Positions 1 to 64,000 of a DNA stretch of 64,000 nt are shown piece by piece. The notes under the pieces were generated by a model. That model made no database searches and was not told where the DNA came from. It saw only the letters and a program-made list of their open reading frames with translations. How positions within the stretch are numbered: the first letter of the stretch is position 1; each line of letters starts with the position of its first letter. The DNA comes from a virus, in the IMG/VR virus record IMGVR_UViG_3300010396_000042, positions 33,299-97,298 of that record. One strand, 5' to 3'. The position numbers were made by a program, and so were the translations under genes.

Positions 1-1233
1 AGTAACACCAAGCGTAGGGTCCGAGCGCTCAAGAGCGCATCCACCCGAGCCGCCAGGGAACGCCGCGCAGCCGGCGCCCGTCTCGCGAAGGCCGCGTCCG
101 CGCAGGCCACGCCCGCGTCAGCGGCGACGGAGGCATCGGCGCGCGCCGGGGCTCGTTTCATCGTCATCGAACGCACCGGCAGCGACCGGCGCGAGGCCGA
201 GCCCGGATGCCCGTTCATGGTGGTGGAGGCCGCGACCACGCAGGTCCCGGAGAACTTCTTCGGCCGCGACTGGATCGGCTACCACTCCACACGGGAGCTC
301 GCCGACATCGAGGCCAACGAACTCAACGCCCTGGCCGGGCACTTCCTCGTCACGACGCAGCCGGTCATCGGCCCGAGCGCGGCACCGGTCATGGCGGACC
401 TTAAGTCCGTGCTCGGCTCGAAGGCGACGGCGTGGGCAGCCGAACTGCTCGCGCCGACACAGGAGATGCCCGCCATCCCGGCCGAGGACGACGAGCCGTC
501 GAGGCTTCCCGGCGCCGAGAACCTGCGCGCGGTGGTCGACGAGATCGCCCACCGTCCCCAGGCGCCTGCTGGGCAGTCGACCGGCGAGCGGTACGCGCAC
601 ATCCTGCGCGCCGCCGGCTGGGAACCGCCGGCGTCCGGGGCCAAGCTCGACGGCCCCTCGGCGCGGGTCCTCGAGGAAAGCTTCCGGAAGGACATCGAGA
701 GCGCCGACGGGCCGGCCGATGCTCCACGCGGGCCCGTCGACGGCGGAGGGCGCCAGGAGCATCGCGACATCGCGCAGCGCACCCTGCAGCTGCCGCGGAT
801 CACCGACACCGTGCACACGAGCCGCCCCGGTCGCGACAGCCACGCGTCCCCGATCATCCCCGGGCTGCGCCGCGCGCTGATCTACGAGATCCTCGCCGGT
901 CAGCAGGTGCTGTGTACCGACGGCTCGTGGCGCACCACCGCGGGCGGCTCGCTGCGCGACGGCGCCGGGATCCTGGTCATGGCAGATCTGACGGAGCACG
1001 CGGTCGACGCGGACGTCCGGTTCTGGGTGCGCGCGCAGCCGACCGCGTCGGCCGCCGCCGGATTGCATCACCGCCCCGCGTGCCCGAACGGCTGCTTCCG
1101 CACCCAGGCCGACTACCGGCTGTGCACCTGCAACTGGGGCTGCGGCTGCTCCCCCCACCCGGCGCCCCGCGCCACCACGGCGCACACCGCCACGGACACG
1201 CGTGAGCTGCACCTGACCGGGGCGGTGGCGTGA
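1..1233 (+). CDS. Hypothetical protein, 5' end cut by window edge
   Basis: The frame is open from the first base, so the gene starts outside the window; at least 410 residues are visible. The visible N-terminus is rich in Ala and Arg, like the basic tail of a DNA- or RNA-associated protein. The C-terminal part (about residues 355-390) has closely spaced Cys and His residues (pattern H-H...C...C...C-x-C...C-x-C), which could bind zinc. I do not recognise the family. Its TGA overlaps the ATG of the next gene, the first of many such couplings in this operon. Confidence 0.75.
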   Translation, partial: SNTKRRVRALKSASTRAARERRAAGARLAKAASAQATPASAATEASARAGARFIVIERTGSDRREAEPGCPFMVVEAATTQVPENFFGRDWIGYHSTRELADIEANELNALAGHFLVTTQPVIGPSAAPVMADLKSVLGSKATAWAAELLAPTQEMPAIPAEDDEPSRLPGAENLRAVVDEIAHRPQAPAGQSTGERYAHILRAAGWEPPASGAKLDGPSARVLEESFRKDIESADGPADAPRGPVDGGGRQEHRDIAQRTLQLPRITDTVHTSRPGRDSHASPIIPGLRRALIYEILAGQQVLCTDGSWRTTAGGSLRDGAGILVMADLTEHAVDADVRFWVRAQPTASAAAGLHHRPACPNGCFRTQADYRLCTCNWGCGCSPHPAPRATTAHTATDTRELHLTGAVA

Positions 1234-1451
1234 TGGCCGGCGACACCGCGACCTTCGAGGCCGTGGCTGACGCGCTCGTCGCGGTCGGCGCCGGCGACCG
1301 CGCCAAGATCCACATCCTTGCGGCGGCGATGAACGTCGTCGGCGTGCCCGCCCTCTCGCTCCAGCGCTACCAGCAGGACGAGGCGATCGTCGAACTGTTC
1401 GCGTCCCGGGGCGTGTGCTTCGCCGAGCCCCGCGAAGGCGGTGCCCAGTGA
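1233..1451 (+). CDS. Small hypothetical protein (72 aa)
   Basis: Start at 1233 chosen because its ATG overlaps the TGA of the previous gene; a GTG one codon earlier is possible. Soluble, Ala/Val-rich, predicted helical, no recognised motif. It ends in GTGA shared with the next gene, so translation is probably coupled through the block. Confidence 0.7.
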   Translation: MAGDTATFEAVADALVAVGAGDRAKIHILAAAMNVVGVPALSLQRYQQDEAIVELFASRGVCFAEPREGGAQ

Positions 1452-1837
1452 TCGACGACACCCGCAACAGCGTGCACGGACCGTACGAGACCAGCGCGCA
1501 GGCCGACGCCGACGCCGCGCACGTCTACCAGTCCGTCCGCCGGCACCGGTACGCGCCCGCCGACACGATCCCGCTCTCCGGCCTGCACTCGATCCCGGCG
1601 ATCCCGGTCGCGGACCGCATCAACGAGGGTCTTCTGCTCGCCGCCCTGACCGCGGCCGGTGTCGAGCTGGGCGAGCACGACCGGCGCACGATCGGCTGGC
1701 TCGCAGCCTGGGAGCCCTCCATCGTCCAGGTCGTCATCGGATGGGTCGAACGCGCCCACCACGGCGGCCAGGACGACGAGATCGACGCGACGGGCGCCAC
1801 CGAGGGCAGCAACGACGCCGAAAGGACGGTGGCGTGA
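1448..1837 (+). CDS. Hypothetical protein (129 aa)
   Basis: GTG start overlaps the previous stop (GTGA). The middle (about residues 65-105) has the pattern A-A-L-x-A-A-G-V-E-L-G-x-x-D followed by a tryptophan-rich helix, and the tail is acidic. A similar stretch (V-L-L-G-E-H-D-R-R-D-G) occurs in the gene at 5607, a faint hint of a shared fold. No function assigned. Confidence 0.75.
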   Translation: MIDDTRNSVHGPYETSAQADADAAHVYQSVRRHRYAPADTIPLSGLHSIPAIPVADRINEGLLLAALTAAGVELGEHDRRTIGWLAAWEPSIVQVVIGWVERAHHGGQDDEIDATGATEGSNDAERTVA

Positions 1838-2229
1838 TGCCCGCCCCGCGCAAAAGCGCCGGGATCGACGTGGACGCGTGGATCCGGCAGTCCCAAGTCC
1901 TCGACGACCTTGCGGCGTTCGTGCGCGAACACGGGCCGCGCAGCAAGAACCCGTTGCCGGTGCTGCCGTGGAAGATCGCTACTTACCGCGAGATCTTCGC
2001 CGAGCTGCCCAGCTTCGAGCCGGATGCGCAGCGCATGGCGACGCTCGACGCCTACGCCGCTGCCCTCGGCACTGTGGTGACCTCCCGCGTCGCATCGGAT
2101 CGCACGGTGTACACGGTGCGCGGCCGCATCGGCCGACTCGAGGGCACCGACAAGCAGCCGCGCATCGGCGTGATCATCCAGGCGACCGTGTGGCGTGAGC
2201 TGGACGACGAGCCGGACGGGGGCGCGTGA
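1837..2229 (+). CDS. Hypothetical protein (130 aa)
   Basis: ATG overlaps the preceding TGA. Soluble, mixed alpha/beta. The last 50 residues (T-V-Y-T-V-R-G-R-I-G-R-L then G-V-I-I-Q-A-T-V-W) read as beta strands with charged turns. Ends by overlapping the next start. Family not recognised. Confidence 0.75.
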   Translation: MPAPRKSAGIDVDAWIRQSQVLDDLAAFVREHGPRSKNPLPVLPWKIATYREIFAELPSFEPDAQRMATLDAYAAALGTVVTSRVASDRTVYTVRGRIGRLEGTDKQPRIGVIIQATVWRELDDEPDGGA

Positions 2230-2567
2230 TGCAACTCCAGTTCGGCCCAATCAAGATCGACACAAAGGGCCTGCCGGCGATCTACTGGCTGCACGTTTTT
2301 GAGCAGGTCGACCAGGACGCGCCGCTGCACGTGGACATCATGCTTGCCGGCAACAAGCGCGCGGCCGTCGAGAAGTGGGCCAAGCGGCTCGGCGGACAGG
2401 TCACCGAGAGGGATGTGCCGGATTCCACCGGCTTCGATGTCCACACACGCGAGATCGAAGCGGTGGTCGAACGCGATGGCTACCGCATCGCCGTGTGGAC
2501 ACGGTTCACCCCCGCCCCGGCGCCGAAGACCGACGCTACGCCCGAGGCACCCGGTGGTGCGTCATGA
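2229..2567 (+). CDS. Hypothetical protein, first of a tandem paralogous pair
   Basis: 112 aa, starting with a beta strand G-P-I-K-I-D-x-K-G-L-P and containing a helix with W-A-K-R-L-G. The next gene encodes a shorter protein with the same layout (G-P-I-T-V-D-A-K-G-L-P and R-W-A-K-R-L-G at the same spacing), so the two arose by tandem duplication. Both end in G-G-A-S immediately before the coupled stop. Function unknown. Confidence 0.78.
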   Translation: MQLQFGPIKIDTKGLPAIYWLHVFEQVDQDAPLHVDIMLAGNKRAAVEKWAKRLGGQVTERDVPDSTGFDVHTREIEAVVERDGYRIAVWTRFTPAPAPKTDATPEAPGGAS

Positions 2568-2851
2568 AGATCACAATCGGCCCGATCACGGTCGACGCCA
2601 AGGGCCTGCCGCGCATCGACCAGATCGCCGTCTACCCGACAAGCCAAGAGGTGATCGCGTACCTGGCCAGCACCAAGCTTCGCGACATCGAGCGATGGGC
2701 TAAGCGCCTCGGTGTGCAGATCAAGGACAGCGACCCGGTCAGCGAACACTGGCGGCACGTCACCGCGACCGTCAACAAGGGCGGGTACCTGCTGCAGGTC
2801 GATGCCCTCGTGTACACGGATAACCCGCAGCCCTTCGGGGGCGCGTCATGA
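2564..2851 (+). CDS. Hypothetical protein, second tandem paralogue
   Basis: 95 aa, homologous by eye to the product at 2229-2567 over its whole length (strand with K-G-L-P-x-I, helix with W-A-K-R-L-G, C-terminal strands with G-G-Y). ATG overlaps the previous stop. The duplication has drifted far, so the copies probably have separate roles or form a heteromer. Confidence 0.78.
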   Translation: MKITIGPITVDAKGLPRIDQIAVYPTSQEVIAYLASTKLRDIERWAKRLGVQIKDSDPVSEHWRHVTATVNKGGYLLQVDALVYTDNPQPFGGAS

Positions 2852-3363
2852 CGGTTTCGATTCCGGACGCGCTGCGCGCGATCGCGTGGCTGCTGGTCCC
2901 CAGCCACTTGTACGCGATCTACAGCGAGCAAGTCCTCGTGCACGGACTCGCCCTGTTCGCTCTGGCGGTGCTGGCGCGACGGGTGCTGCGACGTTACCGG
3001 CGCGCTCTGGCCGCACTGCTGCTGAGCACGGCGCTGCTGTCCGCCGCGCCGCCTGTCTGGCGCGCCGCGGCCACCCGCTCCCGGTACACCCATCCCCGGC
3101 TCGTGCACGCAGCGCACGCTCCGCGCCGCCCAGTGCGCAAGAGCGCCGCCACAACCGCCTCCGCCGCAGCGAAGAACACCGAGACGGCCGTCGCCGCGAT
3201 TGCGGAGCGGGCGAGCGCCGCGAGCGAGCGGATGCCGGCCCGCCCGGTACCACGGCAGGCCGCACGCCGCCTAAACGAGGCGCAGCTGCTCGCGATCGCC
3301 AACGACACCGTCATCGGACCGCTGATCGAGGCCTGCCGGCAGGCCGCGGGAGGCGCACGGTGA
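2848..3363 (+). CDS. Putative membrane protein (171 aa)
   Basis: Two hydrophobic stretches lie in the first 60 residues (about 8-28 and 30-62, interrupted by an Arg-rich turn), followed by a long Ala/Arg/Thr-rich basic cytoplasmic region. The layout suits a membrane-anchored accessory factor. Overlaps neighbours on both sides by 4 bases. No family recognised. Confidence 0.72.
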   Translation: MTVSIPDALRAIAWLLVPSHLYAIYSEQVLVHGLALFALAVLARRVLRRYRRALAALLLSTALLSAAPPVWRAAATRSRYTHPRLVHAAHAPRRPVRKSAATTASAAAKNTETAVAAIAERASAASERMPARPVPRQAARRLNEAQLLAIANDTVIGPLIEACRQAAGGAR

Positions 3364-3602
3364 CCAGCTTCTTCTCCCCCGATGTGGTCCTCGCCGTCAT
3401 CGCGATCGCCAGCTTCGCGATCGCCCTGTGCGCGACCGCCGTGATGCTCGCCATCCGCGCGTCGCGCCGTCGCGCCGCCCGACACGCGCTGGCCGCGATC
3501 CGCGTCCCGGCCGCCGAGACAGTACTGAACGGCGAACCGTACCGCGCACTCAAGGACGGTCTCACCACTGCGGCGACGACAGCGAAGGCGGCCCGCCGAT
3601 GA
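3360..3602 (+). CDS. Small single-pass membrane protein (80 aa)
   Basis: GTG start in GTGA overlap. One strong transmembrane segment at about residues 8-30 (V-V-L-A-V-I-A-I-A-S-F-A-I-A-L), then an Arg-rich cytoplasmic stretch. Its position after another membrane protein suggests the two act together at the membrane; that is inference only. Confidence 0.7.
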   Translation: MTSFFSPDVVLAVIAIASFAIALCATAVMLAIRASRRRAARHALAAIRVPAAETVLNGEPYRALKDGLTTAATTAKAARR

Positions 3603-4213
3603 CTGTGCGCACCGCCGGCGCCGAAGAGCTCTGCGCGCACTGCGCCCTGGTGCCCGCGGACTTCGCCGACGACCTCGGACATGACCACCTCGGCCACTAT
3701 GCCGTCGGCGTGCTGCGAAGGGGCGGCATCGACACCCGGGCGCGCCTCGCGCAGGCCACGGACGCCGAGCTGATGCTCGTGCGCAACCTCGGCCCGCAGG
3801 CACGTGCCCGCGTCCGCCAGGCCTTCCCCGCACCGCAGCCGACCCAGCGCCCCGCCGGCTACAGTCCCCGGGCGTTGCTCGACCGGCTGCCCGCGAGCGT
3901 CGACGTCCCGCACTGGATGCTCACCGACAGCGCAGCCGCGGCGTCCCTGTGGATCCTGACCGCGATCTCCCGCACCGACAAGCGGATCTGGCAGCACCTC
4001 ACCCACCGCATGATCAAATACGCGGACATCGTCCGAGAAGGCGGCTGGTCGCCGTCGGAGCTCGCCCTGCTGCACGCGGCCCGCTGCCTCGCCGGCCAGG
4101 CTCAGATCGGTCCGAACCTCGACGAGCTGGCCGCGTCGCTGGACGAGACACGGTGGGACGCGCTACTCGAGGCGCTGCGCATCCGCCGCACCGGACTGCG
4201 AGGCAGCAGCTGA
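3599..4213 (+). CDS. Hypothetical protein (204 aa)
   Basis: N-terminal C-A-H-C motif near residue 12, then a segment around residues 58-75 (D-A-E-L-M-L-V-R-N-L-G-P-Q-A-R-A-R-V) that looks like the helix-hairpin-helix found at the C-terminus of RNA polymerase alpha subunits and other DNA-binding proteins. The rest is helical. A nucleic-acid-binding role is plausible but not proven. Confidence 0.72.
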   Translation: MTVRTAGAEELCAHCALVPADFADDLGHDHLGHYAVGVLRRGGIDTRARLAQATDAELMLVRNLGPQARARVRQAFPAPQPTQRPAGYSPRALLDRLPASVDVPHWMLTDSAAAASLWILTAISRTDKRIWQHLTHRMIKYADIVREGGWSPSELALLHAARCLAGQAQIGPNLDELAASLDETRWDALLEALRIRRTGLRGSS

Positions 4214-4617
4214 TGCATCCCGCCGCGCACATCGTCCTGTCCGGCATCGAGGCCTGCCGCCGCTGCCTGCGCCAGCACCCCGGTCAGCCGGTCAAAGCCG
4301 TCGCCCGGCGCTTCGACTACGCCGAGAGCGCGGCTGCCGCCCGCCCGGCCGGCCCGGCGGATCCGGGCGCGCGCCGCTGGGTCGAACTGCGCCCGCACAG
4401 CGCCGGCGTCGCCATCCAGATCGTCACCGAGACCCGACGCACCCTCGCCGAATCCGTGCTCTACCCGGCCACGCCCGACGCGTCCGGCACCGACCGGCTG
4501 TGGCTCGGCATCGACCCCGCCGCGATCACCGCGCCGCCATTCCTGACCACGCTCGCCGCCGCGGCCGACCGCGCGCTCGAGCGACTCGATTCGTTCCCGG
4601 AGCTCCTCCATGGCTGA
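4213..4617 (+). CDS. Hypothetical protein (134 aa)
   Basis: ATG overlaps the previous TGA. Contains C-R-R-C near residue 17 and an Ala/Pro-rich middle; the C-terminal half is predicted mixed strand and helix. No recognised domain. Overlaps the next start by 8 bases. Confidence 0.7.
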   Translation: MHPAAHIVLSGIEACRRCLRQHPGQPVKAVARRFDYAESAAAARPAGPADPGARRWVELRPHSAGVAIQIVTETRRTLAESVLYPATPDASGTDRLWLGIDPAAITAPPFLTTLAAAADRALERLDSFPELLHG

Positions 4618-4999
4618 CACCACAACCGTACCCGCGGCCGCCGTGACGACGACCGCTGTGCCGATGGCCGCGCCGTCCGCGTCGATCCCGGGCCAGCGCC
4701 GCACCATTGCGCTCGACGTCCACACGCCCGCGGGGCTCGAGGTGTGGCAGTTCCCGCTCGCCCGCCACGTCCAAGCCGTGGTCGACACCGGCGTGCACCC
4801 CGCCACCCGGCAGGCGATACACCCCGACGCGGCCGCCACCTGCTTCAGCTGCCAGCACGCCGTCCAGCGGGCCGTCGCCGGAGGCGGAGCGCGCACCCGT
4901 TGCGCGGTGTCGGTCTCCCGCCGCAAGGGACCCGACCTGCTCCCGATCTTCCCCGCCTGCACCCAATACACCCAGCGCCTCGAAGGGCCGACACCGTGA
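4610..4999 (+). CDS. Hypothetical protein with Cys pair (129 aa)
   Basis: Thr/Ala/Val-rich N-terminal 25 residues, then a domain with H-P-x-T-R-Q-A-I-H-P and C-F-S-C, a possible zinc or iron site. No family recognised. It precedes the GntR-like regulator with a GTGA overlap. Confidence 0.68.
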   Translation: MADTTTVPAAAVTTTAVPMAAPSASIPGQRRTIALDVHTPAGLEVWQFPLARHVQAVVDTGVHPATRQAIHPDAAATCFSCQHAVQRAVAGGGARTRCAVSVSRRKGPDLLPIFPACTQYTQRLEGPTP

Positions 5000-5610
5000 T
5001 CCCTGCTTCCATTCAAGCCCTGCGGCGCGCACGAGGCCTGCACGGCGTCCTCGTCGAGATCCTTGGCCAGCAGATCGTCGACGGCACCGTCGACCCCGGC
5101 AAGCCCCTCGTGCCCGAGGCGGTGGGCGAGAAGTACGAGGTCTCGCGCACGGTCGTTCGCGAAACCCTGCGGGTTCTGGAAACCAAGGGCCTGATCGCCG
5201 CGCGGCCGAACACCGGCACGAGGGTCCGGCCGATCGAGGAGTGGAACCTGCTCGACGCCGACGTGCTGCGCTGGCGCGCCAGCAGCGAAGCGAACGGCGA
5301 TGACGTGCTCGGCGAGCAGGTGCGGGTGTTCACCGGGATGATGCTCGCGCTGCGCCCTGCCCTCGAGGACAACCTGCTTTACCGGCAGCTGCTCGCGGTA
5401 CTCGGCGTCACGCCCGAACCCGCGGCCGACGGCGCGATCGAAGACGCCGCCACGGCCGCGGCGGACGCGGGCGCCGAAGCGGCCGAGGAGCTCGACGGGG
5501 AGGGCATCGAGGAACTAGGTGCGGGCGCGGGCGCCGCCTTCGTCGCAACCGTCCTCGAGGCCGCCTCCCCCACGCCTGCGCTTTCGCAGCACGCTGAGGC
5601 CGCGGCATGA
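4996..5610 (+). CDS. GntR-family transcriptional regulator
   Basis: 204 aa. The first about 75 residues are a winged helix of the GntR type: L-V-E-I-L-G-Q-Q-I-V-D-G, then P-L-V-P-E-A-V-G-E-K-Y-E-V-S-R-T-V-V-R-E-T-L and a wing with G-L-I-A-A-R-P-N-T-G-T-R-V. In FadR-type proteins a ligand-binding helical domain follows; here the remaining about 110 residues are short and end in an Ala/Glu/Gly-rich tail, so the effector domain is truncated or atypical. Probably a DNA-binding regulator of this operon. GTG start in GTGA overlap. Confidence 0.85.
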   Translation: MIPASIQALRRARGLHGVLVEILGQQIVDGTVDPGKPLVPEAVGEKYEVSRTVVRETLRVLETKGLIAARPNTGTRVRPIEEWNLLDADVLRWRASSEANGDDVLGEQVRVFTGMMLALRPALEDNLLYRQLLAVLGVTPEPAADGAIEDAATAAADAGAEAAEELDGEGIEELGAGAGAAFVATVLEAASPTPALSQHAEAAA

Positions 5611-6023
5611 GACCGGACCTGCCCCCGATCGACAACGAGACCTGGCGGCTCGTCGTCGAGGACACCCAGACCGAGTTCGCCCGCGCCGCCGTGCTGCTGG
5701 GCGAGCACGACCGGCGCGACGGAACCGGCAGGCACGACTACGGCACCCAGGCCGAGCAAGCAGCGTTCTCCGCGCGGCGCGCCCGAGGCAAGAACAAGCT
5801 CACCTGGCGCCATCTGGCCGCCGAGCTGTACTGGGCCACGATCGCGGAAAGCGATGAGCGGGTTCTGCGCGAGCGGCTCCTGCGCCTGGCCGCGCTCGCC
5901 CTGCTCTGGGCTAGCGCCATCGACCGCCGCTCACAGCAAAAGGCCTCCGCGCCATCCAAGACCTCCGGCGCGCCTTCCCCCGCGCCGGAGAACCCTGACA
6001 CCAGTAGACGGGCTGAATCATGA
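5607..6023 (+). CDS. Hypothetical protein (138 aa)
   Basis: Helical protein with an R-A-R-G-K-N-K-L-T-W-R-H segment around residue 65, followed by helices rich in Leu and Ala and a low-complexity Ser/Pro tail. Compact phage proteins encoded near nucleases look similar, but I cannot name a family. Overlaps both neighbours by 4 bases. Confidence 0.7.
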   Translation: MRPDLPPIDNETWRLVVEDTQTEFARAAVLLGEHDRRDGTGRHDYGTQAEQAAFSARRARGKNKLTWRHLAAELYWATIAESDERVLRERLLRLAALALLWASAIDRRSQQKASAPSKTSGAPSPAPENPDTSRRAES

Positions 6024-7342
6024 GCCTGACAACGACGGCATATCGTGAGTTCCTCGCCCGCAAAGCCGCCGGCTTGCCACAGCATGGAGATCCGGTCGAT
6101 CCCGCTGAAGTGCATCCGATGCTGCACCCCTGGCAGCGGCAAATCGTAGCCTGGGCTGTCCGCACCGGCCGTGCAGCGCTGTGGGCTGACACCGGCCTCG
6201 GTAAGTCATTCATGCAGCTGGAGTGGGCACGTCTCTCCACCCCGGCCGCAGGCCGGGCTCTGATCGTCGCACCTCTGGCCGTGTGCCAGCAGACCGCACG
6301 CGAAGCCAGCCGCATCGGTATCGACGCGCGCTATGTTCGCGGCGACGGCCAGGCCGACGGCCCCGGCGTGTGGATCACCAATTACGAGATGATCGAGCAC
6401 TTCGACGCCGCTCGGCTCGACGCGGTAACGCTCGACGAGTCTTCGATCCTCAAGGACGTCACGAGCAAGACCCGCGACTTGCTGATCGCGCACTTCGCGC
6501 CGGTGCGTCGCCGACTGGCGTGCTCCGCGACGCCGGCGCCGAACGACGTGGCGGAGCTGGCCAACCACGCCGAATTCCTCGGCGTCGCCAGCCGCCGGGA
6601 AATGCTCTCCACCTACTTCGTGCACGACCAGGACGGCTGGCGGCCCAAAGGCCACGCCCGCGGGCCGATGTTCCGCTGGATGTCGGGATGGGCGGTCGCG
6701 CTGCGGCGCCCCTCGGACATCGGCTACAGCGACGACGGCTACGTGCTACCCGAGCTGCGAATCGTCCCGCACCTGCTGCCGGTGGACCTCGAGGTTGACG
6801 GCCAGCTGTTCGCCACGAGCCTCGGCGGTGTCGGCGGCCGCGCCAAGGTGCGCCGCGACACTCTCCAAGCGCGCTGCCGCCGCGCGGCCGACCTGGTCGC
6901 CGCAGAGTCGGACCAGCCATGGCTGCTGTGGTGCGGACTGAACGACGAAGCCGATGCCCTCGCCCGGATGATCCCCGGCGCGGTCAACGTGCACGGATCC
7001 ATGACGCCGGAGCAGAAGGCCGAACTGCTGCTCGGCTTCGCCGACGGCGACATCCGCTACCTGATCACGAAGCCGGGGATCGCCGCGTTCGGCCTGAACT
7101 GGCAGCACTGCGCCCGCATGGCTTTCGTTGGCCTCTCCGACTCGTACGAGCAGTACTACCAGGCGATCCGCCGCTGCTACCGCTACGGCCAGGCCCGGCC
7201 CGTGCACGTGCACATCATCCTGTCCGACCTGGAAGGACAGATCGCCGCCAACGTCTCGCGCAAGGAACGCGACGCCGCCCGATTCACCGGCGAACTCGTC
7301 GCCCAGATGCGCGCCACCACCACCTGGAGCCGTGCCGCATGA
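6020..7342 (+). CDS. SNF2/DEAD-like superfamily 2 helicase
   Basis: 440 aa. Motif I (Walker A) is D-T-G-L-G-K-S at about 57-63; motif II is D-E-S-S near 137 rather than DEAH; motif III is S-A-T-P near 169; the C-terminal RecA-like lobe carries Q-A-I-R-R-C-Y-R-Y-G-Q near 380, the motif VI arginine-finger pattern of SNF2 proteins. Length and the compact insert between lobes match the short phage-type SNF2 helicases. It is coupled to a methyltransferase gene, which suggests DNA modification, repair or replication of the element. Confidence 0.9.
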   Translation: MSLTTTAYREFLARKAAGLPQHGDPVDPAEVHPMLHPWQRQIVAWAVRTGRAALWADTGLGKSFMQLEWARLSTPAAGRALIVAPLAVCQQTAREASRIGIDARYVRGDGQADGPGVWITNYEMIEHFDAARLDAVTLDESSILKDVTSKTRDLLIAHFAPVRRRLACSATPAPNDVAELANHAEFLGVASRREMLSTYFVHDQDGWRPKGHARGPMFRWMSGWAVALRRPSDIGYSDDGYVLPELRIVPHLLPVDLEVDGQLFATSLGGVGGRAKVRRDTLQARCRRAADLVAAESDQPWLLWCGLNDEADALARMIPGAVNVHGSMTPEQKAELLLGFADGDIRYLITKPGIAAFGLNWQHCARMAFVGLSDSYEQYYQAIRRCYRYGQARPVHVHIILSDLEGQIAANVSRKERDAARFTGELVAQMRATTTWSRAA

Positions 7343-8337
7343 CCACCGACACCGTGAACGACCCCTACCTGACCGACGACGCCCGCGGCGAGAACTGGCA
7401 TCTGATGCTCGGCGACTCCTGTGAACGGCTCGCTGAAGTCGCCGACAACTCCGTCGACATGTCGATCTGCTCCCCGCCGTTCGCGCAGCTCTACAACTAC
7501 TCGCCTTCGCCGCGCGACCTGTCCAACTCCCGCGACCGCGCCGAGTTCTTCGAGCACTACCGGTTCATCATCCGCGAGCAGCTGCGCGTCACCAAGCCCG
7601 GCCGGCTCGCGTGCGTGCACGTCCAGCAGATCACCCTGCAGAAGGTGCTGCACGGCTACGTCGGGCTGACCGACTTCCGCGGCCAGGTGATCCGCGCGTT
7701 CGAAGACGAGGGATGGATCTTCCACGGCGAAGTCACCATCGACAAGGACCCGCAGGCGCAGGCGATCCGCACTAAGGCGCAGTCGCTGCTGTTCGTCACC
7801 AAGGACCGCGACTCCTCCATGCTGCGCCCCGCGCTCGCGGACTACGTGCTGTTCTTCCGTGTCCCCGGTGAAAACGCCGTCCCCGTCAAGACCGACGTCA
7901 CGCACGAGGAGTGGATCGAGTGGGCCAGGCCGATCTGGCCCGGCGTGTCCGACCTCGACGCGATGGACGCCATGGAGAACCTGGGGCTCGCACTGCCCCG
8001 GTCCGCCTGGTACGGCATCCGCGAAACCAACACCCTCAACACACGCGTGGCAAGGGAAGACGCCGACGAGCGGCACATCTGCCCATTGCAGCTAGACCTG
8101 GTTGAGCGCCTGGTGCGGCTGTGGTCCAACCCGGGCGAGACGGTCCTGACACCGTTCGCCGGCATCGGCACCGAGGTGTACGTCGCGGTCAAATGCGGGC
8201 GCCGCGGCGTCGGTGTCGAACTTAAGGCCTCTTACTGGCGCAGCGCCGTGGACAACCTGCGGGCTCTCACCGCCGAAATGGCAGTGCCCACGCTAATGGA
8301 TGCACTGTCGGACACTGAAGAGGCCTGCCTCTCATGA
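7339..8337 (+). CDS. DNA methyltransferase (N4-cytosine or N6-adenine, class beta)
   Basis: 332 aa. Catalytic motif IV is S-P-P-F near residue 44 and the AdoMet-binding motif I is P-F-A-G-I-G-T-E near 272. This order (IV before I) is that of class beta DNA amino-methyltransferases; S-P-P-F rather than D-P-P-Y is more usual for N4-cytosine enzymes. No restriction endonuclease is visible beside it, so it is probably a solitary modification enzyme or partner of the helicase encoded just upstream (4-base overlap). Confidence 0.92.
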   Translation: MTTDTVNDPYLTDDARGENWHLMLGDSCERLAEVADNSVDMSICSPPFAQLYNYSPSPRDLSNSRDRAEFFEHYRFIIREQLRVTKPGRLACVHVQQITLQKVLHGYVGLTDFRGQVIRAFEDEGWIFHGEVTIDKDPQAQAIRTKAQSLLFVTKDRDSSMLRPALADYVLFFRVPGENAVPVKTDVTHEEWIEWARPIWPGVSDLDAMDAMENLGLALPRSAWYGIRETNTLNTRVAREDADERHICPLQLDLVERLVRLWSNPGETVLTPFAGIGTEVYVAVKCGRRGVGVELKASYWRSAVDNLRALTAEMAVPTLMDALSDTEEACLS

Positions 8338-9020
8338 CCGGCCAGCAGACCCCCTTCGAGAGCGTCACCGCCTTCGTCGACGCATGGCGTACCGGCAACG
8401 TTTTCACAATCGAATCAGTACACGACGAACCTGACGCCGTCGCCCTCGTCACCTTCACGTCCGACGGCAAGCTGCTCCTGCGCCGGAGCCACGTGCGCCG
8501 AGTCCTCGACCAGATCGCCTTCCTCGACGGCCGTATTGACTCGCTTACCCGCGAACGCGACGAGGTGGCCGAGAAGCTGGCCGTGGCCATGCGCACCGTG
8601 GCCGCGATCGCCGGCGGCCCAGGCGACCAGAACTCTTCCGCGCCGCACCAGGTCACCGTCACGCAACTGGGCGGCGACTTCGACCTGAGCGACAAGCGGG
8701 AGCACGAGAAGCTCGTCGCAGACGGTGCCACGGGCGGCTGGGTCTCCCACCTCGTCCAGCACCCGCCGGCCTGCCACCAGCTGCGCTACGGCCAGCTGTG
8801 CCCGTTCGACGACGAGTGGGAGAACGGCCAATACACCTACGACGACCTCTCCCCAGGCCTCTACGACGTACTCCCCGGCCACCACGACGTCGGTGACCAC
8901 AACGGCGAGTACTCCCATACCGAGGACTACCTCGTCTACACGCCCATCGGCGACGCACCGCAGCGCCCAGCCCCCGCGGCCGCCATCTGGCCCGGCTACA
9001 GCGAGGAGCCCCCGTTTTGA
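8334..9020 (+). CDS. Hypothetical acidic protein (228 aa)
   Basis: The N-terminal half has a helix R-V-L-D-Q-I-A-F-L-D-G-R-I-D-S-L-T-R-E typical of a coiled coil (about residues 52-85). The C-terminal half is Asp/Tyr/His-rich with D-D-E-W-E-N-G-Q-Y-T-Y-D-D, possibly metal-binding. Not recognised. Overlaps the methyltransferase stop. Confidence 0.72.
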   Translation: MTGQQTPFESVTAFVDAWRTGNVFTIESVHDEPDAVALVTFTSDGKLLLRRSHVRRVLDQIAFLDGRIDSLTRERDEVAEKLAVAMRTVAAIAGGPGDQNSSAPHQVTVTQLGGDFDLSDKREHEKLVADGATGGWVSHLVQHPPACHQLRYGQLCPFDDEWENGQYTYDDLSPGLYDVLPGHHDVGDHNGEYSHTEDYLVYTPIGDAPQRPAPAAAIWPGYSEEPPF

Positions 9021-9979
9021 GCCGCGTCGCCCCCAATCCGTACAGCCCCTTCGCGGACGCCGACCCGCAGCTGCGGCACCTGTTCCCCGTCCCGGCGTTC
9101 ATCTCCGTGCCGCCCGTGCCCGGGAGTCTCGCGCTGACCGGTTGCAGTCGGCTTGCCATGGTCCCGTGGGACGTCACTGAGGCGCCCGCGCGCGAGGAGC
9201 TGCCCGAGGGCACGTGCCCGTTGTGCGCGCGGCCGATGCGGGAGGGCAACCCGCAGCCGGATCAGCGGCCGGTCGCCGCGTGCCACCGCTGCCTGGCCCC
9301 AACCCGGCACGACGGGCTGTGCGCGCTGTGCCGCGTGACCATGCACGAGCACTGGCAGGTCGAGCAAGCCGCAGACGCGGCGAACCAAGGCACGCTCGAC
9401 TACCGCGCGATCCGCCGCGAGCAGCACCCCGGATCCGTGCTGATCGAGAACGCGGCCGCGCTCCTCGACGATCACGGCGAGGGCAGCCGCAGTGCTCTCG
9501 CCGCCGCGGACATGGCCATGCCTCCCGCGCAATGGTGCCGCGCCTACGGTGTCACCATTCTCGACCCCGACGGGTGGCGTCACGGCAACTTCCATCCCTG
9601 GGACGCCCCGGTCACGCTCGCCGAGTTCTCCCGCCGCGCAGCGATGAGCACCACCGACTGCGCTAACCCCGCATGGGAGGGCATCAGCCGGGACCTGAAG
9701 GCGCAGAGCGCGGCCACTCAGCCCCTGCCCGGCCACTCCGGCAAGCTCGCCCAACGCCCCGACTGGTTGGACAAGCCCGAGCGCGCGCTGACCGCCGAGG
9801 AGATCGGCACCTACCGCCTTGACCACTGCGGGACCTGCCGCGACGCCGAGTTCTACGGCTGGAGCGGAACCACCGCCAGCCAGGCACACGCGGAACACCA
9901 GGAGACCAACGACGTCGGGCCGCTAAGAGGCACGCCCTGCCGCTGCCCGAAGTGCACGGACGGTGGCGGCCGCCGATGA
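9017..9979 (+). CDS. Zinc-ribbon-containing hypothetical protein (320 aa)
   Basis: TTG start overlapping the previous TGA. Residues about 70-110 hold C-P-L-C, C-H-R-C and C-A-L-C pairs, a probable double zinc site; a further C-G-T-C and C-R-C-P-K-C lie near the C-terminus. Such multi-zinc proteins are common as uncharacterised genes of actinophages. Function unknown. Confidence 0.72.
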   Translation: MSRVAPNPYSPFADADPQLRHLFPVPAFISVPPVPGSLALTGCSRLAMVPWDVTEAPAREELPEGTCPLCARPMREGNPQPDQRPVAACHRCLAPTRHDGLCALCRVTMHEHWQVEQAADAANQGTLDYRAIRREQHPGSVLIENAAALLDDHGEGSRSALAAADMAMPPAQWCRAYGVTILDPDGWRHGNFHPWDAPVTLAEFSRRAAMSTTDCANPAWEGISRDLKAQSAATQPLPGHSGKLAQRPDWLDKPERALTAEEIGTYRLDHCGTCRDAEFYGWSGTTASQAHAEHQETNDVGPLRGTPCRCPKCTDGGGRR

Positions 9980-10359
9980 GCCCTTCGCGCACCACCGCTC
10001 TCGATCTGATCACCGGCCCTGGTCACGTGCCGTTCACGCGGCAGATGGCGCTGGACATGTCCGAGGCCGTACTGCAGAGCCACATCCTCGGCGAGGCGCG
10101 CGATCTCGGCTGGGGTCTGCGTTATCACACCTACGACTCCCGCAAGTCCGAGAAGGGCTTCCCGGATCTCGTGCTCGTTCACGAACGCCAGCGACGCCTG
10201 CTTATCAGCGAGCTGAAGAAGGAGACCGGCCGCCAGAGCCCCGAGCAGAAGGATTGGGAGCGCGCACTGCTGGCTATCGGCCAGGAGTTCTACCTGTGGC
10301 GCCCCACGGACTGGCTCAACCGCTCCGTCACCCGGATCCTGCTGCGGCGGCCCGCGTGA
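9976..10359 (+). CDS. VRR-NUC domain nuclease
   Basis: 127 aa, nearly all one small PD-(D/E)xK domain: G-F-P-D-L near 61-65 supplies the Asp, and I-S-E-L-K-K-E near 77-83 supplies the Glu-x-Lys. This pattern and size match the stand-alone VRR-NUC proteins of phages, which are nucleases acting on branched DNA. The W-R-P-T-D-W-L motif at the C-terminus is also typical. Neighbouring replication genes fit a role in DNA processing. Confidence 0.9.
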   Translation: MSPSRTTALDLITGPGHVPFTRQMALDMSEAVLQSHILGEARDLGWGLRYHTYDSRKSEKGFPDLVLVHERQRRLLISELKKETGRQSPEQKDWERALLAIGQEFYLWRPTDWLNRSVTRILLRRPA

Positions 10360-10997
10360 CCCACACGCCCCTGAAGGTTCCCTCGCGGATGGCCGGCCTG
10401 CCGCGGGACAAGCACGGCCGCGTCGTGCCCTGGTTCGTCGCCTTCATCGACGGCCAGCCCGATTTCCGGGTCATCCGCGACGACGGCATCAACCTCGCGC
10501 TGCACGCGAGCATCTGCTGGCTGTGCGGCAGGCCGATGGGACGCTTCACGGCATTCGTGATCGGCCCGATGTGCGCGGTCAACCGCGTCACCGCCGAGCC
10601 CGGCTCCCACACGGATTGCGCGCTGTACGCCGTGAAGGCCTGTCCGTTCCTTTCCAACCCCCGCATGCAGCGCCGCGAGATCGAAGGCTGGACTCCTCCG
10701 GCAGGCGTCGGGATCAAGCGCAACCCCGGGGTCGCGCTCGTGTGGGTCACCCGCTCCTTCTCGCTGTTCCCTGACGGTCTGGGCTCCCATCTGATCCGCC
10801 TGGGCGACCCGGCGTCCGTGTTCTGGTTCGCCGAAGGCCGCACCGCGACCCGCGCCGAGGTCCTGGCCTCGATCGACTCGGGGATGCCGATCCTGCGTGA
10901 TGCCTGCGACCAGGACGAGGACCCCGAGCAGTCACGGCGCGATGTCGAAGCCGAATACCGTCGAGCGCTCGCGCTGGTTCCCGGTGATGCGCTATGA
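10356..10997 (+). CDS. Hypothetical protein with zinc-like motif (213 aa)
   Basis: GTG start in a GTGA overlap. Contains C-W-L-C-G-R-P near residue 50, then C-A-V-N-R and C-A-L-Y...C-P-F, a conserved-looking Cys cluster, followed by W-V-T-R-S and F-W-F-A-E-G-R. The layout resembles uncharacterised actinophage proteins, but no biochemical function can be assigned. Confidence 0.78.
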   Translation: MTHTPLKVPSRMAGLPRDKHGRVVPWFVAFIDGQPDFRVIRDDGINLALHASICWLCGRPMGRFTAFVIGPMCAVNRVTAEPGSHTDCALYAVKACPFLSNPRMQRREIEGWTPPAGVGIKRNPGVALVWVTRSFSLFPDGLGSHLIRLGDPASVFWFAEGRTATRAEVLASIDSGMPILRDACDQDEDPEQSRRDVEAEYRRALALVPGDAL

Positions 10998-11389
10998 CCG
11001 ACGATCCGACCCGAGAACAGCACCGCGCGGCGCCCGATCGAGCCAGCGCCACACAACCGCGCCCGCGGATCCTCGCCAAGACCGTCTTGAGCGCGTTCAC
11101 AGGTGCTGGTGTGCTGATCGCGACCGGCGACGTGATGGTCGGCGCGCCCTGGTATGACGCGGCTGGTGCGGCCGCCGTCGCCGTCATCGCCGCGGTGTAC
11201 CTGGGCCGCGTGATCCACATCGGGCAACGGCACTGGGCCATGTGCGGCGACGAGATGTGGCTCGGCGGCGAGCCCGCGTTTATCTGCCGGCGCCGCCGCC
11301 ATCACCGGGGCGATCACCGCGAGGACAACGTCTCCTGGAACCGCGATGGCGGCCCGTACTACACCTGGCGCGGACGGCCGACGCGATGA
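10994..11389 (+). CDS. Small membrane protein (131 aa)
   Basis: Two hydrophobic segments (about residues 30-48 and 54-72) separated by a short turn, flanked by an Arg/Pro-rich N-terminus and a His/Arg-rich tail. Probably an integral membrane protein with both ends cytoplasmic. Overlaps both neighbours by 4 bases. Confidence 0.7.
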   Translation: MTDDPTREQHRAAPDRASATQPRPRILAKTVLSAFTGAGVLIATGDVMVGAPWYDAAGAAAVAVIAAVYLGRVIHIGQRHWAMCGDEMWLGGEPAFICRRRRHHRGDHREDNVSWNRDGGPYYTWRGRPTR

Positions 11390-11745
11390 GGAACCGTCTG
11401 CTCGACCTTGCGTTCTTCCTGCTCGGCGGCTTCGTCGGCATGATCCCGCTGCCCGTGGCGCAAGAGGCCGCGTCGTTCCTGCTCGTGCTCGCCCTCCTGG
11501 CAGTGCTCAGCCACCTGTGCGGCCGCGCCCTCGCGCTGTTCACCCGCGCCCTGGCCCGGCCTGCGCGCCGCCTGCTCGCGCTCACCCCGGACCGGCCGAG
11601 TCCGCTGCTGACGACACCGGCACGTCGGCGCCTGATCGCGTGGTTGGCGTGGCGCCGCCCGCACTTACATACCGGGTCGCCGAGCCCCGGCCGGCGACGC
11701 CACGAGCACGACGTACCGCTGCCGCTCGCCACGCCACCCCCATGA
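11386..11745 (+). CDS. Small membrane protein (119 aa)
   Basis: Two transmembrane stretches in the first 45 residues (L-D-L-A-F-F-L-L-G-G-F-V-G-M-I then F-L-L-V-L-A-L-L-A-V-L), then an Arg-rich tail. Likely partner of the membrane protein encoded immediately upstream. A 34-base gap then separates it from the initiator-like gene. Confidence 0.7.
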   Translation: MRNRLLDLAFFLLGGFVGMIPLPVAQEAASFLLVLALLAVLSHLCGRALALFTRALARPARRLLALTPDRPSPLLTTPARRRLIAWLAWRRPHLHTGSPSPGRRRHEHDVPLPLATPPP

Positions 11746-11779
11746 ACATCAGAGCTTTGAGACTAACGGGAGCCCGCAG

Positions 11780-12736
11780 GTGCACGACGACGACGAGCAG
11801 GACGACCCACCCATGGTGGAGCGCAACGACTGGCTGCGCACCATCGAACGGCTCAAAATGCCCTCCACCCGCGTAGGGATCGCCCTCTACATCGCGTGGA
11901 AGGGCAACCAGGACGGCAGCAGCATCACCGTGGGCGAGAAGCGCATCGCCCGCGTCTTCGGGATCGACGTGAGCACCGCGCGACGGCACATGGACGCCCT
12001 GCGCAAGCTGCGCCTTATCTACCGTAAGAGCCGCGGCAGCGGCCGCGGCGGCACGGGCACGATCGCCAGCAGCCACTACCTGTGCTACCCGGATGACATC
12101 ACGAAGCTGCCGTGGCACCACGACGTCGACATGCAGCCCTCCGAGCAGCCGCTCACCGCGCTGCCGGACACCGAGTACACCGTGCACCTGGGTGCGGTGA
12201 AGGCTGTGGACAATCCCGAACACCGCGCACCTGTGCCCGGTGAAGATCCTGTGGATAACCAGGAACACCGCGCACCAGTGCGTGCTGAAGCCGCCGAAAC
12301 GCCTGTGGACAACTTCGAACACCGCGCATCCACGCACGCTGTTTCAGAAGGAACACCGCGCACTGACGACGAGAACACCGCGCACCAGAGCCAGGAACAC
12401 CGCGCACTGACGACGAGAACACCGCGCACCAGTGCGCGGCTACCTAACTACTACCAACCCTCTACCAACCCGAAGACCAACTGTTCTCTCGTAAGCCGGG
12501 TACCTCACGTGCCGAAAACGATCAAGAACGAGGCACCGAGGAATCTCGCTCCGAACCCCGACTACCCCGCCGCCCGCGACACGCTCCTGCTGTTGCCCGA
12601 CCTCGGCGCCATGGTCATGGCGCTCGCAGCCAAGGAGCTGGCCGCCGAAGGCCACGAAGATCCTCCCCTCGAGGCACATGTCATCCGCGCCGCCGAGATC
12701 GCCACCCGGCCCGGGCCCGAGCGGATGTCGGCATGA
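11780..12736 (+). CDS. Replication-initiator-like winged-helix protein with embedded iterons
   Basis: 318 aa, GTG start about 7 bases after GGGAG. Residues about 20-100 form a helix-turn-helix/winged domain (A-R-V-F-G-I-D-V-S-T-A-R-R-H-M-D-A-L-R-K-L near 50-75) of the kind found in plasmid Rep and primosomal DnaD-like proteins. The stretch encoding residues about 142-216 is built from DNA repeats whose reading frame changes between copies, so the DNA rather than the peptide is conserved there (see the origin feature). I infer a plasmid initiator whose gene carries its own origin; a transcription factor with operator repeats is the alternative. Confidence 0.7.
   Translation: MHDDDEQDDPPMVERNDWLRTIERLKMPSTRVGIALYIAWKGNQDGSSITVGEKRIARVFGIDVSTARRHMDALRKLRLIYRKSRGSGRGGTGTIASSHYLCYPDDITKLPWHHDVDMQPSEQPLTALPDTEYTVHLGAVKAVDNPEHRAPVPGEDPVDNQEHRAPVRAEAAETPVDNFEHRASTHAVSEGTPRTDDENTAHQSQEHRALTTRTPRTSARLPNYYQPSTNPKTNCSLVSRVPHVPKTIKNEAPRNLAPNPDYPAARDTLLLLPDLGAMVMALAAKELAAEGHEDPPLEAHVIRAAEIATRPGPERMSA
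12205..12428. repeat. oriV: Candidate replication origin: 7 iterons and 3 DnaA boxes
   Basis: Seven exact copies of GAACACCGCGCA start at 12218, 12263, 12317, 12351, 12373, 12395 and 12417. The last four are spaced exactly 22 bp apart (two helical turns). Each of the first three is preceded at a fixed 13-bp offset by a DnaA-box-like nonamer on the reverse strand: TGTGGACAA at 12205, TGTGGATAA at 12250, TGTGGACAA at 12304 (complements TTGTCCACA and TTATCCACA). A stretch lower in GC (about 12429-12490) follows and could be the unwinding element. Regular phasing plus DnaA boxes is the classic design of iteron plasmid origins. Confidence 0.82.
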
Positions 12737-13053
12737 GCGCCCGTCGCACGGTGCTGCGCGGCACCTCGGGCCTACCGCTTGGCCCCAAGGCCCGCGTCAC
12801 GCGCCAGAACCTGCTCGACGCGCTCGCCGAGGTCCTCGCCTGCACCCCGTGGCACCTGGTCACGGTCACCGACGTCGCCTACACGGCGAACACGAGCCCT
12901 GCGACGTTCTACCAGTATTTCGAGTCGCTCGCCGAAGCGGTCCTGGAGCTGGCCGCGGCCGCCGAACGCTCGCGCCGCACCATGCCCGAGCACCTGGAGA
13001 TGATCACCGGGCTGCTGCGGTTCGAGCGACGCGCTCTGGCGGTGCGCCGATGA
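12733..13053 (+). CDS. Short TetR-like DNA-binding protein
   Basis: 106 aa. Residues about 20-75 match the TetR N-terminal domain: R-Q-N-L-L-D-A-L-A-E-V-L, then V-T-V-T-D-V-A-Y-T-A-N-T-S-P-A-T-F-Y-Q-Y-F-E-S. Only about 30 residues follow, so the ligand-binding domain is missing; either it is a dedicated short repressor or a truncated one. ATGA overlap with the initiator gene suggests it could control replication. Confidence 0.82.
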   Translation: MSARRTVLRGTSGLPLGPKARVTRQNLLDALAEVLACTPWHLVTVTDVAYTANTSPATFYQYFESLAEAVLELAAAAERSRRTMPEHLEMITGLLRFERRALAVRR

Positions 13054-13340
13054 GCACCCGCAACGTCAAAGACCTCCTCGTCGAGATCTGGGAGGGCAAG
13101 CTGCGCGCCGCGGGCGCCCGCAACCCGCACGCCCTGGCCCTGGAGCTCGCAGCGATCGCCGAGGCGCACGGCATCCGCCTGGCCCGCCCCGCGCTCCTGC
13201 ACGACCCGGCAGCCGACTGGAAACCAACCCCGCAGCTGACGGCCGCCGCGCAATCTGCCGACCACGCCTCGAACAACCAGGCCGTCAAAGCGCTGATCGC
13301 GCAGCGCCCGGCCTGCCCCGATCGGCAGGACGGCTCATGA
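13050..13340 (+). CDS. Hypothetical protein (96 aa)
   Basis: Helical N-terminal half (V-K-D-L-L-V-E-I-W-E-G-K-L-R-A-A-G), Ala/Pro-rich C-terminal half. Overlaps the TetR-like gene and the WhiB fusion by 4 bases each. Not recognised. Confidence 0.68.
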   Translation: MSTRNVKDLLVEIWEGKLRAAGARNPHALALELAAIAEAHGIRLARPALLHDPAADWKPTPQLTAAAQSADHASNNQAVKALIAQRPACPDRQDGS

Positions 13341-14413
13341 CCGCCACCCTCGATACACCGCCGGCCACCTCCAGCCGGCGTGTCGGTGCCCCTGGCGCCC
13401 GGCTCAAGCGGGAGCTCGCCGCGACCTTCGCGCGGCTGCGCCCGGCCGGATCCTGGCACGAGCACGCGGCGTGCCGAACCAGCGACCCGGAAGCGTTCTT
13501 CGAGACCACGTCCGCCGACGCGGCCAAGGCCGTGTGCCGCGGCTGCCCGGTCATCGACAAGTGCCTGCGCTGGGCCCTGGAGTCCCAGGAGGCGCACGGC
13601 GTGTGGGGCGGCCTGACCGAACTCGAACGCGGCGAGCTGACCGGTGCGCAACCCGGCTCCCCCGAGCGACGCGCCAAGGCGCTGCGCTACGCCACGCGCC
13701 TCGCAGCGCTCGCACACAGCAAGGAGCAGCGCATGGCCGCACTCAAGGCCGCCCAAACCCCCGCGGCGCATTCCGCGCCGCAGCCTAAGAAGCGCACCGT
13801 GCCCGGCGCGCTACCGCGCTCGGCGCAGGTCAAGCGTCGCAAAGGCTGCCCCGTCGCGCCCACCACGGCGCCGATCGCCATCTATCAGGGCGACCCCTGG
13901 ATCAACCACCGCATCAAACTCGCCGTCGCCCCCGCGCCGCTGCAACCGGGCCACAGCGACGAACGCAAACCCCTGAGCGAGCGCGAAGCCGAAGTCCTCG
14001 ACCTGATGGCCGAAGGGCTGAGCAACAAGCAGATCGGAGCCAAACTCGTCCTCAGTCCGCTGAGCATCAAGACCCACAAGGTCCGCATCGCCGAGCACCT
14101 CGGCGGCTGCGGCGAAACGAGCCACTCGGTGGCGCTCGGCTACGCGCACGGCTACCTGCGCCCGCATCCGCTGTCCCCGAACCACCTGATCAACCCCACC
14201 GAGCGCCCGCTCGAGGTACTGCGCCTGCTGCCGGAAGGGCTGCGCAACAGCGAGATCGGCGCCCGGCTGCACGTGAGCGAGGAAACCGTCAAGAGCCATG
14301 TCGCGCGCCTGCTCAAGATCTACGGCGCGCGCAACCGCGCGCACCTGGTGTCCATCGCGTTCGACACCGGGTTGTTCGTCGCGATCCTCGAGGAAACCGA
14401 GGGGCGCCCATGA
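13337..14413 (+). CDS. WhiB domain fused to two LuxR-type helix-turn-helix domains
   Basis: 358 aa. Residues about 36-100 are a WhiB Fe-S domain with the four cysteines (C near 46, C-R-G-C near 66-69, C near 75) and the G-V-W-G-G turn. After a basic linker come two LuxR-type output domains: residues about 213-270 (L-S-E-R-E-A-E-V-L-D-L-M-A-E-G-L-S-N-K-Q-I-G) and about 292-350 (E-G-L-R-N-S-E-I-G-A-R-L-H-V-S-E-E-T-V-K-S-H). WhiB proteins are normally about 80-130 aa and act with a sigma factor; this fusion would couple redox or NO sensing to two DNA-binding heads. The second copy lacks the usual first helix. Confidence 0.9.
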   Translation: MTATLDTPPATSSRRVGAPGARLKRELAATFARLRPAGSWHEHAACRTSDPEAFFETTSADAAKAVCRGCPVIDKCLRWALESQEAHGVWGGLTELERGELTGAQPGSPERRAKALRYATRLAALAHSKEQRMAALKAAQTPAAHSAPQPKKRTVPGALPRSAQVKRRKGCPVAPTTAPIAIYQGDPWINHRIKLAVAPAPLQPGHSDERKPLSEREAEVLDLMAEGLSNKQIGAKLVLSPLSIKTHKVRIAEHLGGCGETSHSVALGYAHGYLRPHPLSPNHLINPTERPLEVLRLLPEGLRNSEIGARLHVSEETVKSHVARLLKIYGARNRAHLVSIAFDTGLFVAILEETEGRP

Positions 14414-14853
14414 GCGTCCCCACCACGACCGGCGTCGTCGTGCGCGTACCGGGGCGCACCGACGCCCGCATCACCCGGCTGATCACCGTCGGAGACGAGA
14501 GCTGGGCGGCTCTGGCGCCGCTGATCCCCCCGCGCACGCGGGGGGCCGGCCACCACAGCGGCCGGCTCCCCCTGGACGACCGCACGGTCCTGGCCGGGAT
14601 CCTCACCGTCCTGGCCAACGGCATCGGCTTCGAGGCACTGCCGGTCGAGCTGGGCTACGGCTCCGGCATGACCTGCTGGCGGCGCCTGCGCCACTGGCAC
14701 CAAGCCGGAGCATGGCCCGCGATCGCCGCGCGGCTGCGCGAAGTCCTGCCGCCCGGCGCGAGCGTGAACCTCTCCCGCGTCGACGGCCTTTTCGCCGGCC
14801 CGCCTCGCGCACGCCGCGCCGCGGCCGCGCACCCGCAGGGCGGCGCCGCGTGA
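14410..14853 (+). CDS. IS5-type transposase N-terminal-like domain protein
   Basis: 147 aa. Residues about 20-100 (D-E-S-W-A-A-L-A-P-L-I-P-P...L-D-D-R-T-V-L-A-G-I-L-T-V-L-A-N-G...C-W-R-R-L-R-H-W) match the DUF4096 DNA-binding head of IS5/IS1182-type transposases. No DDE catalytic domain, inverted repeats or target duplication are visible, and it sits in frame-coupled order inside the operon, so it looks domesticated as a DNA-binding protein rather than an active IS. Confidence 0.85.
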   Translation: MSVPTTTGVVVRVPGRTDARITRLITVGDESWAALAPLIPPRTRGAGHHSGRLPLDDRTVLAGILTVLANGIGFEALPVELGYGSGMTCWRRLRHWHQAGAWPAIAARLREVLPPGASVNLSRVDGLFAGPPRARRAAAAHPQGGAA

Positions 14854-15440
14854 GCATCCCGACCGCCGCCCGGGTGCGCTGCCCGATCACGCACTGCCAC
14901 TTCGAGCACATCCCCCGCACCCGGCACGCGGCCGCAGCGGGTCACGCCCTGCCCGACGGCACCCTGCTCGCCGTGCCGGCCATCACCGAGTCGGCGACCG
15001 AGCGGCGCCCCCAGGCACACCTGGTCGCCGGGCACAGCCTCTCCGAGTGGATCACTGAGGTGGTGCGGCTGCGCGAGATCCTCGCCGACCCCGACAGCCA
15101 GGTCGCCGCCGCCCGCGAGGCGCAGCTGCTCACTCTCGAACGCGCCCGCCGCGTCGAGGCCGAACGCGACGCCGCGCTGCGCCAAGTCGAGCAGCTGCGC
15201 GCCAAGCTCGCCGGCCGCGTGGCCAAGCCCGGACCGATCCCGGGCGCCACGCCGAAAGCCATCTGCCCCGTATGCCAGCGCCCGTTCCTGCTGCGCCTCG
15301 ACGGACGCATCCGCATGCACAACCAGCCCGGGAAAACCCAGCAGACCTGCGCCGGATCCGGGGCTCAGATCACCGAACCAACGCCCGCGGCCGCGCACAC
15401 AGGCGCCGCCGCGACTTCGAACCTTGAGAGGACAGCATGA
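14850..15440 (+). CDS. Coiled-coil zinc-ribbon protein (196 aa)
   Basis: GTG start in GTGA overlap. N-terminal C-P-I-T-H-C near 12-17, central coiled coil (about 75-125: A-R-E-A-Q-L-L-T-L-E-R-A-R-R-V-E-A-E-R), then C-P-V-C-Q-R-P...R-M-H-N...C, a zinc ribbon. The same coil-plus-ribbon arrangement ends the integrase at 47867-49354, so the two may share an ancestral module. Function unknown. Confidence 0.75.
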   Translation: MSIPTAARVRCPITHCHFEHIPRTRHAAAAGHALPDGTLLAVPAITESATERRPQAHLVAGHSLSEWITEVVRLREILADPDSQVAAAREAQLLTLERARRVEAERDAALRQVEQLRAKLAGRVAKPGPIPGATPKAICPVCQRPFLLRLDGRIRMHNQPGKTQQTCAGSGAQITEPTPAAAHTGAAATSNLERTA

Positions 15441-16103
15441 ACGAGATCCAGAACACCAGCCGGTTCGTGAAGGAACAGGGGGGGGGCTCAGCTGATCCTC
15501 GCCGAAGCGATGGCCGGCAAGAGCAGCACCGAGATCATCACCGGCATGGAGGCCGCCGGACAGCGGCAGCTCGTCACCTCCCAGCTCCTGCCCGCCAACA
15601 CCTACGGAACGGACGCCGAGTTCGAGGCGGTCGGCTTCGTGTTCGGTGACCCGCTGCCCGACGACCCGATGTTCCGCCCGGCTGCCCTGCCGCAGGGCTG
15701 GTCCAAGCGCGACAGCGACCACGACATGTGGTCGTACGTCGTCGACGAGCACGGCCGTGACCGTGTCTCAGTGTTCTACAAGGCGGCGTTCTACGACCGT
15801 TCCGCGCACATGTGCCTGGAGAGCCTCGGAAGCTACATCAGCGCGTGCCGGTATCACGGCCGCGACATCGTCGCAGATCCGACGTGGGCAACCCCAGCGG
15901 CGATCATGAAGGCTGCCATCGCATCGGCTGAGCACGCCGCCAAGGAAGTCGTGGACTGGCAGCGGCATCTGGATATGGGGTCGAACCCTGAGATGTCCAG
16001 GAAGTACGTGGAGCAGTACACCGCCGAGCGCGAGCAGTACCTCGCGATCGCTGCCCGGTTCAGGGGCGAGACGGCACCGCACAGCGAGGCGATCGCGTCG
16101 TGA
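15437..16103 (+). pseudogene. Hypothetical protein gene with +1 frameshift in a G run
   Basis: The ATG at 15437 reads through E-I-Q-N-T-S-R-F-V-K-E-Q and then a run of nine G (15478-15486). With one G fewer the frame continues as G-G-A-Q-L-I-L-A-E-A-M-A-G-K into the long frame ending at 16103 (222 aa). As written, the N-terminal 14 codons and the body are in different frames. Either a homopolymer sequencing error, a real inactivation, or slippage. The body (from about 15510) is well-formed, with E-I-I-T-G-M-E-A-A-G-Q near its start; family not recognised. Confidence 0.7.
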
Positions 16104-16108
16104 GCGGG

Positions 16109-16351
16109 TCAGCCTTCTGCTTCGTCGCTCGGCATGCGCGCCTCCGGGTGGGCGCGCCGGAACGCGCTGATACGCGCCTGCACGTGGGCGCGGATGTCCT
16201 TCGCCCGGTCGGTGCCCTCGGCAGAGCAGACGACCTCGTAGTCGACCCATTCGCCTTCGGGGATTCTGATCGGCCTGTTCTTGGTCACGTTCCAATTCCG
16301 CCAGTTCCGGTTCCGGGAGTGTTTCGGCTGGTCGCTGGCGGGATCGGTCAC
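16109..16351 (-). CDS. Small ribbon-helix-helix-like DNA-binding protein
   Basis: 80 aa on the minus strand. Residues about 28-64 read R-P-I-R-I-P-E-G-E-W-V-D-Y then G-T-D-R-A-K-D-I-R-A-H-V-Q-A-R-I, the strand-helix-helix pattern of Arc/CopG-type repressors in actinobacteria. It is transcribed away from a spacer with three near-identical palindromes, an arrangement typical of an autoregulated repressor. It is convergent with the gene ending at 16103. Confidence 0.75.
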   Translation of the reverse strand: MTDPASDQPKHSRNRNWRNWNVTKNRPIRIPEGEWVDYEVVCSAEGTDRAKDIRAHVQARISAFRRAHPEARMPSDEAEG

Positions 16352-16402
16352 GCCCGTACGGTAACGGCGCCTCGAGCGGCGCGTCTAGGGCGGCACACCG
16401 GA

Positions 16403-16490
16403 CCGCATATGCAGTCGATGCCGTTTCGTGACCAACCCGCCTTGTACTGCATATGCAGCGAGTACTAACCTGAGCTTACTGCATATGCAG
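16403..16490. promoter_or_regulatory. Three CTGCATATGCAG-type palindromic operators
   Basis: Two perfect 12-bp palindromes CTGCATATGCAG at 16447-16458 and 16479-16490 (start-to-start 32 bp) and a third near-copy CGCATATGCAG at 16404-16414. They fill the spacer between the leftward small regulator gene (start 16351) and the tRNA-Ile gene. Probable binding sites of the regulator or of a host repressor. They are among the few AT-rich spots here and could overlap promoters. Confidence 0.8.
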
Positions 16491-16504
16491 TAGCTCTGGG
16501 TTCT

Positions 16505-16578
16505 GGCTCCGTAGCTCAGCGGTTAGAGCAGCGCGCCTTATAAGCCGCAGGTCGCGGGTTCGAACCCCGCCGGAGCTA
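16505..16578 (+). tRNA. tRNA-Ile (anticodon TAT), one extra base in anticodon stem
   Basis: Acceptor GGCTCCG pairs with CGGAGCT (one G-T), D-arm GCTC/GAGC, T-arm GCGGG-TTCGAAC-CCCGC. The anticodon loop is CTTATAA, giving TAT (reads AUA). The anticodon stem closes as GCG-GC/GCCGC only if one C (about 16534) is bulged, so the gene is one base longer than normal. CCA is not encoded. AUA is rare in high-GC genomes, so a mobile-element tRNA for it may serve element genes. Confidence 0.82.
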
Positions 16579-16611
16579 CCCATCCCGATCCCCCAGCGAA
16601 CCAAGGAAGTC

Positions 16612-17313
16612 ATGACGAACAACCAGCACGACGAAGGCGAGTGGCCGACAGTGCCGCGCGTGCCCGCGTGGATCAAGCCGATCCTGCAGGGCGAAGCCGA
16701 GAAGCGCGGCGAGGCAAAGCAGCAGTACGAGGACACCGGACGGCACGCCGCGGAGGCCATCAACCGGTACCTCGCGTCGCTCGGCATCGAGCCGCTGCGC
16801 CCCGCCGAGTGGACGCGGGACGGCCTCAGATATGCGGTGCTTTTGGAGCCCGACCACTGTGGCGTCGACGACTGGGGCGTGCAGGCGGGTTGGAACGGCG
16901 AGGTCTGCCTCTACGCCGTCGCGTCGGACGGGGTGGAGCGGTATTTCGGCCCGCTGAACAGCGTGGAGGACGCCGCCGACGCCCGCCGTGGGCCGCGTGC
17001 GGCCAGGCCCGAGCCGGTCGACCACGAGTGGACCGCAGAGGACGAACTGGCGCGCGCAGTGCACTTCAAGGTGGACGACGCCGACCCGTTCGAGGTCGCG
17101 TTCCTCGCCGGCATCCGTGGCCTGGGCCACGCGGTGCTCGCGCTCAACGAGACCGTCAGCCGCATCGGCGCGCGCCAGGCACTGCGGCAGGCTGCGGCGC
17201 TCGGCGAGATCCCCCTCGACCGGGTCCGGCTCACGCCGCAGGAGAAGACGCTGCTGCGCGATCTGTTCCCGCCGACCGACGTGGACGACGCGCCCGCGGC
17301 CGACGGCAGCTGA
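16612..17313 (+). CDS. Hypothetical protein (233 aa)
   Basis: First gene of the next rightward operon, 34 bases after the tRNA. N-terminal helical region with E-G-E-A-E-K-R-G-E-A-K-Q-Q-Y, a central beta-rich part (Y-A-V-L-L-E-P-D-H-C-G...V-C-L-Y-A-V-A-S-D-G), and a C-terminal helical part. Mixed alpha/beta, soluble; not recognised. Confidence 0.75.
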   Translation: MTNNQHDEGEWPTVPRVPAWIKPILQGEAEKRGEAKQQYEDTGRHAAEAINRYLASLGIEPLRPAEWTRDGLRYAVLLEPDHCGVDDWGVQAGWNGEVCLYAVASDGVERYFGPLNSVEDAADARRGPRAARPEPVDHEWTAEDELARAVHFKVDDADPFEVAFLAGIRGLGHAVLALNETVSRIGARQALRQAAALGEIPLDRVRLTPQEKTLLRDLFPPTDVDDAPAADGS

Positions 17314-17399
17314 TATTCGACGGGCGAACCCGGCCGGACCGGCCACCGCCCAATCCGCATCCCAGCCACACAAGAAACGATCTTGAGGGGGAACCCCAG

Positions 17400-17660
17400 A
17401 TGACGACTCTCACCGATGCCCACCCCGAGCTTCCCATCGTCACGGGACCGCTGCCGCTGGACGAGGGCACCTCGCACGCGCTCCTGTTCCGCGCGGCCTG
17501 CGCCGCCGAGGACGACGTCCTGACCGAACTGGCGGCCGCCCAGCGGGCCGGCGACGAGAAGGCCGTGGCGCGGCTGACCGCCGAGCGAGGCCTGTTCGAC
17601 CGCCTGGCCGTCGACCTGCGCACCAACCACCGCGCCCAGTGCTCCCGGGACGCCGGCTGA
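17400..17660 (+). CDS. Small hypothetical protein (86 aa)
   Basis: ATG preceded by a purine-rich GAGGGGGAA stretch (17385-17393), so this start is well supported. Helical with two amphipathic segments; the C-terminal part R-L-T-A-E-R-G-L-F-D-R-L-A-V-D-L-R suggests a small helical adaptor. Overlaps the next ATG. Confidence 0.72.
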   Translation: MTTLTDAHPELPIVTGPLPLDEGTSHALLFRAACAAEDDVLTELAAAQRAGDEKAVARLTAERGLFDRLAVDLRTNHRAQCSRDAG

Positions 17661-18058
17661 TGAACCTGCTGCTGCTGGCCGCGCTCGGCGTGCTCCCCGC
17701 ATCCGAGTCACTGGCCCGCGCCGAATATGCCGTACACCTGCAGGCCTGGTCGCTGCCCGCCCTCGCCGCGATCATCGCGGCCGGGGCGGCTGCGACCGCA
17801 TGGTCGGCTCTCGCGCTCACCCGCACTCCCCCAGCGGTCGGGCAGCTCTGGGAGCAAACCAGCCGCGCCATAAGGGGCATGACGATCCGGATCACCGCGG
17901 TGACGCCCGGCAAGCCCGGCCACGTGGTGGCCGTCATCGCGACGCCGCCGCGCGCCGCGCTGCATGACACCACCGGCCGCGAGATGGACCTGGCCGCCGG
18001 CCGGACCGGACTGCGCGGCTTCCGTCTCCTCGGCACCGAGCGGAGCGCAGCGCGATGA
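17660..18058 (+). CDS. Small membrane protein (132 aa)
   Basis: Two hydrophobic segments (about residues 2-16 and 33-55) followed by a soluble beta-rich C-terminal domain (I-R-I-T-A-V-T-P-G-K-P-G-H-V-V-A-V-I-A). Overlaps both neighbours by 1-4 bases. No family recognised. Confidence 0.7.
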   Translation: MNLLLLAALGVLPASESLARAEYAVHLQAWSLPALAAIIAAGAAATAWSALALTRTPPAVGQLWEQTSRAIRGMTIRITAVTPGKPGHVVAVIATPPRAALHDTTGREMDLAAGRTGLRGFRLLGTERSAAR

Positions 18059-19011
18059 CCGGCGAGCAGAAGCGCTCAGGAGCGCACAGCGTCGCGCTGC
18101 AGGACTCGCTCTACGGTCCCCGTTCGGACCTGGTGCTGCGGTTCCTCGAGGACATCCGCCGCCCACGCCTGTGGACTGAGCGGCGCATCGAGCTGTGCCG
18201 CCCGTCGGGCCGCGACTGGCTGCGGCACGCGGCCGCGCGCCGTGCGACCCGCCGCGCCACGCGTTTCCTCGAGGACCGCGACGCGCAGCGCGCCGCCGCC
18301 CTGAACCGTGCGTGGGACGAAGCCGCCACGCACGAGGACACCACCGAGCGGTGCGGCTGGGCCGCCGGATGGGCCGCGGCCGCGCTCAGCGTCATCGACC
18401 TGATCGACACCAAGCACCTTTACATCCTCACCAAGCCGTTCCCCGACCTGATGGTCCGCTACGGCCACACCCGGTACCGCGGGCCGCTGCCGACCAGCGC
18501 ACTGCCCGCCCCGACCGCGACACCACAGCACGGAGACCACATGACCACCACCAAGACCGACACCACGACCACGGCGGCAGCGACGACGACGGCGCACTCC
18601 TCCGACCTTCGCGCCTACCGCAAACTCACCCAGGCCGAGCTGGCCACCGAAGCCACGGAACGCTTCGGCCCCGACACGGCCACCTGGGCGTTCCAGTGCC
18701 CGCGCTGCGGCGACATCGCCGTCGCCGGCCACTTCCCGCAAGGCGAGGAAGGCCGCATCGGCCAGGAATGCGTCGGCCGCTGGCGCGGCGCCCTGACCGG
18801 CCCGGCGAACAGCGACGGCGGCCGGGCCGTGGCCGAACGCGGCTGCGACTGGACCGCCTACGGCCTCATCCGCGGCCCCTGGGAGATCGTCATGCCCGAC
18901 GGCCACTCCGCGTGGGGCTTCCCGCTCGCCCCGGCAACCGCCAGGGCCACGGCCCCGGCTGAAACCGACGGCGCTGTCGGCGACACCAAGCCTGATGGAG
19001 CCGCCGCGTGA
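18055..19011 (+). CDS. Fusion: hypothetical N-terminal part plus VVA0879-like protein
   Basis: 318 aa in one open frame. The first about 160 residues are an Arg-rich helical region with no known match. An ATG at 18541, preceded by ACGGAG, begins a second unit whose residues about 25-140 (K-L-T-Q-A-E-L...F-Q-C-P-R-C-G...Q-E-C-V-G-R...R-G-C-D-W-T-A-Y-G-L) resemble the VVA0879 family, small phage and plasmid proteins of unknown role. The internal start with its own ribosome site suggests two proteins originally; the missing stop could be a fusion or a sequencing indel, since several indels occur nearby. Confidence 0.72.
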   Translation: MTGEQKRSGAHSVALQDSLYGPRSDLVLRFLEDIRRPRLWTERRIELCRPSGRDWLRHAAARRATRRATRFLEDRDAQRAAALNRAWDEAATHEDTTERCGWAAGWAAAALSVIDLIDTKHLYILTKPFPDLMVRYGHTRYRGPLPTSALPAPTATPQHGDHMTTTKTDTTTTAAATTTAHSSDLRAYRKLTQAELATEATERFGPDTATWAFQCPRCGDIAVAGHFPQGEEGRIGQECVGRWRGALTGPANSDGGRAVAERGCDWTAYGLIRGPWEIVMPDGHSAWGFPLAPATARATAPAETDGAVGDTKPDGAAA

Positions 19012-19910
19012 GCGAGAGCACCGGAGTCAAGCCGAAGCTGCCGCACTACGCGCGCTGGGGCGCGGTGCCCTCGAATCTCGCCACCGCGACCCGGCTGCGC
19101 GAACTCGACCTGCCGCGCCAGCCCGGGCTGCGGGCCGCCACCGTCGAGGGCGGCGACTACCGCGGCAAGAGCGACGTGTTCGACCTCTACGACATCACCA
19201 CGAGCCCACCCACCACCGCGTCGGCCAAGCAGCTCGAGGCCGCGGCCACACGGCGGAAATTCAGCGAGTGCAGCGAGTGCGGCGCGCACCCCGACACCGG
19301 GCTGAGCCAGGTCACCGGCCGGTGCGAGGCCTGCCTGCACATCGAGCAGATCCGCAAGGCCCAGCTCGAGGCGCAGCGCCACCGCGCAACGTCCGCACAG
19401 TGGGCGGCCAAGCACCTCGACGACCCCAAAACCGTGGTGGCGTGGATCGACGAGCACACCCCGCCGGCGACCGCGTCCAAACCGAAGCGCAAACCGGTCG
19501 CCCACACCCTCACCCTCGTCACCCCGCACGGCAAGCAGCTGCTGCGCATCTGCTACCGCCTCCCCGGCATCGGCCCGCGCGTGCGCGCACTGCCCGAGCA
19601 GGCTCTCGCCTACGAGGACGCGGCCGCGGTCCTCGCCGCGCTCGGCGAGCGGTACTTCATCACCTGGTCCTACAACAACCTGTGGCGCCTGGTGTACATG
19701 TCCACCGGCGAGAACACCAGCTACCTCGCACGGCACGGCAGCGAGATGGATGACCACATCCTGTGGTGGCGCGGAGACATCGACCCGCGCCGCCCGCAAT
19801 ACCCGCGTGCCGCCGTCCCGCCCGGCAACGCTGACCGCCTCGCACTGCTGCTGCGCCGCATGGCCGCCGGGACGCAGCAGACCGTGCAGCCGAGGATGAC
19901 CGATGGCTGA
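19008..19910 (+). CDS. Hypothetical protein with zinc knuckle (300 aa)
   Basis: GTG start in GTGA overlap. Around residues 85-110, C-S-E-C-G-A-H...G-R-C-E-A-C forms a probable zinc site; the following R-K-A-Q-L-E-A-Q-R-H-R is basic. The C-terminal half is a mixed domain with W-S-Y-N-N-L-W-R-L. Not recognised. Confidence 0.72.
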   Translation: MSESTGVKPKLPHYARWGAVPSNLATATRLRELDLPRQPGLRAATVEGGDYRGKSDVFDLYDITTSPPTTASAKQLEAAATRRKFSECSECGAHPDTGLSQVTGRCEACLHIEQIRKAQLEAQRHRATSAQWAAKHLDDPKTVVAWIDEHTPPATASKPKRKPVAHTLTLVTPHGKQLLRICYRLPGIGPRVRALPEQALAYEDAAAVLAALGERYFITWSYNNLWRLVYMSTGENTSYLARHGSEMDDHILWWRGDIDPRRPQYPRAAVPPGNADRLALLLRRMAAGTQQTVQPRMTDG

Positions 19911-20394
19911 TGACACGCGCCACTGGGTCGAAACCGTTGTCGAGGACTGTCTCAGCAAGATCCGCGCACACGGCTTCACCGTGGTCGGCGTCGGAACCGG
20001 GCCACATGGTGCCACGCCACAGTTCGCTTACACGGTCGGCGTGTCGGTCACACGCGGATTCGAGCTGGCGATCAGCGGCCTGCCGATCGAGACCATGCAC
20101 GACGCGCTCAACACCCTCGCGCGCCGCGCCCTGGACGACGCCGACAGCTTCGTCCCAAGCGATGGACTGCTGGTAGACGGCGTATTCGCGCCGCCATTCC
20201 AGCCGCGCCTGAAGCAGGCGCACGAGACATGGCCGTTCGGCATGATCCGCCGCGCGCTCGGCCCCTCCCTGCGGCTCGCTGTCTGGCAGGCGCAGTTCCC
20301 GGATATCGGGTGCCGGTATCCCGGCGACGCCGAATACGCCTACGGCCCAGAACGCCAGACGGACTTCACACAACCGAAGGCGGGCGGCCGGTGA
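19903..20394 (+). CDS. DUF4262 domain protein
   Basis: 163 aa. V-V-G-V-G-x-G-P...P-Q-F-A-Y-T-V-G near residues 26-46, then G-F-E-L-A-I-S-G-L-P and W-P-F-G-M-I-R near 110, match the DUF4262 family, small actinobacterial and phage proteins of unknown biochemical function. Overlaps the previous gene by 8 bases. Confidence 0.85.
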   Translation: MADDTRHWVETVVEDCLSKIRAHGFTVVGVGTGPHGATPQFAYTVGVSVTRGFELAISGLPIETMHDALNTLARRALDDADSFVPSDGLLVDGVFAPPFQPRLKQAHETWPFGMIRRALGPSLRLAVWQAQFPDIGCRYPGDAEYAYGPERQTDFTQPKAGGR

Positions 20395-20876
20395 CCAGAT
20401 ACGCCGCAGGCACCAGCGTCCCGGTCGACCGGACCCAGGCGGAGATCGGGCGCACCCTCGAGCGCTACGGCGTCGAGGAGTACGCCTTCGGCCGCGCGCG
20501 CCGCCACGCGGAGGTCAGATTCGTCGGCCATGGCCGCCAGATTCGCTTCGTCATCCCGCTGCCGGACCCGACCGGTCGGGAGTTCACCAAGACGCCCACC
20601 CAGCGTGACCGCACGCCCGCCGCCGCCCGCGAGGCATACGAGCAGGCCGTTAAGCAGCGCTGGCGCGCACTGAACCTGCTGATCAAGGCCAAGCTCGAGG
20701 CCGTCGCCGCGAACGTGCAGACCTTCGAGGACGAGTTCCTCGCCTACACGCTGCTGCCCAACGGCATGACGGTCGCCGAGTCAGTGCGCGAACCTCTCGC
20801 CCAGGCCCTCGCCTCCGGCGCGGTGCCCGAGCTGCTTCCCGCGGGCCGCCGCGCGCTCACCCCAGGAGAGTCCTGA
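20391..20876 (+). CDS. Conserved actinophage-type hypothetical protein (161 aa)
   Basis: V-D-R-T-Q-A-E-I-G-R-T-L-E-R-Y-G-V then F-V-G-H-G-R-Q-I-R-F-V-I-P-L-P and R-W-R-A-L-N-L-L-I-K-A-K-L-E-A-V; this succession is a widespread uncharacterised protein of mycobacteriophages and streptophages. Role unknown; nucleic-acid-binding has not been shown. GTG start in GTGA overlap. Confidence 0.82.
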   Translation: MTRYAAGTSVPVDRTQAEIGRTLERYGVEEYAFGRARRHAEVRFVGHGRQIRFVIPLPDPTGREFTKTPTQRDRTPAAAREAYEQAVKQRWRALNLLIKAKLEAVAANVQTFEDEFLAYTLLPNGMTVAESVREPLAQALASGAVPELLPAGRRALTPGES

Positions 20877-21163
20877 TGCTCGAAGGCGCACTGATTCTGC
20901 TCGCAGGTCTCGTGGTCGGCCGATTTCTGCCCGCGCGCCGCAAGCAGCGCAAAGCCAAGCAGATCAAGCCCGTGTGCGGTTGCGAACACGGCCTGCATGA
21001 CCACGACAAGGCCACCGGCGCGTGCAATGCCCGCAGCCGCACCTACCGCTATGACCAGGCGACCGAGTTCGAGGTGCTCGACGGCTACGTGCCATGCACC
21101 TGCCGCCAGTACACCGGTCCCGAACCGCTCCCCGAGTACTACGCCCCCGAGATCACCGGCTGA
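20876..21163 (+). CDS. Membrane-anchored Cys/His protein (95 aa)
   Basis: N-terminal transmembrane helix (about 4-20, L-I-L-L-A-G-L-V-V-G), basic stop-transfer R-R-K-Q-R-K-A-K, then a small domain with C-G-C-E-H-G-L-H-D-H, C-N-A and C-T-C, probably metal-binding. ATG overlaps the previous stop. Function unknown. Confidence 0.72.
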   Translation: MLEGALILLAGLVVGRFLPARRKQRKAKQIKPVCGCEHGLHDHDKATGACNARSRTYRYDQATEFEVLDGYVPCTCRQYTGPEPLPEYYAPEITG

Positions 21164-21203
21164 AGTCGAGCCGCCGCCCAGCCTGACACGAGAAAGGAAA
21201 CCC

Positions 21204-21671
21204 ATGCCCTTCCTGCGTAAACGCACTCGAAGAGCGATCCGCGACGAATACGAGGACGTCGCTCACGCAGCGGCCCTTAGCCCCATCGCGATTCTCGCGG
21301 TGGTGTTCGTCATCGTGCTGATCGCAGGCGCCGTGGCCCTGGTGATCTGGCTTCGGACCGCCAGCTCCGCCGCTCGGGGTAACGCAGGCGTCACCCGCCA
21401 GCACAACTCCACCCAGAACCAAATCGCCCAGAACACCAAGTTGCTCGGCGACAGCGCAACCATCGTGTCCGACCAGCAGAAGATCAGGATCCTGAAAGCG
21501 AGTCAGGTCACCGAGCAGGACCGGATCGACCTGGCCGGCCTCGAACAGAACTGCCAGTCCGACGTCGCCACCTACAACGCCGACGCGCAGAACGTCCTCG
21601 CCACCGGGCTCCTGCCCACCGGCCTTCCCTCCTCTTACCCGACCACCGTCTGTGAGGTCACCGCGCCATGA
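21204..21671 (+). CDS. Membrane protein with extracytoplasmic helical domain (155 aa)
   Basis: Start at 21204 follows an AGAAAGGAAA ribosome-binding stretch. Transmembrane helix about residues 28-50 (I-A-I-L-A-V-V-F-V-I-V-L-I-A-G). The remaining about 100 residues have low Arg/Lys and read as a helical stalk with an N-terminal Q-rich part. Coupled to the following lipoprotein gene (4-base overlap), so the two may work together at the cell surface. Confidence 0.75.
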   Translation: MPFLRKRTRRAIRDEYEDVAHAAALSPIAILAVVFVIVLIAGAVALVIWLRTASSAARGNAGVTRQHNSTQNQIAQNTKLLGDSATIVSDQQKIRILKASQVTEQDRIDLAGLEQNCQSDVATYNADAQNVLATGLLPTGLPSSYPTTVCEVTAP

Positions 21672-22258
21672 ACCCTTCCACCCGCCTTACTTCGCACCGG
21701 CGCCGCGTGCGCGGCGCCGCACTTGCCCTCGTCGCCCTTCTGACCGGCATCGCCGTCCTCGCCGGCTGCACCTCCTCCGCCTCGTCCGTATCCGGCGGGA
21801 ACCAGGTCGCGCAGACCGAGTACTCCGAGTTCAACGCCGCCGTCCCGTACCCCTTCGGGCACACCGCGCCATCGGACCCGCTAGAGCGCAAGAACCTCGC
21901 CGCCCGGCTCGTCCAGTACAACTCCGCAGGTGACACGAACTACGTCTACATGTTCGCGTGGGGCTCACCGACGCCGATCGGCTACTACGTGATCCGCGGC
22001 AAGGTCTCCTCCACCGGCTCCCAGATGACCTCCGACCAGATCACCACCAACTGCGACGGATCCAACCACGACAGCTGCGCCGTCGTGAACGCGATCGGTG
22101 ACGACGGTTCCTACGGACCCGAAGAAGGCGGCAGCAACGGCGTGTTCTTCTTCACCACCACAGGAACCCTGATCGAGACCGACCAGCCGTTCGTCGTCTC
22201 CTCCGCTCCCATCAAGCTCTACGCGTCCGTACCCCAGCTCGACGCCCCGGCAAAGTAG
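21668..22258 (+). CDS. Predicted lipoprotein (196 aa)
   Basis: Signal peptide with basic start (H-R-R-R-V-R), hydrophobic core (A-L-A-L-V-A-L-L-T-G-I-A-V) and lipobox L-A-G-C at about 31-34; the mature part begins with a Ser-rich linker. The mature domain is beta-rich with G-S-P-T-P-I-G-Y-Y-V-I-R-G-K. Resembles uncharacterised actinobacterial surface lipoproteins. A surface-exclusion or adhesion role is possible but not shown. Confidence 0.82.
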   Translation: MNPSTRLTSHRRRVRGAALALVALLTGIAVLAGCTSSASSVSGGNQVAQTEYSEFNAAVPYPFGHTAPSDPLERKNLAARLVQYNSAGDTNYVYMFAWGSPTPIGYYVIRGKVSSTGSQMTSDQITTNCDGSNHDSCAVVNAIGDDGSYGPEEGGSNGVFFFTTTGTLIETDQPFVVSSAPIKLYASVPQLDAPAK

Positions 22259-22271
22259 GCAGACGTCACCG

Positions 22272-22568
22272 ATGGATCCGCTCACGAGTGCAGGCTTGGC
22301 GCTGTTCGTATGCGGGTGGGCCGGGCTGCTCGCGAGGCGCCTGCGGAGACACCACGCCAACGGACTCTTCGCGATCGCCGAGGGCCTGTTCTGCATCGAC
22401 GACATCCGTTTGAACGATCCGGCCGGGACGGTTTTCTGCGCCGCGTTCTGCGCGCTCTACGCGTACTGGTGGTGGCACGGCGGGGGGGGCAACGGTACCA
22501 AGCGCCGTCTGCGTGCCCTGCGACGCAAGTTCCAGGCCAGGCGTCGTACCGCACCGCAACTCACCTGA
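22272..22568 (+). CDS. Small membrane protein (98 aa)
   Basis: Hydrophobic segments at about 4-20 and 53-70 (F-C-A-A-F-C-A-L-Y-A-Y-W-W-W), then a basic C-terminus. It crosses a run of eight G (22485-22492) encoding four glycines, so the length of the tail depends on that run being right. Confidence 0.62.
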   Translation: MDPLTSAGLALFVCGWAGLLARRLRRHHANGLFAIAEGLFCIDDIRLNDPAGTVFCAAFCALYAYWWWHGGGGNGTKRRLRALRRKFQARRRTAPQLT

Positions 22569-22618
22569 ACCTTGTTCCAACGTTCTGATTCCCTCGTTCT
22601 GAAAGCAGTCGAACACCT

Positions 22619-23147
22619 ATGAACACCGGCTCGCTGCGTGACCCGTTCTCCGCCCGGCCCGTACGGCAGGGTACGACGAAGCAAAGCCCCCCCCACTGCT
22701 GTCGCTGCGCCTTCCGTTGAGCAGCTCCTCGTCGAGGCCGAGCAGTGCCCGGTTGAGCCGGTCCGGATGCTGGCCACGCAGATCCGGGCCGCGATCGAGC
22801 AGCTGCGCGGCAAGCTCGATGAGGTCGCCGCGTTCACCGCCACTCAGCGGGAACTGCTCGACGCCGAGGCCCGCGTCGCCGAGCTGCGCGCGAAGCTCAA
22901 GGTCCTCGCCCACGCCGACGGGCCTCGACCAGCCGGCGGCGGCGAGCCGAAGCAGCGCAGCGCGGCCAGGCCGCCCGCGCCGGCCGTGCCCGCGGCGCCG
23001 GTCACCGCCGCGACGGCTGCGGTCAACGGCAAGGACATCCGTTACTCGAACGCGGTACGCGACTGGGCCCGCGCCCGCGGCATGAAGGTCGCCCCCAGCG
23101 GCCGCATCTCCGACACGATCATCGCCGCCTACCGCGCCGTCCACTGA
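22619..23147 (+). pseudogene. Lsr2-type DNA-binding protein gene with +1 frameshift in a C run
   Basis: An ATG at 22619 reads N-T-G-S-L-R-D-P-F-S and meets a run of eight C (22687-22694). With one C fewer it continues into the long frame ending at 23147. The long frame has a coiled coil (about residues 45-90) and ends with I-R-Y-S-N-A-V-R-D-W-A-R-A-R-G...G-R-I-S-D-T-I-I-A-A-Y, the C-terminal DNA-binding domain of Lsr2, the xenogeneic silencer of actinobacteria. As written, a shorter start at 22638 in the downstream frame would be used. The protein is probably functional if the indel is an artefact. Confidence 0.72.
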
Positions 23148-23176
23148 CCGCCCCTCAACCACCACCAGGAGCCCCA

Positions 23177-23489
23177 ATGCCCGACACCCGAATACACCCC
23201 GCTGGCCGCCGCGTCCCTCGTCCGCACCAGCACCGGAGCAACCGTGATCATCCCCGTTCGTGCCCGCACGGATTCCCCCATCACCACCGTCGGAGGCGTG
23301 CGCGCCCCGATTGAACCGGGCCACCCGCTCGCCGACCGCGACTGCCCGGTCTGCGACAAGCCACTGACCGACGCCCCGATCACGCTCGTGCTCGTCGGCA
23401 TCGAGCCACACCGGCGCAAGCCGGACGGCGGCTGGACCACCGCGGCCGCAGTCCCGGTCCATGCCGCCTGCGCCGGCGTCGAGCAATAA
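23177..23489 (+). pseudogene. Small Cys-rich protein gene with +1 frameshift near its start
   Basis: The ATG at 23177 follows AGGAG at good spacing but reads only four codons in its frame before the sense shifts. With one C fewer in the CCC at 23187-23189 it becomes M-P-D-T-E-Y-T-P-L-A-A-A and runs on to 23489 (about 103 aa). The protein has D-C-P-V-C-D-K-P-L and H-A-A-C, a small zinc site. As written, translation would have to start at the ATG at 23244. Function unknown. Confidence 0.6.
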
Positions 23490-23605
23490 CCAGGCAAGCC
23501 GCGCCCCCTTGGCCGCCCTGCCTGACCGCATGGCCCGCTCGGCAGCCGCCGCACCGATCTCCTGACCGCTGCAACAACACCGAACCCGGAAGTAGACGAA
23601 GACCC

Positions 23606-23785
23606 GTGTATTCCAAGCCCTCGCTCGGCGCCGCCGCCGGTACCGCCGTCGCCGCCCCCGCCGTCCTCGGCGGCGACGCCACCTGGTACATCCTTTCCGG
23701 CATTCTCGTCCTGGTCGTCGCCGGCCTGGTGACCGTCCGGATCGTCGGGCGCCGGGGCGGCCGCGGCCGCGGCGGGCGGCACTGA
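23606..23785 (+). CDS. Very small membrane protein (59 aa)
   Basis: GTG start; one transmembrane helix (about 26-46, W-Y-I-L-S-G-I-L-V-L-V-V-A-G-L-V) preceded by an Ala/Val-rich stretch and followed by an Arg/Gly-rich tail. Its TGA overlaps the ATG of the glycosyltransferase, so the two are translationally coupled. Similar tiny membrane proteins occur in Streptomyces plasmid transfer operons. Confidence 0.68.
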   Translation: MYSKPSLGAAAGTAVAAPAVLGGDATWYILSGILVLVVAGLVTVRIVGRRGGRGRGGRH

Positions 23786-25116
23786 TGCGCCGCTGCCTGC
23801 AGCGCCACCTACGGCCGCACGTCCCGATCGGCGTTTTCGCCGTGATCGGCGCCGTGCTGTGGTGGGACTGGCGTTTCACCCACGGCCCGAGCTGGTACGG
23901 CATCGCCGTACTCGGGCTGCTGACCGCGAAGCTCGCCCTCTCCCTCGGCTCCCGCCCGTATCAGGCATCCGGGGCCGGCGCTGCCCGCGTCGCGCACCTC
24001 AAGGCCGTGGCGGTGATCACCTGCTACAACGAGAAACCCGACCTGCTGCGCGCCTGCCTGCGTTCCCTGCTGGAGCAGTCCCGCCGCCCGCGGGCCCTGG
24101 TCGTGGTCGACGACGCCTCCACCGACCCGGCCTGCCGCCGCGTCGCCGAGAGCTTCGCGCCGCGCTTCGCCCGCGCCGGCATCGACTTCCGGGTGATCGC
24201 CTTCAAGGAGAACAAGGGCAAGCGCCACGCCCTGGCGGCCGCGTTCGACGCGCACCCGAAGGCCGACGTGTACGTGTGCGTCGACTCCGACACCCACCTG
24301 GACCCGGACGCCGTGCGCAACGTGCTGCAACCCTTCGCGTCCCGCCGCACCAACGCCGTCACCGGCCTCGTCCTGGCCAGCAACGCCCGGCAGAACCTGC
24401 TCACCCGGCTGATCGACCTGCGCTACGCCAACGCGTTCCTCTACGAGCGCGCCGCCTACAGCCTGCTCGGCTCCGTGCTGTGCTGCTGCGGCTCCCTCGC
24501 GGCCTACCGCGGCAGCGTGGTGCGCGAGCACCTCGGGGACTTCCTCGGCCAGCAGTTCCTCGGCCGCGCCTGCACCTACGGCGACGACCGGCGCCTGACC
24601 CAGTACGCGCTGCTGCGCGGCCGCGTCGTCCTGCAACCCAACGCCGTGGCGTGGACCGAGGTACCCAGCAACCTGCCCTGGTACATCCGCCAGCAGAACC
24701 GCTGGAACAAAAGCTTCTTCCGAGAATCCCTGTGGACCGTGACCAGGGCGCGCATGCACCGGCCCGCGTTCTGGCTCGCCGCGGTCGAACTCGGCTCCTG
24801 GGCCACGTTCACCATCGCGCTGCTCACCGCCCTGGTCGCCCTGCCACTGCGCGCAGGGCACGTGCACGGCTCCTGGTCTCTCGCAGGCGCCTACGCGATG
24901 TACGCGATGCTGCTGTCCTACGCCCGCTCCGCCCGGTACGTCGAAGTGCGGCACGTGGCCATGCCCTGGCCCGAGCGGATCGGCAGCTACCTGCTCGCCC
25001 CGCTCTACGGCCTGCTCAACCTCGGGCTGCTGCTGTGGGTGCGCCTCTACTCCCTGGCCACCCTGCGCGACAATGGCTGGGGCACGAGAGCGACTGTCGA
25101 GGCGGTGAGTTCGTGA
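23785..25116 (+). CDS. Family 2 processive glycosyltransferase (hyaluronan/cellulose-synthase type)
   Basis: 443 aa. N-terminal transmembrane helices, then a GT-A domain: V-I-T-C-Y-N-E-K-P near 75, V-V-D-D-A-S-T-D near 108, D-S-D near 163 (metal-binding), G-D-D-R near 266 and Q-Q-N-R-W near 303, the full D, DxD, (G)DDR and QxxRW set of processive membrane synthases such as HasA. Four or more C-terminal membrane helices follow. It would make a surface polysaccharide from UDP-sugars; which sugar cannot be told. Surprising on a mobile element; it may alter the envelope for phage exclusion or mating. Confidence 0.9.
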   Translation: MRRCLQRHLRPHVPIGVFAVIGAVLWWDWRFTHGPSWYGIAVLGLLTAKLALSLGSRPYQASGAGAARVAHLKAVAVITCYNEKPDLLRACLRSLLEQSRRPRALVVVDDASTDPACRRVAESFAPRFARAGIDFRVIAFKENKGKRHALAAAFDAHPKADVYVCVDSDTHLDPDAVRNVLQPFASRRTNAVTGLVLASNARQNLLTRLIDLRYANAFLYERAAYSLLGSVLCCCGSLAAYRGSVVREHLGDFLGQQFLGRACTYGDDRRLTQYALLRGRVVLQPNAVAWTEVPSNLPWYIRQQNRWNKSFFRESLWTVTRARMHRPAFWLAAVELGSWATFTIALLTALVALPLRAGHVHGSWSLAGAYAMYAMLLSYARSARYVEVRHVAMPWPERIGSYLLAPLYGLLNLGLLLWVRLYSLATLRDNGWGTRATVEAVSS

Positions 25117-26000
25117 TGGTCTCCGACGTCATCGCGAACGTGCGGCCCCGACACAGCTCCGGCGACCTGCGGATGCTCAATCCTGTCGAGCGCAAAGCTG
25201 CACTGATGGCCTGGGGTGGCGCGGACCTGGTGGACATCGCGACCGAGACGGGTATGCCCTTTCAGCACGTCCGGGAAGCCGTCGCATTGCAGGCCAAATG
25301 GAGACGCGAGCCGCCGCCGCCCGGCTGGGATCCTGGTCCGCAACCCGAACCGGTGCCGGATCCGGATCCGGATCCGGATCCGGATCCGCTCGGCGAGGTC
25401 GGCGATCTCTCCTCACCCCTGCCGGTCTACGCAGGCGGCATCGATCGCTTACCAGCCGAGGATCGAGCGGACCTGGAACGCGGGCAGGAAAACATCCAGC
25501 GCCTGCTCGACCAGGCGCAGGCCGAGGAGGGGCGGGACGCCGAACTCGAGCAGCTCGTCCAACCGCGCCCCGCACCACGACCGGTCTCGATCTCGATGGG
25601 CGGAATGGACATCGCGCAAACCGTGCGCGCCGGCGAACGCAGCGACGATGCGCACGCCAGAGCGCTGGCGGGGCGTATCCGCCGCCAGGTCAACGAACTG
25701 AGCGCATACCTCGCCACGAAGACGGAGATCGACCTCGCCCATCAGCGAATCAGCACGCTGCAAGACGAGGTCGAATCCCTCAAGAGGATCGTCCGGCACC
25801 GCGAATCGCACCGCCCGGCCAATGCCCGGGCCGCTGCGAGAGAGCCAACCGCACCCGTGATCAAGGCGACGGACGACATGAGGTACTCGACGACAGTGCG
25901 GGACTGGGCACGACTACACGGCCTTGCGGTCGCAGACAGAGGCCGCATCGCCAACAGCGTCGTCCAGGCGTACCTGGCGGCGCATCCCGCCGAGCGCTAG
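25116..26000 (+). CDS. Lsr2-type C-terminal domain protein with HTH-like head and coiled coil
   Basis: 294 aa; ATG overlaps the glycosyltransferase stop. Residues about 30-65 (E-R-K-A-A-L-M-A-W-G-G-A-D-L-V-D-I-A-T-E-T-G-M-P) look like a helix-turn-helix. Then a (PD)5 stretch coded by CCGGAT repeats, a long coiled coil (about 190-240), and at the C-terminus M-R-Y-S-T-T-V-R-D-W-A-R-L-H-G...G-R-I-A-N-S-V-V-Q-A-Y, an Lsr2-type DNA-binding domain. It is a paralogue of the product at 22619-23147 in its last 40 residues. It could bridge or silence AT-rich DNA. Its stop overlaps the stop of the convergent gene. Confidence 0.82.
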   Translation: MVSDVIANVRPRHSSGDLRMLNPVERKAALMAWGGADLVDIATETGMPFQHVREAVALQAKWRREPPPPGWDPGPQPEPVPDPDPDPDPDPLGEVGDLSSPLPVYAGGIDRLPAEDRADLERGQENIQRLLDQAQAEEGRDAELEQLVQPRPAPRPVSISMGGMDIAQTVRAGERSDDAHARALAGRIRRQVNELSAYLATKTEIDLAHQRISTLQDEVESLKRIVRHRESHRPANARAAAREPTAPVIKATDDMRYSTTVRDWARLHGLAVADRGRIANSVVQAYLAAHPAER

Positions 26001-26290
26001 ACGATGGCGGCGCGTCGTGTCCTGCGCATGGCGCGCCGCGCCGCCCGCGTCCCGTTCGCCTCTTTCGCGGCGCGACTCAGTGCCCGGCTGGCCATCACAG
26101 CGCGCCCGATCTTCGCCGCGCAGTGCTCGCCGAGCCGCGCCGCGGTCGACGCCTCGGCATGCACCGGGTGCTTGCACACCGAGCACTTCACCGGGCCCGA
26201 AGCGTCCTGGGCCGCGATCCACGCGCGCTCGTACTCCGCGAAATCCGGATCGAGCTCGAAGATCGAGGTCTGACCCTGCGATACGTCCAT
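25997..26290 (-). CDS. Small DUF6011-like zinc protein
   Basis: 97 aa from the ATG at 26290; a longer start at 26326 is possible. C-S-V-C-K-H-P-V-H...G-E-H-C-A-A-K-I-G resembles the DUF6011 zinc motif (CxxC...G..C) common as short proteins in actinobacterial genomes and phages; the C-terminus is very basic. It is transcribed away from the RNA array. Confidence 0.68.
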   Translation of the reverse strand: MDVSQGQTSIFELDPDFAEYERAWIAAQDASGPVKCSVCKHPVHAEASTAARLGEHCAAKIGRAVMASRALSRAAKEANGTRAARRAMRRTRRAAIV

Positions 26291-26376
26291 ATCACTATGG
26301 TGCCCGCTGCGTCCGACAATCAGCACCCCGATTACCAGAAAACCCGCACCGGGACACGGGCACCCGCGAACCTCAT

Positions 26377-26405
26377 TTGTTAGGCCGCCACGCGGCGCAA
26401 ATCAT
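26377..26405 (+). promoter_or_regulatory. Weak promoter-like elements ahead of the RNA array
   Basis: TTGTTA at 26377-26382 followed after 17 bases by AATCAT at 26400-26405. The -35 is good and the -10 poor. It is the only promoter-like pair I can see between the leftward zinc protein gene and the first RNA. An array promoter is expected here, but this choice is a guess. Confidence 0.25.
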
Positions 26406-26440
26406 TCGCTGCCGGTGATCCGCACGGCTACCGTGATCTC

Positions 26441-26522
26441 GTCCCGGTGCGATAGGCGACGGTTACTTCCTCTCCTCTCCAGAGAACCCAAGAACACCGC
26501 CGCCGGCCTTCGATCTCGGGGC
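26441..26522 (+). ncRNA. Candidate Y RNA A (no tRNA-like module)
   Basis: Outer stem GTCCCGG (26441-26447) with TCGGGGC (26516-26522), all seven positions paired (one T-G, one G-T). Then a conserved internal loop (TGCG on the left, CTTCGATC on the right), then an inner stem GGCGACGGT (26455-26463) with ACCGCCGCC (26496-26504), eight of nine paired. The terminal loop (26464-26495) starts with the conserved TACTTC and is pyrimidine-rich; it has no T-arm or acceptor. This is the simple Y RNA design: Ro-binding stem plus a loop. Its outer boxes are the same as those of the four tRNA-like RNAs downstream. Confidence 0.7.
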
Positions 26523-26547
26523 ACACAACTGAACAATGACTGCGAAC

Positions 26548-26682
26548 GCCCGCCAGGTGCGTAGGAGAGAGCTACTTCCAACTTGCTGATTGGGTGGTCC
26601 GGGTTCGAATCCCGGCGGACCTTCGGGTCTGTGGTGTAACGGCAGCACTCTTGTCGCTTTCCCCGATTCGATCTCTGGCGGC
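26548..26682 (+). ncRNA. Candidate Y RNA B, tRNA-like, UUCG-capped acceptor stem
   Basis: Outer stem GCCcGCCAGG (26548-26557) with TCTGGCGGC (26674-26682); inner stem GGAGAGAGC (26564-26572) with GCTTTCCCC (26656-26664). Inside, in permuted order: T-arm CCGGG-TTCGAAT-CCCGG (26599-26615), then acceptor strands CGGACC (26616-26621) and GGTCTG (26626-26631) closed by the tetraloop TTCG (26622-26625), then D-arm GTGT/GCAC (26634-26648) with GG in its loop. A free 3' end for CCA is impossible, so this is a tRNA mimic, as in the tRNA-like module of bacterial YrlA RNAs. Confidence 0.85.
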
Positions 26683-26699
26683 ACTCGCAGTGGAACGCA

Positions 26700-26804
26700 C
26701 CTCCCGGTGCGCAGGCCACAGGTACTTCTTGGTCACCATGGGTTCAAATCCCATCCGCGCCCTGACCGGCGCGGGGTTCCTGCAGCCGCTTCGATCTCGG
26801 GAGG
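26700..26804 (+). ncRNA. Candidate Y RNA C, tRNA-like, D-arm lost
   Basis: Outer stem CCTCCCGG (26700-26707) with TCGGGAGG (26797-26804), eight pairs. Inner stem GGC-CA-CAGG (26714-26722) with CCTG-CA-GCC (26779-26787), seven pairs around a CA/CA mismatch. Inside: T-arm ATGGG-TTCAAAT-CCCAT (26738-26754), acceptor CCGCGCC (26755-26761) with GGCGCGG (26768-26774), seven perfect pairs closed by loop CTGACC. Only GGTT replaces the D-arm, so this copy keeps the acceptor/T half of the tRNA fold but not the elbow partner. Confidence 0.85.
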
Positions 26805-26832
26805 ATCGAACGCTGAACAACTGAATACGGCA

Positions 26833-26986
26833 CCTCCCGGTGCGCAAGGCGAGGAGTTCTTCACAGTCGTCGCGGGTTCAAATCCCGTCGCCCGCAACAC
26901 GTGGGGCGTGGCTGAGCGGCCTAAAGCGCAGGGCCCACGAGGCCCTGTTCGACGGACGAGCCTCACCTGTTCTCGATCTCGGGAGG
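26833..26986 (+). ncRNA. Candidate Y RNA D, tRNA-Ser/Leu-like with extra hairpin
   Basis: Outer stem CCTCCCGG (26833-26840) with TCGGGAGG (26979-26986). Inner stem AGGCGAGG (26847-26854) with CCTCACCT (26961-26968), seven of eight paired. Inside: T-arm GCGGG-TTCAAAT-CCCGT (26872-26888), acceptor CGCCCGC (26889-26895) with GTGGGGCG (26901-26908; one G too many, bulged or an indel), loop AACAC, D-arm with GCT/AGC, then a hairpin AGGGC-7 nt-GCCCT (26930-26946) like an anticodon arm with ACG in the loop. This is the longest member. Confidence 0.83.
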
Positions 26987-27000
26987 GACAGCATTGGGGT

Positions 27001-27139
27001 CACGCCCGGTGCGCAGGTAACGGGTCCTTCGGAATCAAGGGTTACTGGTTCGAGTCCAGTCGCCGCCCTCACCGGCGGTGTGGCTCAATTGGTAGAGCAT
27101 TGGTCTAACAACCCCGTCGCCGCTTCGATCTCGGGCGTG
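27001..27139 (+). ncRNA. Candidate Y RNA E, most complete tRNA mimic
   Basis: Outer stem CACGCCCGG (27001-27009) with TCGGGCGTG (27131-27139), nine pairs. Inner stem GGTAACGGGT (27016-27025) with ACCCCGTCGCC (27111-27121). Inside: ATCAA (27034-27038) pairs with TTGGT (27100-27104) as an anticodon stem; T-arm ACTGG-TTCGAGT-CCAGT (27044-27060); acceptor CGCCGCC (27061-27067) with GGCGGTG (27074-27080), seven pairs closed by CTCACC; D-arm GCTC/GAGC with GG in the loop. All four tRNA helices are present in circularly permuted order. It ends 47 bases before the Ro60 start codon. Confidence 0.87.
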
Positions 27140-27186
27140 GCCACTCTTCTCTCCTCCCACCGCATCCGTTCGATGGGAGTCGAGCC

Positions 27187-28842
27187 TTGTCCCGCTTCAA
27201 CACCCCGGCCGCCAAGCCGGCCGTCCACTCCCCGATCGCCACCCAGGCCGTGGCCACCATCAGCACCCATGAGGGCGCGCCGGGTTATGCCCGATCGGAC
27301 GCTAAGGGTGAGCTGTTTCTGCTCGCGGTCTCCAACCTGGTGGGCAAGAACACCTTCTACGAGCAGGCCGGCGCCCGTGACGAGCGGTTCGAGCGCCTCA
27401 TCCACCAGGTCGCGATCGAGGATCCCGCCTGGCTCTCACGCTTCATCCCCTGGCTGCGCGGCGAGGCCAACATGCGCACCGCGTCCCTGGTCGCGGCCGC
27501 GGAGGCGGTCAAAGCACGCCTGGACGCCGCTAAGGGGACCGCCAACAACCTCGGCGCCCAGCTCACGGTCGGCCAGCAGACCGACGAGCACACCGCGGGC
27601 GGCCAGAACCGCAAGCTGATCGATGCCGCGTGCCAGCGCGCGGACGAGCCCGGAGAGCTGCTCGCCTACTGGACGTCCCGCTACGGTCGCGCGATCCCCA
27701 AGCCGGTCAAGCGCGGCCTGGCCGACGCCGTGCGCCGCCTCTACAGCGAGCGGTCGCTGCTCAAGTACGACACCGACTCCAAGGGCTACCGCTTCGGCGA
27801 CGTCATCGACCTCGTACACCCCTCCCCCGCTGTGGACCGGCGCTGGCAGGGCGAGCTGTTCGAGCACGCCCTCGACCGCCGCCACGGGCGCGACAAACCG
27901 ATCCCCGCCGGCCTGTCCACGCTGATCGACCGCGAGCGGCTGATGGCCACACCGCTCGACCAGCGCCGCGAGACACTGCGCCGACACCCCGAGCTCCTTG
28001 CGCGCGCCGGCATGACCTGGGAGGCCCTCGCGGGCTGGCTGCAGGGCCCGATGGACGCCGAGGCGTGGTCGGCGATGATCCCGTCCATGGGGTACTTCGC
28101 GCTGCTGCGCAACCTGCGCAACTTCGACCAGGCCGGCGTGCCCGACGAGGTCGCCGAGAGCGTGGCCGCGCGCCTCGCGGACCCATCACAGGTCGCATCC
28201 TCCCGCCTGTTCCCGTTCCGGTTCTACGCCGCGCACAAGAACACCGGCTCGCTGCGCTGGGGCCACGCCCTGGAGAAGGCGCTGCGCGCGTCCCTCTCCA
28301 ACATCCCGGCGCTTCCCGGCCGCACGCTGGTGCTCATCGACCAGTCGCCGTCGATGTTCCCCGGCTTCCACTTCTCAACGCCCAGCGACAGCGACATCTC
28401 CGCCGCGGAGAAGGCCGCGCTGTTCGGCGCCGCCGTGGCGCTGCGCGCGCAGAACGCCGACCTGGTCGGGTACGGGCAGAACAACTACCGGGTGCCGTTC
28501 GGCAAGGGCGACGCGGTGTTGGAGGTGATGAAGCGCTTCCGGATGGACGACGGCACGGACACCCCGCGCGCGATGGTCGAGCACTTCCGCGGCCATGACC
28601 GGGTGCTGATCGTCACCGACGAGCAGACCGCGTACTCGAACACCGGCCGCACCGTCGACAACGCCGTGCCGGCCAACGTTCCTGTCTACACCTGGAACCT
28701 CGCCGGTTACCGGCCCGGGCACGCCCCATCCGGCACGAGGAACCGCCACACCTTCGGCGGCCTGACCGACCACGCCTTCAAGATGGTGCCGCTGCTCGAG
28801 GCGGGACGGGGCCAGCAGTGGGATGTCGTATTCGGCAAATAG
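27187..28842 (+). CDS. Ro60-family RNA-binding protein (TROVE plus vWA domain)
   Basis: 551 aa, close to Ro60's usual length. The TTG start is supported by GGGAG seven bases upstream. Residues about 15-370 are the helical-repeat TROVE ring (for example F-L-L-A-V-S-N-L-V-G-K-N-T-F-Y-E near 42 and W-L-S-R-F-I-P-W-L-R near 81). The C-terminal vWA domain has a MIDAS D-Q-S-P-S near 386-390 and V-T-D-E-Q near 475. Ro proteins bind Y RNAs on the outer rim and misfolded RNA ends in the central hole, and in bacteria work with exonucleases in RNA quality control. The five tRNA-like RNAs directly upstream are its obvious partners. Confidence 0.95.
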   Translation: MSRFNTPAAKPAVHSPIATQAVATISTHEGAPGYARSDAKGELFLLAVSNLVGKNTFYEQAGARDERFERLIHQVAIEDPAWLSRFIPWLRGEANMRTASLVAAAEAVKARLDAAKGTANNLGAQLTVGQQTDEHTAGGQNRKLIDAACQRADEPGELLAYWTSRYGRAIPKPVKRGLADAVRRLYSERSLLKYDTDSKGYRFGDVIDLVHPSPAVDRRWQGELFEHALDRRHGRDKPIPAGLSTLIDRERLMATPLDQRRETLRRHPELLARAGMTWEALAGWLQGPMDAEAWSAMIPSMGYFALLRNLRNFDQAGVPDEVAESVAARLADPSQVASSRLFPFRFYAAHKNTGSLRWGHALEKALRASLSNIPALPGRTLVLIDQSPSMFPGFHFSTPSDSDISAAEKAALFGAAVALRAQNADLVGYGQNNYRVPFGKGDAVLEVMKRFRMDDGTDTPRAMVEHFRGHDRVLIVTDEQTAYSNTGRTVDNAVPANVPVYTWNLAGYRPGHAPSGTRNRHTFGGLTDHAFKMVPLLEAGRGQQWDVVFGK

Positions 28843-28852
28843 GCTCGCTGGC

Positions 28853-29587
28853 ATGGGTCGTCCCCGCCAGCCGTGGAAGCTTCCTTTCGAGGAGGTCCGC
28901 CGCCGATATGAATCAGGCGAGTCCGCACTTTCACTCGCGGTCGAGTGCGGGCTCGCTACCTACCATCCCGTTCTCCAGGCGCTTCGCGAATCGGGTGTCC
29001 CGATCAGGAATCCCGGAGGCCAAGCTGGCCCGCGCCCGAACCATACATCTCAGAAGGAAACGAGGACCTGCAGCGGGCTGAACTGCCAAAACACGTTCAC
29101 GGCTAATCCGTCGATGAACAAGCGATTCTGTTCGCCGTCCTGCCGGTACACGTCACCTGAGTTGGCAGCACTCCGGACCGCGAACATCAAGAACCGTCAC
29201 GAGCTCACATCCGTCGACGAGGAGAATCTCACCGCGACCTGCTCGGTCTGCGGACCTACCGACATCCGGGAGCGCCACGAGAAACGCCGGTTTCCTGGCC
29301 AAAGGAGGTGGCGCTGTCGGGGTGCCGAGCGTGCAGCGGTCTGGGCGCGGCACTACGGCATTGAAGCCGAAACGGTACACAAAATGTGGAGCGCACAGGA
29401 CGAGCGGTGCGCGATCTGCCGGACCGCTTTGGGCCGCAAGTTCTACATCGACCACTGCCATTCGACTGGCCGCGTCCGAGGGCTACTCTGCCACTACTGC
29501 AACGCCGGAATTGGACTGTTTTACGACGATCCAACACGGTTGGCTGCGGCGATCGAGTACTTACTCGCTGCTTCCGCCGCGCACTAA
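28853..29587 (+). CDS. Recombination endonuclease VII-like HNH nuclease
   Basis: 244 aa; the start at 28853 is chosen because the preceding codons overlap the Ro stop region without a ribosome site. N-terminal G-R-P-R-Q-P-W-K and a helix-turn-helix-like stretch (E-S-A-L-S-L-A-V-E-C-G-L), then a C-S-G-L-N-C...C-S-P-S-C zinc finger, and at the C-terminus C-A-I-C...Y-I-D-H-C-H-S-T-G-R-V-R-G-L-L-C-H-Y-C-N, the zinc-binding catalytic signature of endonuclease VII. Such genes are often free-standing homing-type nucleases, so it may be an insertion beside ro. Confidence 0.88.
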   Translation: MGRPRQPWKLPFEEVRRRYESGESALSLAVECGLATYHPVLQALRESGVPIRNPGGQAGPRPNHTSQKETRTCSGLNCQNTFTANPSMNKRFCSPSCRYTSPELAALRTANIKNRHELTSVDEENLTATCSVCGPTDIRERHEKRRFPGQRRWRCRGAERAAVWARHYGIEAETVHKMWSAQDERCAICRTALGRKFYIDHCHSTGRVRGLLCHYCNAGIGLFYDDPTRLAAAIEYLLAASAAH

Positions 29588-29606
29588 AGAAGTCGCACCA
29601 TCGAAT

Positions 29607-29639
29607 CGGCCCCGACCGTCGTCCAGACGGTCGGGGCCG
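29607..29639 (+). terminator. Strong hairpin terminator after the endonuclease gene
   Basis: CGGCCCCGACCGTC (29607-29620), loop GTCCA, GACGGTCGGGGCCG (29626-29639): a perfect 14-bp stem, 20 bases after the stop codon. No U-tract follows, which is normal in actinobacteria. It separates the ro locus from the next operon. Confidence 0.85.
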
Positions 29640-29736
29640 CTTGCTGCGCACGCCCGCAGCTGCTGCCGATCCACTACGCACTCCCGACGGTACAAGGCAT
29701 GCGCGAAGCACCCCGGCATTTCGATCGCGGCGAAAA

Positions 29737-29752
29737 AGTTTTGATATGCGCG
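29737..29752 (+). promoter_or_regulatory. 16-nt element AGTTTTGATATGCGCG, copy 1
   Basis: Lies 20 bases before the start of the next operon and inside an AT-rich island (AAAAAGTTTTGATATG). The exact 16-nt sequence recurs inverted at 39335-39350 ahead of the leftward operon. Probably a promoter or a shared operator. GATATG occurs twice here, 10 bases apart. Confidence 0.7.
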
Positions 29753-29771
29753 GATATGAGACCGTGCGTGT

Positions 29772-30701
29772 ATGCACGCGGATTCACGCTCTAGCGCTGC
29801 CGGAAACCCCCGGCGCGACCGTATCCGCGCTGCGCAGCGCCGCGGGAAGATCGGCGTGGTGACGTTCACCGTGCTCTGGGTCGCGATGTGCACGGCGAGG
29901 ATCAGTGGCTTCGACTTCCTGGCGTGGTGTCTCGCCCCGTTCGCCGCGGCCGCCTTCGCGTTCACCGTGCGCACGATCGTGCTGACGGGCCGGATGCGCG
30001 TGCAATACCAGCGCGAGGTCGACGAGCGCGCGGTTGAGGCTGCGCGGCGCGAGAAGCTGCGCCAGCAGCTGCACACCCTCGTGGCGCCGGACGCCGTCGA
30101 CGGGCAGTGCCCGGTGTGCGGGCTCGACGACCTGGACGAGCTCGCCGCCGTCGACCAGGAGCTCGAGGAAGGCGCTGACAGCCGCTTCACCCGGGTCAGG
30201 ACCTACGGTTCGCACCGTGCCCACGCGGAGTGCGCCGAACTCGTGCCATACAAGCCGAGCCCCACCGAGGCCGCGATCGCAGAACACGAGCTCAACCATC
30301 ACGGCGCGCAGATCGCTCGCATGATTGGGTGCCCGCTGTGCGCGCAGGAGACCCGTGAGCAGCTCGCGAACGATCCCGATCTCGACCAGCCGCCGCCACC
30401 GCCAGCACCGTCGGCCGGGTTCGGCGTCACGATGGCCGAGCTCGAACGGGCACTGCGCAACGCCTTCGGCGTCCAGCCGATGATCCTCGGCGACCCGATG
30501 CGCGTCACGGAGCTAACCGAGCGGCAGCTGCGCGCACAACTCGAAGAGCTGGCCCGGCGCGAACGCGCGCTCTACAAGTACGCCGCGGCCCCCACGGTCG
30601 ATAGGCGGCCCGTCCCCCGTCCCGGCGACATGGTCGGGCCCTGGGTTTTGCAAGGGCTGCCGCTCCCGCCGCGGACTGAAGAGAAAGGCGATCCACGGTG
30701 A
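29772..30701 (+). CDS. Membrane-anchored zinc protein (309 aa)
   Basis: Basic N-terminus, two hydrophobic segments (about 28-45 and 48-70), then a cytoplasmic coiled coil, C-P-V-C-G near 112 and C-P-L-C near 188, and a Pro-rich linker. Not recognised. The start has no clear Shine-Dalgarno and lies close to the shared 16-nt element, so the message may have a very short leader. Confidence 0.72.
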   Translation: MHADSRSSAAGNPRRDRIRAAQRRGKIGVVTFTVLWVAMCTARISGFDFLAWCLAPFAAAAFAFTVRTIVLTGRMRVQYQREVDERAVEAARREKLRQQLHTLVAPDAVDGQCPVCGLDDLDELAAVDQELEEGADSRFTRVRTYGSHRAHAECAELVPYKPSPTEAAIAEHELNHHGAQIARMIGCPLCAQETREQLANDPDLDQPPPPPAPSAGFGVTMAELERALRNAFGVQPMILGDPMRVTELTERQLRAQLEELARRERALYKYAAAPTVDRRPVPRPGDMVGPWVLQGLPLPPRTEEKGDPR

Positions 30702-30952
30702 GCACCTCGTCCAGGCCCTCGGCGCATCCGGCCGACGGCGACACCCTCTCCCCGCAGTGTGCGCATTGCGGGGAGGAGATCCGTGCGTGTCCCGGCGAGG
30801 CCGCGCTGCCGCGGTGGAACGACCGCAACAACCCGGTGCCGGCCGCCTGCACGTTCCGCGAGGGCTACGTGCACGCCTCGGGTGAGCGGCCTGGCTCGCA
30901 CGTGTGCGGCAAAGACGGCCGTATCGCCACACCCGCCCTGGGACGCCAGTGA
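30698..30952 (+). CDS. Small zinc-finger-like protein (84 aa)
   Basis: GTG start in GTGA overlap. C-A-H-C-G-E-E-I near residue 21, then W-N-D-R and a downstream C; a small metal-binding protein. Function unknown. Confidence 0.68.
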   Translation: MSTSSRPSAHPADGDTLSPQCAHCGEEIRACPGEAALPRWNDRNNPVPAACTFREGYVHASGERPGSHVCGKDGRIATPALGRQ

Positions 30953-31236
30953 GCGCCCGTCAGGAGACCACCGCGCTCCCGCGATACGAGTTCGGCTTCA
31001 CCTTCGAGCTCGATGACGAAGGCCTCGAGGCCCTGCGCCCGCTGATCGAGGGCGCAACGCTCGACCCCGGCCTGGACGAGCGGATCGCGAACGAGCCGTG
31101 CCCCTCCTGCGGCCGGCGCTTCGCCGACCTGCCACCCGGCCACGCCTGGTCGCTCGACGTGACAACCCGCCAGTACCGGTGCAGCGGGCCGGTCATCCCG
31201 GGCGAGGTCATCGCCCGCAGGGAGGAGCCACGGTGA
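30949..31236 (+). CDS. Small zinc-ribbon protein (95 aa)
   Basis: GTG start in GTGA overlap. N-terminal R-Y-E-F-G-F-T-F-E-L-D-D-E-G-L-E, then C-P-S-C-G-R-R-F near 50, a Cys-pair knuckle. No further match. Confidence 0.7.
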   Translation: MSARQETTALPRYEFGFTFELDDEGLEALRPLIEGATLDPGLDERIANEPCPSCGRRFADLPPGHAWSLDVTTRQYRCSGPVIPGEVIARREEPR

Positions 31237-31754
31237 TCGCCGTTCGCGTCGCCTGCAACAAGAGCAACGCCGGCGGCGTTCTCCCGCTCGATCCGCCGTG
31301 CCCGTACGTCGACCTCGACGTCGACCCGAACCGCGCACTCGACCTGCAGATCACCCGCCAGCTCGGGCCGCTCGGCTGGTCCTTCAACGGACCCGACCAG
31401 CAGTTCTGTCCGCGCCATAACCCTGCCCTGATGGGAATTCCGCTTGTCCTGAGCAGGGAGTACATCGAGCCGCTTCCCGGGCTGCGCCTACGACTCGAGC
31501 ACGGCGCCATCAGCCGCGGCGGCGCGGAGGTCCGTATCGAGATGCTGCTGGACAAGGACCGCTACGACGTCGAAGGGCTCCAGCCGGGCGGCAGTTGGTG
31601 CGCGAAACCCGCTGGCACCCGGTGGCCAGTCCAGATCACCTGCGAGAGCTGCCACGACCGCGGTTACGTCCCCGACTTCAGCCAGGGACTCGACGCCGCG
31701 TACGGCGAACCCGGCAAGAAGCCATGCCCGGACTGCCAAAGCACGCAGACGTGA
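31233..31754 (+). CDS. Hypothetical protein with C-terminal zinc ribbon (173 aa)
   Basis: GTG start in GTGA overlap. Scattered Cys in the N-terminal half (C-N-K, C-P-Y, C-P-R-H), then a C-terminal C-E-S-C-H-D-R-G...C-P-D-C motif resembling a DnaJ-type CxxCxGxG knuckle. Function unknown. Confidence 0.7.
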   Translation: MIAVRVACNKSNAGGVLPLDPPCPYVDLDVDPNRALDLQITRQLGPLGWSFNGPDQQFCPRHNPALMGIPLVLSREYIEPLPGLRLRLEHGAISRGGAEVRIEMLLDKDRYDVEGLQPGGSWCAKPAGTRWPVQITCESCHDRGYVPDFSQGLDAAYGEPGKKPCPDCQSTQT

Positions 31755-32128
31755 CCGAGCCCGAAGAGGCATCGGCCGCGGCGACGCCCGACGAGCGCGT
31801 CGCCGCGGCCGAAGCGCTGACACGTGACCTGGCGGGGCTGCGGCTCACCGGGCTGCCTAAGCCGTGGTCTCTTGAGCAGATGACGCAGTTCCTTCGCCAG
31901 GTCGAGGACGAACGCAAGCATCTGATCTGCTCGCCCGCGCGTGTCCCCGAACTCGAGGCCGCCGTCGCCAAGGCCGGGCTCGGTATGTACGTCGACGTGG
32001 TCGCCTCGCCCTTTGTCGACGACGACCTGGTGATCCTCGCCGCGTCCGACAGGGAGATGCGCGAGCGGCTCCTCGAGGACTTCGGCCAGGAGTTGCGCGA
32101 CAGCCTTGAGGGCGGCCGCCATGGCTGA
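31751..32128 (+). CDS. Hypothetical helical protein (125 aa)
   Basis: GTG start in GTGA overlap. Acidic N-terminus, then amphipathic helices; residues about 75-100 (L-G-M-Y-V-D-V-V-A-S-P-F-V-D-D-D-L-V-I-L) form strands. Overlaps the next start by 8 bases. Not recognised. Confidence 0.68.
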   Translation: MTEPEEASAAATPDERVAAAEALTRDLAGLRLTGLPKPWSLEQMTQFLRQVEDERKHLICSPARVPELEAAVAKAGLGMYVDVVASPFVDDDLVILAASDREMRERLLEDFGQELRDSLEGGRHG

Positions 32129-32381
32129 TCCCTTCTACGCCGACTTCGATGCCGTCTTCATCTGGCACCGCAAGGGCGAGATCACCTGGTTCATCGGCTA
32201 TCAGGAGAGCCGAACTATGTACAGGTTCTTCGATGGCACCGCATACAGCCGTCGTGGTGCTGAGCGCGTGGCCCGCAGATTCCAGCGCAAGATTCTGGCC
32301 GCACGGCAGCACGCGCGAAGACTAGACAAGCTGCCACCTCCGGAGATTGTGATCCGCTCAGTCGGGGCGCACGATGACTGA
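32121..32381 (+). CDS. Small basic protein (86 aa)
   Basis: N-terminal strand-rich part (D-A-V-F-I-W-H-R-K-G-E-I-T-W-F-I-G-Y) followed by a strongly basic helix (E-R-V-A-R-R-F-Q-R-K-I-L-A-A-R-Q-H-A-R-R). Could bind nucleic acid. Overlaps both neighbours by 8 bases. Confidence 0.68.
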   Translation: MADPFYADFDAVFIWHRKGEITWFIGYQESRTMYRFFDGTAYSRRGAERVARRFQRKILAARQHARRLDKLPPPEIVIRSVGAHDD

Positions 32382-32718
32382 CGAACCCAGGGCGCTGCTG
32401 GTCAAGTGCCGCCGCGACGAGGACTTCTACGTTGCCTGGTCGGACATCGTCGAGGCGCCGCTGTGGTGCGGCAACCGCGTCGAGGCGGCCGCATACGGGT
32501 ACTCCGAGGAGCGCATCAAGCGCGCCGACGAGTTCGGCACTTCGTCGCTGCCGAGATGGTATGCATGGTGCGACAAGGGCATGATCGCCGAGCAGCGTGG
32601 TTTCCTGCCGCGCCGGTATCTGCGCGCTTACACGCTGCTCTATGCCGCCGAAGAGATGCAGGCCGCGTTCGACCTGCTCGATCCGTTCCCCGACCTCGCC
32701 GAGGTGCGCCGTGACTAG
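32374..32718 (+). CDS. Hypothetical protein (114 aa)
   Basis: Soluble, Trp/Tyr-rich (A-W-S-D-I-V-E-A-P-L-W-C-G-N and W-Y-A-W-C-D-K-G-M). Not recognised. ATG overlaps the previous gene. Confidence 0.68.
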   Translation: MTDEPRALLVKCRRDEDFYVAWSDIVEAPLWCGNRVEAAAYGYSEERIKRADEFGTSSLPRWYAWCDKGMIAEQRGFLPRRYLRAYTLLYAAEEMQAAFDLLDPFPDLAEVRRD

Positions 32719-33091
32719 CGTTCGCGCAGCGCTCTTTCCGCGACGGCGGCCGAATACAGCAGCCCCCGATGGAACCGGTTGGATCTGCAGCTGGTGCAGT
32801 CGCATGGGCAACGCTAAGGATCCCGAATCGGCCGCGGCCGCGGTCACTGATCACCAACGAGCGGAGTGCCCGGGCCGCAAAGTCAAGGTCTGGAGCCTCG
32901 GCGACTACTGGGGCTGGACACACATGGGCTGCGAGTCGGCCATGCACGTCGCCTGGAAATGGCCCGATGCGCTGCGTGCAGCCTGGCTACATGTGGCCAG
33001 CCACGACCTCTCACTCACTGCCGAAGAGTCCGCCGAACTGGCGCGTCGTGCGCGCCGCGGAAGCGGATTGATGGGGTGCATCGGGTCGTGA
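32711..33091 (+). CDS. Hypothetical zinc-finger-like protein (126 aa)
   Basis: GTG start. W-I-C-S-W-C-S near residue 25, then H-Q-R-A-E-C-P-G-R, a C-x2-C...H-x4-C arrangement often seen in small actinobacterial zinc-binding proteins; followed by an amphipathic helix-rich part. Overlaps the next start. Confidence 0.7.
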   Translation: MTSVRAALFPRRRPNTAAPDGTGWICSWCSRMGNAKDPESAAAAVTDHQRAECPGRKVKVWSLGDYWGWTHMGCESAMHVAWKWPDALRAAWLHVASHDLSLTAEESAELARRARRGSGLMGCIGS

Positions 33092-34053
33092 GCTGCGTCT
33101 ACTTCCACTCCCAGCATGGCACTGCGAAGCTGCGTGGCAGCGAACGCGCGCACCTCGGCGCGCTCGTCAGCGATCTAACGACCGGGTTTCTGCGCCGCGC
33201 ATACAGCCGCCAGGTCGACCAACTGCTCACGCTGATCCGGCCCGGTCACTACCTGCACGAGATCGACCATGCCGCATCGGGCTGGCTGCATCCGTGGCTT
33301 GACTCGTTCGCCACCGCGCTGGCCACCGGGATCCAGAGCGAACTGCTGGTCTGGAACGGCAGGCCCATCGATCCGTTCGCCGTGTGCCTGAACACCGCGA
33401 TGCGCTACGGCAGCGATCCGGTGCGCCTGGCCGCACGCATCCACGGACAATGCGAAATCCACTGTTACGTCGAGGGCATCAACCGCGCGTGGCTGGCCAA
33501 CCTCGTTGAGCAGGGCCTTGAGGACCGTGTATACCGCGACGGTATCTGGTACGTCGACCGCGTATGCGAAGGACACCCCGCCGCCCAGCCGGACCGCAAA
33601 TGGTGCGACCAGGGCTGGGGCGAGGTCATGAAGCTCCTGCGGGACCGCGATGACGAACCCGTGGTCATGTCGTACTCGGTCTGCGACGGCTTCCCGAACC
33701 AGGAGATCGCAGGGTGGCAGGACACGCAGATGCCTGAGGGCTGGGTGCCCGAGTGGGTGCGCGGCGACGAGGAACGCGTGCTCGAGTGGGAGACTGATTA
33801 TTCGACCGCGCAAGAACGGCAGGAGTGCTACCGCGACTGCACCAGCGGTGGTTGGGGCGAGCTGAGTCAGTCGGAGCAGTGGGAACTCGGCATAGCGGGC
33901 CTGCGGGCGAGCTCCGGCGGCCTGGAGATCTCACCGGACGAGTTCGGCAAGTACTACTTCAGCCCCGGCCTGACGCTCCCGGACCTACTCGCACCAGACT
34001 ATGCCGAGCGTCTGCATCAGGCCCTTGTGCCCGACGTGGAGTCGACGCCGTGA
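33088..34053 (+). CDS. Hypothetical protein (321 aa)
   Basis: GTG start in GTGA overlap. Starts with S-C-V-Y-F-H-S-Q-H-G-T-A-K-L-R-G-S-E-R and continues as a mixed domain with F-A-T-A-L-A-T-G, H-G-Q-C-E-I-H-C-Y-V-E-G, many Trp and acidic residues at the end. I do not recognise it, although the length and even composition suggest an enzyme-like single domain. Confidence 0.72.
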   Translation: MSCVYFHSQHGTAKLRGSERAHLGALVSDLTTGFLRRAYSRQVDQLLTLIRPGHYLHEIDHAASGWLHPWLDSFATALATGIQSELLVWNGRPIDPFAVCLNTAMRYGSDPVRLAARIHGQCEIHCYVEGINRAWLANLVEQGLEDRVYRDGIWYVDRVCEGHPAAQPDRKWCDQGWGEVMKLLRDRDDEPVVMSYSVCDGFPNQEIAGWQDTQMPEGWVPEWVRGDEERVLEWETDYSTAQERQECYRDCTSGGWGELSQSEQWELGIAGLRASSGGLEISPDEFGKYYFSPGLTLPDLLAPDYAERLHQALVPDVESTP

Positions 34054-34484
34054 CCGACGAGCCGAGGCCGAACGCGGTGCTCGAGGTGACGCGTGAGCTG
34101 GTCGATGACGTGGTGGCGTTCATCCGGGCACGCCTGGATGAGATGGAACAACGGGCGAAGGCGGTCGCGCGGCTGCTCGCCGGATTCGACCGGCCCGCGG
34201 CACCGGATCGGGCGCCGCTTGATCCGCTACGCGAGTTCGCACTCAGCCACAGTCCGCAGCACGAGCTCGCGGACGCCGCCGCGACGCGCCGGCTGCTCGA
34301 TCATCTGCTGTTCATGAACGAGCTGCGGATCACGGCGGTCACGCGCGATCTCGAAGCACTGATCGCACTCGCTTCACGCTGGCGACTGCACCCGGACTTT
34401 CAGGCGCTGCTGCGGCGGCACGCACGCCCGATCGACAACGCCCCAGCGGCCCATCCATCCAACGAAGGAGCAGCAGGTGCCTGA
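34050..34484 (+). CDS. DUF6221-like protein (144 aa)
   Basis: GTG start in GTGA overlap. L-V-D-D-V-V-A-F-I-R-A-R-L-D-E-M-E-Q-R-A then A-A-T-R-R-L-L-D-H-L and a W-R-L-H-P-D-F motif near the end: the pattern of the DUF6221 family, small helical proteins frequent in Streptomyces plasmids and phages. Function unknown. Confidence 0.68.
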   Translation: MTDEPRPNAVLEVTRELVDDVVAFIRARLDEMEQRAKAVARLLAGFDRPAAPDRAPLDPLREFALSHSPQHELADAAATRRLLDHLLFMNELRITAVTRDLEALIALASRWRLHPDFQALLRRHARPIDNAPAAHPSNEGAAGA

Positions 34485-34929
34485 CGCGTTTCACGAGCAC
34501 ATGAACCGCTACGTCGAGGAACTGGCCAAGCTCGACCCGAAGTGCATGCGCTGCGAGAACCCGGCCTACTGGGATCTGCGGGCAGTCGGTGCTTTCCAAT
34601 TTATGAACCCGCCGGCGATGCTCTGCCAGCGCTGCATGTCCGGCGTCGACCCGGTGAGCATCCCGGTCTACAGCGATCCACCGGCGAAGATCCCGCTGCG
34701 CCGCTGGCCACGCGAGGCGCACAAGCCGCGCGGCGAGGGCACGATGCCGTGGCTCGGATTTCAGGTGCACCTGGCGATCCTCGGCGCCGACGATGTGCTG
34801 CAGACCAACCAGTTCATCAACAGCCAGGACCTCGGCCACCTCGACGTGGTCCGGATCACGGTCGAAGGCATGGGCCGCCAGCTCGCCGAGGAACTGCGCG
34901 GCCGCCCCTTGGCCGCGCCGCCCGAGTAA
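34477..34929 (+). CDS. Zinc-ribbon protein (150 aa)
   Basis: GTG start. K-C-M-R-C-E-N-P-A near 23 and L-C-Q-R-C-M near 50 form a four-Cys zinc site. The C-terminal part has V-L-Q-T-N-Q-F-I-N-S. Lies just before the RNA-repair-like pair. Confidence 0.7.
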   Translation: MPDAFHEHMNRYVEELAKLDPKCMRCENPAYWDLRAVGAFQFMNPPAMLCQRCMSGVDPVSIPVYSDPPAKIPLRRWPREAHKPRGEGTMPWLGFQVHLAILGADDVLQTNQFINSQDLGHLDVVRITVEGMGRQLAEELRGRPLAAPPE

Positions 34930-34941
34930 GGAAGAGCACGC

Positions 34942-35634
34942 ATGCACATCCTGCTGCAGGGCATCGTCGGCTCGACCGCGTACGGCCTTGCCGGACCCGA
35001 GAGCGACGTCGACCGCGCCGGCGTGTTCGCGCACCCCACCGCGCTGCTGTTCGGCCTATCGAAGCCCGCCGAGTCGATCGTCACCACCAAGCCCGACGTG
35101 ACGTATCACGAGGCTGAAAAAGCGTGTCGGCTCATGCTCAGCTGCAACCCGACCGCGATGGAAACCCTCTGGCTCGAGTCCTGGGAGATCAAGACCGCGC
35201 TCGGGGACGAGCTGGTCGGGCTGCGCTCCGCGTTCCTGTCGGCACGGCGCGTACGCGAGGCGTATCTGGGCTATGCGACCGACCAGTTCCGCAAGGCGAT
35301 CAACTGCGCCGACGGCTCCTTCAATTCCGACATCCCGCCGCGGCGCGCGAGCAAGCACGCCAGGCACCTGATGCGCCTGGTCGAGCAGGGGTTCGAGCTG
35401 TACGCCACCGGGCGGCTGCACATCCGGGTCGAGGACCCGCAGCGCTACATCGACTTCGGTGAACGCACCGCCGCCGACCCGCTCTCCGCGCTGCCGTATC
35501 TGACCGAGGCGCGCCAGCGCTTCGACCGCACGCCCTCAGCGCTGCCGGAGGAACCCAGAAGGGGCGCGGTCGAATCCTGGCTGCGCCGGGTGCGCGCCGA
35601 GTACTACCGCGTTCCGGCGGCCGCCGATGCGTGA
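34942..35634 (+). CDS. RlaP-type nucleotidyltransferase (RNA repair)
   Basis: 230 aa, whole-length match to the predicted polymerase-beta-superfamily nucleotidyltransferases of the RlaP type: G-S-T-A-Y-G-L at 10-16, catalytic D-V-D at 22-24, then Y-H-E-A-E-K near 55 and the helical C-terminal domain with F-R-K-A-I-N. In other genomes these proteins sit with RNA ligases and end-healing enzymes and are thought to act in RNA repair. Here it is coupled by an 8-base overlap to a Pnkp-type 3'-phosphatase, and lies 6 kb from Ro60 and its tRNA-like RNAs. Confidence 0.88.
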   Translation: MHILLQGIVGSTAYGLAGPESDVDRAGVFAHPTALLFGLSKPAESIVTTKPDVTYHEAEKACRLMLSCNPTAMETLWLESWEIKTALGDELVGLRSAFLSARRVREAYLGYATDQFRKAINCADGSFNSDIPPRRASKHARHLMRLVEQGFELYATGRLHIRVEDPQRYIDFGERTAADPLSALPYLTEARQRFDRTPSALPEEPRRGAVESWLRRVRAEYYRVPAAADA

Positions 35635-36259
35635 ACGCGCGCAGCTACCCGAAGCCGTGGTGTTCGATTGTGATGGGACGCTCGTCGACGTCTCCTCGAT
35701 CCGGCACCTGGTGGCCGGCGGCCCGGAGAACGGCTACCGCAAGGACTTCGACTCCTTCCACCGCGAGGCGGTCAACTGCCCGCCGCACCCATGGGTGGTC
35801 CAGGCCGCGCAGGCCGAGCACGCCGCCGGCCGCGCGGTGCTCATCGTCACCGGGCGCTGCGCCGAGTACCGCAATTCCACCGCGTTCTGGCTCGCGATGC
35901 ACGACGTGCCATCGGACGCGATGTGGATGCGGGCCCGCGGCGATTACCGGCCCGACTACGTGGTCAAGGCCGAGATCCTCGCGAAGATCCGCACGCGCTG
36001 GCGTGTGGTGCGTGCGTACGACGACAACCCAAACGTCCTGAGACTCTGGGCCCAGGAACGCATCGCGACCGTCGTCGTCCCGGGATGGGAGCTGCAGAAC
36101 GAGCACCACGACGAGGACGCGGACCGCGAGCAGTTCCGGCGCGAACGCGAGGGCCGCTGGACGGTCAGTCCACCATGCCACACTGATCACGAAGCGAGCG
36201 CGGTGCGTGACCGCGCGAACACCGAACGAGAGAGACGAGCATGGCTACCGGCACGGTGA
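35627..36259 (+). CDS. Polynucleotide 3'-phosphatase (T4 Pnkp phosphatase-like HAD)
   Basis: 210 aa. HAD motifs: V-F-D-C-D-G-T-L near 12-19 (nucleophile D14, acid/base D16), T-G-R near 83, V-V-K-A-E-I-L near 117 (Lys), Y-D-D-N near 132 (DD pair). The G-D-Y-R-P-D...V-K signature and the length match the C-terminal 3'-phosphatase domain of T4 polynucleotide kinase, here without the kinase domain. It would remove 3'-phosphate or 2',3'-cyclic phosphate from cleaved RNA, preparing ends for ligation or nucleotide addition by the upstream enzyme. Confidence 0.88.
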
Positions 36260-36444
36260 AGTGGTTCAACGCCGAGAAGGGCTACGGGTTCATCGCCCAG
36301 GACAACGGCGAGCAGGACGTCTTCGTGCACTACAGCGCGATCGACGGCAAGGGCTACCGGGAGCTGGCCGAAGGCCAGAAGGTCAGCTACGAGGTCGAGC
36401 AGGGCCCGAAGGGCCCGCAGGCCGCGAAGGTACGCCTGGCATGA
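36241..36444 (+). CDS. Cold-shock protein (CspA family)
   Basis: 67 aa, the canonical length. RNP1 K-G-Y-G-F-I and RNP2 D-V-F-V-H-Y are intact, starting [11 protein letters not shown] single-stranded nucleic-acid chaperone. A GAGAGACGAGC ribosome site precedes it; its ORF overlaps the end of the phosphatase gene by 19 bases. Confidence 0.95.
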
Positions 36445-36620
36445 GGCGCGGCCACGACGGATCACCCCAGGAACCGCAGTGGCCGGCCAACCCCTACTTC
36501 GGGCAGCCGTGGGACGCGCCCGCGGTCGACGGCGCACGGCAGGCCCCCACCCCAGTGGGCAAGCCGTGCGCCGACTCCGTGCACGTATCAATGATTCGAT
36601 GTCAGTCTTGGGCGAAGTAG
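36441..36620 (+). CDS. Small hypothetical protein (59 aa)
   Basis: ATG overlaps the csp stop. Pro/Gln/Trp-rich, unstructured-looking. Ends overlapping the stop of the convergent gene by 19 bases. A real gene mainly because of the ATGA coupling. Confidence 0.5.
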
Positions 36621-36790
36621 CGCGCGAGCACGAGTTCGAGGGCATTGTGCACGTTGGCTTCGAGTAGCCTCGCGCCTTCCTCGTTCAAATCAAGCGCGCA
36701 CGGGAGCTCCACTCGAACTTCCACCGTCGCCGCGCTGACGTGCGTGTGGAACCGCGCCCCGGGCGTTTGGCACTTGGTGCGCCGAGCCAT
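36602..36790 (-). CDS. Small hypothetical protein (62 aa)
   Basis: Minus strand, start at 36790 chosen because GGGGAA lies about 6 bases upstream. Strand-helix arrangement (A-A-T-V-E-V-R-V-E-L-P then a helix with L-L-E-A-N-V-H-N-A-L-E-L-V). Resembles a small regulator or antitoxin in size, but there is no family match. Confidence 0.6.
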   Translation of the reverse strand: MARRTKCQTPGARFHTHVSAATVEVRVELPCALDLNEEGARLLEANVHNALELVLARYFAQD

Positions 36791-36861
36791 TGCTATTCCC
36801 CTTCGGGCCAGTTCTGACCGCGGCGCGGCTTCGCGCCGCCACACGATTCACGAATCGTGAA

Positions 36862-37158
36862 TCATTCCCTGCTGCGTGCGGCCGCCTTCAGCGCCCGGTC
36901 AGCCTGGGGCCGTCGTCCGAGCTTGAACTGCTCGCGCAGCCACGGGTGCTCGTAGAGCCGGTCGGTCAGCTCCAGCCGCCGTTCCCGGGCCCGCTGCAGG
37001 ACTTCGACGTCGTCGCCGTCGACGAGCGTCTCTATGACGCCGGCGACAGCGTTCCACTCGCGCTGCACCTCCACCAGGTCCAATGGGATCGACCAGGTGG
37101 CGCCCTCGTGCTCGAAGCTGACGTGCTGCTCGGCCTGCTGGGCCGTGCTCTCGCTCAT
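36862..37158 (-). CDS. Small helical protein (98 aa)
   Basis: Minus strand, start M-S-E-S-T-A-Q at 37158. A strand (V-S-F-E-H-E-G-A-T-W-S-I-P-L-D-L) then charged helices; the C-terminus is basic. No family recognised. First of the leftward genes after the spacer containing the tiny membrane gene. Confidence 0.65.
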   Translation of the reverse strand: MSESTAQQAEQHVSFEHEGATWSIPLDLVEVQREWNAVAGVIETLVDGDDVEVLQRARERRLELTDRLYEHPWLREQFKLGRRPQADRALKAAARSRE

Positions 37159-37191
37159 GGCCCGCACGTTACCTGTCCCCACCGACGCCGA

Positions 37192-37341
37192 TCACGGCCG
37201 CCCCTTGAGCCGGACGACGCCGAACACGACGCCAATCGTCACCGGCACCCCAGCGACAGTGGCAAGCCAAACGGAGCCGGTGGCCGCCTGCACGAGCGCG
37301 GCCGTCGCACAGCCGCAGGTGGCTGCAACCAACGCGATCAC
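37192..37341 (-). CDS. Very small membrane protein (49 aa)
   Basis: GTG start overlapping the stop of the upstream gene (GTGA). Two hydrophobic stretches: I-A-L-V-A-A-T-C-G-C-A-T-A-A-L-V and V-W-L-A-T-V-A-G-V-P-V-T-I-G-V-V-F-G. Ends R-L-K-G-R-P. Too short to name. Confidence 0.6.
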   Translation of the reverse strand: MIALVAATCGCATAALVQAATGSVWLATVAGVPVTIGVVFGVVRLKGRP

Positions 37342-37856
37342 GGCTCCAACCTCTGTGCTGAGTTGGCCGCTTCGTCCTCACTGGGCTGTTCAGCGAGTTC
37401 GCGCAGCTCCTCGCCGAACTGGGCCATGGCCTTGAACGTGGGCTGCAAGGCGGCCCACACGGATTGCAGAAAACCGTTCATCGTCTTGGCGAAGTCGATG
37501 ACCGCGGTGCAGATCTCCCGCATCTCCACGGTGGCGCGCTCGACGAGAAGGTGCTCGCCGTAGATGCGTTCCTGGTCGAACAGCCACACCAGCAGGTCCG
37601 CCCGGTCGAGGTCGGCCGGCGGCTCGACGCCACGTAGCTGCGGATGCTGGCGCAGCAGCGACCTTCTAGCGATCTCCGCTGCGGTCTTGAGCCGGCTCCA
37701 CTCCTGCAGGTTGATCATGCGTGGGATCGGATCGATGCACAGCATCCACTCCACCAGGTCGCACACGCCCCGCTTCTTGCGCATGGACAGCAGTCGCGGC
37801 GTGGTGACCGACAAGATGTCCGCTAGCGGGAACTCGCGGGTCTCAGGTTCCTGCAT
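37338..37856 (-). CDS. Phage-type hypothetical protein (172 aa), DUF7736-like
   Basis: Near the N-terminus F-P-L-A-D-I-L-S-V-T-T-P-R-L-L-S followed by D-L-V-E-W-M, then S-L-L-R-Q-H-P-Q-L near 67. This pattern is common to an uncharacterised family of actinobacteriophage proteins (I believe DUF7736). The second half is a helical coiled region. Function unknown. Confidence 0.75.
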   Translation of the reverse strand: MQEPETREFPLADILSVTTPRLLSMRKKRGVCDLVEWMLCIDPIPRMINLQEWSRLKTAAEIARRSLLRQHPQLRGVEPPADLDRADLLVWLFDQERIYGEHLLVERATVEMREICTAVIDFAKTMNGFLQSVWAALQPTFKAMAQFGEELRELAEQPSEDEAANSAQRLEP

Positions 37857-38097
37857 GACGCACTCCCGGGACGAGGGCCGCCGTGGCGTTGAACGCGTCC
37901 GTCAGTGCCTGGGCCGCGGCCTCCATCGGACCTTCGATTGTCAGCGCGGCGTACAGGGTGCCGTCTGTGCAGTCTGAGACCCGCTGCCACAGCACGCCGG
38001 GCGCGTGGTCGAGCAGCTGCTCACGCAACTGGGCGGCGAAGCGCCCGATCGTCTCGGGTTCGCCCTCGAGCGGCAGCCGGAACTCGTAGGTACTCAC
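37843..38097 (-). CDS. Small hypothetical protein (84 aa)
   Basis: Minus strand, GTG start overlapping the upstream stop (GTGA). Beta-alpha-beta pattern: T-Y-E-F-R-L-P-L-E-G, then a helix, then D-G-T-L-Y-A-A-L-T-I-E-G; a small ferredoxin-like fold is plausible. Overlaps the next gene by 14 bases. Confidence 0.65.
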   Translation of the reverse strand: MSTYEFRLPLEGEPETIGRFAAQLREQLLDHAPGVLWQRVSDCTDGTLYAALTIEGPMEAAAQALTDAFNATAALVPGVRHAGT

Positions 38098-38528
38098 GCC
38101 GCGGCCCGGCGTCGCGGGTCGGTACACATGACGCGCGGCTCGTTCACGTCGCCTGTCTTCCAGCGGTAAGAACACTGATTGCAGCGTCTGTGGAAGTGCT
38201 CGGGCTCCCCGTCGCGGCAGTAATCGTCCGCGTGCTTGAGCGAGACCGAGTCCGGCGGCCGCAGCCGGCACCCGTCGCAGTACGCCATCATCGTGTCCAG
38301 GCTCGAACACTTGGGGCACGGCAGCGTCTGAGTCTTCGGTACCGGCTTCTTGCCGAGCGCGGCCGCGACTTCGTCCAGATCGAAGCGCCGGTGCCCGCCC
38401 GGCGTCGTCCCGAACGGGATCTTGCCCTGGCGTGCATAGAGCTGGACCGTGGCAGCCGTCAGCCCGAAAGCGTCCGCGACTTCCTTCGTCTTGTGGCGGC
38501 GCCCGCCCAGCGCGTCAGCCATCGCCAT
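38094..38528 (-). CDS. MerR/excisionase-type HTH protein with zinc ribbon
   Basis: 144 aa from the ATG at 38528, which has GGAAG at good spacing; later in-frame ATG at 38522. K-T-K-E-V-A-D-A-F-G-L-T-A-A-T-V-Q-L-Y-A-R-Q-G-K...G-G-H-R-R-F is the winged-helix of MerR/excisionase proteins (residues about 12-50). C-terminal C-P-K-C...C-D-G-C and C-N-Q-C form a zinc ribbon. Probably the transcription factor of this leftward operon. Confidence 0.82.
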   Translation of the reverse strand: MAMADALGGRRHKTKEVADAFGLTAATVQLYARQGKIPFGTTPGGHRRFDLDEVAAALGKKPVPKTQTLPCPKCSSLDTMMAYCDGCRLRPPDSVSLKHADDYCRDGEPEHFHRRCNQCSYRWKTGDVNEPRVMCTDPRRRAAA

Positions 38529-38895
38529 CACCCGCTTCCGGTGTCTCTGCAACCTTCTGAGCCTTGCAATACGCGTCGCCGCGCCCGTCCTCGAACGAGC
38601 GCAGGAGAACGAAGACCCCGTCCACCTCCCATTCCCAGGCGCGCGAGCCGTCGTCGCCGGCGATGCCTTCGATCGGACTCGCGCCCCTTCCTGAGAGGAT
38701 CACATCTGCGATCCGCAAGGCGTGCCGCTCCGGGACTGTCAGGCCGAGCAGGAACGCTGCCGCTAGCGGAGAGCTGGACTTGGCCTCGGCCTCGAACGCG
38801 AGGCGGGATCCGCCGGGCGGGAACACCACCGCGGCAGGAACGTCGCCGTCGGTCGCACCGCCCAGCAACGGTGGGTGCTGCTCGGTGTCAGCCAC
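38515..38895 (-). CDS. Hypothetical protein (126 aa)
   Basis: GTG start within the overlap with the upstream gene. Beta-rich middle (V-P-A-A-V-V-F-P-P-G-G-S-R-L-A-F-E) and a C-terminal strand pair (W-E-W-E-V-D-G-V-F-V-L-L). No family recognised. Overlaps the next gene by 14 bases. Confidence 0.65.
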   Translation of the reverse strand: MADTEQHPPLLGGATDGDVPAAVVFPPGGSRLAFEAEAKSSSPLAAAFLLGLTVPERHALRIADVILSGRGASPIEGIAGDDGSRAWEWEVDGVFVLLRSFEDGRGDAYCKAQKVAETPEAGDGDG

Positions 38896-39139
38896 GATTC
38901 GCCTCCGCGGTGCCGGGATCGGCGAGCGGCACGATCTGTGCGCGCTCGAGCACCTGGTAGTGCACGACGTCGTTGTTGTCCGTGTGCCGGCGCACCAGGA
39001 CGCTGGTTCGAGCCAGATCGTCGAGCGTGCGGTAGGGGACGGCGATGCTCGGCGTCGGCGCGCCGATGAGGCACCATGCGATGACCCGGTGGGCGTGTTC
39101 CAGCTCGCCGCGCAGCCGCTCTGCCTCCGACTGCTCCAT
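38888..39139 (-). CDS. Hypothetical protein (83 aa)
   Basis: First gene of the leftward operon. ATG at 39139 is preceded on the minus strand by GGAAGG at about 8 bases. Helix followed by strands (A-V-P-Y-R-T-L-D-D-L-A-R-T). No known family. Confidence 0.65.
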   Translation of the reverse strand: MEQSEAERLRGELEHAHRVIAWCLIGAPTPSIAVPYRTLDDLARTSVLVRRHTDNNDVVHYQVLERAQIVPLADPGTAEANRG

Positions 39140-39192
39140 GCGCGTCTGCCTTCCCCAGGGCGGCTTGTGTTATCGCCGCCTGAAAAGCGTGA

Positions 39193-39220
39193 GCGCCTCC
39201 CGGCGGGGGTCGGGAGGCGC
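39193..39220. terminator. 10-bp hairpin in the divergent spacer
   Basis: GCGCCTCCCG (39193-39202) pairs with CGGGAGGCGC (39211-39220), loop of 8. It sits between the leftward operon start (39139) and the shared 16-nt element at 39335, so on the minus strand it would be in the leader: an attenuator, or a terminator for something upstream. Confidence 0.55.
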
Positions 39221-39334
39221 CACAGTAATCCGCTCGCCATGCGTTCGCGACGATATCGCTGCGCCGCCGCGAATTCACGATGGCCCGTCGTTTTGCCCGG
39301 TTCGTCGGCGTGTCACCGCGCCATTTCGTTAGGC

Positions 39335-39350
39335 CGCGCATATCAAAACT
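39335..39350 (-). promoter_or_regulatory. 16-nt element AGTTTTGATATGCGCG, copy 2 (minus strand)
   Basis: CGCGCATATCAAAACT on the plus strand, the exact complement of the copy at 29737-29752. It points toward the leftward operon starting at 39139, 196 bases away, and lies 127 bases before the rightward transfer operon. The rest of 39140-39477 holds no convincing gene. Confidence 0.7.
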
Positions 39351-39477
39351 CATTCGGGACTCTTCAGGCCGGGACGGCGGATCGAAAAGGACTACGGTGG
39401 AAAACGAAGGCGCCGCCGACCCGGTGCGGATACACCAGGCCGACGGCTAAACACCACGCCGCCCAAGGAGCGACGAA

Positions 39478-40683
39478 GTGCCTGCCAGAAACCTTAGTGG
39501 CGCCAAGCGAACCGGTCTCGACCCTGGCACCGACACGCCGTCGGGCCCACGCCACGGCCGCCCCGATCCGATCGGCGCCGGCTGGACCGTCCTGACCGCC
39601 GCGATCGGTGCCATGGCCGCCTTGATCGCCCTCGGCGGCATGATCCTCAGTTTCCGCGCCGTCTCCGTGAAGATGATCCCGTCCTTCGGCGCGCAGTGGG
39701 CCTGGCTCGTGCCGATCGTGGTCGACCTGAGCGTCTTCGTGTTCTCCGGCGTCGACCTGGTCCTGGCTCGCCTCGACATGAGCCACCCCCTGGCTCGCTG
39801 GACCGTCTACGGCGCGACCGGCGGCACCGTGTGGCTCAACTACTCCGCCGGCAGCGACGCGGCCGGCCGCGTCGCGCACGTGCTGATGCCCTCGGTGTGG
39901 GTCGTGTTCGTCGAACTCATGCGGCACGTGGTTCGCCGCCAGGTCCTGCTGGCCACCGACAACCACCGCGAGAGCGTCCCGGCCGCCCGCTGGCTGCTCG
40001 CCCCCTACTCCACGCTCAAGCTGTGGCGGCGCATGGTCCTGTGGCGGGTGTACTCCTACCCGCGCGCACTCGATCAGGAGCGCGTGCGGCTGGCCCGGAT
40101 CGCGGCGGCGCGCGAGCAGCTCGGCCGCACGTGGCGCTGGCGCCTGGACGGACCTACACGTCTGTCGATCGCTCTGGGCGAGCGCCACACTCCGGCGATC
40201 GACCTAGCTCCAGCAGCCGACCAAAGCGACACCCTCCAGAGCACCGGGCCGGCCGCTGCGCGCTCTACCGCCGCGCCCCGCCTACCAGAGTCCTCTGCTC
40301 CGGCGACAGTGAAGCCCTCTGCTAATGCGAGAGCGGACCACTCCGATAACCAGAGCGCTCTTCCCGCTCCGTCAGCACAGAGCGCGAACTCCTCTGGCCA
40401 GAGCACCGGCGCATCTGGCGGCAGCCACTCCGGCGATGCTCTGGAGTACCTGAGCCCAGAGGAGACCGACGCTCTGCGCCGCCTCACGGCCTCCTGCGCT
40501 CCGCACATTCCTTCCCAGGGCGCCATCCGCAACGCTCTGCCGGCCGGGCCCGACGGCAAGCGCTGCGGAGCGACCCGCGCGATCCGCATCCAGAAGGCGC
40601 TGCGGGAGCGGGCAGAGCACCCTGACGCTCCGGACCCGCTCAGCGACGCCCTCGACTCAGAGTTCGCAGCCACCAACACCTGA
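39478..40683 (+). CDS. SpdB-like DUF2637 transfer membrane protein
   Basis: 401 aa; GTG start after AAGGAG. Four transmembrane helices in residues about 37-150 with W-L-V-P-I-V-V-D-L-S-V-F near 78 and a G-S-D-A-A-G motif, the DUF2637 pattern of Streptomyces plasmid spread (Spd) proteins. The following about 200 residues are Ser/Ala/Thr-rich and are encoded by DNA crowded with CAGAGC/GCTCTG; a small helical domain ends the protein. Spd proteins act with TraB in moving double-stranded plasmid DNA through the mycelium; traB-like is two genes downstream. Confidence 0.85.
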   Translation: MPARNLSGAKRTGLDPGTDTPSGPRHGRPDPIGAGWTVLTAAIGAMAALIALGGMILSFRAVSVKMIPSFGAQWAWLVPIVVDLSVFVFSGVDLVLARLDMSHPLARWTVYGATGGTVWLNYSAGSDAAGRVAHVLMPSVWVVFVELMRHVVRRQVLLATDNHRESVPAARWLLAPYSTLKLWRRMVLWRVYSYPRALDQERVRLARIAAAREQLGRTWRWRLDGPTRLSIALGERHTPAIDLAPAADQSDTLQSTGPAAARSTAAPRLPESSAPATVKPSANARADHSDNQSALPAPSAQSANSSGQSTGASGGSHSGDALEYLSPEETDALRRLTASCAPHIPSQGAIRNALPAGPDGKRCGATRAIRIQKALRERAEHPDAPDPLSDALDSEFAATNT

Positions 40684-40797
40684 CGCCCTGCTCTGTTCGC
40701 TCCGCAGAGCGGCAGAGCGCAGAGCCACCCGTCGCGGCAGAGGGCCGGCAAGAGCAGAGCCCTCGAGCGAACCCCACCACGCGCAGGCGTCCAGAGC
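40171..40797. repeat. CAGAGC/GCTCTG repeat field, candidate clt-like locus
   Basis: At least 15 exact copies of CAGAGC or its complement GCTCTG lie in about 630 bp, in both orientations, with more partial copies, covering the 3' half of the spd-like gene and the non-coding 40684-40800. First copy 40171-40176, last 40792-40797; three copies lie back to back near 40703-40725. About half a copy would be expected by chance at this base composition. Streptomyces conjugative plasmids carry clt loci made of short repeats bound by the TraB wing domain; this field could be the equivalent with a different motif. No gene is evident in 40684-41048. Confidence 0.72.
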
Positions 40798-41048
40798 GCC
40801 GCACACCCGGAGACCCCAGATCCGATGACCACTGCATCTCCTCTCCTTCGCCCGCATCGTGCCGCCGGCTACTTCCAGATTCCGCCCGAGTGCCCCGAGC
40901 GCCCGGCAACGGCGTCCAGCCGCCGATCGCGACGCCCCGGCACTGTCGCGCGTCCTGTCGTCGCCGCTGTCGTCGTGTCGCCAAACGGGCCTCCGACCTC
41001 GCCTCATGCCACGCGACAGGGTCCTACCAGCCATCCCGGAGGCACCAG

Positions 41049-42425
41049 GTGACAGACACGACGACGACACCCGCTCCAGGCCAGCTGCGCGAGCCCAGCC
41101 CCGAACCCGAACCGCAAGCAATCAGCACGCTGCGCGCCGACCGGGAGGCAGCCGAACCCAAGCGGCACTCCATGCGCCGCGTGGCCATCCACGGGACCAC
41201 CGTCTCCGCGGTAGGCGGCGCGGCCACGCTCGCGCACGTCGCCGGCGCCCCCGTCGCCGGCGGCGTGGTCGGCGGCCTGGCCGTCGTCGCCTCCGGCGTG
41301 GTCGCAATTGCCAAACGCAAGCCGGGACCGCGCCGTACCCGCCGTATCCGCTCGGGTTCGGGCTCGCGCACTCGCGCCGCGGCCGCGCGCAGCATCACGA
41401 AGCGCGCGTCCACGACGGCGCGGCCTTCGGCCGGCCGTGCCGCACCGGTACGACGAAGGTCCATCCGCGCGGCGCCCACCGGAGCTTCGCGCCGCCCAGG
41501 CGGACCCGCCACCCGCGCTGCGCCCCGCCGCGCGACCGCCGGCGCCCCGAGCGCACTACGACGCACGGTGCGCCGCCACCACGGCCGTTCACCGGCGCCC
41601 GCACCCCGCCGTGCCAGCCATCCTGGTATCCGCCACGGGCGCCGGCACGGCGGACTATCAACCGGCCGCGCCCACGCGCGAGCCAGCCGCAACGCGGCAC
41701 GCCGCAGCATGGCCGCAACGTTCACGGCCCGCCGCACCCGAGCCGCCACGAGAACCGTCCAGGCGCGGCGTGCGGCGCGCACCGTGACCCGCCGCATGGC
41801 CCGCGGATGGCGCAACGGCATCGCCCTCGGAAAGCGCTACACGCAGTTCATCGACCCCACGCCGAAGAAAACCACCGCGCCCAGGGCGGCGACCGCCAAG
41901 AAGCCACCGGCGAAAACAGCCAAAGCCGCCCCAGGAAAACCAGTTAGCCCGCCGAAGAACTCCCCAGCGCGCAAAACAACCGCCCCGCCCGCAAAGAAAA
42001 CCGCACCTGGGGCCATCCCCAAACCCGGACGCCCCATCGCCGCCCCGGGCCTACCGAAAGCGAGCCCTCCCATGGCAGAGACCGCCGATATCGGCGTAGC
42101 AGCCGTCACAGAAGCCATCCGCGAACACATCGCCGGATTCGAAACACAGCACATGACGCAGATCGCAGGGTTCCTCGGCGGACTCGACGAGATGCTCACC
42201 ACGCTCGGCCAGTCCCTCTCCACCGTCGCCCAGCGCTGGGCCAATGAAGAACCCGTCGACATCGCCGTCACCGAGCATCTCCAGCAGCTCGCCGGCCACG
42301 CCGGCACGCTCGGCGAGTGGGCACGCCAGACCGAGCAGCTCTTCCGCATGGCCCACGACACCGAGATCACCCGCCTGCAGAGCCCCCGTCCCAACGAGCA
42401 GCACTGGGACGTTTCCAACCAGTAG
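41049..42425 (+). CDS. Basic membrane-associated protein of the transfer operon (458 aa)
   Basis: GTG start with GGAGG 6 bases upstream. Residues about 50-95 contain hydrophobic segments (V-S-A-V-G-G-A-A-T-L-A-H-V-A-G...G-G-V-V-G-G-L-A-V-V-A-S-G-V-V-A). Then about 200 residues extremely rich in Arg, Ala and Pro and a Lys/Pro/Ala tail, and finally a helical acidic C-terminal domain (about 350-458). Could anchor DNA at the membrane next to TraB. Low-complexity sequence means the reading frame of the middle is not independently confirmed. Confidence 0.65.
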   Translation: MTDTTTTPAPGQLREPSPEPEPQAISTLRADREAAEPKRHSMRRVAIHGTTVSAVGGAATLAHVAGAPVAGGVVGGLAVVASGVVAIAKRKPGPRRTRRIRSGSGSRTRAAAARSITKRASTTARPSAGRAAPVRRRSIRAAPTGASRRPGGPATRAAPRRATAGAPSALRRTVRRHHGRSPAPAPRRASHPGIRHGRRHGGLSTGRAHARASRNAARRSMAATFTARRTRAATRTVQARRAARTVTRRMARGWRNGIALGKRYTQFIDPTPKKTTAPRAATAKKPPAKTAKAAPGKPVSPPKNSPARKTTAPPAKKTAPGAIPKPGRPIAAPGLPKASPPMAETADIGVAAVTEAIREHIAGFETQHMTQIAGFLGGLDEMLTTLGQSLSTVAQRWANEEPVDIAVTEHLQQLAGHAGTLGEWARQTEQLFRMAHDTEITRLQSPRPNEQHWDVSNQ

Positions 42426-42446
42426 TCCCGGAAGGAGACCGCGACC

Positions 42447-44435
42447 ATGACCGTCAACCGTTCCGGCGTCCTCGATCTCGAGGTGCACAGCGCCGTCACC
42501 ACCCCGCTGGGCTACGCCTCCGCGCTCTACACGGCGGCCATGGCCGCGTCCTTCTGGCACCGACCCCTCGCCATCGACACCATCGCCGTGTGCGCCGCCA
42601 TGGGTGTCACGCTCGCCGCGATCGCACGACGCACACACCCCACCGTCCTGATGCACCTGGGTGTCACCCTGTTCGCCTCCGCCGCGTGGATGGCCTGGGC
42701 GCAGGCCGTCTCCCCGTTCACCTCCCGCGCCGCCATCCCCTTCGCGATCCTGCTCGTGCTACTCGGCCCGATGTACTGGGCCGTGACCGCGGCCGACCGC
42801 CGCGAGCGGCGGGCAGCACTGGAGAACGCCAGCCGCCTGGTCGGCAAGAAAGCCGCGCGCGGCGACTGGCCCGGCATGCTCGCCGCCCTCGGCGCCCCGG
42901 GCATCGACGTCGAGCGCACCCTGGAAAGCCGCGCCGGATACGTCAAGATCCTCAAACTTCCCGCACACGGGCACGTCACCTACGAACGCATCAGGGGCCT
43001 GATCAAGCAGTTGGAAGTCGTGCTCGCCGTCCAACGCGGCTGCGTGCGCGTCGTACCCGGGGAAGACGCCTCCCTGGTCCAGGTCCACGTCGTCACCCGC
43101 GACGTGATGGCGGAGACGATCGACCTGCCCGACGACGACACCCCGATCAGCGTCAACCGCCCGTTCCCCGTCGGCGTCGACGAGACAGGCGAGGAATTCC
43201 AGCTGCTGTGGCGCCAGATCGCGACGATCATCGCCGGTCTGCGCGGCAAGGGAAAGAGCAACCTCGCCAACGTGCTGATCGCCCAGCTCGCCCGCTGCGT
43301 CGACGTGGTCATCTGGGTCATCGACCTCAAGGGCGGGCGCACCGCGCGCCCCTGGCTCGCGCCCTGGCTCGAAGGACGCACCGCCCGGCCCGTCGTCGAC
43401 TGGGTCGCCACCACGGTCGACGAGGCCAACCTGATGCTGGAGACCGCTCTGAAGGCCGTGCAGATCCGCGCCCACTCCGGCGCCGGCGGCGAGATGATCG
43501 AACCCACCGCTGAGCAACCCGCGATCATCATCCTCTGCGAGGAGGTCGCCACACTCGTCGGCATGCACGCGGAAGCAGCGTCCAAGCCCCGATCGCTCCT
43601 GATGTCCATCACCCAACTCGGCCGCTCTGAAGCGGTCGACCCCATCCTGATCACCCAGCGCAACACGGTCACCATGACCGGCAGCGGCGACTTGATCAGC
43701 CAGTGCCCGCGACGCATCGCGCTCGGCGTCAGCTCGGTCGAGGACGCGCGCCTGGTCACCGGGGAGACGGCCAGCGCCGCCGCCATCGCCGCACTGAGGC
43801 ATCCCGGCTCGATGTACGTACGCGACGGCGATGTCACCCCGGTGCCCGTCAAGGGTTTCCGGGTCGTCTTCGAACGCATCTCCACGCTGGCCGAACGCCG
43901 CTCCCGCATCCGCCCAGGCCTGGAACCTTCCCTCGAGTCCGCGCTCGGCGATGTCTACACCAAGCGGTGGGAACGCGCCGGACACCTGGTCGACGGCAGC
44001 GTCCTGCCGGCCAAGCAACTCGCCACCAGCGTGGCGGCGGCGCCCGTCGCGGCCGCGACACTCCCCCTCATCCCCAAGCCGCCCGCAGACGCCCGGCCCA
44101 CCTACCGCACCGGCCAAGGCATTCCGATCCCGCGCGGAAACGCGAAGCTCTCCAAAACCGAAGTGGACGCTATGTTCGCCGACCTCGAACGCGACCTGAC
44201 CGACGTGACGGGCAACGCCCGCGCTGTGCATCCTGGCCGCGCCCGCATGCTCGGCATCCTCGAAGCGGCCGGCCGAGCCGGCCTCGGGCCGAGCGAACTG
44301 ACGCGGCGCCTGAACGAGGCGGGCATCGACTGTGTACGCCAGACGGTCCACACGTGGCTATCCGACGAAGCACAGGCAGGCAACGTCATCTCACTCGGCG
44401 GCGGCATCTACTTGCACCGGACGCATGCCCCGTGA
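42447..44435 (+). CDS. traB: TraB-like FtsK/SpoIIIE DNA translocase
   Basis: 662 aa; ribosome site GGAAGGAG. About four transmembrane helices in the first 115 residues. Walker A G-L-R-G-K-G-K-S-N near 264-272, Walker B I-I-I-L-C-E-E near 358-364. The last about 70 residues are a winged helix (A-R-M-L-G-I-L-E-A-A-G...L-T-R-R-L-N-E-A-G), as in TraB proteins, whose wing domain reads clt repeats. Single-protein double-stranded DNA transfer is the hallmark of Streptomyces plasmids. Partners: the spd-like gene and the CAGAGC field upstream. Confidence 0.88.
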   Translation: MTVNRSGVLDLEVHSAVTTPLGYASALYTAAMAASFWHRPLAIDTIAVCAAMGVTLAAIARRTHPTVLMHLGVTLFASAAWMAWAQAVSPFTSRAAIPFAILLVLLGPMYWAVTAADRRERRAALENASRLVGKKAARGDWPGMLAALGAPGIDVERTLESRAGYVKILKLPAHGHVTYERIRGLIKQLEVVLAVQRGCVRVVPGEDASLVQVHVVTRDVMAETIDLPDDDTPISVNRPFPVGVDETGEEFQLLWRQIATIIAGLRGKGKSNLANVLIAQLARCVDVVIWVIDLKGGRTARPWLAPWLEGRTARPVVDWVATTVDEANLMLETALKAVQIRAHSGAGGEMIEPTAEQPAIIILCEEVATLVGMHAEAASKPRSLLMSITQLGRSEAVDPILITQRNTVTMTGSGDLISQCPRRIALGVSSVEDARLVTGETASAAAIAALRHPGSMYVRDGDVTPVPVKGFRVVFERISTLAERRSRIRPGLEPSLESALGDVYTKRWERAGHLVDGSVLPAKQLATSVAAAPVAAATLPLIPKPPADARPTYRTGQGIPIPRGNAKLSKTEVDAMFADLERDLTDVTGNARAVHPGRARMLGILEAAGRAGLGPSELTRRLNEAGIDCVRQTVHTWLSDEAQAGNVISLGGGIYLHRTHAP

Positions 44436-44629
44436 ACGCCTACGACGTAAGCACCGAAGGCACAGCCCGTTTCGAGCTGCTCATGGCGGCAGTCGAGCGG
44501 GGGAACCGATCTCTCGCTGCAGGGATGCTTGTGTCGCTTTCCAGCGCTGACCTACTAGCGATCGAGGCGCGACTGCGCCTGGTCGGCACGGACTTCAAAT
44601 CGCTGCTCGCCACCTCAGACAGACCGTGA
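44432..44629 (+). CDS. Small hypothetical protein (65 aa)
   Basis: GTG start in GTGA overlap with traB-like. One helical protein with an F-E-L-L-M-A-A-V-E-R-G motif. Last gene of the transfer operon; ends 14 bases before a large inverted repeat. Confidence 0.65.
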   Translation: MNAYDVSTEGTARFELLMAAVERGNRSLAAGMLVSLSSADLLAIEARLRLVGTDFKSLLATSDRP

Positions 44630-44642
44630 GGTCCGATCGGCC

Positions 44643-44702
44643 CGTCTGTTGGGTCGTCTATGGGATCGACCTGGATGAACCTCATAGACGACCCAACAGA
44701 CG
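44643..44702. terminator. 20-bp perfect inverted repeat, probable terminator
   Basis: CGTCTGTTGGGTCGTCTATG (44643-44662) is the exact complement of 44683-44702; loop of 20. It lies just after the last transfer gene. The length and perfect pairing are more than a terminator needs, so a role as recombination, nicking or protein-binding site is also possible. Confidence 0.7.
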
Positions 44703-44706
44703 AAAA

Positions 44707-44736
44707 GGAGGTCTCCCATAGCCGTGGGAGACCTCC
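44707..44736. terminator. 12-bp hairpin immediately after the large inverted repeat
   Basis: GGAGGTCTCCCA (44707-44718), loop TAGCCG, TGGGAGACCTCC (44725-44736), perfect. Together with the preceding repeat it forms a double-hairpin structure. The interval 44737-45011 shows no convincing gene on either strand; only a doubtful tiny leftward frame (20 codons) near 44940-45000. Confidence 0.65.
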
Positions 44737-45011
44737 GCACCGAGCACTGCACCCCGACTAAGGATCGGCTCCGGTACCCGACCTCACAAGAAGGCGGTTG
44801 CAGGCAATCCAACCCCGCACTCCGGGCTCAGACAAGGACCTCGAGCCAAGTCCGAAAAACCCGCGGGCTGTACGCGGAACCCGGGCAGTGCCCCTGGGAC
44901 GTATCCGGCTCCGTCGCCCGGCACCAGCTCGGCGTCACCCGGTCAGCTCCCGACCCAGCGTCTTCGACGGCAGTTTCACCAGGCGGATGCCCGGCATTCC
45001 GCGCCGTCAGC

Positions 45012-45125
45012 CTACTGCCGCACGATCCACACCCCGATCTCCTTGTCGGCGCGCTCACGGGATCCCTCGAGCGCCCGGGCGTATCGAGACGCGAGCAGTT
45101 CGTCGATCACTGCTGAGTCAGGCAT
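45012..45125 (-). CDS. Tiny hypothetical protein (37 aa)
   Basis: ATG at 45125 overlaps the end of the upstream leftward gene in an 8-base ATGCCTGA junction. One helix (A-V-I-D-E-L-L-A-S-R-Y-A-R-A-L-E) then W-I-V-R-Q. The tight coupling and helical pattern support it; too small to name. Confidence 0.5.
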   Translation of the reverse strand: MPDSAVIDELLASRYARALEGSRERADKEIGVWIVRQ

Positions 45126-45261
45126 CTTCCTCGTCCTCCCGTACTGCTCGACGCAGGTCACGCAGCCATCGCGGTGGTGGTGAGCGGCGCCTGCGGTGCC
45201 AGGCGATGCGCGGCTGCGGCTCGTCGTCGTCCTGGTAGTCCTGCGCGTCGGGCATTGCCAC
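45118..45261 (-). CDS. Tiny basic protein (47 aa)
   Basis: GTG at 45261 with GAGGAG about 7 bases upstream on the minus strand; an ATG two codons later is possible. Acidic then Arg/Pro-rich (D-D-D-E-P-Q-P-R-I-A-W-H-R-R-R-R). Coupled to the next leftward gene. The spacer 45262-45506 to the rightward gene probably carries divergent promoters; none is obvious. Confidence 0.55.
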   Translation of the reverse strand: MAMPDAQDYQDDDEPQPRIAWHRRRRSPPPRWLRDLRRAVREDEEDA

Positions 45262-45506
45262 CGTTGCTCTCCTCAGGCCAACGAAACCGGCCTATCACTT
45301 GCCCCTGGTCCCCGAGGGTGCAACTGGACTTGCATCCGTTCGGCGCGCCGGAATCTTCGAACCTGCTTGCTGCGTTGATCAGCAGGGGTCACACTCGCCC
45401 CAGAAGATCGAAGGGCGTCCCGGCCGCGAACCGGAACGCCTTGTCATCGACCCTCTTACGCCGCTCTGACTCCAGGCTATCCCCCGGCCAGGTCAGGAGC
45501 CGCCGT

Positions 45507-46559
45507 ATGCCCCGCATCGAGTCCCGCGCGTCGCGTCGCCACGCCGACCAGCTCTACGCGTCCCAGCCGTCCGTGCCGCTGCGCAAGCCGTGTCCGGGCC
45601 GCTGCAACGACCCGTGGCGTGCCGCCCAGGCGGTGCGCCTGCAGGACGCGGTGCCACACGACCTGGTGCCGATCGACGGCGAACCGGTGTGGTGCACCGC
45701 GTGCCGCAACAAGCTCTATTACGCGCTGCTGGGGATGCCGTATCTCACGGTGCTGGTTCAGCTCGAGGTCGCGAACGCGACACCGGCCGAGGCCGAACGC
45801 GTCTCCGGCACCGGCGATAAGCCCCTGCACGACCGCGAGGCGTACACGCTGCTGATCGACACGGTGTGGTCGACGCTGACCGGCTACGAGGACCAGGTCC
45901 GCTACGAGCGCAGCTTCAGCCCGCGCCCGGTGGCGGTGCGCCGCGGCCGCGCGCTGCAGGACGCCGCGGCGTTCCTCACCCGCCAGGTCGACTGGTTCCT
46001 CACGGACCGCCCGGACGACGACGAGGGCCCGGATCCGGAGACCGGCCGGCACACCGAGACCAGCGCCCGCGGGTTCGCCGACCGTATCGCCGGCCTCGAG
46101 CGGCGCCTGCAGCGCGCCACGCACCAGGACGAGCGGCACCCCGAACGGCGTCCCACCATCCCGTGCCCGAGCCCGGACTGCGACCTGATGGCCCTGGAGT
46201 ACGAGCTGGATTGGGAGAAGAAGGCCACCGGCCTGACACGCTGCCGCGCCTGCGGAGCCCGCCACACGCCCGAGCAGATGACCCGGTGGCTCTCCCTGCT
46301 GGCCCACCACGGCCGCCGGTGGCCCGCCGAAGTGCGCGAGTACTACGGCATCCCAGAACCTGAAGATCCGGATAGACCCGTGCCGCGGTGTTCTGCGCCG
46401 AGCGATTCCAGCCGCGATACAGCATCCGAGGAGTGCGTGCTTGACAGCTACGGCTCCTGCGAAACACACCGCGATGACATCTCGCCGTGCCTCTCCGACG
46501 GCGGTAGCCGGTCCCCCGAATCCGAAGGAAACGCCGATCCGGACGGAGCGGACTCGTGA
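45507..46559 (+). CDS. Double zinc-finger hypothetical protein (350 aa)
   Basis: ATG after AGGAG. K-P-C-P-G-R-C near residue 30 with W-C-T-A-C near 60 form one zinc site; C-P-S-P-D-C near 218 with C-R-A-C-G-A-R-H near 245 a second. Between them a helical segment. An acidic, Ser-rich tail follows. This architecture occurs among uncharacterised proteins of Streptomyces phages; a DNA-binding role is plausible. Confidence 0.75.
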   Translation: MPRIESRASRRHADQLYASQPSVPLRKPCPGRCNDPWRAAQAVRLQDAVPHDLVPIDGEPVWCTACRNKLYYALLGMPYLTVLVQLEVANATPAEAERVSGTGDKPLHDREAYTLLIDTVWSTLTGYEDQVRYERSFSPRPVAVRRGRALQDAAAFLTRQVDWFLTDRPDDDEGPDPETGRHTETSARGFADRIAGLERRLQRATHQDERHPERRPTIPCPSPDCDLMALEYELDWEKKATGLTRCRACGARHTPEQMTRWLSLLAHHGRRWPAEVREYYGIPEPEDPDRPVPRCSAPSDSSRDTASEECVLDSYGSCETHRDDISPCLSDGGSRSPESEGNADPDGADS

Positions 46560-46882
46560 GAATCGTCCAACTCGAACTGTTCGCTCCGCCCTCGGCCGCC
46601 GCGGCCGCGACGCCACTGAACGACTGGGGAGTCTGGGTCAACGAGTGCGTAGTTTTCGCGACGAGGCACGGCGCCGAATGGTGGGCGCTGTTCTCCGCTC
46701 GCTTCGAGCCCACACCGCGCATGACATGTCTCATGCCGTCCATCGCGGGATGCAGCTGGCACGTCGCCTCGGATAGCCGCGAGGACGCGCACATGCTGGC
46801 CGAGCTGATGGTCGAGAACGGTGTGCCGAGATCGGCAGTCAAGGTCAAGCGACTAGCCCAGTGCAAGCGGAGTTCATCGTGA
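46556..46882 (+). CDS. Hypothetical protein (108 aa)
   Basis: GTG start in GTGA overlap. [12 protein letters not shown] start, Trp-rich middle ([12 protein letters not shown]). Not recognised. Overlaps the sigma-like gene by 4 bases. Confidence 0.65.
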
Positions 46883-47541
46883 CGGGCACGTCGATCGAAA
46901 TCCGTTACGGCTACACCCTGAGCGACCTCGACCAGCTCGCCCGCAGGGTCGTGTCGAACAACATGCAATGGTGGCCGGCGGGCGACCGGCGCGACCAACA
47001 CGACACCGCATGGCACGGCATCGTCGAGCATCTATGCGCCGCCAGCGAACCTCCGAGCATCATCGATCTGCTCGAAGCCGGTCGGCGCGCACTCTCCGCA
47101 GAAGTGAAGGGCCACCTGCAGACGCATGGCGCGCGACGCGATTCGAGCAACGATGGTTCGAAATTCGCCACCTACTGGTCCTGGTTCGGCGCCGTGCAAC
47201 CATCACCCGAATCAGCAGTGGTTGAGCGTCTCGCCGTCGACCAGGTTCTGGCAGCGCTCACCCCACGACAACGTGCGGCCTTCGCCACCCTCGCGGCTCG
47301 TGACGACTATGTCGACGCCGCCCGAGCTCTGGGCATCGAACCGCAGACATTCAGAGCCCTGATCGGTCGCGCACGCACAGCGTTCGACGAACTCTGGTAC
47401 GAGGGCGAAACAGCGCCCAAGCGCCGACCCGACAGACGCATCGCGGCGCGTCCAGCAACGAGCGAAGCCGACGCCGTGGCCCGAGCCGCCTACGCGGCCG
47501 CGGCGAGAGAACGGCGCGCGGCGAAGCGAGCGGCGGCATGA
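46879..47541 (+). CDS. Sigma-70 region 4-like regulatory protein
   Basis: 220 aa; GTG at 46879 chosen for the GTGA overlap (a GTG at 46861 is also in frame). Residues about 120-175: [24 protein letters not shown]...[13 protein letters not shown], the helix-turn-helix of sigma region 4. Region 2 is not clear in the N-terminal 100 residues, so it may be an anti-/co-sigma-like factor rather than a full sigma. Ala/Arg-rich tail. Found beside integrases in Streptomyces elements. Confidence 0.78.
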
Positions 47542-47867
47542 CCGAGGCGACCCAGCACCCGATGACCCTGGAAATCCTCACCGGACTCGTGCCGCTGCAC
47601 ATCCTGCGGCTCATGCACCACCCCGGCGAACTCACTCGCGCCCAATGCGAGTCCGGCGAACTGGCCGACACCATCGCCGAATACGGCGACCGTCTCACCA
47701 ATCCTGGCAGCTTCTCAGACCGCGGTCACCGCGCGGAACGCTCTCGGCTCCTCAACGCCATCGCCACGGGCCTCGCGCTCGGAGCCCTCAAGCCCGGCGG
47801 CATCACCTGGGCCGGGCTGCATTGGTGCACCGAAACCCATACTGCCTGCCCTAACCGGAGCTCGTGA
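47538..47867 (+). CDS. Hypothetical protein (109 aa)
   Basis: ATGA overlap with the sigma-like gene. [19 protein letters not shown] and [12 protein letters not shown] helices, then W-A-G-L-H-W-C. Overlaps the integrase start. Function unknown. Confidence 0.66.
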
Positions 47868-49354
47868 TGGCCGCACCCCGAGAACTCGACCTCACTGTCA
47901 CCCTGGACGACGCGTGGCGTACGTATGAGAAGCACCTGCTCGCCCGCGTCGACGCCGACACGTTCAGCGCCCAGTCCGCCCGCGGCTATCTCGCCTACTC
48001 CCGGCGACTCGTCGACCACCTCGGCCCCCAGCGCACCTGCGACAGCGTCGAGGCAAGCGAGATCGTCGCATGGCTCGCGCACTACCGTTCCAGCGGTGCC
48101 CGCCGACCGACCTACGTCCAGAAGGGCGCCGGCCCGGCGACGCTTCGCCACTGCCACAAGTCCGCCAAGGGCCTCTTCGCGTTCGCCGACTCCAACCGGT
48201 GGCTACGGGAGAACCCGATGCGCGACACCGTCGCACCTCCACTGCCGCGCAAGACCGCCGGACCCGAACGCGCGGCCCTCAGCCGCCCGGAACTCGAAGC
48301 GCTCATCGCGGCGGCCCGCACCGGCAAAGGCTCCTACCGCGGCGACCGCGGAGCCTGGGTGCGCGACGAGATCGTGATCCGGCTCACCGGCGAATCAGGG
48401 CTACGTAACGGCGACGTGCAGAACCTCGACCTCGGTGACATCGAAGCCGACCCCGCGGGCCACTGGGTGGCCCAGATCCGCCGGGGCAAGGGCCGCAAGG
48501 CACGCACCGTTCCGCTCACCGACGCCTGCGCCACACTGATCCGCGACTACATCGACCAGTGGCGCCCGCAGCCGGCCGGCACGCCTGACCGCTACGACAA
48601 GAATCACCACCTCATCAAGGGCGACGCGCAAGCGCTTCTGCTGTCGCCGGACCGGCACCGTTTCAACGCTGCGATGGTCCGCCGGATCGTGGAGCGCTGC
48701 GCACAGTCCGCGCTCGGCCGCCACTATGTGCCGCATGGCCTGCGCCACACCACCGGAACTCTGCTCGCCCGCGAGGCGAAGGCCGACCCGGCGCTGATCG
48801 CGCATATCCTCGGCCACTCCGACATCTCGGTGACATCCGTCTACCTGGACACTACGACCGACGAGGCCGCCGCCGCCGTAAACCGGCGCAAGGTCGGCGC
48901 GCGGGCCAAGGCGCCGAAGGAACTGCCACCGAGCAAGGACGATCCGCGCTGGCCGGAGTGCGGCACCCGCGAGGGCTGGAATCGGCATAAGCGTGAGCGC
49001 ATCCCGCGGTGCTCGCCATGCCGCATGTGGAAACGAGAGGACACGCAACGGGCGGAGCTCAACAGGCTGGAGCGGGACCTCGCGCGAGCGCACCGTACCA
49101 TCGCCGATCAGGCCGAGCAGATCCGTAAACTGCGGGATCAGGCGCAGCGTAGCGCCGTGGGTCTCAGCGCGCGGCCTCGGGGTCGCTGCCCAGTGTGCAC
49201 ACGCCTGATCTCAGTGACGGAGAAGGGCGTGATGCGGGTGCACGACTGTCCCGGCACAGGCCAGCCGCCATTGGCGATTCTCTCGACCGCGCCAATCGTC
49301 GGTGTCGAAGCCAGTCAGTCATCATTCGTGGACGATCTCGCAGGTGCAGCATGA
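47867..49354 (+). CDS. int: Tyrosine recombinase (integrase) with C-terminal zinc ribbon
   Basis: 495 aa. A core-binding helical N-terminus (about 10-115), then the catalytic domain: R in G-E-S-G-L-R-N-G-D near 178, H-G-L-R-H near 290-294, and L-G-H-S...V-Y-L-D near 315-327 with the nucleophilic Tyr. About 150 extra residues follow: a C-x2-C pair near 382, a coiled coil, then C-P-V-C...H-D-C-P zinc ribbon. The extension is unusual and resembles the coil-plus-ribbon of the product at 14850. The tRNA-Glu pair 400 bp downstream could be the attachment target. Confidence 0.9.
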   Translation: MAAPRELDLTVTLDDAWRTYEKHLLARVDADTFSAQSARGYLAYSRRLVDHLGPQRTCDSVEASEIVAWLAHYRSSGARRPTYVQKGAGPATLRHCHKSAKGLFAFADSNRWLRENPMRDTVAPPLPRKTAGPERAALSRPELEALIAAARTGKGSYRGDRGAWVRDEIVIRLTGESGLRNGDVQNLDLGDIEADPAGHWVAQIRRGKGRKARTVPLTDACATLIRDYIDQWRPQPAGTPDRYDKNHHLIKGDAQALLLSPDRHRFNAAMVRRIVERCAQSALGRHYVPHGLRHTTGTLLAREAKADPALIAHILGHSDISVTSVYLDTTTDEAAAAVNRRKVGARAKAPKELPPSKDDPRWPECGTREGWNRHKRERIPRCSPCRMWKREDTQRAELNRLERDLARAHRTIADQAEQIRKLRDQAQRSAVGLSARPRGRCPVCTRLISVTEKGVMRVHDCPGTGQPPLAILSTAPIVGVEASQSSFVDDLAGAA

Positions 49355-49635
49355 CCACGCCCGGGTTCGACCGCGATGATCCGCTGCTGCGCCCGCTGAC
49401 GATTAAGCAGGCCATGGAGTTGACGGGACGTAGCGACCGCACGATCGAGCGGTGGATCCACGACGGCCGGCTGCGCAAGGTCACGCTGCAGGGCGATCCG
49501 CCGCAGCAGGTGCTGATCGAGCGCGAGGTCCTCGAGGTCGAGCGCGCCACCCGACAGGCGTCCCGCCGCGGCCGGCCGCGCGCGAAGACCACCGACACTC
49601 CGTCCGGGGACGAGGTCATTGACGCTGGTGGGTAG
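49351..49635 (+). CDS. Excisionase-like HTH protein
   Basis: 94 aa, ATGA overlap with the integrase. L-T-I-K-Q-A-M-E-L-T-G-R-S-D-R-T-I-E-R-W-I-H-D-G-R-L is the helix-turn-helix of Xis/MerR-type excisionases (residues about 17-45); basic tail R-R-G-R-P-R-A-K. Probably sets the direction of integrase. Followed by a GGTG...CACC inverted repeat (49636-49675) of uncertain meaning. Confidence 0.82.
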   Translation: MTTPGFDRDDPLLRPLTIKQAMELTGRSDRTIERWIHDGRLRKVTLQGDPPQQVLIEREVLEVERATRQASRRGRPRAKTTDTPSGDEVIDAGG

Positions 49636-49757
49636 GGTGGCGCACACTTCGTCATAGTTCGGCGTCGTGTGCACCGCGCGCGGTCGCCCTAACCAAGGCT
49701 CCGCGGGTGCATACACAGCCCACGGGGCCTTCGGCTTTCTGCCCCTCGCCGAACCTT

Positions 49758-49830
49758 GCCCCGGTCGTCTAGCGGCCTAGGATCTCCGGTTCTCAGCCGG
49801 CCAGCACCGGTTCGAATCCGGTCCGGGGCG
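49758..49830 (+). tRNA. tRNA-Glu (anticodon CTC)
   Basis: Acceptor GCCCCGG with CCGGGGC, seven pairs; T-arm ACCGG-TTCGAAT-CCGGT; anticodon loop TTCTCAG gives CTC. CCA not encoded. Two bases separate it from the next tRNA. Confidence 0.88.
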
Positions 49831-49831
49831 C

Positions 49832-49905
49832 GGCGCCGTCGTCTAGCGGTCCAGGACCCCGGACCTTCAATCCGGCCAGCACCGGTTCGAATCCGGTCGG
49901 CGTCA
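49832..49905 (+). tRNA. tRNA-Glu (anticodon TTC) with C at position 33
   Basis: Acceptor GGCGCCG with CGGCGTC (one G-T); T-arm ACCGG-TTCGAAT-CCGGT; anticodon stem CCGGA/TCCGG with loop CCTTCAA, giving TTC. The base before the anticodon is C where nearly all elongator tRNAs have U, so function may be impaired or specialised. Confidence 0.82.
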
Positions 49906-49946
49906 CACCGCATCAGCAATCGCTGACACACGATCAGGAGTCCCCA

Positions 49947-50156
49947 GTGCAGATCCACAAGCACGCGTCCGTCGACCAGTACCAGGGCACGGTGAAGGTC
50001 GTGTTCGAACCGGACGAGAAGGTCGAAGTCGTGCTCGGCAACGGCGACATCGTAGAGGTGTCTCACGACGGCACCTGGACACTTCGCGACTCCCGCGCCG
50101 CCGGCGAGTTCGACCAGTGGCTCGCGCGCGGCACCTTCGAAGCGGACGCGGCCTGA
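49947..50156 (+). CDS. Small hypothetical protein (69 aa)
   Basis: GTG start preceded by CAGGAG. Strand-rich with V-K-V-V-F-E-P-D-E-K-V-E-V-V-L-G-N-G-D. A small beta protein such as a chromatin- or capsid-decoration type; not assigned. Confidence 0.68.
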   Translation: MQIHKHASVDQYQGTVKVVFEPDEKVEVVLGNGDIVEVSHDGTWTLRDSRAAGEFDQWLARGTFEADAA

Positions 50157-50345
50157 TACGTCCGGTCCGGCGCTGTGCAGGCGCATCAGCCATGACCCGC
50201 GCAACGTACGCGGCGAGCTCTTGCGAACTCCTGCACCCGACCCAGAATCGGGCGGCACCGGCCCGGATGCACAGTCTCGCCGTCGCCGTGGGAAGCGGCG
50301 GAGAGCACGCACCGGCAGCGGTCACACGCGAAACCGGCAGCGTTC

Positions 50346-50591
50346 ATGAAACCCCGGCGGTCAGCTCGGTCGAGGCGGAGGGCAAGCCGCGAAGGCGAAC
50401 CCGGGGAAGCCGACGACGCCGGGCCGACCGACCGCCGCACAGAATTCGAATGGCCTGGTCCGCCGATGTGCCGGCGGATGCCGCGCCGTGCCGGCAGCCC
50501 CGCACGGCATCCCGTTCTTCCCGCGCGTCCCCGCACTGGGGGCGAGGGCGCGCGGGAACTCCACCCGTCACCGGGAAGGCGGTCGCGATGA
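50346..50591 (+). CDS. Doubtful small Arg-rich protein (81 aa)
   Basis: An 81-codon frame whose TGA overlaps the ATG of the next gene (ATGA), the usual coupling here. Against it: weak ribosome site, Arg/Pro-rich low-complexity product, codon third positions less GC-rich than neighbours. Otherwise 50157-50587 holds no gene I can support. Confidence 0.3.
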   Translation: MKPRRSARSRRRASREGEPGEADDAGPTDRRTEFEWPGPPMCRRMPRRAGSPARHPVLPARPRTGGEGARELHPSPGRRSR

Positions 50592-50725
50592 ACCAGCGCG
50601 GCCCCCGCATCGTCGCGACCGCGCTCGTCGGGCTCGGGTTCCTCGCCCTGATCGCCGCAGCGACCGCCGAAGCAATCCTCGTCTACGCAGCCCAGCTCGC
50701 CATCGGCGTCGCCGAACGGCTCTAA
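50588..50725 (+). CDS. Tiny membrane protein (45 aa)
   Basis: GGGAAGG upstream. One transmembrane helix (I-V-A-T-A-L-V-G-L-G-F-L-A-L-I-A-A-A-T). Ends just before the operator pair. Function unknown. Confidence 0.6.
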   Translation: MNQRGPRIVATALVGLGFLALIAAATAEAILVYAAQLAIGVAERL

Positions 50726-50739
50726 ACGAGCGATCACGG

Positions 50740-50795
50740 TGTTGCATCAAAGCAACATCTGGCCACCACTGCACCAATGTTGCGAATACGCAACA
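50740..50795. promoter_or_regulatory. Operator pair TGTTGC-N6-GCAACA
   Basis: Two palindromes with identical 6-bp arms: 50740-50757 (spacer ATCAAA) and 50778-50795 (spacer GAATAC), starts 38 bp apart. They precede the metallopeptidase gene (start 50829) by 34 bases and leave room for a promoter. Likely sites of a dimeric repressor; its identity is not evident. Confidence 0.8.
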
Positions 50796-50828
50796 CGTGC
50801 TCTTGAGTCGTTGAGAGCAGGTGACTCG

Positions 50829-51518
50829 GTGCCCGAGCTGCGCGTTGAACGCCTGGATCTGACCGAGGTCGGCAACTGGTCGTTCCGCGACAGCTCCCTG
50901 AGCTGGTCGAACAAGTTCGGGCACGGCGGCACCTACGACCCGTTCCCCGCCTACCCGCATGACCTGGAGCTGGCCCGGGCCACGGCGGAGTATGCCGCGG
51001 AGGTCTGCCCACCGCTCTACGACGTCGAGATCCACCTGGCCAACCGCGAAGAGGTCAGCCGCACCAACGGGTTCTCGATGAACGCCTATCTGCGCGAATA
51101 CGAAGGCGGCGAGTGCGTCCGCAAGACGCCGGCCGGCCTGATCGTGTTCTCCGGCAAGCGGATCCCACCGCACCCGGCCATGACCAAGTACCTGGTCGGC
51201 CACGAGTACGGGCACCACATCTGCTGGATGCTCGGCAGCCTGCGCGGCGGCAAACACCTGCAGGACGACTCCTACCTGCCCGAGTACGCGAAGCTGCGCG
51301 GCCTGGACTTCGACGTGGTCCGGCACCATGGCGCCGGCGGCAACTGGCACAACTCGATCAGCGAGATCTTCGCCTGCGACTTCCGGATCCTGATCCTCGG
51401 CATCGAGCCCGCGTACTGGCCTCACCCCGGCGTCCCCCACCCGGACACCGTCGAAGGCCTCGAAATCTGGTGGACCGAGGCCTACAACCAGCTGCGCGAC
51501 GCGGACCCCATCACGTGA
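50829..51518 (+). CDS. HExxH putative zinc metallopeptidase (229 aa)
   Basis: GTG at 50829 chosen; the frame is open upstream to 50739 but would run across the operators. V-G-H-E-Y-G-H-H-I near residue 124 is a zincin HExxH. A downstream H-N-S-I-S-E-I-F-A-C-D near 177 supplies E/D ligands. No signal peptide, so cytoplasmic. Similar intracellular zincins (ImmA/IrrE type) cleave repressors, but the fold here is not clearly that family. Coupled to the next gene. Confidence 0.75.
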   Translation: MPELRVERLDLTEVGNWSFRDSSLSWSNKFGHGGTYDPFPAYPHDLELARATAEYAAEVCPPLYDVEIHLANREEVSRTNGFSMNAYLREYEGGECVRKTPAGLIVFSGKRIPPHPAMTKYLVGHEYGHHICWMLGSLRGGKHLQDDSYLPEYAKLRGLDFDVVRHHGAGGNWHNSISEIFACDFRILILGIEPAYWPHPGVPHPDTVEGLEIWWTEAYNQLRDADPIT

Positions 51519-52351
51519 CCAGCGAGCCAGCGGCCGAGTGCGACGGCGTGGAAGTCAAGGGCGTGATCGCCGAGGCGAACGGCCCTCGCACGTTCCGTCT
51601 CGAGCGCGCCGTGGACATCAGCGGCGTATCCGGGACCGGCCGCGTCGCCGACGGAGTGCTGTGGCCGGACGGATCCGCCACCATCCGTTGGCGCGGGGAG
51701 CGGCCATCGACGGTGAACTGGGCGAGCATGGCGCACGCCGAGGCGGTGCACGGGCACGGTGGGCAGACGCGGATCGTGTTCGACGACGACCTCGTGCCGA
51801 CGGGCCACCAGGGCACCGCACCGGTCGAGGCATCGGGCAGCGACGCGGACGCCGGCAGGGTTCTGTCGGTCTATGTGCAGTGCGCCAAGCGGTTCGCGTG
51901 GACCCCGAAGCAGACCGATGATGCGATGGCGCAGCTCGGCGGTGAAACGCAGCTCCTTGAGTTGCTGAGCGCTCCGGAGCCGCCGGCACCGATCCAGGTC
52001 GGCGTGGGGATGCCTGCGGCGATCCTGCTGGACGCGTTCGGCGAGTGGCTGCACCAGGCGTTCGGAGCGACCGCGTACCTGGTCGGGTCCGCGTTCCGCG
52101 GCAAGAGCTGGCGCGACGTGGATGTGCGCCTGCTGATGCAGGACGAGGCGTTCCACGCGCTGTTCCCCGGCTACCGCACCGCGAACCAGGGCGACAGCAA
52201 GTGGTCGCTGGTGTGCGCCGCGATCAGCGTGCTGGCCAAGCAGCAAACCGGGCTGCCGATCGACTTTCAGATCCAGAGCGTGACCGAGGCGAACGAGCGC
52301 TACCCCGGGCCGCGCAATCCGCTGCGCCTGCGCCGGCATGAGGAGGCCTGA
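51515..52351 (+). CDS. Nucleotidyltransferase-fold protein (278 aa)
   Basis: GTG start in GTGA overlap. N-terminal about 150 residues unknown (G-V-I-A-E-A-N-G...R-T-F-R-L-E-R-A-V-D). C-terminal domain carries Y-L-V-G-S-A-F-R-G-K-S-W-R-D-V-D-V-R near 189-206 and P-I-D-F-Q-I-Q near 247, the G-S...D-x-D and distal D of minimal nucleotidyltransferases (MNT/DNA pol beta fold). The pairing with a peptidase under its own operators is reminiscent of a small defence or regulatory system. Confidence 0.78.
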   Translation: MTSEPAAECDGVEVKGVIAEANGPRTFRLERAVDISGVSGTGRVADGVLWPDGSATIRWRGERPSTVNWASMAHAEAVHGHGGQTRIVFDDDLVPTGHQGTAPVEASGSDADAGRVLSVYVQCAKRFAWTPKQTDDAMAQLGGETQLLELLSAPEPPAPIQVGVGMPAAILLDAFGEWLHQAFGATAYLVGSAFRGKSWRDVDVRLLMQDEAFHALFPGYRTANQGDSKWSLVCAAISVLAKQQTGLPIDFQIQSVTEANERYPGPRNPLRLRRHEEA

Positions 52352-52353
52352 TC

Positions 52354-52788
52354 GTGCAGCACCACACCGTGCAGCAGCTCGAGCGCGGGCCGCGCGCCGG
52401 CAAGTGGGTGTACACCGGCGGCAACGACCACGGCCGCCACGTGCAGTGCTGTGCGGACTCGATGGTCGAGGTCCTCGGCGCCCCGGGACCTGAGCGGGAC
52501 GAGCACCCGGCGTGGGCCCGCATCGGGCACGACACCCGCGAGCAGGCGTACGCGCACATGCGGCAGCGGCTACTGGAGAAGCTGCGGCTCGAGGTGAGCT
52601 TCGGCGACTGGTCCGGTTGCCGCGCGCCGATGGGCGCCGACCGCGCGATGACCTGCGACGTGCCCACGAAGAAGGGCGCGACGATCCCGCCCTGCCATTT
52701 CAGCGCGCCGCTGTGCGACAAGCACCGCACCCGCGACGTCGTCGAGCGCATGTGGGACGGGCCAGGCGACTGGTCCGGCTCCTGGTGA
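52354..52788 (+). CDS. Hypothetical protein (144 aa)
   Basis: GTG start 3 bases after the previous stop. C-C near residue 32, M-T-C-D-V-P and P-P-C-H-F...C-D-K-H near 110, possibly zinc-binding; W-D-G-P-G-D-W-S at the end. Family not recognised. Confidence 0.68.
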   Translation: MQHHTVQQLERGPRAGKWVYTGGNDHGRHVQCCADSMVEVLGAPGPERDEHPAWARIGHDTREQAYAHMRQRLLEKLRLEVSFGDWSGCRAPMGADRAMTCDVPTKKGATIPPCHFSAPLCDKHRTRDVVERMWDGPGDWSGSW

Positions 52789-52821
52789 TCGCTCGTCACC
52801 ACGCACTATCCCTCCTGAGCT

Positions 52822-52850
52822 CGGCCGGCCATCCGCACTGTGGCCGGCCG
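52822..52850 (+). terminator. Hairpin terminator
   Basis: CGGCCGGCCA (52822-52831), loop of 9, TGGCCGGCCG (52841-52850), perfect 10-bp stem, 34 bases after the stop. Separates the peptidase/nucleotidyltransferase unit from the phage-like module. Confidence 0.75.
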
Positions 52851-52908
52851 TTCACGTTCCCGCACCTTGTACGACTCCACCCCAGAAACCCCAGAACCGG
52901 AGCAGCTC

Positions 52909-53244
52909 ATGTCTCATCTCGGAGAGCTTTTCGACCGCGTCAAGGCCGCGGCCGAGCACCTGATCCACCACGAGGACCCGCGGCTACACGAGCTCGGTCA
53001 CGACCTGGCCGCGAAGACGCACGCCGCGGAGCAGGAGGTCGTCGCCCAGGCCGAACAGGTCGGCCACGAGGCGGCCGATGACGTGCACACCGTCACCGAG
53101 GAAGCGGACAGCGCGGCTCACGTAGTCGAGTCGAACGCCGAGAAGGCGGCCGCGCCAGTCGAAGCCGAAGCGGCGCACAGCGCCGGTCAGATCGTCGCCG
53201 AGGTCGGCTCGGACCTGGCGGCCGACGCCGCGAAGGACCTGTAG
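52909..53244 (+). CDS. Helical, Ala/Glu/His-rich protein (111 aa)
   Basis: Start with GGAG 6 bases upstream. A single long amphipathic region with heptad-like Ala/Val spacing (A-A-D-D-V-H-T-V-T-E-E-A-D-S-A-A-H-V-V), as in tail-tube, tape-measure-stalk or phasin-like proteins. First gene of the putative structural module. No exact family. Confidence 0.68.
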   Translation: MSHLGELFDRVKAAAEHLIHHEDPRLHELGHDLAAKTHAAEQEVVAQAEQVGHEAADDVHTVTEEADSAAHVVESNAEKAAAPVEAEAAHSAGQIVAEVGSDLAADAAKDL

Positions 53245-53247
53245 GCC

Positions 53248-53565
53248 ATGGCGTCCCCGAACACCGAGGCGTTGCGCCTAGCCCAAGCGCGACTGGAGCC
53301 GCGCCGCCGGTTCGTCGTACGCCGCTCCCTGATCCCGATCACGGAGAAAACTGCGGGCGGCAAGGAGCGCAAGTCCTTCAGGCTGCGCGTGAGCCTCGAG
53401 GACCAGGACTACGCGCTCGACCAGGTCACCGGCGCCGTGATCAACCCGGCGCGCCGCATGAGCGAAGCCGACCGCCGCGCCCTCGGTATCCGCCGCAACG
53501 GCCAGCCCCGCCGCGCTCGCCACGCGGCCGTCTCCGCCACCCCAGACAGGAAGAACGCAGCCTGA
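53248..53565 (+). CDS. Small basic protein (105 aa)
   Basis: R-R-R-F-V-V-R-R-S-L-I-P-I-T-E-K-T-A-G then R-L-R-V-S-L-E-D-Q-D-Y. Basic and strand-rich. Ends overlapping the next ATG. Possibly a head-tail or tail-accessory protein; unassigned. Confidence 0.66.
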   Translation: MASPNTEALRLAQARLEPRRRFVVRRSLIPITEKTAGGKERKSFRLRVSLEDQDYALDQVTGAVINPARRMSEADRRALGIRRNGQPRRARHAAVSATPDRKNAA

Positions 53566-54446
53566 TGCTCACCGTCAACCGCCGCCCCGGGCCGCCGATC
53601 GACCAGGGCATCAGCGTGATCGTCGACCTGCCGCACATCACCGAGCTGCCCGCGCGCCCGCACCTGTGCTCGATCATGCGGGCCGACACGCACGACCCGA
53701 TCAGGGGCGTGCTCGGCGTCTCCATGCACTTCGACACCAGCCCCTCCGCGGGCAACTACGAACTGTGGCTCGTAGCCGAGCAGCTCGTCGACGCGAACGG
53801 CGCGCCGCTGCCGGTCGGCCACAGGCTCGAGCCGGAGCTCCACCACGAGTACTTCAGCCAGGCGCTGCGCACCGGCCTGTTCCGCTACCGCGTAGCCGGC
53901 TTCACCGCAGGCCCGCTCTTCGACCGCGCCACGGGTCTCCACCGCGACCTGGCCCCGGAAGTCGGGAAGCCGAACACGACGGGCGCCGCCACGAACCTCA
54001 CCGTGTTCCAGGTCACCTTCAAGAACCTGTTCGAGACGCAGGTCGAGGCGCACTACTTCGAGTACGGCGAAGGGTTCGTCACCTTCTATGCCGACGGGTT
54101 CCGGGCGGCCGCCTACAACGCCGGCGACGTGCTCAGCGTGCGCACCATCCCGGGCAAGCGCGTCTTCGTGGTCAACGACGCGCAGCTTCGCGTGCTGCGC
54201 TCTGCGGTGCTGTGGGATACCGAGCGCACGGCCGCCTCCGCGGAGCCGAGCGAGTACCGCCAGGCGCTGCTCGACGTCCTGGTCGACGTGCTCGGCGTGA
54301 TGCCGCCGTCCGAATCCCACGTCAACGAGTGCGCCGCGGCCGGGGAAGCCCCGGATGAGGACGACGCGGACGAGGAGCGCGACGAGCCGAACGAGCGCAC
54401 GCAGCGTGCCGCGCGGCAGCTCGACGGGCTTGTGGCGAGGGCCTGA
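53565..54446 (+). CDS. Hypothetical protein of tail module (293 aa)
   Basis: Beta-rich throughout (I-S-V-I-V-D-L-P-H-I, Y-E-L-W-L-V-A-E-Q-L, L-T-V-F-Q-V-T-F-K-N-L-F) with an acidic helical tail. Position before a fibre-type cluster and composition suggest a minor tail or baseplate protein; no recognised motif. Confidence 0.68.
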   Translation: MLTVNRRPGPPIDQGISVIVDLPHITELPARPHLCSIMRADTHDPIRGVLGVSMHFDTSPSAGNYELWLVAEQLVDANGAPLPVGHRLEPELHHEYFSQALRTGLFRYRVAGFTAGPLFDRATGLHRDLAPEVGKPNTTGAATNLTVFQVTFKNLFETQVEAHYFEYGEGFVTFYADGFRAAAYNAGDVLSVRTIPGKRVFVVNDAQLRVLRSAVLWDTERTAASAEPSEYRQALLDVLVDVLGVMPPSESHVNECAAAGEAPDEDDADEERDEPNERTQRAARQLDGLVARA

Positions 54447-54451
54447 GCGCG

Positions 54452-55174
54452 ATGCGGCCTCCCCGCCAGCACAGCCTCATGCCGTGTCTCAACGCGAGCG
54501 GCTACCACATCACCGGACATCCCGGTAGCCACGGCAGCTGGGACCTGCGGGTCGATGCACGTAACGGCGACGCGATCACCGTCGAGGACATCAGCGTCAG
54601 CGAGGCCCAGGCGTTCATCAAGTGCCTGGAGAAGATGCTCATCCACCAGGCGCCCGATCCCCTGTCCGGGCAAGCGACCAGCATCGACGAAGCGCGCGCC
54701 GCGGAAGGCCTGGACGAGCGACGCGACCCACCGCCGCCGGCTGACGATCCGCCGTCCGATCCGAGCGACCAGCCCCGCACGGATCCGCCGTCCACTGGCC
54801 CCGAACCGGCTGCGGCGCAGGAACCGCTCGCGACCGGCGGATGGATTCCTCCGGGTGCGCAGAGCGCGGTGATCGGCGCCGGTGACTACGTGCTGCCGCA
54901 GTCGTGGATCAATCCGCGGCCGGGCCCCTGGCAGGAGATCCGGTTCGATCCGGCGGTGCAGCTCGCCGAGGGCAGGCACTACCAGCTCTCCTTCAACGTG
55001 CCCACACCGGGCTCGACGAGGCACATGGCGCCGCAGCTTGTACACGTCAAGCCGGGCGAGGTGATCAGCCTCGTGTGTTCCTGCCAGCCGATCGCCGGCG
55101 GGACGCTCGCTGACGACCCGAACTGCCGGATGCACCACGCCGTCCCGACCGTGTACGTGTTCGATGGCAGCTGA
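54452..55174 (+). CDS. Hypothetical protein with Pro-rich linker (240 aa)
   Basis: Residues 1-85 form a small mixed domain, residues about 88-130 a Pro/Asp/Ser linker, and residues 130-240 a beta domain (Y-Q-L-S-F-N-V-P-T-P...V-H-V-K-P-G-E-V-I-S-L-V). Two-domain layout with flexible linker fits a tail-associated protein. Overlaps the next gene by 11 bases. Confidence 0.66.
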   Translation: MRPPRQHSLMPCLNASGYHITGHPGSHGSWDLRVDARNGDAITVEDISVSEAQAFIKCLEKMLIHQAPDPLSGQATSIDEARAAEGLDERRDPPPPADDPPSDPSDQPRTDPPSTGPEPAAAQEPLATGGWIPPGAQSAVIGAGDYVLPQSWINPRPGPWQEIRFDPAVQLAEGRHYQLSFNVPTPGSTRHMAPQLVHVKPGEVISLVCSCQPIAGGTLADDPNCRMHHAVPTVYVFDGS

Positions 55175-55523
55175 AACGGTGTCGCTGCACGACGCGCTGG
55201 TACCGCCTCGCGTGATGCTGTCCGGGACGGTGCTGGGCTGGTGCCGCCGCCACCCCTACCACGGCGAGATGGTCGAGCATCTCGCCCTGGATCCGCAGAT
55301 CCGTCAGCTCGCGGACGGGCAGCTGTATCTGGAGCACGCCGACGCACCGGACATCGTGCGCGTCACCCTGATGCTGCTGGATATGGCGGATCCGGCGAAG
55401 CTCACGTTCGACCAGGTCGGCGGCGTGCTGGGCTTCGAGGTGCTGCCGGCGCCGCTGCGCTACCAGGTGCTCTACCCGAGTCCGCTGGGTCTCATGGTCA
55501 CCTGCCGTCTGCTGCGCGCCTAG
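55164..55523 (+). CDS. Hypothetical protein (119 aa)
   Basis: Helical then beta; G-T-V-L-G-W-C-R-R-H-P-Y-H-G and V-T-L-M-L-L-D-M-A-D-P-A-K-L. No family recognised. A 99-base gap follows before the tailspike. Confidence 0.64.
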   Translation: MAAETVSLHDALVPPRVMLSGTVLGWCRRHPYHGEMVEHLALDPQIRQLADGQLYLEHADAPDIVRVTLMLLDMADPAKLTFDQVGGVLGFEVLPAPLRYQVLYPSPLGLMVTCRLLRA

Positions 55524-55622
55524 CCAACCAGCCGGCCTGCGCGCTGCGCAGCCCAGTCTCCCGCGCCGATCAGCCCAACGCCCCCGTAGCCCCGCACTTC
55601 CTAGCGCGAGGGGCGGTGGCCG

Positions 55623-58388
55623 GTGTCGATCCCGTCGAATCTGACCACGATCACGGTCACCGGCGAGTTCCTGGACTCCAACGGCAACCCACTGATCGGC
55701 AGCGTCTCCTTCGCGCCGCCGGTGGACATCTACGACGCCGCTGGCGGCGCCATCATCGGCCGCGTCCCCTATGTGGCGACGCTGAGCCCGTCGACCGGCG
55801 CGTTCAGCATCACATTGCCGTGCACCGACAACGCCGCGATGAGCCCCACGAACTGGGGCTACACCGTCACCGTCAACCTCACGGCCCTCTCCTCCGGGCC
55901 GTATTCGTACGCGAACGTCTCGATCCCGCACACCGCGGGCAACGGCACCACCGTCGATCTCTCGCAACTGCTGCCGCCCGGCGTGCCGACCACGATCACC
56001 CCGAACACCTACGGCCAGCTCGCCGTCTCCCAGACCTGGGCCGGCGTGCAGAGCTACCAGCAGGCCGTCAACGGCACGTTCCTGCAGGCCAACGTCTCCG
56101 GCGACACCAACCAGCGCCTCTCGATCGACACCAGCGGCAAACACCAGTGGGGCCCTGGAAACGCGGCCCTGGACACGGACCTCTACCGGTCCGCCGCCGG
56201 CGTCCTGAAGACCGACGGCTCGTTCGTCGTCGGCGGCACACTGTTCGCCACGAGCATCGCGCCGATCGCAGGCGTGAGCGCCTGGTTCAACGTCAAAGCG
56301 GCCGCGTACGGCGCGAAAGGCGACGGCTCCACCAACGACACCGCCGCGATCAACGCCGCGCACGCCGCGGCCCGCGCCGCCGGCGGCGGAGTCGTCTACT
56401 TCCCGCCCGGCACCTACATGGTCGCCCCGGTCAGCTCGACCACCGCCGCGATCGTCTGGAACAACGGCACCACCGGGGACAAGAACATCCGCTGGATCGG
56501 GGACAGTGCCGGCTCCTCCGTGATCAAACGCTCCTCCGCCGGACCGATCCTGTCGATGTCCGGGCCGTCCACCGACACCACCGGCGCCACGCACTGCGAA
56601 TACTGCGGCCTGGAAGACCTGCTGCTGAGCGGCAACAACCTCACCGGCGCGCTCATGCAGACCTACTACGCCGATGACCTGAGTTTCAGCCGGGTGCGCT
56701 GGGCCAACAGCGCGGATGTGGCGCAGGACTGCGCCGAATACTGGGACAGCCGCTACTACCACTGCGTGTTCGACTCCAATGGTTCGACCACCGCGAACAC
56801 CACCGCCCCGAACCTGTGGCTACGCAACAGCGCCGCCACCTCAGGGTTCGGCTACAGCGCGGATACCACCAACAACATCTACCTGCTGGGCTGCCGCTTC
56901 GAGCAGTACAAGACCGGCGCGATCCGCATGGAACGCGGCCTGGGCGTCAACTCGGGGCAGCCCTACAGCATCTACCTGGTCAACACGAAGATCGAGACCG
57001 CGAACATCAACGGCGGCCCGCACATCTTCGTGGACACCACCGCCCGCGACATCCGCGTGAAGAACATGCACGCCTATGCCGGCGGATTCTTCTCTGGCTA
57101 CTCGACCGCCCAGGACGTGATCACCTTCGGGCCCCAGTTCGGGTGCCTCGAGGACATCCTGATCTTCAACGCGACCGCGGCCGCCGTCGTCGCCAACGGC
57201 GTCACCGTCAACGCGCCACTGGCCGGCGCCACCGTCACGCTGGAGAACGTACGCGGCTCCTACACCGGCGGCGCCACCCCCACCGGCGCGCACATCAACT
57301 TCGGGACGAACACCGGCGGCTTCGCCGTGCGCAACTGCACCGCGGACAACGGAACCCAGTTCGCCGGCAACACACCCAGCAACGCGACCGCCAACGTACA
57401 GACCGGCAGCAGCGCCACCGGCCTGATGTCGCTGACCAACGCGACCACGGTCACCGGAGTCCTCAACTCCGACTGGCAGCTGATCGAAACCGGCGGCGCC
57501 TCGATCGCCTTCGGTATCCGCACCGTCGGCGACACCAACAACCGGTTCACCACCGACGCCTCCGGCAACATGTCCTGGGGCCCGGGCAACGGCGCAGTCG
57601 ACACCACGCTGGGCCGCAACGCGGCCGGCGTGCTGCAGACCGGGCAGTCCTTCCGCGCCGCGAACAACATCGTCGCCGTCCAGAACCTGCGCGCCGGATC
57701 CTCCTCCTCGCTCGGCTCCGACCTGGTCGGCGGTATCGAGCTGGCCAACGCCACCACCACGCCAACCGGCAACCCAAGCGGCGGCGCCGTCGCCTACGGC
57801 GTGAACGGCACGCCGTGGCTGCGCGACCCCAACGGCGCGATCAGCGCGATGATCTCCCCGTCGGAGTTCTCCATCTCCCCCACCGGGTGCCTCGGCGAGA
57901 CGATCCCCCGCGCCCTGGTCAACTCCGCGGCGCAGGCCATCGGCGCCACCACCGGCACCGTGTACATGGCCGGCGTGTGGCTGCCCGCCGGCACGAAGAT
58001 CTCGAGCCTGAACTGGGTGACCGGTTCGACCGCTGCGGGCACCCCGACGCACTGGTGGCTCGGGGTCGCCGACTCCGGCGGCGTGCAGCGCGCGCACAGC
58101 GTGGACCACACCACCTCCGCGATCGCCGCCAACAGCCTGGTCACCACGGCGATGACCGCGGCATACACGACCACCTACACCGGCCTGTACTACTTCCTGC
58201 TGTCGGTCACCGCCACCACCAACCCGACCTCGTCGGGTATCGCCGCGCCGACCAACATGAACGTCACCAGCCCGCTGCTCGCCGGCGTCTCCCCGTCCGC
58301 TGCGCAGAGCGCGCCCGGCACGGACGGCACCACCACCTACACGGCTCCGTCCAGCGCAGGCGGCGTCCCGTACATCTACGCGACCTGA
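55623..58388 (+). CDS. Tailspike-like protein with pectate-lyase-type beta-helix
   Basis: 921 aa; GTG start. N-terminal carboxypeptidase-regulatory-like strands, then the pectate-lyase entry motif A-Y-G-A-K-G-D-G-S-T-N-D-T-A-A-I near 230 and G-G-G-V-V-Y-F-P-P-G-T-Y near 254, typical of beta-helix depolymerases on phage tails. Two related repeats flank the helix: G-D-T-N-Q-R...W-G-P-G-N-A-A-L-D-T near 160-190 and G-D-T-N-N-R...W-G-P-G-N-G-A-V-D-T near 638-665. Probably degrades or binds a surface glycan of the host. Confidence 0.85.
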   Translation: MSIPSNLTTITVTGEFLDSNGNPLIGSVSFAPPVDIYDAAGGAIIGRVPYVATLSPSTGAFSITLPCTDNAAMSPTNWGYTVTVNLTALSSGPYSYANVSIPHTAGNGTTVDLSQLLPPGVPTTITPNTYGQLAVSQTWAGVQSYQQAVNGTFLQANVSGDTNQRLSIDTSGKHQWGPGNAALDTDLYRSAAGVLKTDGSFVVGGTLFATSIAPIAGVSAWFNVKAAAYGAKGDGSTNDTAAINAAHAAARAAGGGVVYFPPGTYMVAPVSSTTAAIVWNNGTTGDKNIRWIGDSAGSSVIKRSSAGPILSMSGPSTDTTGATHCEYCGLEDLLLSGNNLTGALMQTYYADDLSFSRVRWANSADVAQDCAEYWDSRYYHCVFDSNGSTTANTTAPNLWLRNSAATSGFGYSADTTNNIYLLGCRFEQYKTGAIRMERGLGVNSGQPYSIYLVNTKIETANINGGPHIFVDTTARDIRVKNMHAYAGGFFSGYSTAQDVITFGPQFGCLEDILIFNATAAAVVANGVTVNAPLAGATVTLENVRGSYTGGATPTGAHINFGTNTGGFAVRNCTADNGTQFAGNTPSNATANVQTGSSATGLMSLTNATTVTGVLNSDWQLIETGGASIAFGIRTVGDTNNRFTTDASGNMSWGPGNGAVDTTLGRNAAGVLQTGQSFRAANNIVAVQNLRAGSSSSLGSDLVGGIELANATTTPTGNPSGGAVAYGVNGTPWLRDPNGAISAMISPSEFSISPTGCLGETIPRALVNSAAQAIGATTGTVYMAGVWLPAGTKISSLNWVTGSTAAGTPTHWWLGVADSGGVQRAHSVDHTTSAIAANSLVTTAMTAAYTTTYTGLYYFLLSVTATTNPTSSGIAAPTNMNVTSPLLAGVSPSAAQSAPGTDGTTTYTAPSSAGGVPYIYAT

Positions 58389-58445
58389 CCCATGCGCGAT
58401 GCGGCAGGCGGCATCCGCACCGTACGAGCGCCGGGAGGTGCAGCG

Positions 58446-59024
58446 ATGGCCGACCTTCCACAGCTCGGCGACTTCTTCGTCACCGCGACCCGCGGCCCGC
58501 TGCTGGACCGCACCGCCGCGAAGATCATCGACTGGGCTACCGCGACCCGCGACGGTGAAGGCAACTGGCTCAAAGCCAAGGTCAACCACGCCGGGTTGTA
58601 CGTCGGCCCGACCCGCCAGTTCCCCGAGGGCGCGATCCTCGAAGCGTTACGCCGGGTGCGCTACAGCAGCATCCTGTCCTACCCCGGCGCGATCTGGTCC
58701 ACCGGCAGGCTCCCCGCAGACCTGACCCCGACGCCGCTTCAGCGCCGCCGGATCGTCGACTATGCCGAGAGCCGCATCGGCGACAAGTACAACATCCTCG
58801 ACCTGCTCGCCGTGGGCCTGGCGCAGGAGCGCATGGGCCATCACGTCGACGGCGACGAATGGTGGGTCAAACGCCTCTCGGACGATCACCGGGAGATCTG
58901 CTCACAGCTGGTCGATGCCGCATGGCAGTACGCCGGCATCCACTTCTTCCGCGACGGACGGCTGCCTGGGCTTGTCACGCCGAACGACCTGGATGGTCTA
59001 CTGCTGCCCGCACTAGCCGTCTGA
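58446..59024 (+). CDS. NlpC/P60- or YiiX-like cysteine peptidase
   Basis: 192 aa, ATG after GGGAGG. L-P-Q-L-G-D-F-F-V near residue 5, V-N-H-A-G-L-Y near 45, S-R-I-G-D-K-Y-N-I-L-D near 110, and S-Q-L-V-D-A-A-W near 152 with E-I-C just before: the order of a permuted papain-like (YiiX/NlpC) hydrolase, with H near 47 and Cys near 151 as candidate catalytic residues. Would act on peptidoglycan or a lipid/amide bond during entry or release. Confidence 0.75.
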   Translation: MADLPQLGDFFVTATRGPLLDRTAAKIIDWATATRDGEGNWLKAKVNHAGLYVGPTRQFPEGAILEALRRVRYSSILSYPGAIWSTGRLPADLTPTPLQRRRIVDYAESRIGDKYNILDLLAVGLAQERMGHHVDGDEWWVKRLSDDHREICSQLVDAAWQYAGIHFFRDGRLPGLVTPNDLDGLLLPALAV

Positions 59025-59076
59025 GCCACGCCGCGCACGCAGATCAGCGCATAGCCGCGACCGAGGAGGCCGCAGC

Positions 59077-61308
59077 GTGGCGCAGATCGTCAACCAGACC
59101 CCCTGGTCGCTCGGCGCATCGGGCACAGTCACGATCCCGCAGCCAGCCGCAGGAAACACACTGATCTGCGTGAGTTACGGCTTCGCTACCGTGACCTGCA
59201 AATTCGGCGCCACGGCATGGACGAAGCGCGCCGCGTCGCTGTCCACGATGGAAGTCGCCTGCCAGGACTACGCGGCCACCGGCAGCGGCGAAACCAGCGT
59301 CACCGTCACCCTCAACGGGTCACAGCCCGTCAGGGGCTTCATCTACGAGTTCCACAACCTCGGAAGCTTCGTCAACAGCGCCGTGTCGAACTCGCTGACC
59401 CTCGCCAACCACATCGCGACCCTCGGCGGCGTCACCACCACCGGCAACACCCTGATGGTCTCCGCGTTCGCCTACTCCACGGTCACGCACACCACCGCGC
59501 AGGACCGCATGTGGGGCATCGCCCCACTGGGCTGGGTCTACGAGAACGGATACTGGTCCTCGAAATGGTGGGGCCAGGTCGCCCTCAGCGACATCTCCGG
59601 CTCAGGCACCTACGCCGCCTCATCTGGCAATCTGAGCGCGGCGACCCTGCAAGCCGGGTCCTGGTACTACACCGACACCTCCGGCGTTGCCACCAACCCC
59701 AGCTACGCGAACGCGACGGTCGCCGAGAACTCGATCACCGGCACCCACGAGTCCCAGTGGTTCGGCGTCGGCGCCAACGCCAACATCGCCGGCTACTGCG
59801 ACGCGATGTCCTACGCGCCCGGATCGACCGTCAACATGCAGGTCGACTCGAACTCCGCAGGCTTCACCGCCACGATCTTCAGGCTCGGCCAGTACGGCTA
59901 CGCGCCCTTCGGCGCCCGCCAGGTCGCTCAGGTCACTGGCACACCGGCCGCACAGAGCGCCCCGACCGTCGACAGCCTCGGCGCGACCGTGTGCTCCTGG
60001 TCGACCACCGCGTCCTGGACGATCCCCTCGACCGCGCAACCGGGCATCTACCTCGTGCTGTGGCGACGCACCGACAACTCCGCGTTCGTCGCTCAGGGCC
60101 TGTTCGTCGTCCGATCGCCCTCGAATTCAACCGCCGCAGTCGCCGTCATCACCGCCGACCAGACGTGGCAGGCCTACAACGCCTGGGGCGCGACGACGGA
60201 CGCTGCATCGACCTATTCGGGCAAGAACCTGTACGGCGGCAACAACGACGGCATCATCACGCACCGCAGCAGCGCCGTTTCCTACAACCGCCCGCTGGCG
60301 ACCCAGTCGAGCGATGCGATCACCTCGATCTGGGACAGCGAATTCGCGCTGATCAACTTCCTTGAGGCAAACGGATACGACACCGCGTACTACGCGATGT
60401 CAGACCTCGAAGGCAACACGAACATCCTCAAGGGCCACCGCATCGTCATCATCAACGGCCACTCCGAGTACTGGACGTTGAACCAGAGACAGGCCATCGA
60501 GAACGCGCTGCTCAGCGGCGTCAACCTCGCGAGTTTCAGCAGCAACACCATGCTCTGGCGCACCCGCTACGCGACGGCTGATAGCTCGTATCGCTACATG
60601 ATCTGCTACAAGGACACGGTCTCCGGCGCGAGCATCGACCCGGGCGGCTACACCGGCACCTGGCGCGACACCGGCGCGTACAACCCGCTGGTCTGGCCCG
60701 AGGAAAAGCAGCTGGGCCAGCAGTTCCTCGCCTCCGCGAACAACAGCGGTTCCACGACGTGGAGCTCCGCGTACGCCGCCCTGCCGTGCTACCGCAACAC
60801 CGCGAACATCGCCGGATTGACCGGCGCGAGCACATACACGGCGTCCGTAGCGACACTCGGCGAGGAACTCGACTACGTCGCCACCGGCAGCTCCGCGACA
60901 CCCACGAACCTGGTCAGCCTCAACAGCCAGTCGTACAACGCGGTGAACGTCACCTCCGCTGTCGGCTACCCCTACAGCGGCTCCGGCACATACAACATCG
61001 GCCCGACCCTGTACATGCGCTCCAACGGCGCCTTGGCGTTCTGCGCCGGCACCTGGCGCCTCGCCTGCGCCGCAAGCCCATACCGACTCTCAACCTTCGC
61101 CGGCGGCGGCTCGGTCGACACCAACGTGCAGCAGATGATCGTCAACATCCTCGCCGACCTCGGCGCCCAGCCCGGGTCGCTGCTCGACGCCGCACACAAC
61201 GGCACCGCAAGCGGCCTAGTCGCTCCCGGCGCCGCGCGCAACCCCTCCGCCTACGGACTCGGCGTGTACGTCGCCTGCGAAGCCACCCAGCTCGGCGGCT
61301 TCTACTAA
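59077..61308 (+). CDS. Large protein with N,N-dimethylformamidase beta-like domain
   Basis: 743 aa. The first about 230 residues are phage-fibre-like beta sequence (A-Q-I-V-N-Q-T-P-W-S-L-G). From about 245 the order of motifs (F-R-L-G-Q-Y-G, Q-G-L-F-V-V-R, T-W-Q-A-Y-N-A-W-G, L-E-A-N-G-Y-D-T-A-Y, I-I-N-G-H-S-E-Y-W-T, F-S-S-N-T-M-L-W-R) matches the C-terminal domain of dimethylformamidase large subunit-like proteins. Those are amidase-like surface or secreted proteins. Its placement among tail genes suggests an adsorption enzyme. Confidence 0.82.
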   Translation: MAQIVNQTPWSLGASGTVTIPQPAAGNTLICVSYGFATVTCKFGATAWTKRAASLSTMEVACQDYAATGSGETSVTVTLNGSQPVRGFIYEFHNLGSFVNSAVSNSLTLANHIATLGGVTTTGNTLMVSAFAYSTVTHTTAQDRMWGIAPLGWVYENGYWSSKWWGQVALSDISGSGTYAASSGNLSAATLQAGSWYYTDTSGVATNPSYANATVAENSITGTHESQWFGVGANANIAGYCDAMSYAPGSTVNMQVDSNSAGFTATIFRLGQYGYAPFGARQVAQVTGTPAAQSAPTVDSLGATVCSWSTTASWTIPSTAQPGIYLVLWRRTDNSAFVAQGLFVVRSPSNSTAAVAVITADQTWQAYNAWGATTDAASTYSGKNLYGGNNDGIITHRSSAVSYNRPLATQSSDAITSIWDSEFALINFLEANGYDTAYYAMSDLEGNTNILKGHRIVIINGHSEYWTLNQRQAIENALLSGVNLASFSSNTMLWRTRYATADSSYRYMICYKDTVSGASIDPGGYTGTWRDTGAYNPLVWPEEKQLGQQFLASANNSGSTTWSSAYAALPCYRNTANIAGLTGASTYTASVATLGEELDYVATGSSATPTNLVSLNSQSYNAVNVTSAVGYPYSGSGTYNIGPTLYMRSNGALAFCAGTWRLACAASPYRLSTFAGGGSVDTNVQQMIVNILADLGAQPGSLLDAAHNGTASGLVAPGAARNPSAYGLGVYVACEATQLGGFY

Positions 61309-61351
61309 CCGCCGCCGCGGCGGCCAACTCCCTCGAGAGGACGGTGCCGCC

Positions 61352-61852
61352 GTGGCCCGGTACGTCACAACCGTCGAATCCGCCGCCGCCCTGCCCGCTT
61401 CGGCGCCCACCGGCAGCACCGCCAACCAGCTGTTCGCGAACCTGTGCGCCTCCGCGAGCTCCGGATACAAGCCGCGCCGCATCACCGTCGGCGTCCGCGC
61501 CGGAGCGAGCGCACCCACCAGCCAACAGCTGACCATCGGGGCCGTGCGCACCACCGCCCGCGGCACAGCGACCACCACTAACACTCCGCAGCCACTGGAC
61601 CCGAACGGCCCGGCCTCCGCGATCACCGGCCTCGACGTCGCGTGGAGCGCCGTGCCGACCGTCGCTTCATGGGCCGCTCCCTACCTGCTGGAGTGGTCGT
61701 TCAACTCGCAAAGCGGCCTCGACCTGCCCTACGAACTACTCGAAGAGCTCTTCGTCACCAAGGGAGCCGGAAACGGGCTCGCATTCATCAACATCGGCAA
61801 CCAGATGCCCGCGAACCACCTCTACACGGTGACATTCGAGCACGAAGAATGA
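61352..61852 (+). CDS. Hypothetical minor tail-type protein (166 aa)
   Basis: GTG start after GAGAGGACGG. Beta-rich with P-R-R-I-T-V-G-V-R-A-G and W-A-A-P-Y-L-L-E-W-S-F-N; composition like small phage decoration or tail proteins. Followed by an AGGAGG-preceded gene. Function unknown. Confidence 0.66.
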   Translation: MARYVTTVESAAALPASAPTGSTANQLFANLCASASSGYKPRRITVGVRAGASAPTSQQLTIGAVRTTARGTATTTNTPQPLDPNGPASAITGLDVAWSAVPTVASWAAPYLLEWSFNSQSGLDLPYELLEELFVTKGAGNGLAFINIGNQMPANHLYTVTFEHEE

Positions 61853-61908
61853 TCATCGGCGCGTCCCTACCTCTGGCAGGCACTTTTCCCCGCCATTAGG
61901 AGGCCGCG

Positions 61909-62304
61909 ATGTCCAGGCGGTGGCGCGGCGTCCGCGTACGACGCGCAAAGTACTTCGATCCGCCGTTTTCCGCTCCGCTCGTGCCTCCGCAGACCCTGCG
62001 GCCCGCAAGGATGGTCCCCAAGGCCCTCCCGAGGCCTCGCAACGTCCGTTTTTCGCCGATTCCGCCCGCCGCGACGCTCCCAGCCCTTCCCGCGCCGGTT
62101 TTGCGACCCAGAACCCGCAAAACGGCCCTTCGGCCGGCTCGCGGACGGTTTTTCGCCGTTCCCGCGCCCGCGCAGGCCGCCCAAAGCGGCCAGACCGCGA
62201 TTTTCGAGCCCGGAAGCGCGTTCACACGCTGGAACGTCGCCGAACCGCTCGATCGGTGGGAAACCGGCGAGCCGATCTCACGGTGGAGGGTGGAAACGCC
62301 GTGA
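61909..62304 (+). CDS. Pro/Arg-rich protein (131 aa)
   Basis: ATG with a perfect AGGAGG 6 bases upstream, so expression is likely. The N-terminal about 95 residues are Arg/Pro-rich and unstructured, the last part has repeated W-N-V-A-E-P-L-D-R-W and W-R-V-E-T motifs. Possibly a flexible linker or assembly protein. Unusual codon context: many AAA and TTT runs in the middle. Confidence 0.66.
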   Translation: MSRRWRGVRVRRAKYFDPPFSAPLVPPQTLRPARMVPKALPRPRNVRFSPIPPAATLPALPAPVLRPRTRKTALRPARGRFFAVPAPAQAAQSGQTAIFEPGSAFTRWNVAEPLDRWETGEPISRWRVETP

Positions 62305-62642
62305 ACCAGACCGAGCTGCCTCAGATCAGCCTCTCGAGCCTGTCCACCGACTACATCTCGATCCCGGTGACCGCCACAGGCAACAACGGCCTCGCCGTCA
62401 ACCCCACCAGCGACCCTGTGGCCTTCGCATTCAAGGCAGTCGGCGTCAATCCCGCCTCCGGCGACTGGGCGAGCGGATCCTGGGATACCTACCTGCCATT
62501 CGGCTCGAAATACGTCGCCAAGGTCCTCATCGGCCCGGCCGCGAGCGTGAATCCCGGCGTCGGCGTCTGGATCGCCTGGATGAAGATCACCGACAACCCG
62601 GAAGTGCCCGTGCGCCAGGTCGCCGAGCTCACCATCACCTAG
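62301..62642 (+). CDS. Beta-rich small tail protein (113 aa)
   Basis: GTG start in GTGA overlap. L-S-T-D-Y-I-S-I-P-V-T-A-T-G...V-A-F-A-F-K-A-V-G...W-I-A-W-M-K-I-T-D-N-P-E-V-P: an immunoglobulin-like beta fold as in small phage head-tail or decoration proteins. No exact family. Confidence 0.7.
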   Translation: MNQTELPQISLSSLSTDYISIPVTATGNNGLAVNPTSDPVAFAFKAVGVNPASGDWASGSWDTYLPFGSKYVAKVLIGPAASVNPGVGVWIAWMKITDNPEVPVRQVAELTIT

Positions 62643-62658
62643 CGAGAGCGAGGCGACG

Positions 62659-63492
62659 GTGACCATCCGACTGCAGCCCTACCGCTACGCCAAGCCCCAC
62701 GACCCGGCCGCCTGCCCCGCCTGCGCACCCACCTCGCCCGGGCACTTCCTGTGCCAGCATCCCGGCTGCGACCAGCTCGCCGCCACGCACGTCCAGCGGC
62801 ACGCCACGGCTGAGGAATACGACGCGCTACCCGAACGGCACAAGCCGATCGACGGCATCGCGCACCAGGCCGTCTACGCCTGCGACGAGCACGGAGAAGG
62901 TCTCGAGCCGTTCTGCGAGCACACACCGCCCGATCCTGTGCCGTGCCCGAAGTGCGACGCCACCGGCGCCGATCCATGCGTCAAGAAGAACGGCAAAGCC
63001 AGGGGCGGCCACCACCGCGTGCGCACCGAGGTGCAAACCGCGAACACAGACGTGTGCCGGCACGCACACCGTGAGGACTGCTCGATCTTCACCGGATGCG
63101 AGTGCTCCCAGGACGATCCGCTACCCGAGCGGCCCAAGCGCGTGATCCCGCCGGCGCAGCCGCCCGGACCCGCGCCCGTGCTGCTGCCCATCCACGGCGA
63201 GCTGCGCGCGCTGCTTGAGCACCACGGCGTCGACGTCGACCGGATCCTGCGCACCGAGCTGATCCCCAACGGCGACGGCACCAGCACCGTGAACCTCACG
63301 ATCACCATGGTGGTGCGCCAGCCCAACGGCGATCTGTCCTACGACGAGCACGGCTACCCGCGCACCGAGGTCACCGTCATCGAGCTGAGCATCCCGCGCG
63401 CCACCGACCCGGTCACGCCCGGGCTGCTGCACCGTCCCACGTACGCGCTACCTGCAGGAAATGACCGCAATGCCGCGCCGCCCTTGTCTTGA
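62659..63492 (+). CDS. Zinc-finger hypothetical protein (277 aa)
   Basis: GTG start. Cys/His cluster through residues 15-150 (C-P-A-C, C-Q-H-P-G-C, C-D-E-H, C-P-K-C, C-R-H-A-H, C-E-C), probably several zinc sites; then a Pro-rich linker and a C-terminal strand domain (V-N-L-T-I-T-M-V-V-R-Q-P-N-G). Overlaps the HNH gene by 32 bases. Confidence 0.7.
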   Translation: MTIRLQPYRYAKPHDPAACPACAPTSPGHFLCQHPGCDQLAATHVQRHATAEEYDALPERHKPIDGIAHQAVYACDEHGEGLEPFCEHTPPDPVPCPKCDATGADPCVKKNGKARGGHHRVRTEVQTANTDVCRHAHREDCSIFTGCECSQDDPLPERPKRVIPPAQPPGPAPVLLPIHGELRALLEHHGVDVDRILRTELIPNGDGTSTVNLTITMVVRQPNGDLSYDEHGYPRTEVTVIELSIPRATDPVTPGLLHRPTYALPAGNDRNAAPPLS

Positions 63493-63838
63493 TTGCGGCG
63501 CATTGCACCGCAATTCCTCGCGCTGCGATTCCTGTCAGGCCCGATGGGACAACGCCCACGAGCAGCGGCGCGGCTCGGCCACCGCCCGCGGTTACGGCTA
63601 CAGCTGGCAGCAGACCAGCAAGCAGGTGCTGGCCGAGCACCAGCGCAACTGTCCGGACCTGTGCCCAGGCTGGCGAAGGCCGGCCCACTACTCCGACGAC
63701 CTGACCGTCGACCACATCATCCCTAAGGCCAAGGGCGGCACGGACGCCCGGGAGAACCTGCAGGTGCTGTGCCGCCCGTGCAACGCGGCCAAGGCAGCGG
63801 ACCTCGCCGAGGACCAGCCACCGCAAACCCGCAGGTAG
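63461..63838 (+). CDS. HNH endonuclease (125 aa)
   Basis: C-L-D-C-G...C-D-S-C zinc pair at the N-terminus, then the HNH core D-D-L-T-V-D-H-I-I-P-K-A-K-G-G...N-L-Q-V-L-C-R-P-C-N (H near 83, N near 98). In actinophages this small HNH gene typically sits just before the terminase genes and the packaging site; the window ends before a terminase would appear. An ATG three codons later is an alternative start. Confidence 0.9.
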   Translation: MTAMPRRPCLDCGALHRNSSRCDSCQARWDNAHEQRRGSATARGYGYSWQQTSKQVLAEHQRNCPDLCPGWRRPAHYSDDLTVDHIIPKAKGGTDARENLQVLCRPCNAAKAADLAEDQPPQTRR

Positions 63839-63957
63839 AAGGCCCAAACTTTTTCGGCAAGCGAAGCCAGGCGCTGCGAGACCGTCGAAATATTTGATCG
63901 AGTGCGCATCACCCCAGGTCAGAGCCTTGCGTCTGCGCATATCAGGGTGCGTAGCCG

Positions 63958-63971
63958 CATACCGGGGTATG
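63958..63971. promoter_or_regulatory. Palindrome CATACC-GG-GGTATG near the right edge
   Basis: Perfect palindrome with 6-bp arms, 23 bases before an ATG at 63995. The 63839-64000 stretch is AT-richer than average and also holds TGCGCATATCA (63934-63944), which shares its core with the 16-nt element at 29737 and 39335. It looks like a promoter and operator for genes beyond the window. Confidence 0.6.
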
Positions 63972-64000
63972 TCATTCTCCGTATACACTTGGACATGGAC

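What the first reader, a model, noticed from the sequence alone, without database searches (positions are those of the whole stretch)
26441..27139. Tandem array of five Y-RNA-like genes directly upstream of Ro60
Five RNAs (26441-26522, 26548-26682, 26700-26804, 26833-26986, 27001-27139) share the order: outer stem, conserved left box (GGTGCG), inner stem, TACTTC-like box, module, inner stem, conserved right box (TTCGATCTC), outer stem. Both stems differ in sequence between copies yet keep pairing: outer GTCCCGG/TCGGGGC, GCCcGCCAGG/TCTGGCGGC, CCTCCCGG/TCGGGAGG (twice), CACGCCCGG/TCGGGCGTG; inner GGCGACGGT/ACCGCCGCC, GGAGAGAGC/GCTTTCCCC, GGCCACAGG/CCTGCAGCC, AGGCGAGG/CCTCACCT, GGTAACGGGT/ACCCCGTCGCC. 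Such covariation is strong evidence of RNA structure. Ro proteins are known to bind Y RNAs; a bacterial element with five different ones in a row is not something I know described.
Basis: partly seen in the sequence, partly recalled or inferred. Interest (0 to 1): 0.96.

Follow-up and report, generated by a model that had tools for sequence, protein, structure and literature searches.

The report
Phage Y-RNA array displaying permuted tRNAs
An actinobacterial prophage carries five small structured RNAs in a row beside the gene for their Ro60 partner protein, and four of them hold a tRNA imitation whose parts are in rotated order and which cannot carry an amino acid; similar arrays, many with a real-looking anticodon loop, occur in other phages and in most of the actinobacterial Ro60 loci examined, and their job is still unproven.

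Summary
In detail: five Y-RNA-like units lie directly upstream of a TROVE/Ro60 gene (27187-28842), with both stems covarying between copies. Units 2-5 enclose circularly permuted tRNA modules (T arm, acceptor 3' strand, short loop, acceptor 5' strand, usually D arm), the YrlA type; Rfam's YrlA model finds units 5 and 2, below its gathering score. The record is a temperate tailed phage that also carries RlaP and a PNKP phosphatase domain. Tandem arrays are not unique: a stem-and-box scan finds up to 8 units upstream of Ro in many phages and 2-4 in most of 80 actinobacterial chromosomal Ro loci. Many modules also hold an anticodon arm, which the Rfam YrlA model lacks: 124 five-pair arms, 112 with U33, 28 anticodons. 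The anticodon is among the most variable parts of an otherwise conserved unit; acceptor loops of mostly 2-7 nt leave no chargeable end. Several GenBank phage 'tRNAs' beside Ro are such units misread. Identity is near certain. Function is inferred: most likely Ro-displayed tRNA decoys for tRNA-acting enzymes. Ro binding and expression were not tested; the key Y RNA papers were not available to check novelty.

The parts
26441..26522 (+). Y RNA unit 1, minimal type (no tRNA module, short apical hairpin)
   Evidence: Nested covarying stems and boxes; model R1 26.2 bits, E 0.0015
26547..26683 (+). Y RNA unit 2 with permuted tRNA module: anticodon-like arm 26577-26594 (8-nt loop CTTGCTGA), T arm 26599-26615, acceptor 3' strand 26616-26622, 2-nt loop, acceptor 5' strand 26625-26631, then D arm
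   Evidence: R1 102.1 bits (unit is in the model's alignment); RF02553 YrlA 26.2 bits, E 0.0035; called a tRNA by ARAGORN and RF00005 29.7 bits; parsed
26700..26805 (+). Y RNA unit 3 with T arm and acceptor stem, no D arm
   Evidence: R1 58.7 bits; parsed; fold z -2.87
26833..26986 (+). Y RNA unit 4: T arm, acceptor stem, class-II-like D arm, and a 7-nt-loop hairpin AGGGC/CCACGAG/GCCCT after the D arm (different permutation point)
   Evidence: R1 50.7 bits; sequence and fold
26998..27142 (+). Y RNA unit 5, classical YrlA type (no separate anticodon arm)
   Evidence: RF02553 YrlA 37.8 bits, E 1.6e-6 at 27017-27126; R1 91.4 bits (unit is in the model's alignment); fold z -3.30
27187..28842 (+). 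Ro60/TROVE protein, 551 aa, with vWA metal-site motif (D385, S387, S389, T457, D478) and His211 aligned with His187 of animal Ro60
   Evidence: PF05731 E 5.2e-14; PHROG 850 E 1.1e-45; profile matches to D. radiodurans Rsr 2nvo and Ro60 1yvp/9nen; invariant columns
34942..35634 (+). RlaP-family nucleotidyltransferase (RNA repair); possibly functionally linked
   Evidence: PF10127 E 1.3e-18
35627..36259 (+). PNKP-type polynucleotide phosphatase domain protein; possibly functionally linked
   Evidence: PF25109 E 1.6e-19; PHROG 415 E 3e-40

Best explanation
The stretch is a tandem array of five Y RNA genes serving the Ro60 protein encoded just downstream. Each RNA has a conserved bulged stem for Ro binding. 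Four RNAs carry, at the far end, a tRNA mimic built as a circular permutation: the acceptor stem is closed by a short loop, so there is no free 3' CCA end and it cannot be charged, while T, acceptor and usually D arms are kept. In many relatives an anticodon arm is also kept, with a freely varying anticodon. Proposed action: Ro holds several different non-chargeable tRNA mimics and presents them to proteins that recognise tRNA, acting as decoys or recruiters, in the phage most plausibly against tRNA-cutting host defences or toxins and alongside the RlaP and PNKP-phosphatase genes. Shown by sequence: array, stems, covariation, permuted modules, anticodon-loop conservation and anticodon variability, Ro identity. 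Inferred: transcription, Ro binding, decoy action. My separate estimates: identity as Y RNAs with permuted tRNA mimics 0.93; decoy or recruiter function 0.4.
For: Covariation of both Y stems; 30-unit alignment with 95.8% of cells paired, 169 double changes against 55 in shuffles, covariation 0.567 against 0.167, slid controls at most 0.138; RF02553 YrlA matches in the window and in phage and bacterial relatives; 60 units scoring at least 15 upstream of Ro in 22 viral loci, against 0-5 in shuffles and 2 downstream. Modules: 268 of 448 units hold a permuted T arm plus acceptor stem; 124 have a 5-pair anticodon arm, 112 with U33, against 1-10 in shuffles; 116 of 117 are ARAGORN tRNAs after unpermuting, 28 anticodons, and none of 1710 shuffles was called in the smaller test. 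Acceptor loops mostly 2-7 nt, 9 of 106 with CCA. In 31 related units positions 34-35 are among the most variable columns while U33 is fixed; 12 of 12 loci with two or more anticodon arms show different anticodons. RlaP and PNKP phosphatase in the same phage. A published suggestion that the YrlA tRNA-like domain may competitively inhibit an anticodon nuclease: PMC7790460; phage tRNAs proposed to counter tRNA-targeting defences: PMC10264068.
Against: No expression, Ro-binding or nuclease data for this phage. In the window itself only U2 keeps an anticodon arm in the main configuration and its loop has 8 nt; U3 and U5 have none and U1 has no module, so a decoy of anticodon nucleases is not well supported here specifically. 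Arrays are also chromosomal in Streptomyces (87 of 150 genomes have a match to this Ro), so the function cannot be purely counter-defence. The ARAGORN test is partly circular because the parser already required tRNA-like arms; the independent parts are U33, C32, A38 and the anticodon spread. Anticodon variability could also be absence of constraint.
Confidence: 0.5

Rival explanations
1. The RNAs tether Ro to a 3'-5' exoribonuclease such as PNPase, forming RYPER-like RNA degradation machines; the tRNA-like modules are the exonuclease-binding or gating ends, and several RNAs give several versions of the machine.
For: RYPER is the one characterised mechanism of a bacterial Ro-Y RNA complex (described in PMC8394870; PMC8058203). 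The authors of PMC12282133 proposed it for Listeria phage CKA15, whose three most transcribed regions lie within 2 kb upstream of an Rsr homologue.
Against: Does not explain why anticodon arms with U33 are kept while anticodons vary, or why different mimics sit in one locus.
Confidence: 0.3
2. Generic tRNA mimicry: the modules hijack host tRNA modification or processing enzymes, or simply give the Y RNA stability, with no defence role.
For: YrlA is reported to be modified by DusA and TruB (PMC8394870); several T-loop and D-arm letters are invariant in the 30 aligned units; modules are about 70% identical to real tRNAs and mostly not isotype-matched.
Against: Would not obviously require several different modules per locus or conserved anticodon-loop positions.
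Confidence: 0.2
3. These are circularly permuted tRNA genes that are processed into working tRNAs, the Y stem being removed and the ends ligated.
For: Unpermuted sequences are called tRNAs with 28 anticodons; permuted tRNA genes are known in other organisms (a review, PMC3978253, was listed but not read); an RNA ligase gene sits beside Ro in phage JustBecause.
Against: Acceptor loops mostly 2-7 nt with CCA in 9 of 106; bodies rarely match the isotype of their anticodon, 13 of 116; some modules lack a D arm or have an 8-nt anticodon loop (window U3, U2); the Y stems covary and are kept.
Confidence: 0.04
4. The array is a structured leader of the Ro mRNA for autoregulation, not a set of independent RNAs.
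For: All units are on the Ro strand, in the 0.75 kb directly before its start codon.
Against: Units have separate, independently covarying closed stems; some Streptomyces units lie without Ro nearby (L222, L223); in P100 stem-loops also precede an Rsr-like gene, and the related phage CKA15 shows very strong transcription of unannotated regions upstream of its Rsr.
Confidence: 0.08
5. The region is a decayed array of ordinary tRNA genes and the Y stems are coincidence.
For: ARAGORN and Rfam tRNA call a tRNA in unit 2; tandem real tRNA genes appear to reach about 60 bits with model R1.
Against: Order of arms is permuted and enclosed by covarying stems; shuffles and downstream regions give few units.
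Confidence: 0.01

Closest known systems
YrlA bacterial Y RNAs (Rfam RF02553; Salmonella YrlA, structure 6CU1 cited in PMC8394870)
   Same: Ro-binding stem at the ends; permuted tRNA-like domain with T arm, closed acceptor stem and D arm; adjacent Ro60 gene
   Different: Tandem arrays of several different RNAs; scores below the family's gathering score (69 bits) in every locus scanned here; many relatives add a separate anticodon arm where the Rfam model has only a closing stem; minimal units without module are mixed in
Salmonella rsr-yrlBA-rtcBA RNA repair operon
   Same: Ro60, Y RNAs and RNA repair proteins in one element
   Different: Here RlaP and a PNKP phosphatase about 6 kb away rather than RtcB/RtcA; in the Streptomyces genomes compared, RtcB is not beside Ro; five Y RNAs instead of two
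Deinococcus Rsr-Y RNA-PNPase (RYPER)
   Same: Ro homologue (2nvo matched by profile, E 1.3e-19) with Y RNA
   Different: No evidence on a PNPase partner here; several tRNA-like modules
Putative Y RNAs of Listeria phage CKA15/P100 (PMC12282133)
   Same: Highly transcribed unannotated regions upstream of an Rsr homologue near tRNA genes; in P100 I see three short stem-loops with a repeated AACAGCAATTACTA-like motif directly before the gene
   Different: Much more divergent protein (DUF7788/DUF2828 matches) and no tRNA module seen; alignment to the Y RNA stems not tested
Circularly permuted tRNA genes of algae and archaea (recalled)
   Same: tRNA halves in reversed order joined by a short linker
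   Different: Not built for maturation: closed acceptor loop, flanking Y stem, poor isotype match; not a tRNA gene

Membership tests
Ro60/TROVE protein family | TROVE domain match | tested here: met
   PF05731 E 5.2e-14 above cut-off; profile to Rsr 2nvo E 1.3e-19, Ro60 1yvp E 9.5e-19
Ro60/TROVE protein family | vWA domain metal-site residues | tested here: met
   DxSxS (385-389), T457 and D478 invariant in 13 proteins; their role recalled, not tested
Ro60/TROVE protein family | Y-RNA-contacting His187 equivalent | tested here: met
   His211 invariant and aligned with the LSHLKP histidine of Ro60; its role recalled from memory
Bacterial Y RNA | Encoded next to a Ro60 gene | tested here: met
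   Array ends 44 nt before the Ro start codon
Bacterial Y RNA | Covarying basal stem | tested here: met
Bacterial Y RNA | Binding to Ro in the cell | not testable with these tools
   Needs purification and RNA sequencing
YrlA (RF02553) | Score above the Rfam gathering cut-off (69 bits) | tested here: not met
   Best window match 37.8 bits, E 1.6e-6
YrlA (RF02553) | Permuted T arm, closed acceptor stem, D arm | tested here: met
   Met in U2, U4, U5; D arm absent in U3; no module in U1
YrlA (RF02553) | No separate anticodon arm (closing stem in its place) | tested here: inconclusive
   U5 fits; U2 and many relatives carry an extra arm
Permuted tRNA gene | Linker able to yield 5' and CCA 3' ends | tested here: not met
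   U2 loop 2 nt, U3 and U5 6 nt, without CCA; relatives mostly 2-7 nt
Ordinary tRNA gene | Linear tRNA order with own acceptor stem ends | tested here: not met
   the ARAGORN call on U2 lacks a proper anticodon

The most novel reading that the evidence does not exclude
Actinobacteria and phages of several bacterial groups keep a repertoire of Ro60-displayed, non-chargeable, circularly permuted tRNA mimics whose anticodons diversify quickly, working as decoys against tRNA-cutting defences and toxins.
Probability: 0.28. Interest if true: 0.95.

Novelty: new variant of a known kind. Interest (0 to 1): 0.8.

Why it matters
What the tRNA-like part of bacterial Y RNAs is for is an open question. These arrays supply hundreds of natural variants, a strong clue (anticodon loop frame kept, anticodon free), tractable hosts (Streptomyces and its phages), and an RNA model that finds them. 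They also correct annotations: several GenBank phage tRNAs beside Ro genes are parts of Y RNAs, which affects studies of phage tRNA repertoires.

Tried and rejected
Folding-energy z-scores: too weak in GC-rich sequence to prove structure. DNA-level BLAST of the array in phages: no match. Joining the whole D side to the T side before ARAGORN gave erratic isotypes; cutting at the D arm end fixed it. Modules as copies of particular tRNA genes: rejected, bodies about 70% identical and isotype matched in 13 of 116. Enrichment of U36 (t6A-type) anticodons: looked strong in raw counts but is 23 of 47 in a non-redundant set against 20 of 60 in a subset of Streptomyces tRNAs, so not claimed. RtcB linkage: not adjacent to Ro in the genomes compared. 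Defence library: no match for Ro, RlaP or the phosphatase. RNAalifold on the 30-unit alignment misplaced the inner stem and missed the anticodon arm, so arms were named by hand and counted, without the inner stem. RlaP search in viral contigs: nothing. The main Y RNA papers (Chen 2014, Sim 2018 and 2020, Wang 2018) are not in the library.

Full report
What is there. The window is part of a 97,298-base virus record. Directly before a 551-residue TROVE/Ro60 protein (27187-28842) lie five units with the same order of parts. Both stems differ between copies and still pair: with the 8 units of two relatives (Ro 63% and 65% identical), own arms pair in 76 of 78 outer and 103 of 118 inner positions, against about 53 and 70 when arms are exchanged. 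Most inner stems have one internal mismatch, usually three pairs up.

What the modules are. Between the stems, U2, U4 and U5 hold a T arm, the 3' strand of an acceptor stem, a short loop, the 5' strand, and a D arm: a tRNA rotated so that its ends lie in the Y stem and its acceptor end is closed. U3 has the T arm and acceptor stem only; U1 has a small hairpin. Rfam's bacterial Y RNA model YrlA (RF02553), which has this permuted order, matches U5 (37.8 bits, E 1.6e-6) and U2 (26.2 bits), below its gathering score of 69. ARAGORN and Rfam tRNA misread U2 as a tRNA.

Phage context. Left of the window the record has terminase, portal, head protease, major head protein, tape measure and endolysin; inside are an integrase (47864-49354) and two tRNA-Glu genes. 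So this is a temperate tailed phage or prophage. It also has an RlaP RNA-repair nucleotidyltransferase and a PNKP phosphatase-domain protein 6 kb downstream of Ro.

Not unique. tblastn finds 50 phage records with this Ro. A scan for left box, TACTTC box and two nested stems gives 60 units scoring at least 15 in the 1.5 kb upstream of Ro in 22 viral loci, 0-5 in shuffles, 2 downstream: 8 candidates in Caulobacter phage CcrColossus, 6 in L003, 2-5 in Streptomyces, Gordonia, Xanthomonas and Brevundimonas phages; none in the Thermus, Microcystis and Vibrio phages. One haloarchaeal virus gives one candidate. In 80 actinobacterial genome loci there are 206 units, most loci with 2-4; in 80 viral contigs 182 units; 39 units in downstream control stretches of those 160 loci show the background of the scan in GC-rich DNA. 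87 of 150 Streptomyces genomes have a match to this Ro; the strongest model matches mostly lie beside it, but two units in L222 and L223 have no Ro within the 12 kb taken.

The anticodon arm. Many modules have an additional five-pair, seven-base hairpin starting at the TTC of TACTTC, where a tRNA's anticodon arm would be if the break lies between D arm and anticodon arm. Across 268 modules there are 124 such arms, 112 with U33 (1-10 in shuffles); C32 in 107, A38 in 115. Rejoined in tRNA order, 116 of 117 are called tRNAs with 28 anticodons; this test is partly circular because the parser required the arms. In the first, smaller set 8 units were called and none of 1710 shuffles. Reduced to 47 non-redundant modules: 42 with U33, 26 anticodons; all 12 loci with two or more such arms have different anticodons. 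Over 30 aligned units the six helices named by hand (outer, anticodon, T, acceptor, D) are 95.8% paired with 169 double changes against 55 in shuffles; the inner stem was not counted there. The window's U2 keeps the arm with an eight-base loop; its orthologue in L002 reads Ser(GCU) and in L009 Tyr(GUA), while stems, T and D arms are similar.

What it is not. Acceptor loops are mostly 2-7 bases and 9 of 106 contain CCA; bodies are about 70% identical to real tRNAs and match the isotype of their anticodon in 13 of 116. So they are neither working permuted tRNA genes nor recent tRNA copies. In 31 related actinobacterial units anticodon positions 34 and 35 are among the most variable columns, while U33 is fixed and 32 and 38 nearly so. 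That pattern fits a loop that must look like an anticodon loop whose triplet is free or diversifying.

How it may work. Shown by sequence: array, stems, permuted mimics, closed acceptor ends, anticodon variability, Ro identity with the RNA-contacting histidine aligned. Inferred: transcription, binding, function. The best reading is Ro-displayed, non-chargeable tRNA mimics that attract tRNA-acting proteins; in the phage, decoys against tRNA-cutting defences, an idea raised for YrlA in PMC7790460 and close to the proposal for phage tRNAs in PMC10264068. The main rival is a RYPER-like tether to PNPase. For expression the nearest evidence is Listeria phage CKA15, where the most transcribed unannotated regions lie upstream of an Rsr homologue (PMC12282133).

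Novelty. YrlA RNAs, their tRNA mimicry and Y RNAs in some phages are known. New as far as I could check: long arrays with mixed modules, anticodon arms with many anticodons, and their spread in actinobacterial chromosomes; none of the YrlA matches reaches Rfam's cut-off. The primary Y RNA papers could not be read, so part of this may already be described.

Noticed in passing
L012:3774-3847, L011:3769-3843, L014:3704-3775, L016:3745-3835, L021:3801-3868, L022:2885-2952, L018:2835-2905: GenBank features annotated as tRNA in Streptomyces, Gordonia, Xanthomonas and Caulobacter phages lie inside or overlap Y RNA units upstream of Ro, so they are probably misannotated.
   Followed up: partly
window 26523-26546 and 26806-26832: Spacers between units are conserved: ACACAACTGAACAATGACTGCGAACGCCC is nearly shared with L009, GAACAACTGAATAC with L002; perhaps processing sites.
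   Followed up: no
window 26420-26440; L002 and L009 equivalents: A TACCGT or TACGGT hexamer lies shortly before the first unit in all three close relatives, possibly a -10 promoter element.
   Followed up: no
L222:6103-6240 and L223:5641-5775: Y RNA units with anticodon arms (loops CTGTAAA and CTCTCAA) in Streptomyces genomes with no Ro gene within the 12 kb fetched.
   Followed up: partly
L031:23100-23470 (minus strand): Three short stem-loops with a repeated AACAGCAATTACTA-like motif directly before the Rsr-like gene of Listeria phage P100; candidate Y RNAs without tRNA module.
   Followed up: partly
L028:2835-2939: One Y-RNA-like candidate upstream of the TROVE gene of haloarchaeal virus HGTV-1; single weak case.
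   Followed up: no
window 47864-49354 and 49758-49906: Phage integrase next to two tRNA-Glu genes, a likely attachment site; to the right, among the proteins tested, only weak tail-spike-like matches were seen.
   Followed up: partly
PDB 9kop and 9l5y: Solved TROVE domain-containing proteins much closer to this Ro group than Rsr or Ro60; no paper on them found in the library.
   Followed up: partly

Follow-up and report, generated by a model that had tools for sequence, protein, structure and literature searches.

A circularly permuted tRNA-like head with a capped acceptor stem in a probable tandem Y RNA array beside a phage Ro60-like gene

Nucleotides 26599-26631 of the window (the whole 64,000-nucleotide stretch of DNA analysed, part of a 97.3-kb virus record) very probably form the tRNA-like head of a Y RNA of bacterial type that belongs to a tandem set of four, a reading to which we give a probability of about 0.92. 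The source virus is a phage of actinobacteria that carries its own Ro60 (Rsr) gene beside the Y RNA array. The array of four units, B to E, spans 26550-27138 on the same strand as the Ro60-like gene and lies within the 640 bases directly upstream of it. The features are listed here, with the scores of units C and D taken from the covariance model described below.

26550-26681, + strand: unit B, a whole Y RNA-like element with 7/7 basal pairs (Rfam YrlA match at 26550-26684, 26.2 bits)
26557-26561, + strand: GUGCG of unit B, 5' half of the presumed Ro60-binding internal motif
within 26577-26594, + strand: small local hairpin of unit B, CCAA-n8-TTGG, between ACUUC and the T-arm
26599-26615, + strand: T-arm of unit B, CCGGG-TTCGAAT-CCCGG, with a canonical T-loop UUCGAAU (direct sequence reading and descriptor)
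26616-26631, + strand: acceptor stem of unit B, CGGACC/GGUCUG, 6 bp, closed by a UUCG tetraloop (direct reading and helix covariation)
26634-26648, + strand: D-arm of unit B, GUGU-AACGGCA-GCAC, with GG in the loop
26669-26674, + strand: CGAUCU of unit B, 3' half of the presumed Ro60-binding motif
26700-26804, + strand: unit C, Y RNA-like, with T-arm at 26738-26754 and cap CUGACC at 26762-26767 (28.9 bits)
26833-26986, + strand: unit D, Y RNA-like, with T-arm at 26872-26888 and cap AACAC at 26896-26900 (34.3 bits)
27002-27138, + strand: unit E, Y RNA-like, with T-arm at 27044-27060, cap CUCACC at 27068-27073 and D-arm at 27083-27098
27187-28842, + strand: gene for a Ro60-like (TROVE, Rsr) protein of 551 aa (Pfam TROVE, 5.2e-14)

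The organization of the unit B head is read directly from the letters, the T-arm CCGGGTTCGAATCCCGG being followed by CGGACC, TTCG, GGTCTG, a TG spacer and the D-arm, which matches exactly the order that an earlier note had described at 26599-26631. The 3' acceptor strand (CGGACC, 26616-26621), loop (TTCG, 26622-26625) and 5' strand (GGTCTG, 26626-26631) make six standard pairs of six, one of them G-U, with the loop closed by C26621-G26626 (cUUCGg). The head is thus a tRNA elbow whose parts are circularly permuted and whose acceptor end is sealed by a small loop, and the claim that it is permuted relative to a tRNA gene, with a cUUCGg-capped acceptor, is borne out by this reading, by covariation and by the 131 bacterial rows described below. 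Since a free 3' CCA end is absent, the RNA is predicted not to be chargeable with an amino acid.

The four units share a frame and vary in their heads. The unit B basal stem pairs CCGCCAG (26550-26556) with CTGGCGG (26675-26681) at 7/7 positions, and every unit has seven standard pairs there (CCGCCAG/CTGGCGG, CCTCCCG/CGGGAGG twice, and ACGCCCG/CGGGCGT), always with GUGCG just inside the 5' strand and CGAUCU just inside the 3' strand (4/4 window units). Acceptor and D-arm sequences and caps differ among the four heads. The caps that the earlier note read in the other copies, CTGACC, AACAC and CTCACC, are all correct, and its proposal that capping is a design common to the copies agrees with the caps seen in all four units and in related modules. 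In unit C no D-arm is recognisable; the basal stem, the T-arm and a capped acceptor of 7 bp are kept. The acceptor stem of unit D contains one bulge; this unit also has an extra hairpin at about 26931-26948 (roughly AGGGCC-CACGA-GGCCCT), between the D-arm and the basal stem, which resembles an inserted arm. The covariance model scores unit E at 68.1 bits and unit B, one of its 20 training rows, at 58.9 bits.

The Ro60-like protein has its closest annotated phage relatives among 'Ro-like RNA binding proteins' of Streptomyces, Gordonia and Arthrobacter phages (36-49% identity), and a profile of its relatives matches PDB 2nvo Rsr (4.2e-16) and 1yvp Ro60 (2.8e-14); D385, S387 and S389 are invariant. 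An RtcB RNA-repair partner was not found in the virus record, nor a sigma-70-like promoter in 26330-27200. Next after the Ro-like gene comes a gene (28823-29587) that encodes a recombination endonuclease VII domain and gives a weak match to a helix-turn-helix. Elsewhere in the window, a short GGATCC tandem repeat (25358-25390) lies inside an open frame ending in an Lsr2 DNA-binding domain, a tRNA at 16504-16582 has a strong Rfam score (62.4 bits) and an anticodon that ARAGORN does not read, and two tRNA-Glu genes (CTC and TTC) stand head to tail with zero gap at 49758-49906, with a tRNA-Gln nearby on the opposite strand.

Minimum-energy folding of the whole unit separates neither unit B (z -1.16) nor unit D (z -0.44) from shuffled sequences, and covariation was therefore used. 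The window and 18 related loci were searched with a descriptor comprising T-arm, capped acceptor and D-arm. It finds about 35 modules near Ro60 genes in these 19 sequences versus 7 matches in 8.58 Mb of dinucleotide-shuffled sequence; the few other matches either overlap genuine tRNA genes or are duplicates from redundant contigs. In an alignment of 20 phage modules, 98.4% of cells are paired, all seven acceptor pairs have changes on both sides, and the covariation score is 0.875, whereas shuffling gives 0.248 and sliding at most 0.193. From this alignment a covariance model was built and run over 175 sequences; it gives 136 matches in 80 bacterial loci, none of them used for training. In the 131 distinct bacterial rows, 98.0% of cells are paired and double-sided changes number 366, versus 79.8 in shuffles; fitting this alignment to the model biases it in the model's favour. 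Compensatory change is strong in the acceptor, T and D helices of the 20 phage modules and again of the 131 bacterial modules, and extends to all seven acceptor pairs in both sets. The permuted, capped fold is not a product of chance.

Linkage to Ro60 is conserved. Of the 80 actinobacterial loci (Streptomyces, Nonomuraea, Actinomadura and others), 77 have at least one module on the strand of the Ro gene and no more than 1.6 kb upstream of it, as do 81 of the 96 viral loci, some of the module-free viral loci starting at a contig edge or being unsearched. Nearly all model matches at the bacterial loci are upstream of the Ro gene and on its strand. There are usually one or two modules per locus at the threshold used, and the module closest to the start codon is most often 60-100 bases from it.

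The outer parts of the units also recur among relatives. Of 263 related units, 249 have a basal stem at GUGCG with 6/7 or more pairs, the stems having been selected for that pairing and shuffled partners reaching it in 20%; 231 of these have a recognisable 3' motif, with 70 distinct stem versions among them, and GUGCG is present in 214 of the 231. By analogy with known Y RNAs, the basal stem with GUGCG/CGAUCU has the position and type expected of a Ro60-binding site, and is presumed to be one. Between ACUUC and the T-arm, 223 of 251 units can form a local hairpin with 4 bp or more (a count without a shuffled control), and CACT/AGTG in locus L008 is a compensatory variant of it. Every one of 250 distinct modules has GG in the D-arm region, and their caps have a median length of 4 bases, with 3-4 bases in most. 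UUCG is the commonest tetraloop cap (19/100, versus 6.9 with columns shuffled, the related sequences being non-independent), closing 5 of the 126 bacterial modules and 14 of the 124 viral ones. It is a recurrent solution for sealing the stem, and clearly one among many. The UUCG loop is accordingly a recurrent variant, and this kind of RNA is not defined by it.

Three properties place the array among the Y RNAs: an adjacent Ro60/Rsr gene (the TROVE protein at 27187-28842), a permuted domain of T-arm, closed acceptor and D-arm (in unit C without a clear D-arm), and a basal stem that pairs the ends and encloses a conserved internal motif, presumably for Ro60 binding. Chen and others (RNA 2014) reportedly identified likely Y RNAs close to Ro60 in over 250 species of bacteria and phages, each of which is said to have at least one Y RNA with a tRNA-like domain. 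Taken with the YrlA architecture, this means that the array belongs to a known kind of RNA: capped tRNA-like Y RNAs are already known from bacteria and are common in this group of actinobacteria and phages. In YrlA, a bacterial Y RNA, the two ends are joined in a large stem and the tRNA-like domain comprises D, T and acceptor arms; Rsr is held by the basal stem and PNPase is bound by the head, and the RNA is modified by DusA and TruB (PMC8394870). Its crystal structure superposes on tRNA in circularly permuted form (PMC11472068), and YrlA relatives tether Rsr to PNPase (PMC11472068, PMC8394870). The likeness to the YrlA tRNA-like domain that the earlier note suggested therefore holds, the architecture being that of a bacterial Y RNA (PMC11472068, PMC8394870). 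YrlA (RF02553) is the top RNA family match in the array (unit E 37.8 bits, unit B 26.2 bits); with a gathering score of 69, the array shares the architecture and falls outside the Rfam family as curated.

At Rfam gathering thresholds, a scan of the window gives tRNA-like matches only, and the modules upstream of the Ro gene in the relatives tested stay below threshold for every Rfam family. The actinobacterial Y RNAs upstream of Ro genes (L019-L098) seem to be without an Rfam family; those at the 11 bacterial loci scanned score below the gathering threshold of every Rfam 15 model.

The order of the halves, 3' before 5', would also fit a true permuted tRNA gene, whose RNA would be cut in the cap and joined through its outer ends at the anticodon loop to give a mature, CCA-ended tRNA. 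This is very improbable because there is no discriminator or CCA (CCA is absent from the acceptor-cap regions of all four window units), because the cap has only four bases in unit B and 3-4 in most modules, and because the outer ends are paired in a covarying basal stem with a fixed motif. The linkage to Ro60 is moreover constant, and in unit B inspection shows a local hairpin on the 5' side and no anticodon stem to connect the halves. No tRNA-splicing endonuclease is known in bacteria. A degenerate ordinary tRNA gene in normal order at 26555-26624, where ARAGORN reports a tRNA-??? and the Rfam tRNA model scores 29.7 bits against a gathering score of 29, is just as hard to credit: its anticodon is unreadable, half of the match is the basal-stem side of the Y RNA, and no orthologues were found that keep normal-order acceptor and anticodon stems by compensatory change. 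This reading of unit B was rejected: among 251 related units, just 17 keep its acceptor with 6/7 or more pairs, whereas the capped acceptor covaries throughout.

A different proposal concerns what the heads do, namely that they are chiefly decoys, stabilised by Ro60, that during infection sequester host enzymes which attack or handle tRNA. In related phages these RNAs are kept within large tRNA arrays, and the YrlA head has been proposed as a possible anticodon nuclease inhibitor (PMC7790460), which would suit such a role. However, the same RNA is present in nearly all sampled actinobacterial chromosomes with this Ro60, so that it is not a phage-specific decoy, and unit B is without an anticodon arm, so that anticodon nucleases are unlikely to be fooled by it; a mainly decoy function is accordingly unlikely.

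As Y RNAs, the units would work through Ro60. We infer that the array is transcribed, that its RNAs are bound by Ro60 and modified, and that the heads serve an effector. From its placement and from known Y RNAs, the basal stem with GUGCG/CGAUCU would bind the Ro60 ring, and the head would fold as a tRNA elbow, acceptor arm and D-arm, with the chain opened on the anticodon side and the acceptor closed by a loop (UUCG). The sealed head would keep the elbow (T-loop UUCGAAU, D-loop GG) and offer no 3' end, and with a tRNA-like elbow and a capped acceptor it is therefore predicted to be readable by elbow-reading proteins without CCA addition or charging. By analogy with RYPER of Deinococcus, the head would most likely serve Ro60 as a tether or gate for an effector, of which the host exonuclease PNPase is an example, and the Ro60-linked effector might then degrade or screen structured RNA during infection; that PNPase itself is the effector has roughly an even chance. 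It is also conceivable, if rather unlikely, that the four different heads recruit different tRNA-reading proteins and act as interchangeable adaptors or decoys on one Ro60 ring, redirecting host RNA processing.

Ro60 and capped tRNA-like Y RNAs form a family that is present at nearly all sampled actinobacterial loci and in many of their phages; those tested give no Rfam 15 match at threshold, and some members are called tRNAs in phage records. The covariance model and the cap statistics would permit annotation of these RNAs and tests of the role of Ro60 in phages.

Among named systems, phages BRock, GiJojo, VanLee and Atuin (of Streptomyces, Gordonia and Arthrobacter) likewise have a Ro-like gene with at least two adjoining capped modules, which differ in being unannotated or called tRNAs and in their caps (CTCG, CTCT, CTTCG, AGT and others). 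The annotated tRNA-Arg(cct) of GiJojo (L010:3769-3843) and tRNA-Ser(gct) of Alone3 (L011:3774-3847) overlap Y RNA modules, whose T-arms are at L010:3818 and L011:3822, and are probably misannotated tRNAs. Permuted tRNA genes of archaea and algae also place the 3' half before the 5' half, whereas unit B has no CCA or discriminator and no sign of a splice site, and its ends are held by the basal stem. The Deinococcus radiodurans system of Y RNA, Rsr and PNPase (RYPER) similarly pairs a Ro60 orthologue with an adjacent Y RNA; it has PNPase, whereas the partner nuclease of the phage locus is putative and no RtcB was found in the phage record. The closest likeness is in architecture to YrlA (RF02553; PDB 6CU1), a circularly permuted tRNA mimic encoded beside Rsr and built in the same order of basal stem, T-arm, capped acceptor, D-arm and basal stem. 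The phage array is too distant from it in sequence for the Rfam gathering score (37.8 and 26.2 versus 69 bits), its unit B has a 6-bp acceptor, and it has features of its own in the GUGCG/CGAUCU basal motif, the UUCG cap, the four tandem copies and its carriage by a phage.
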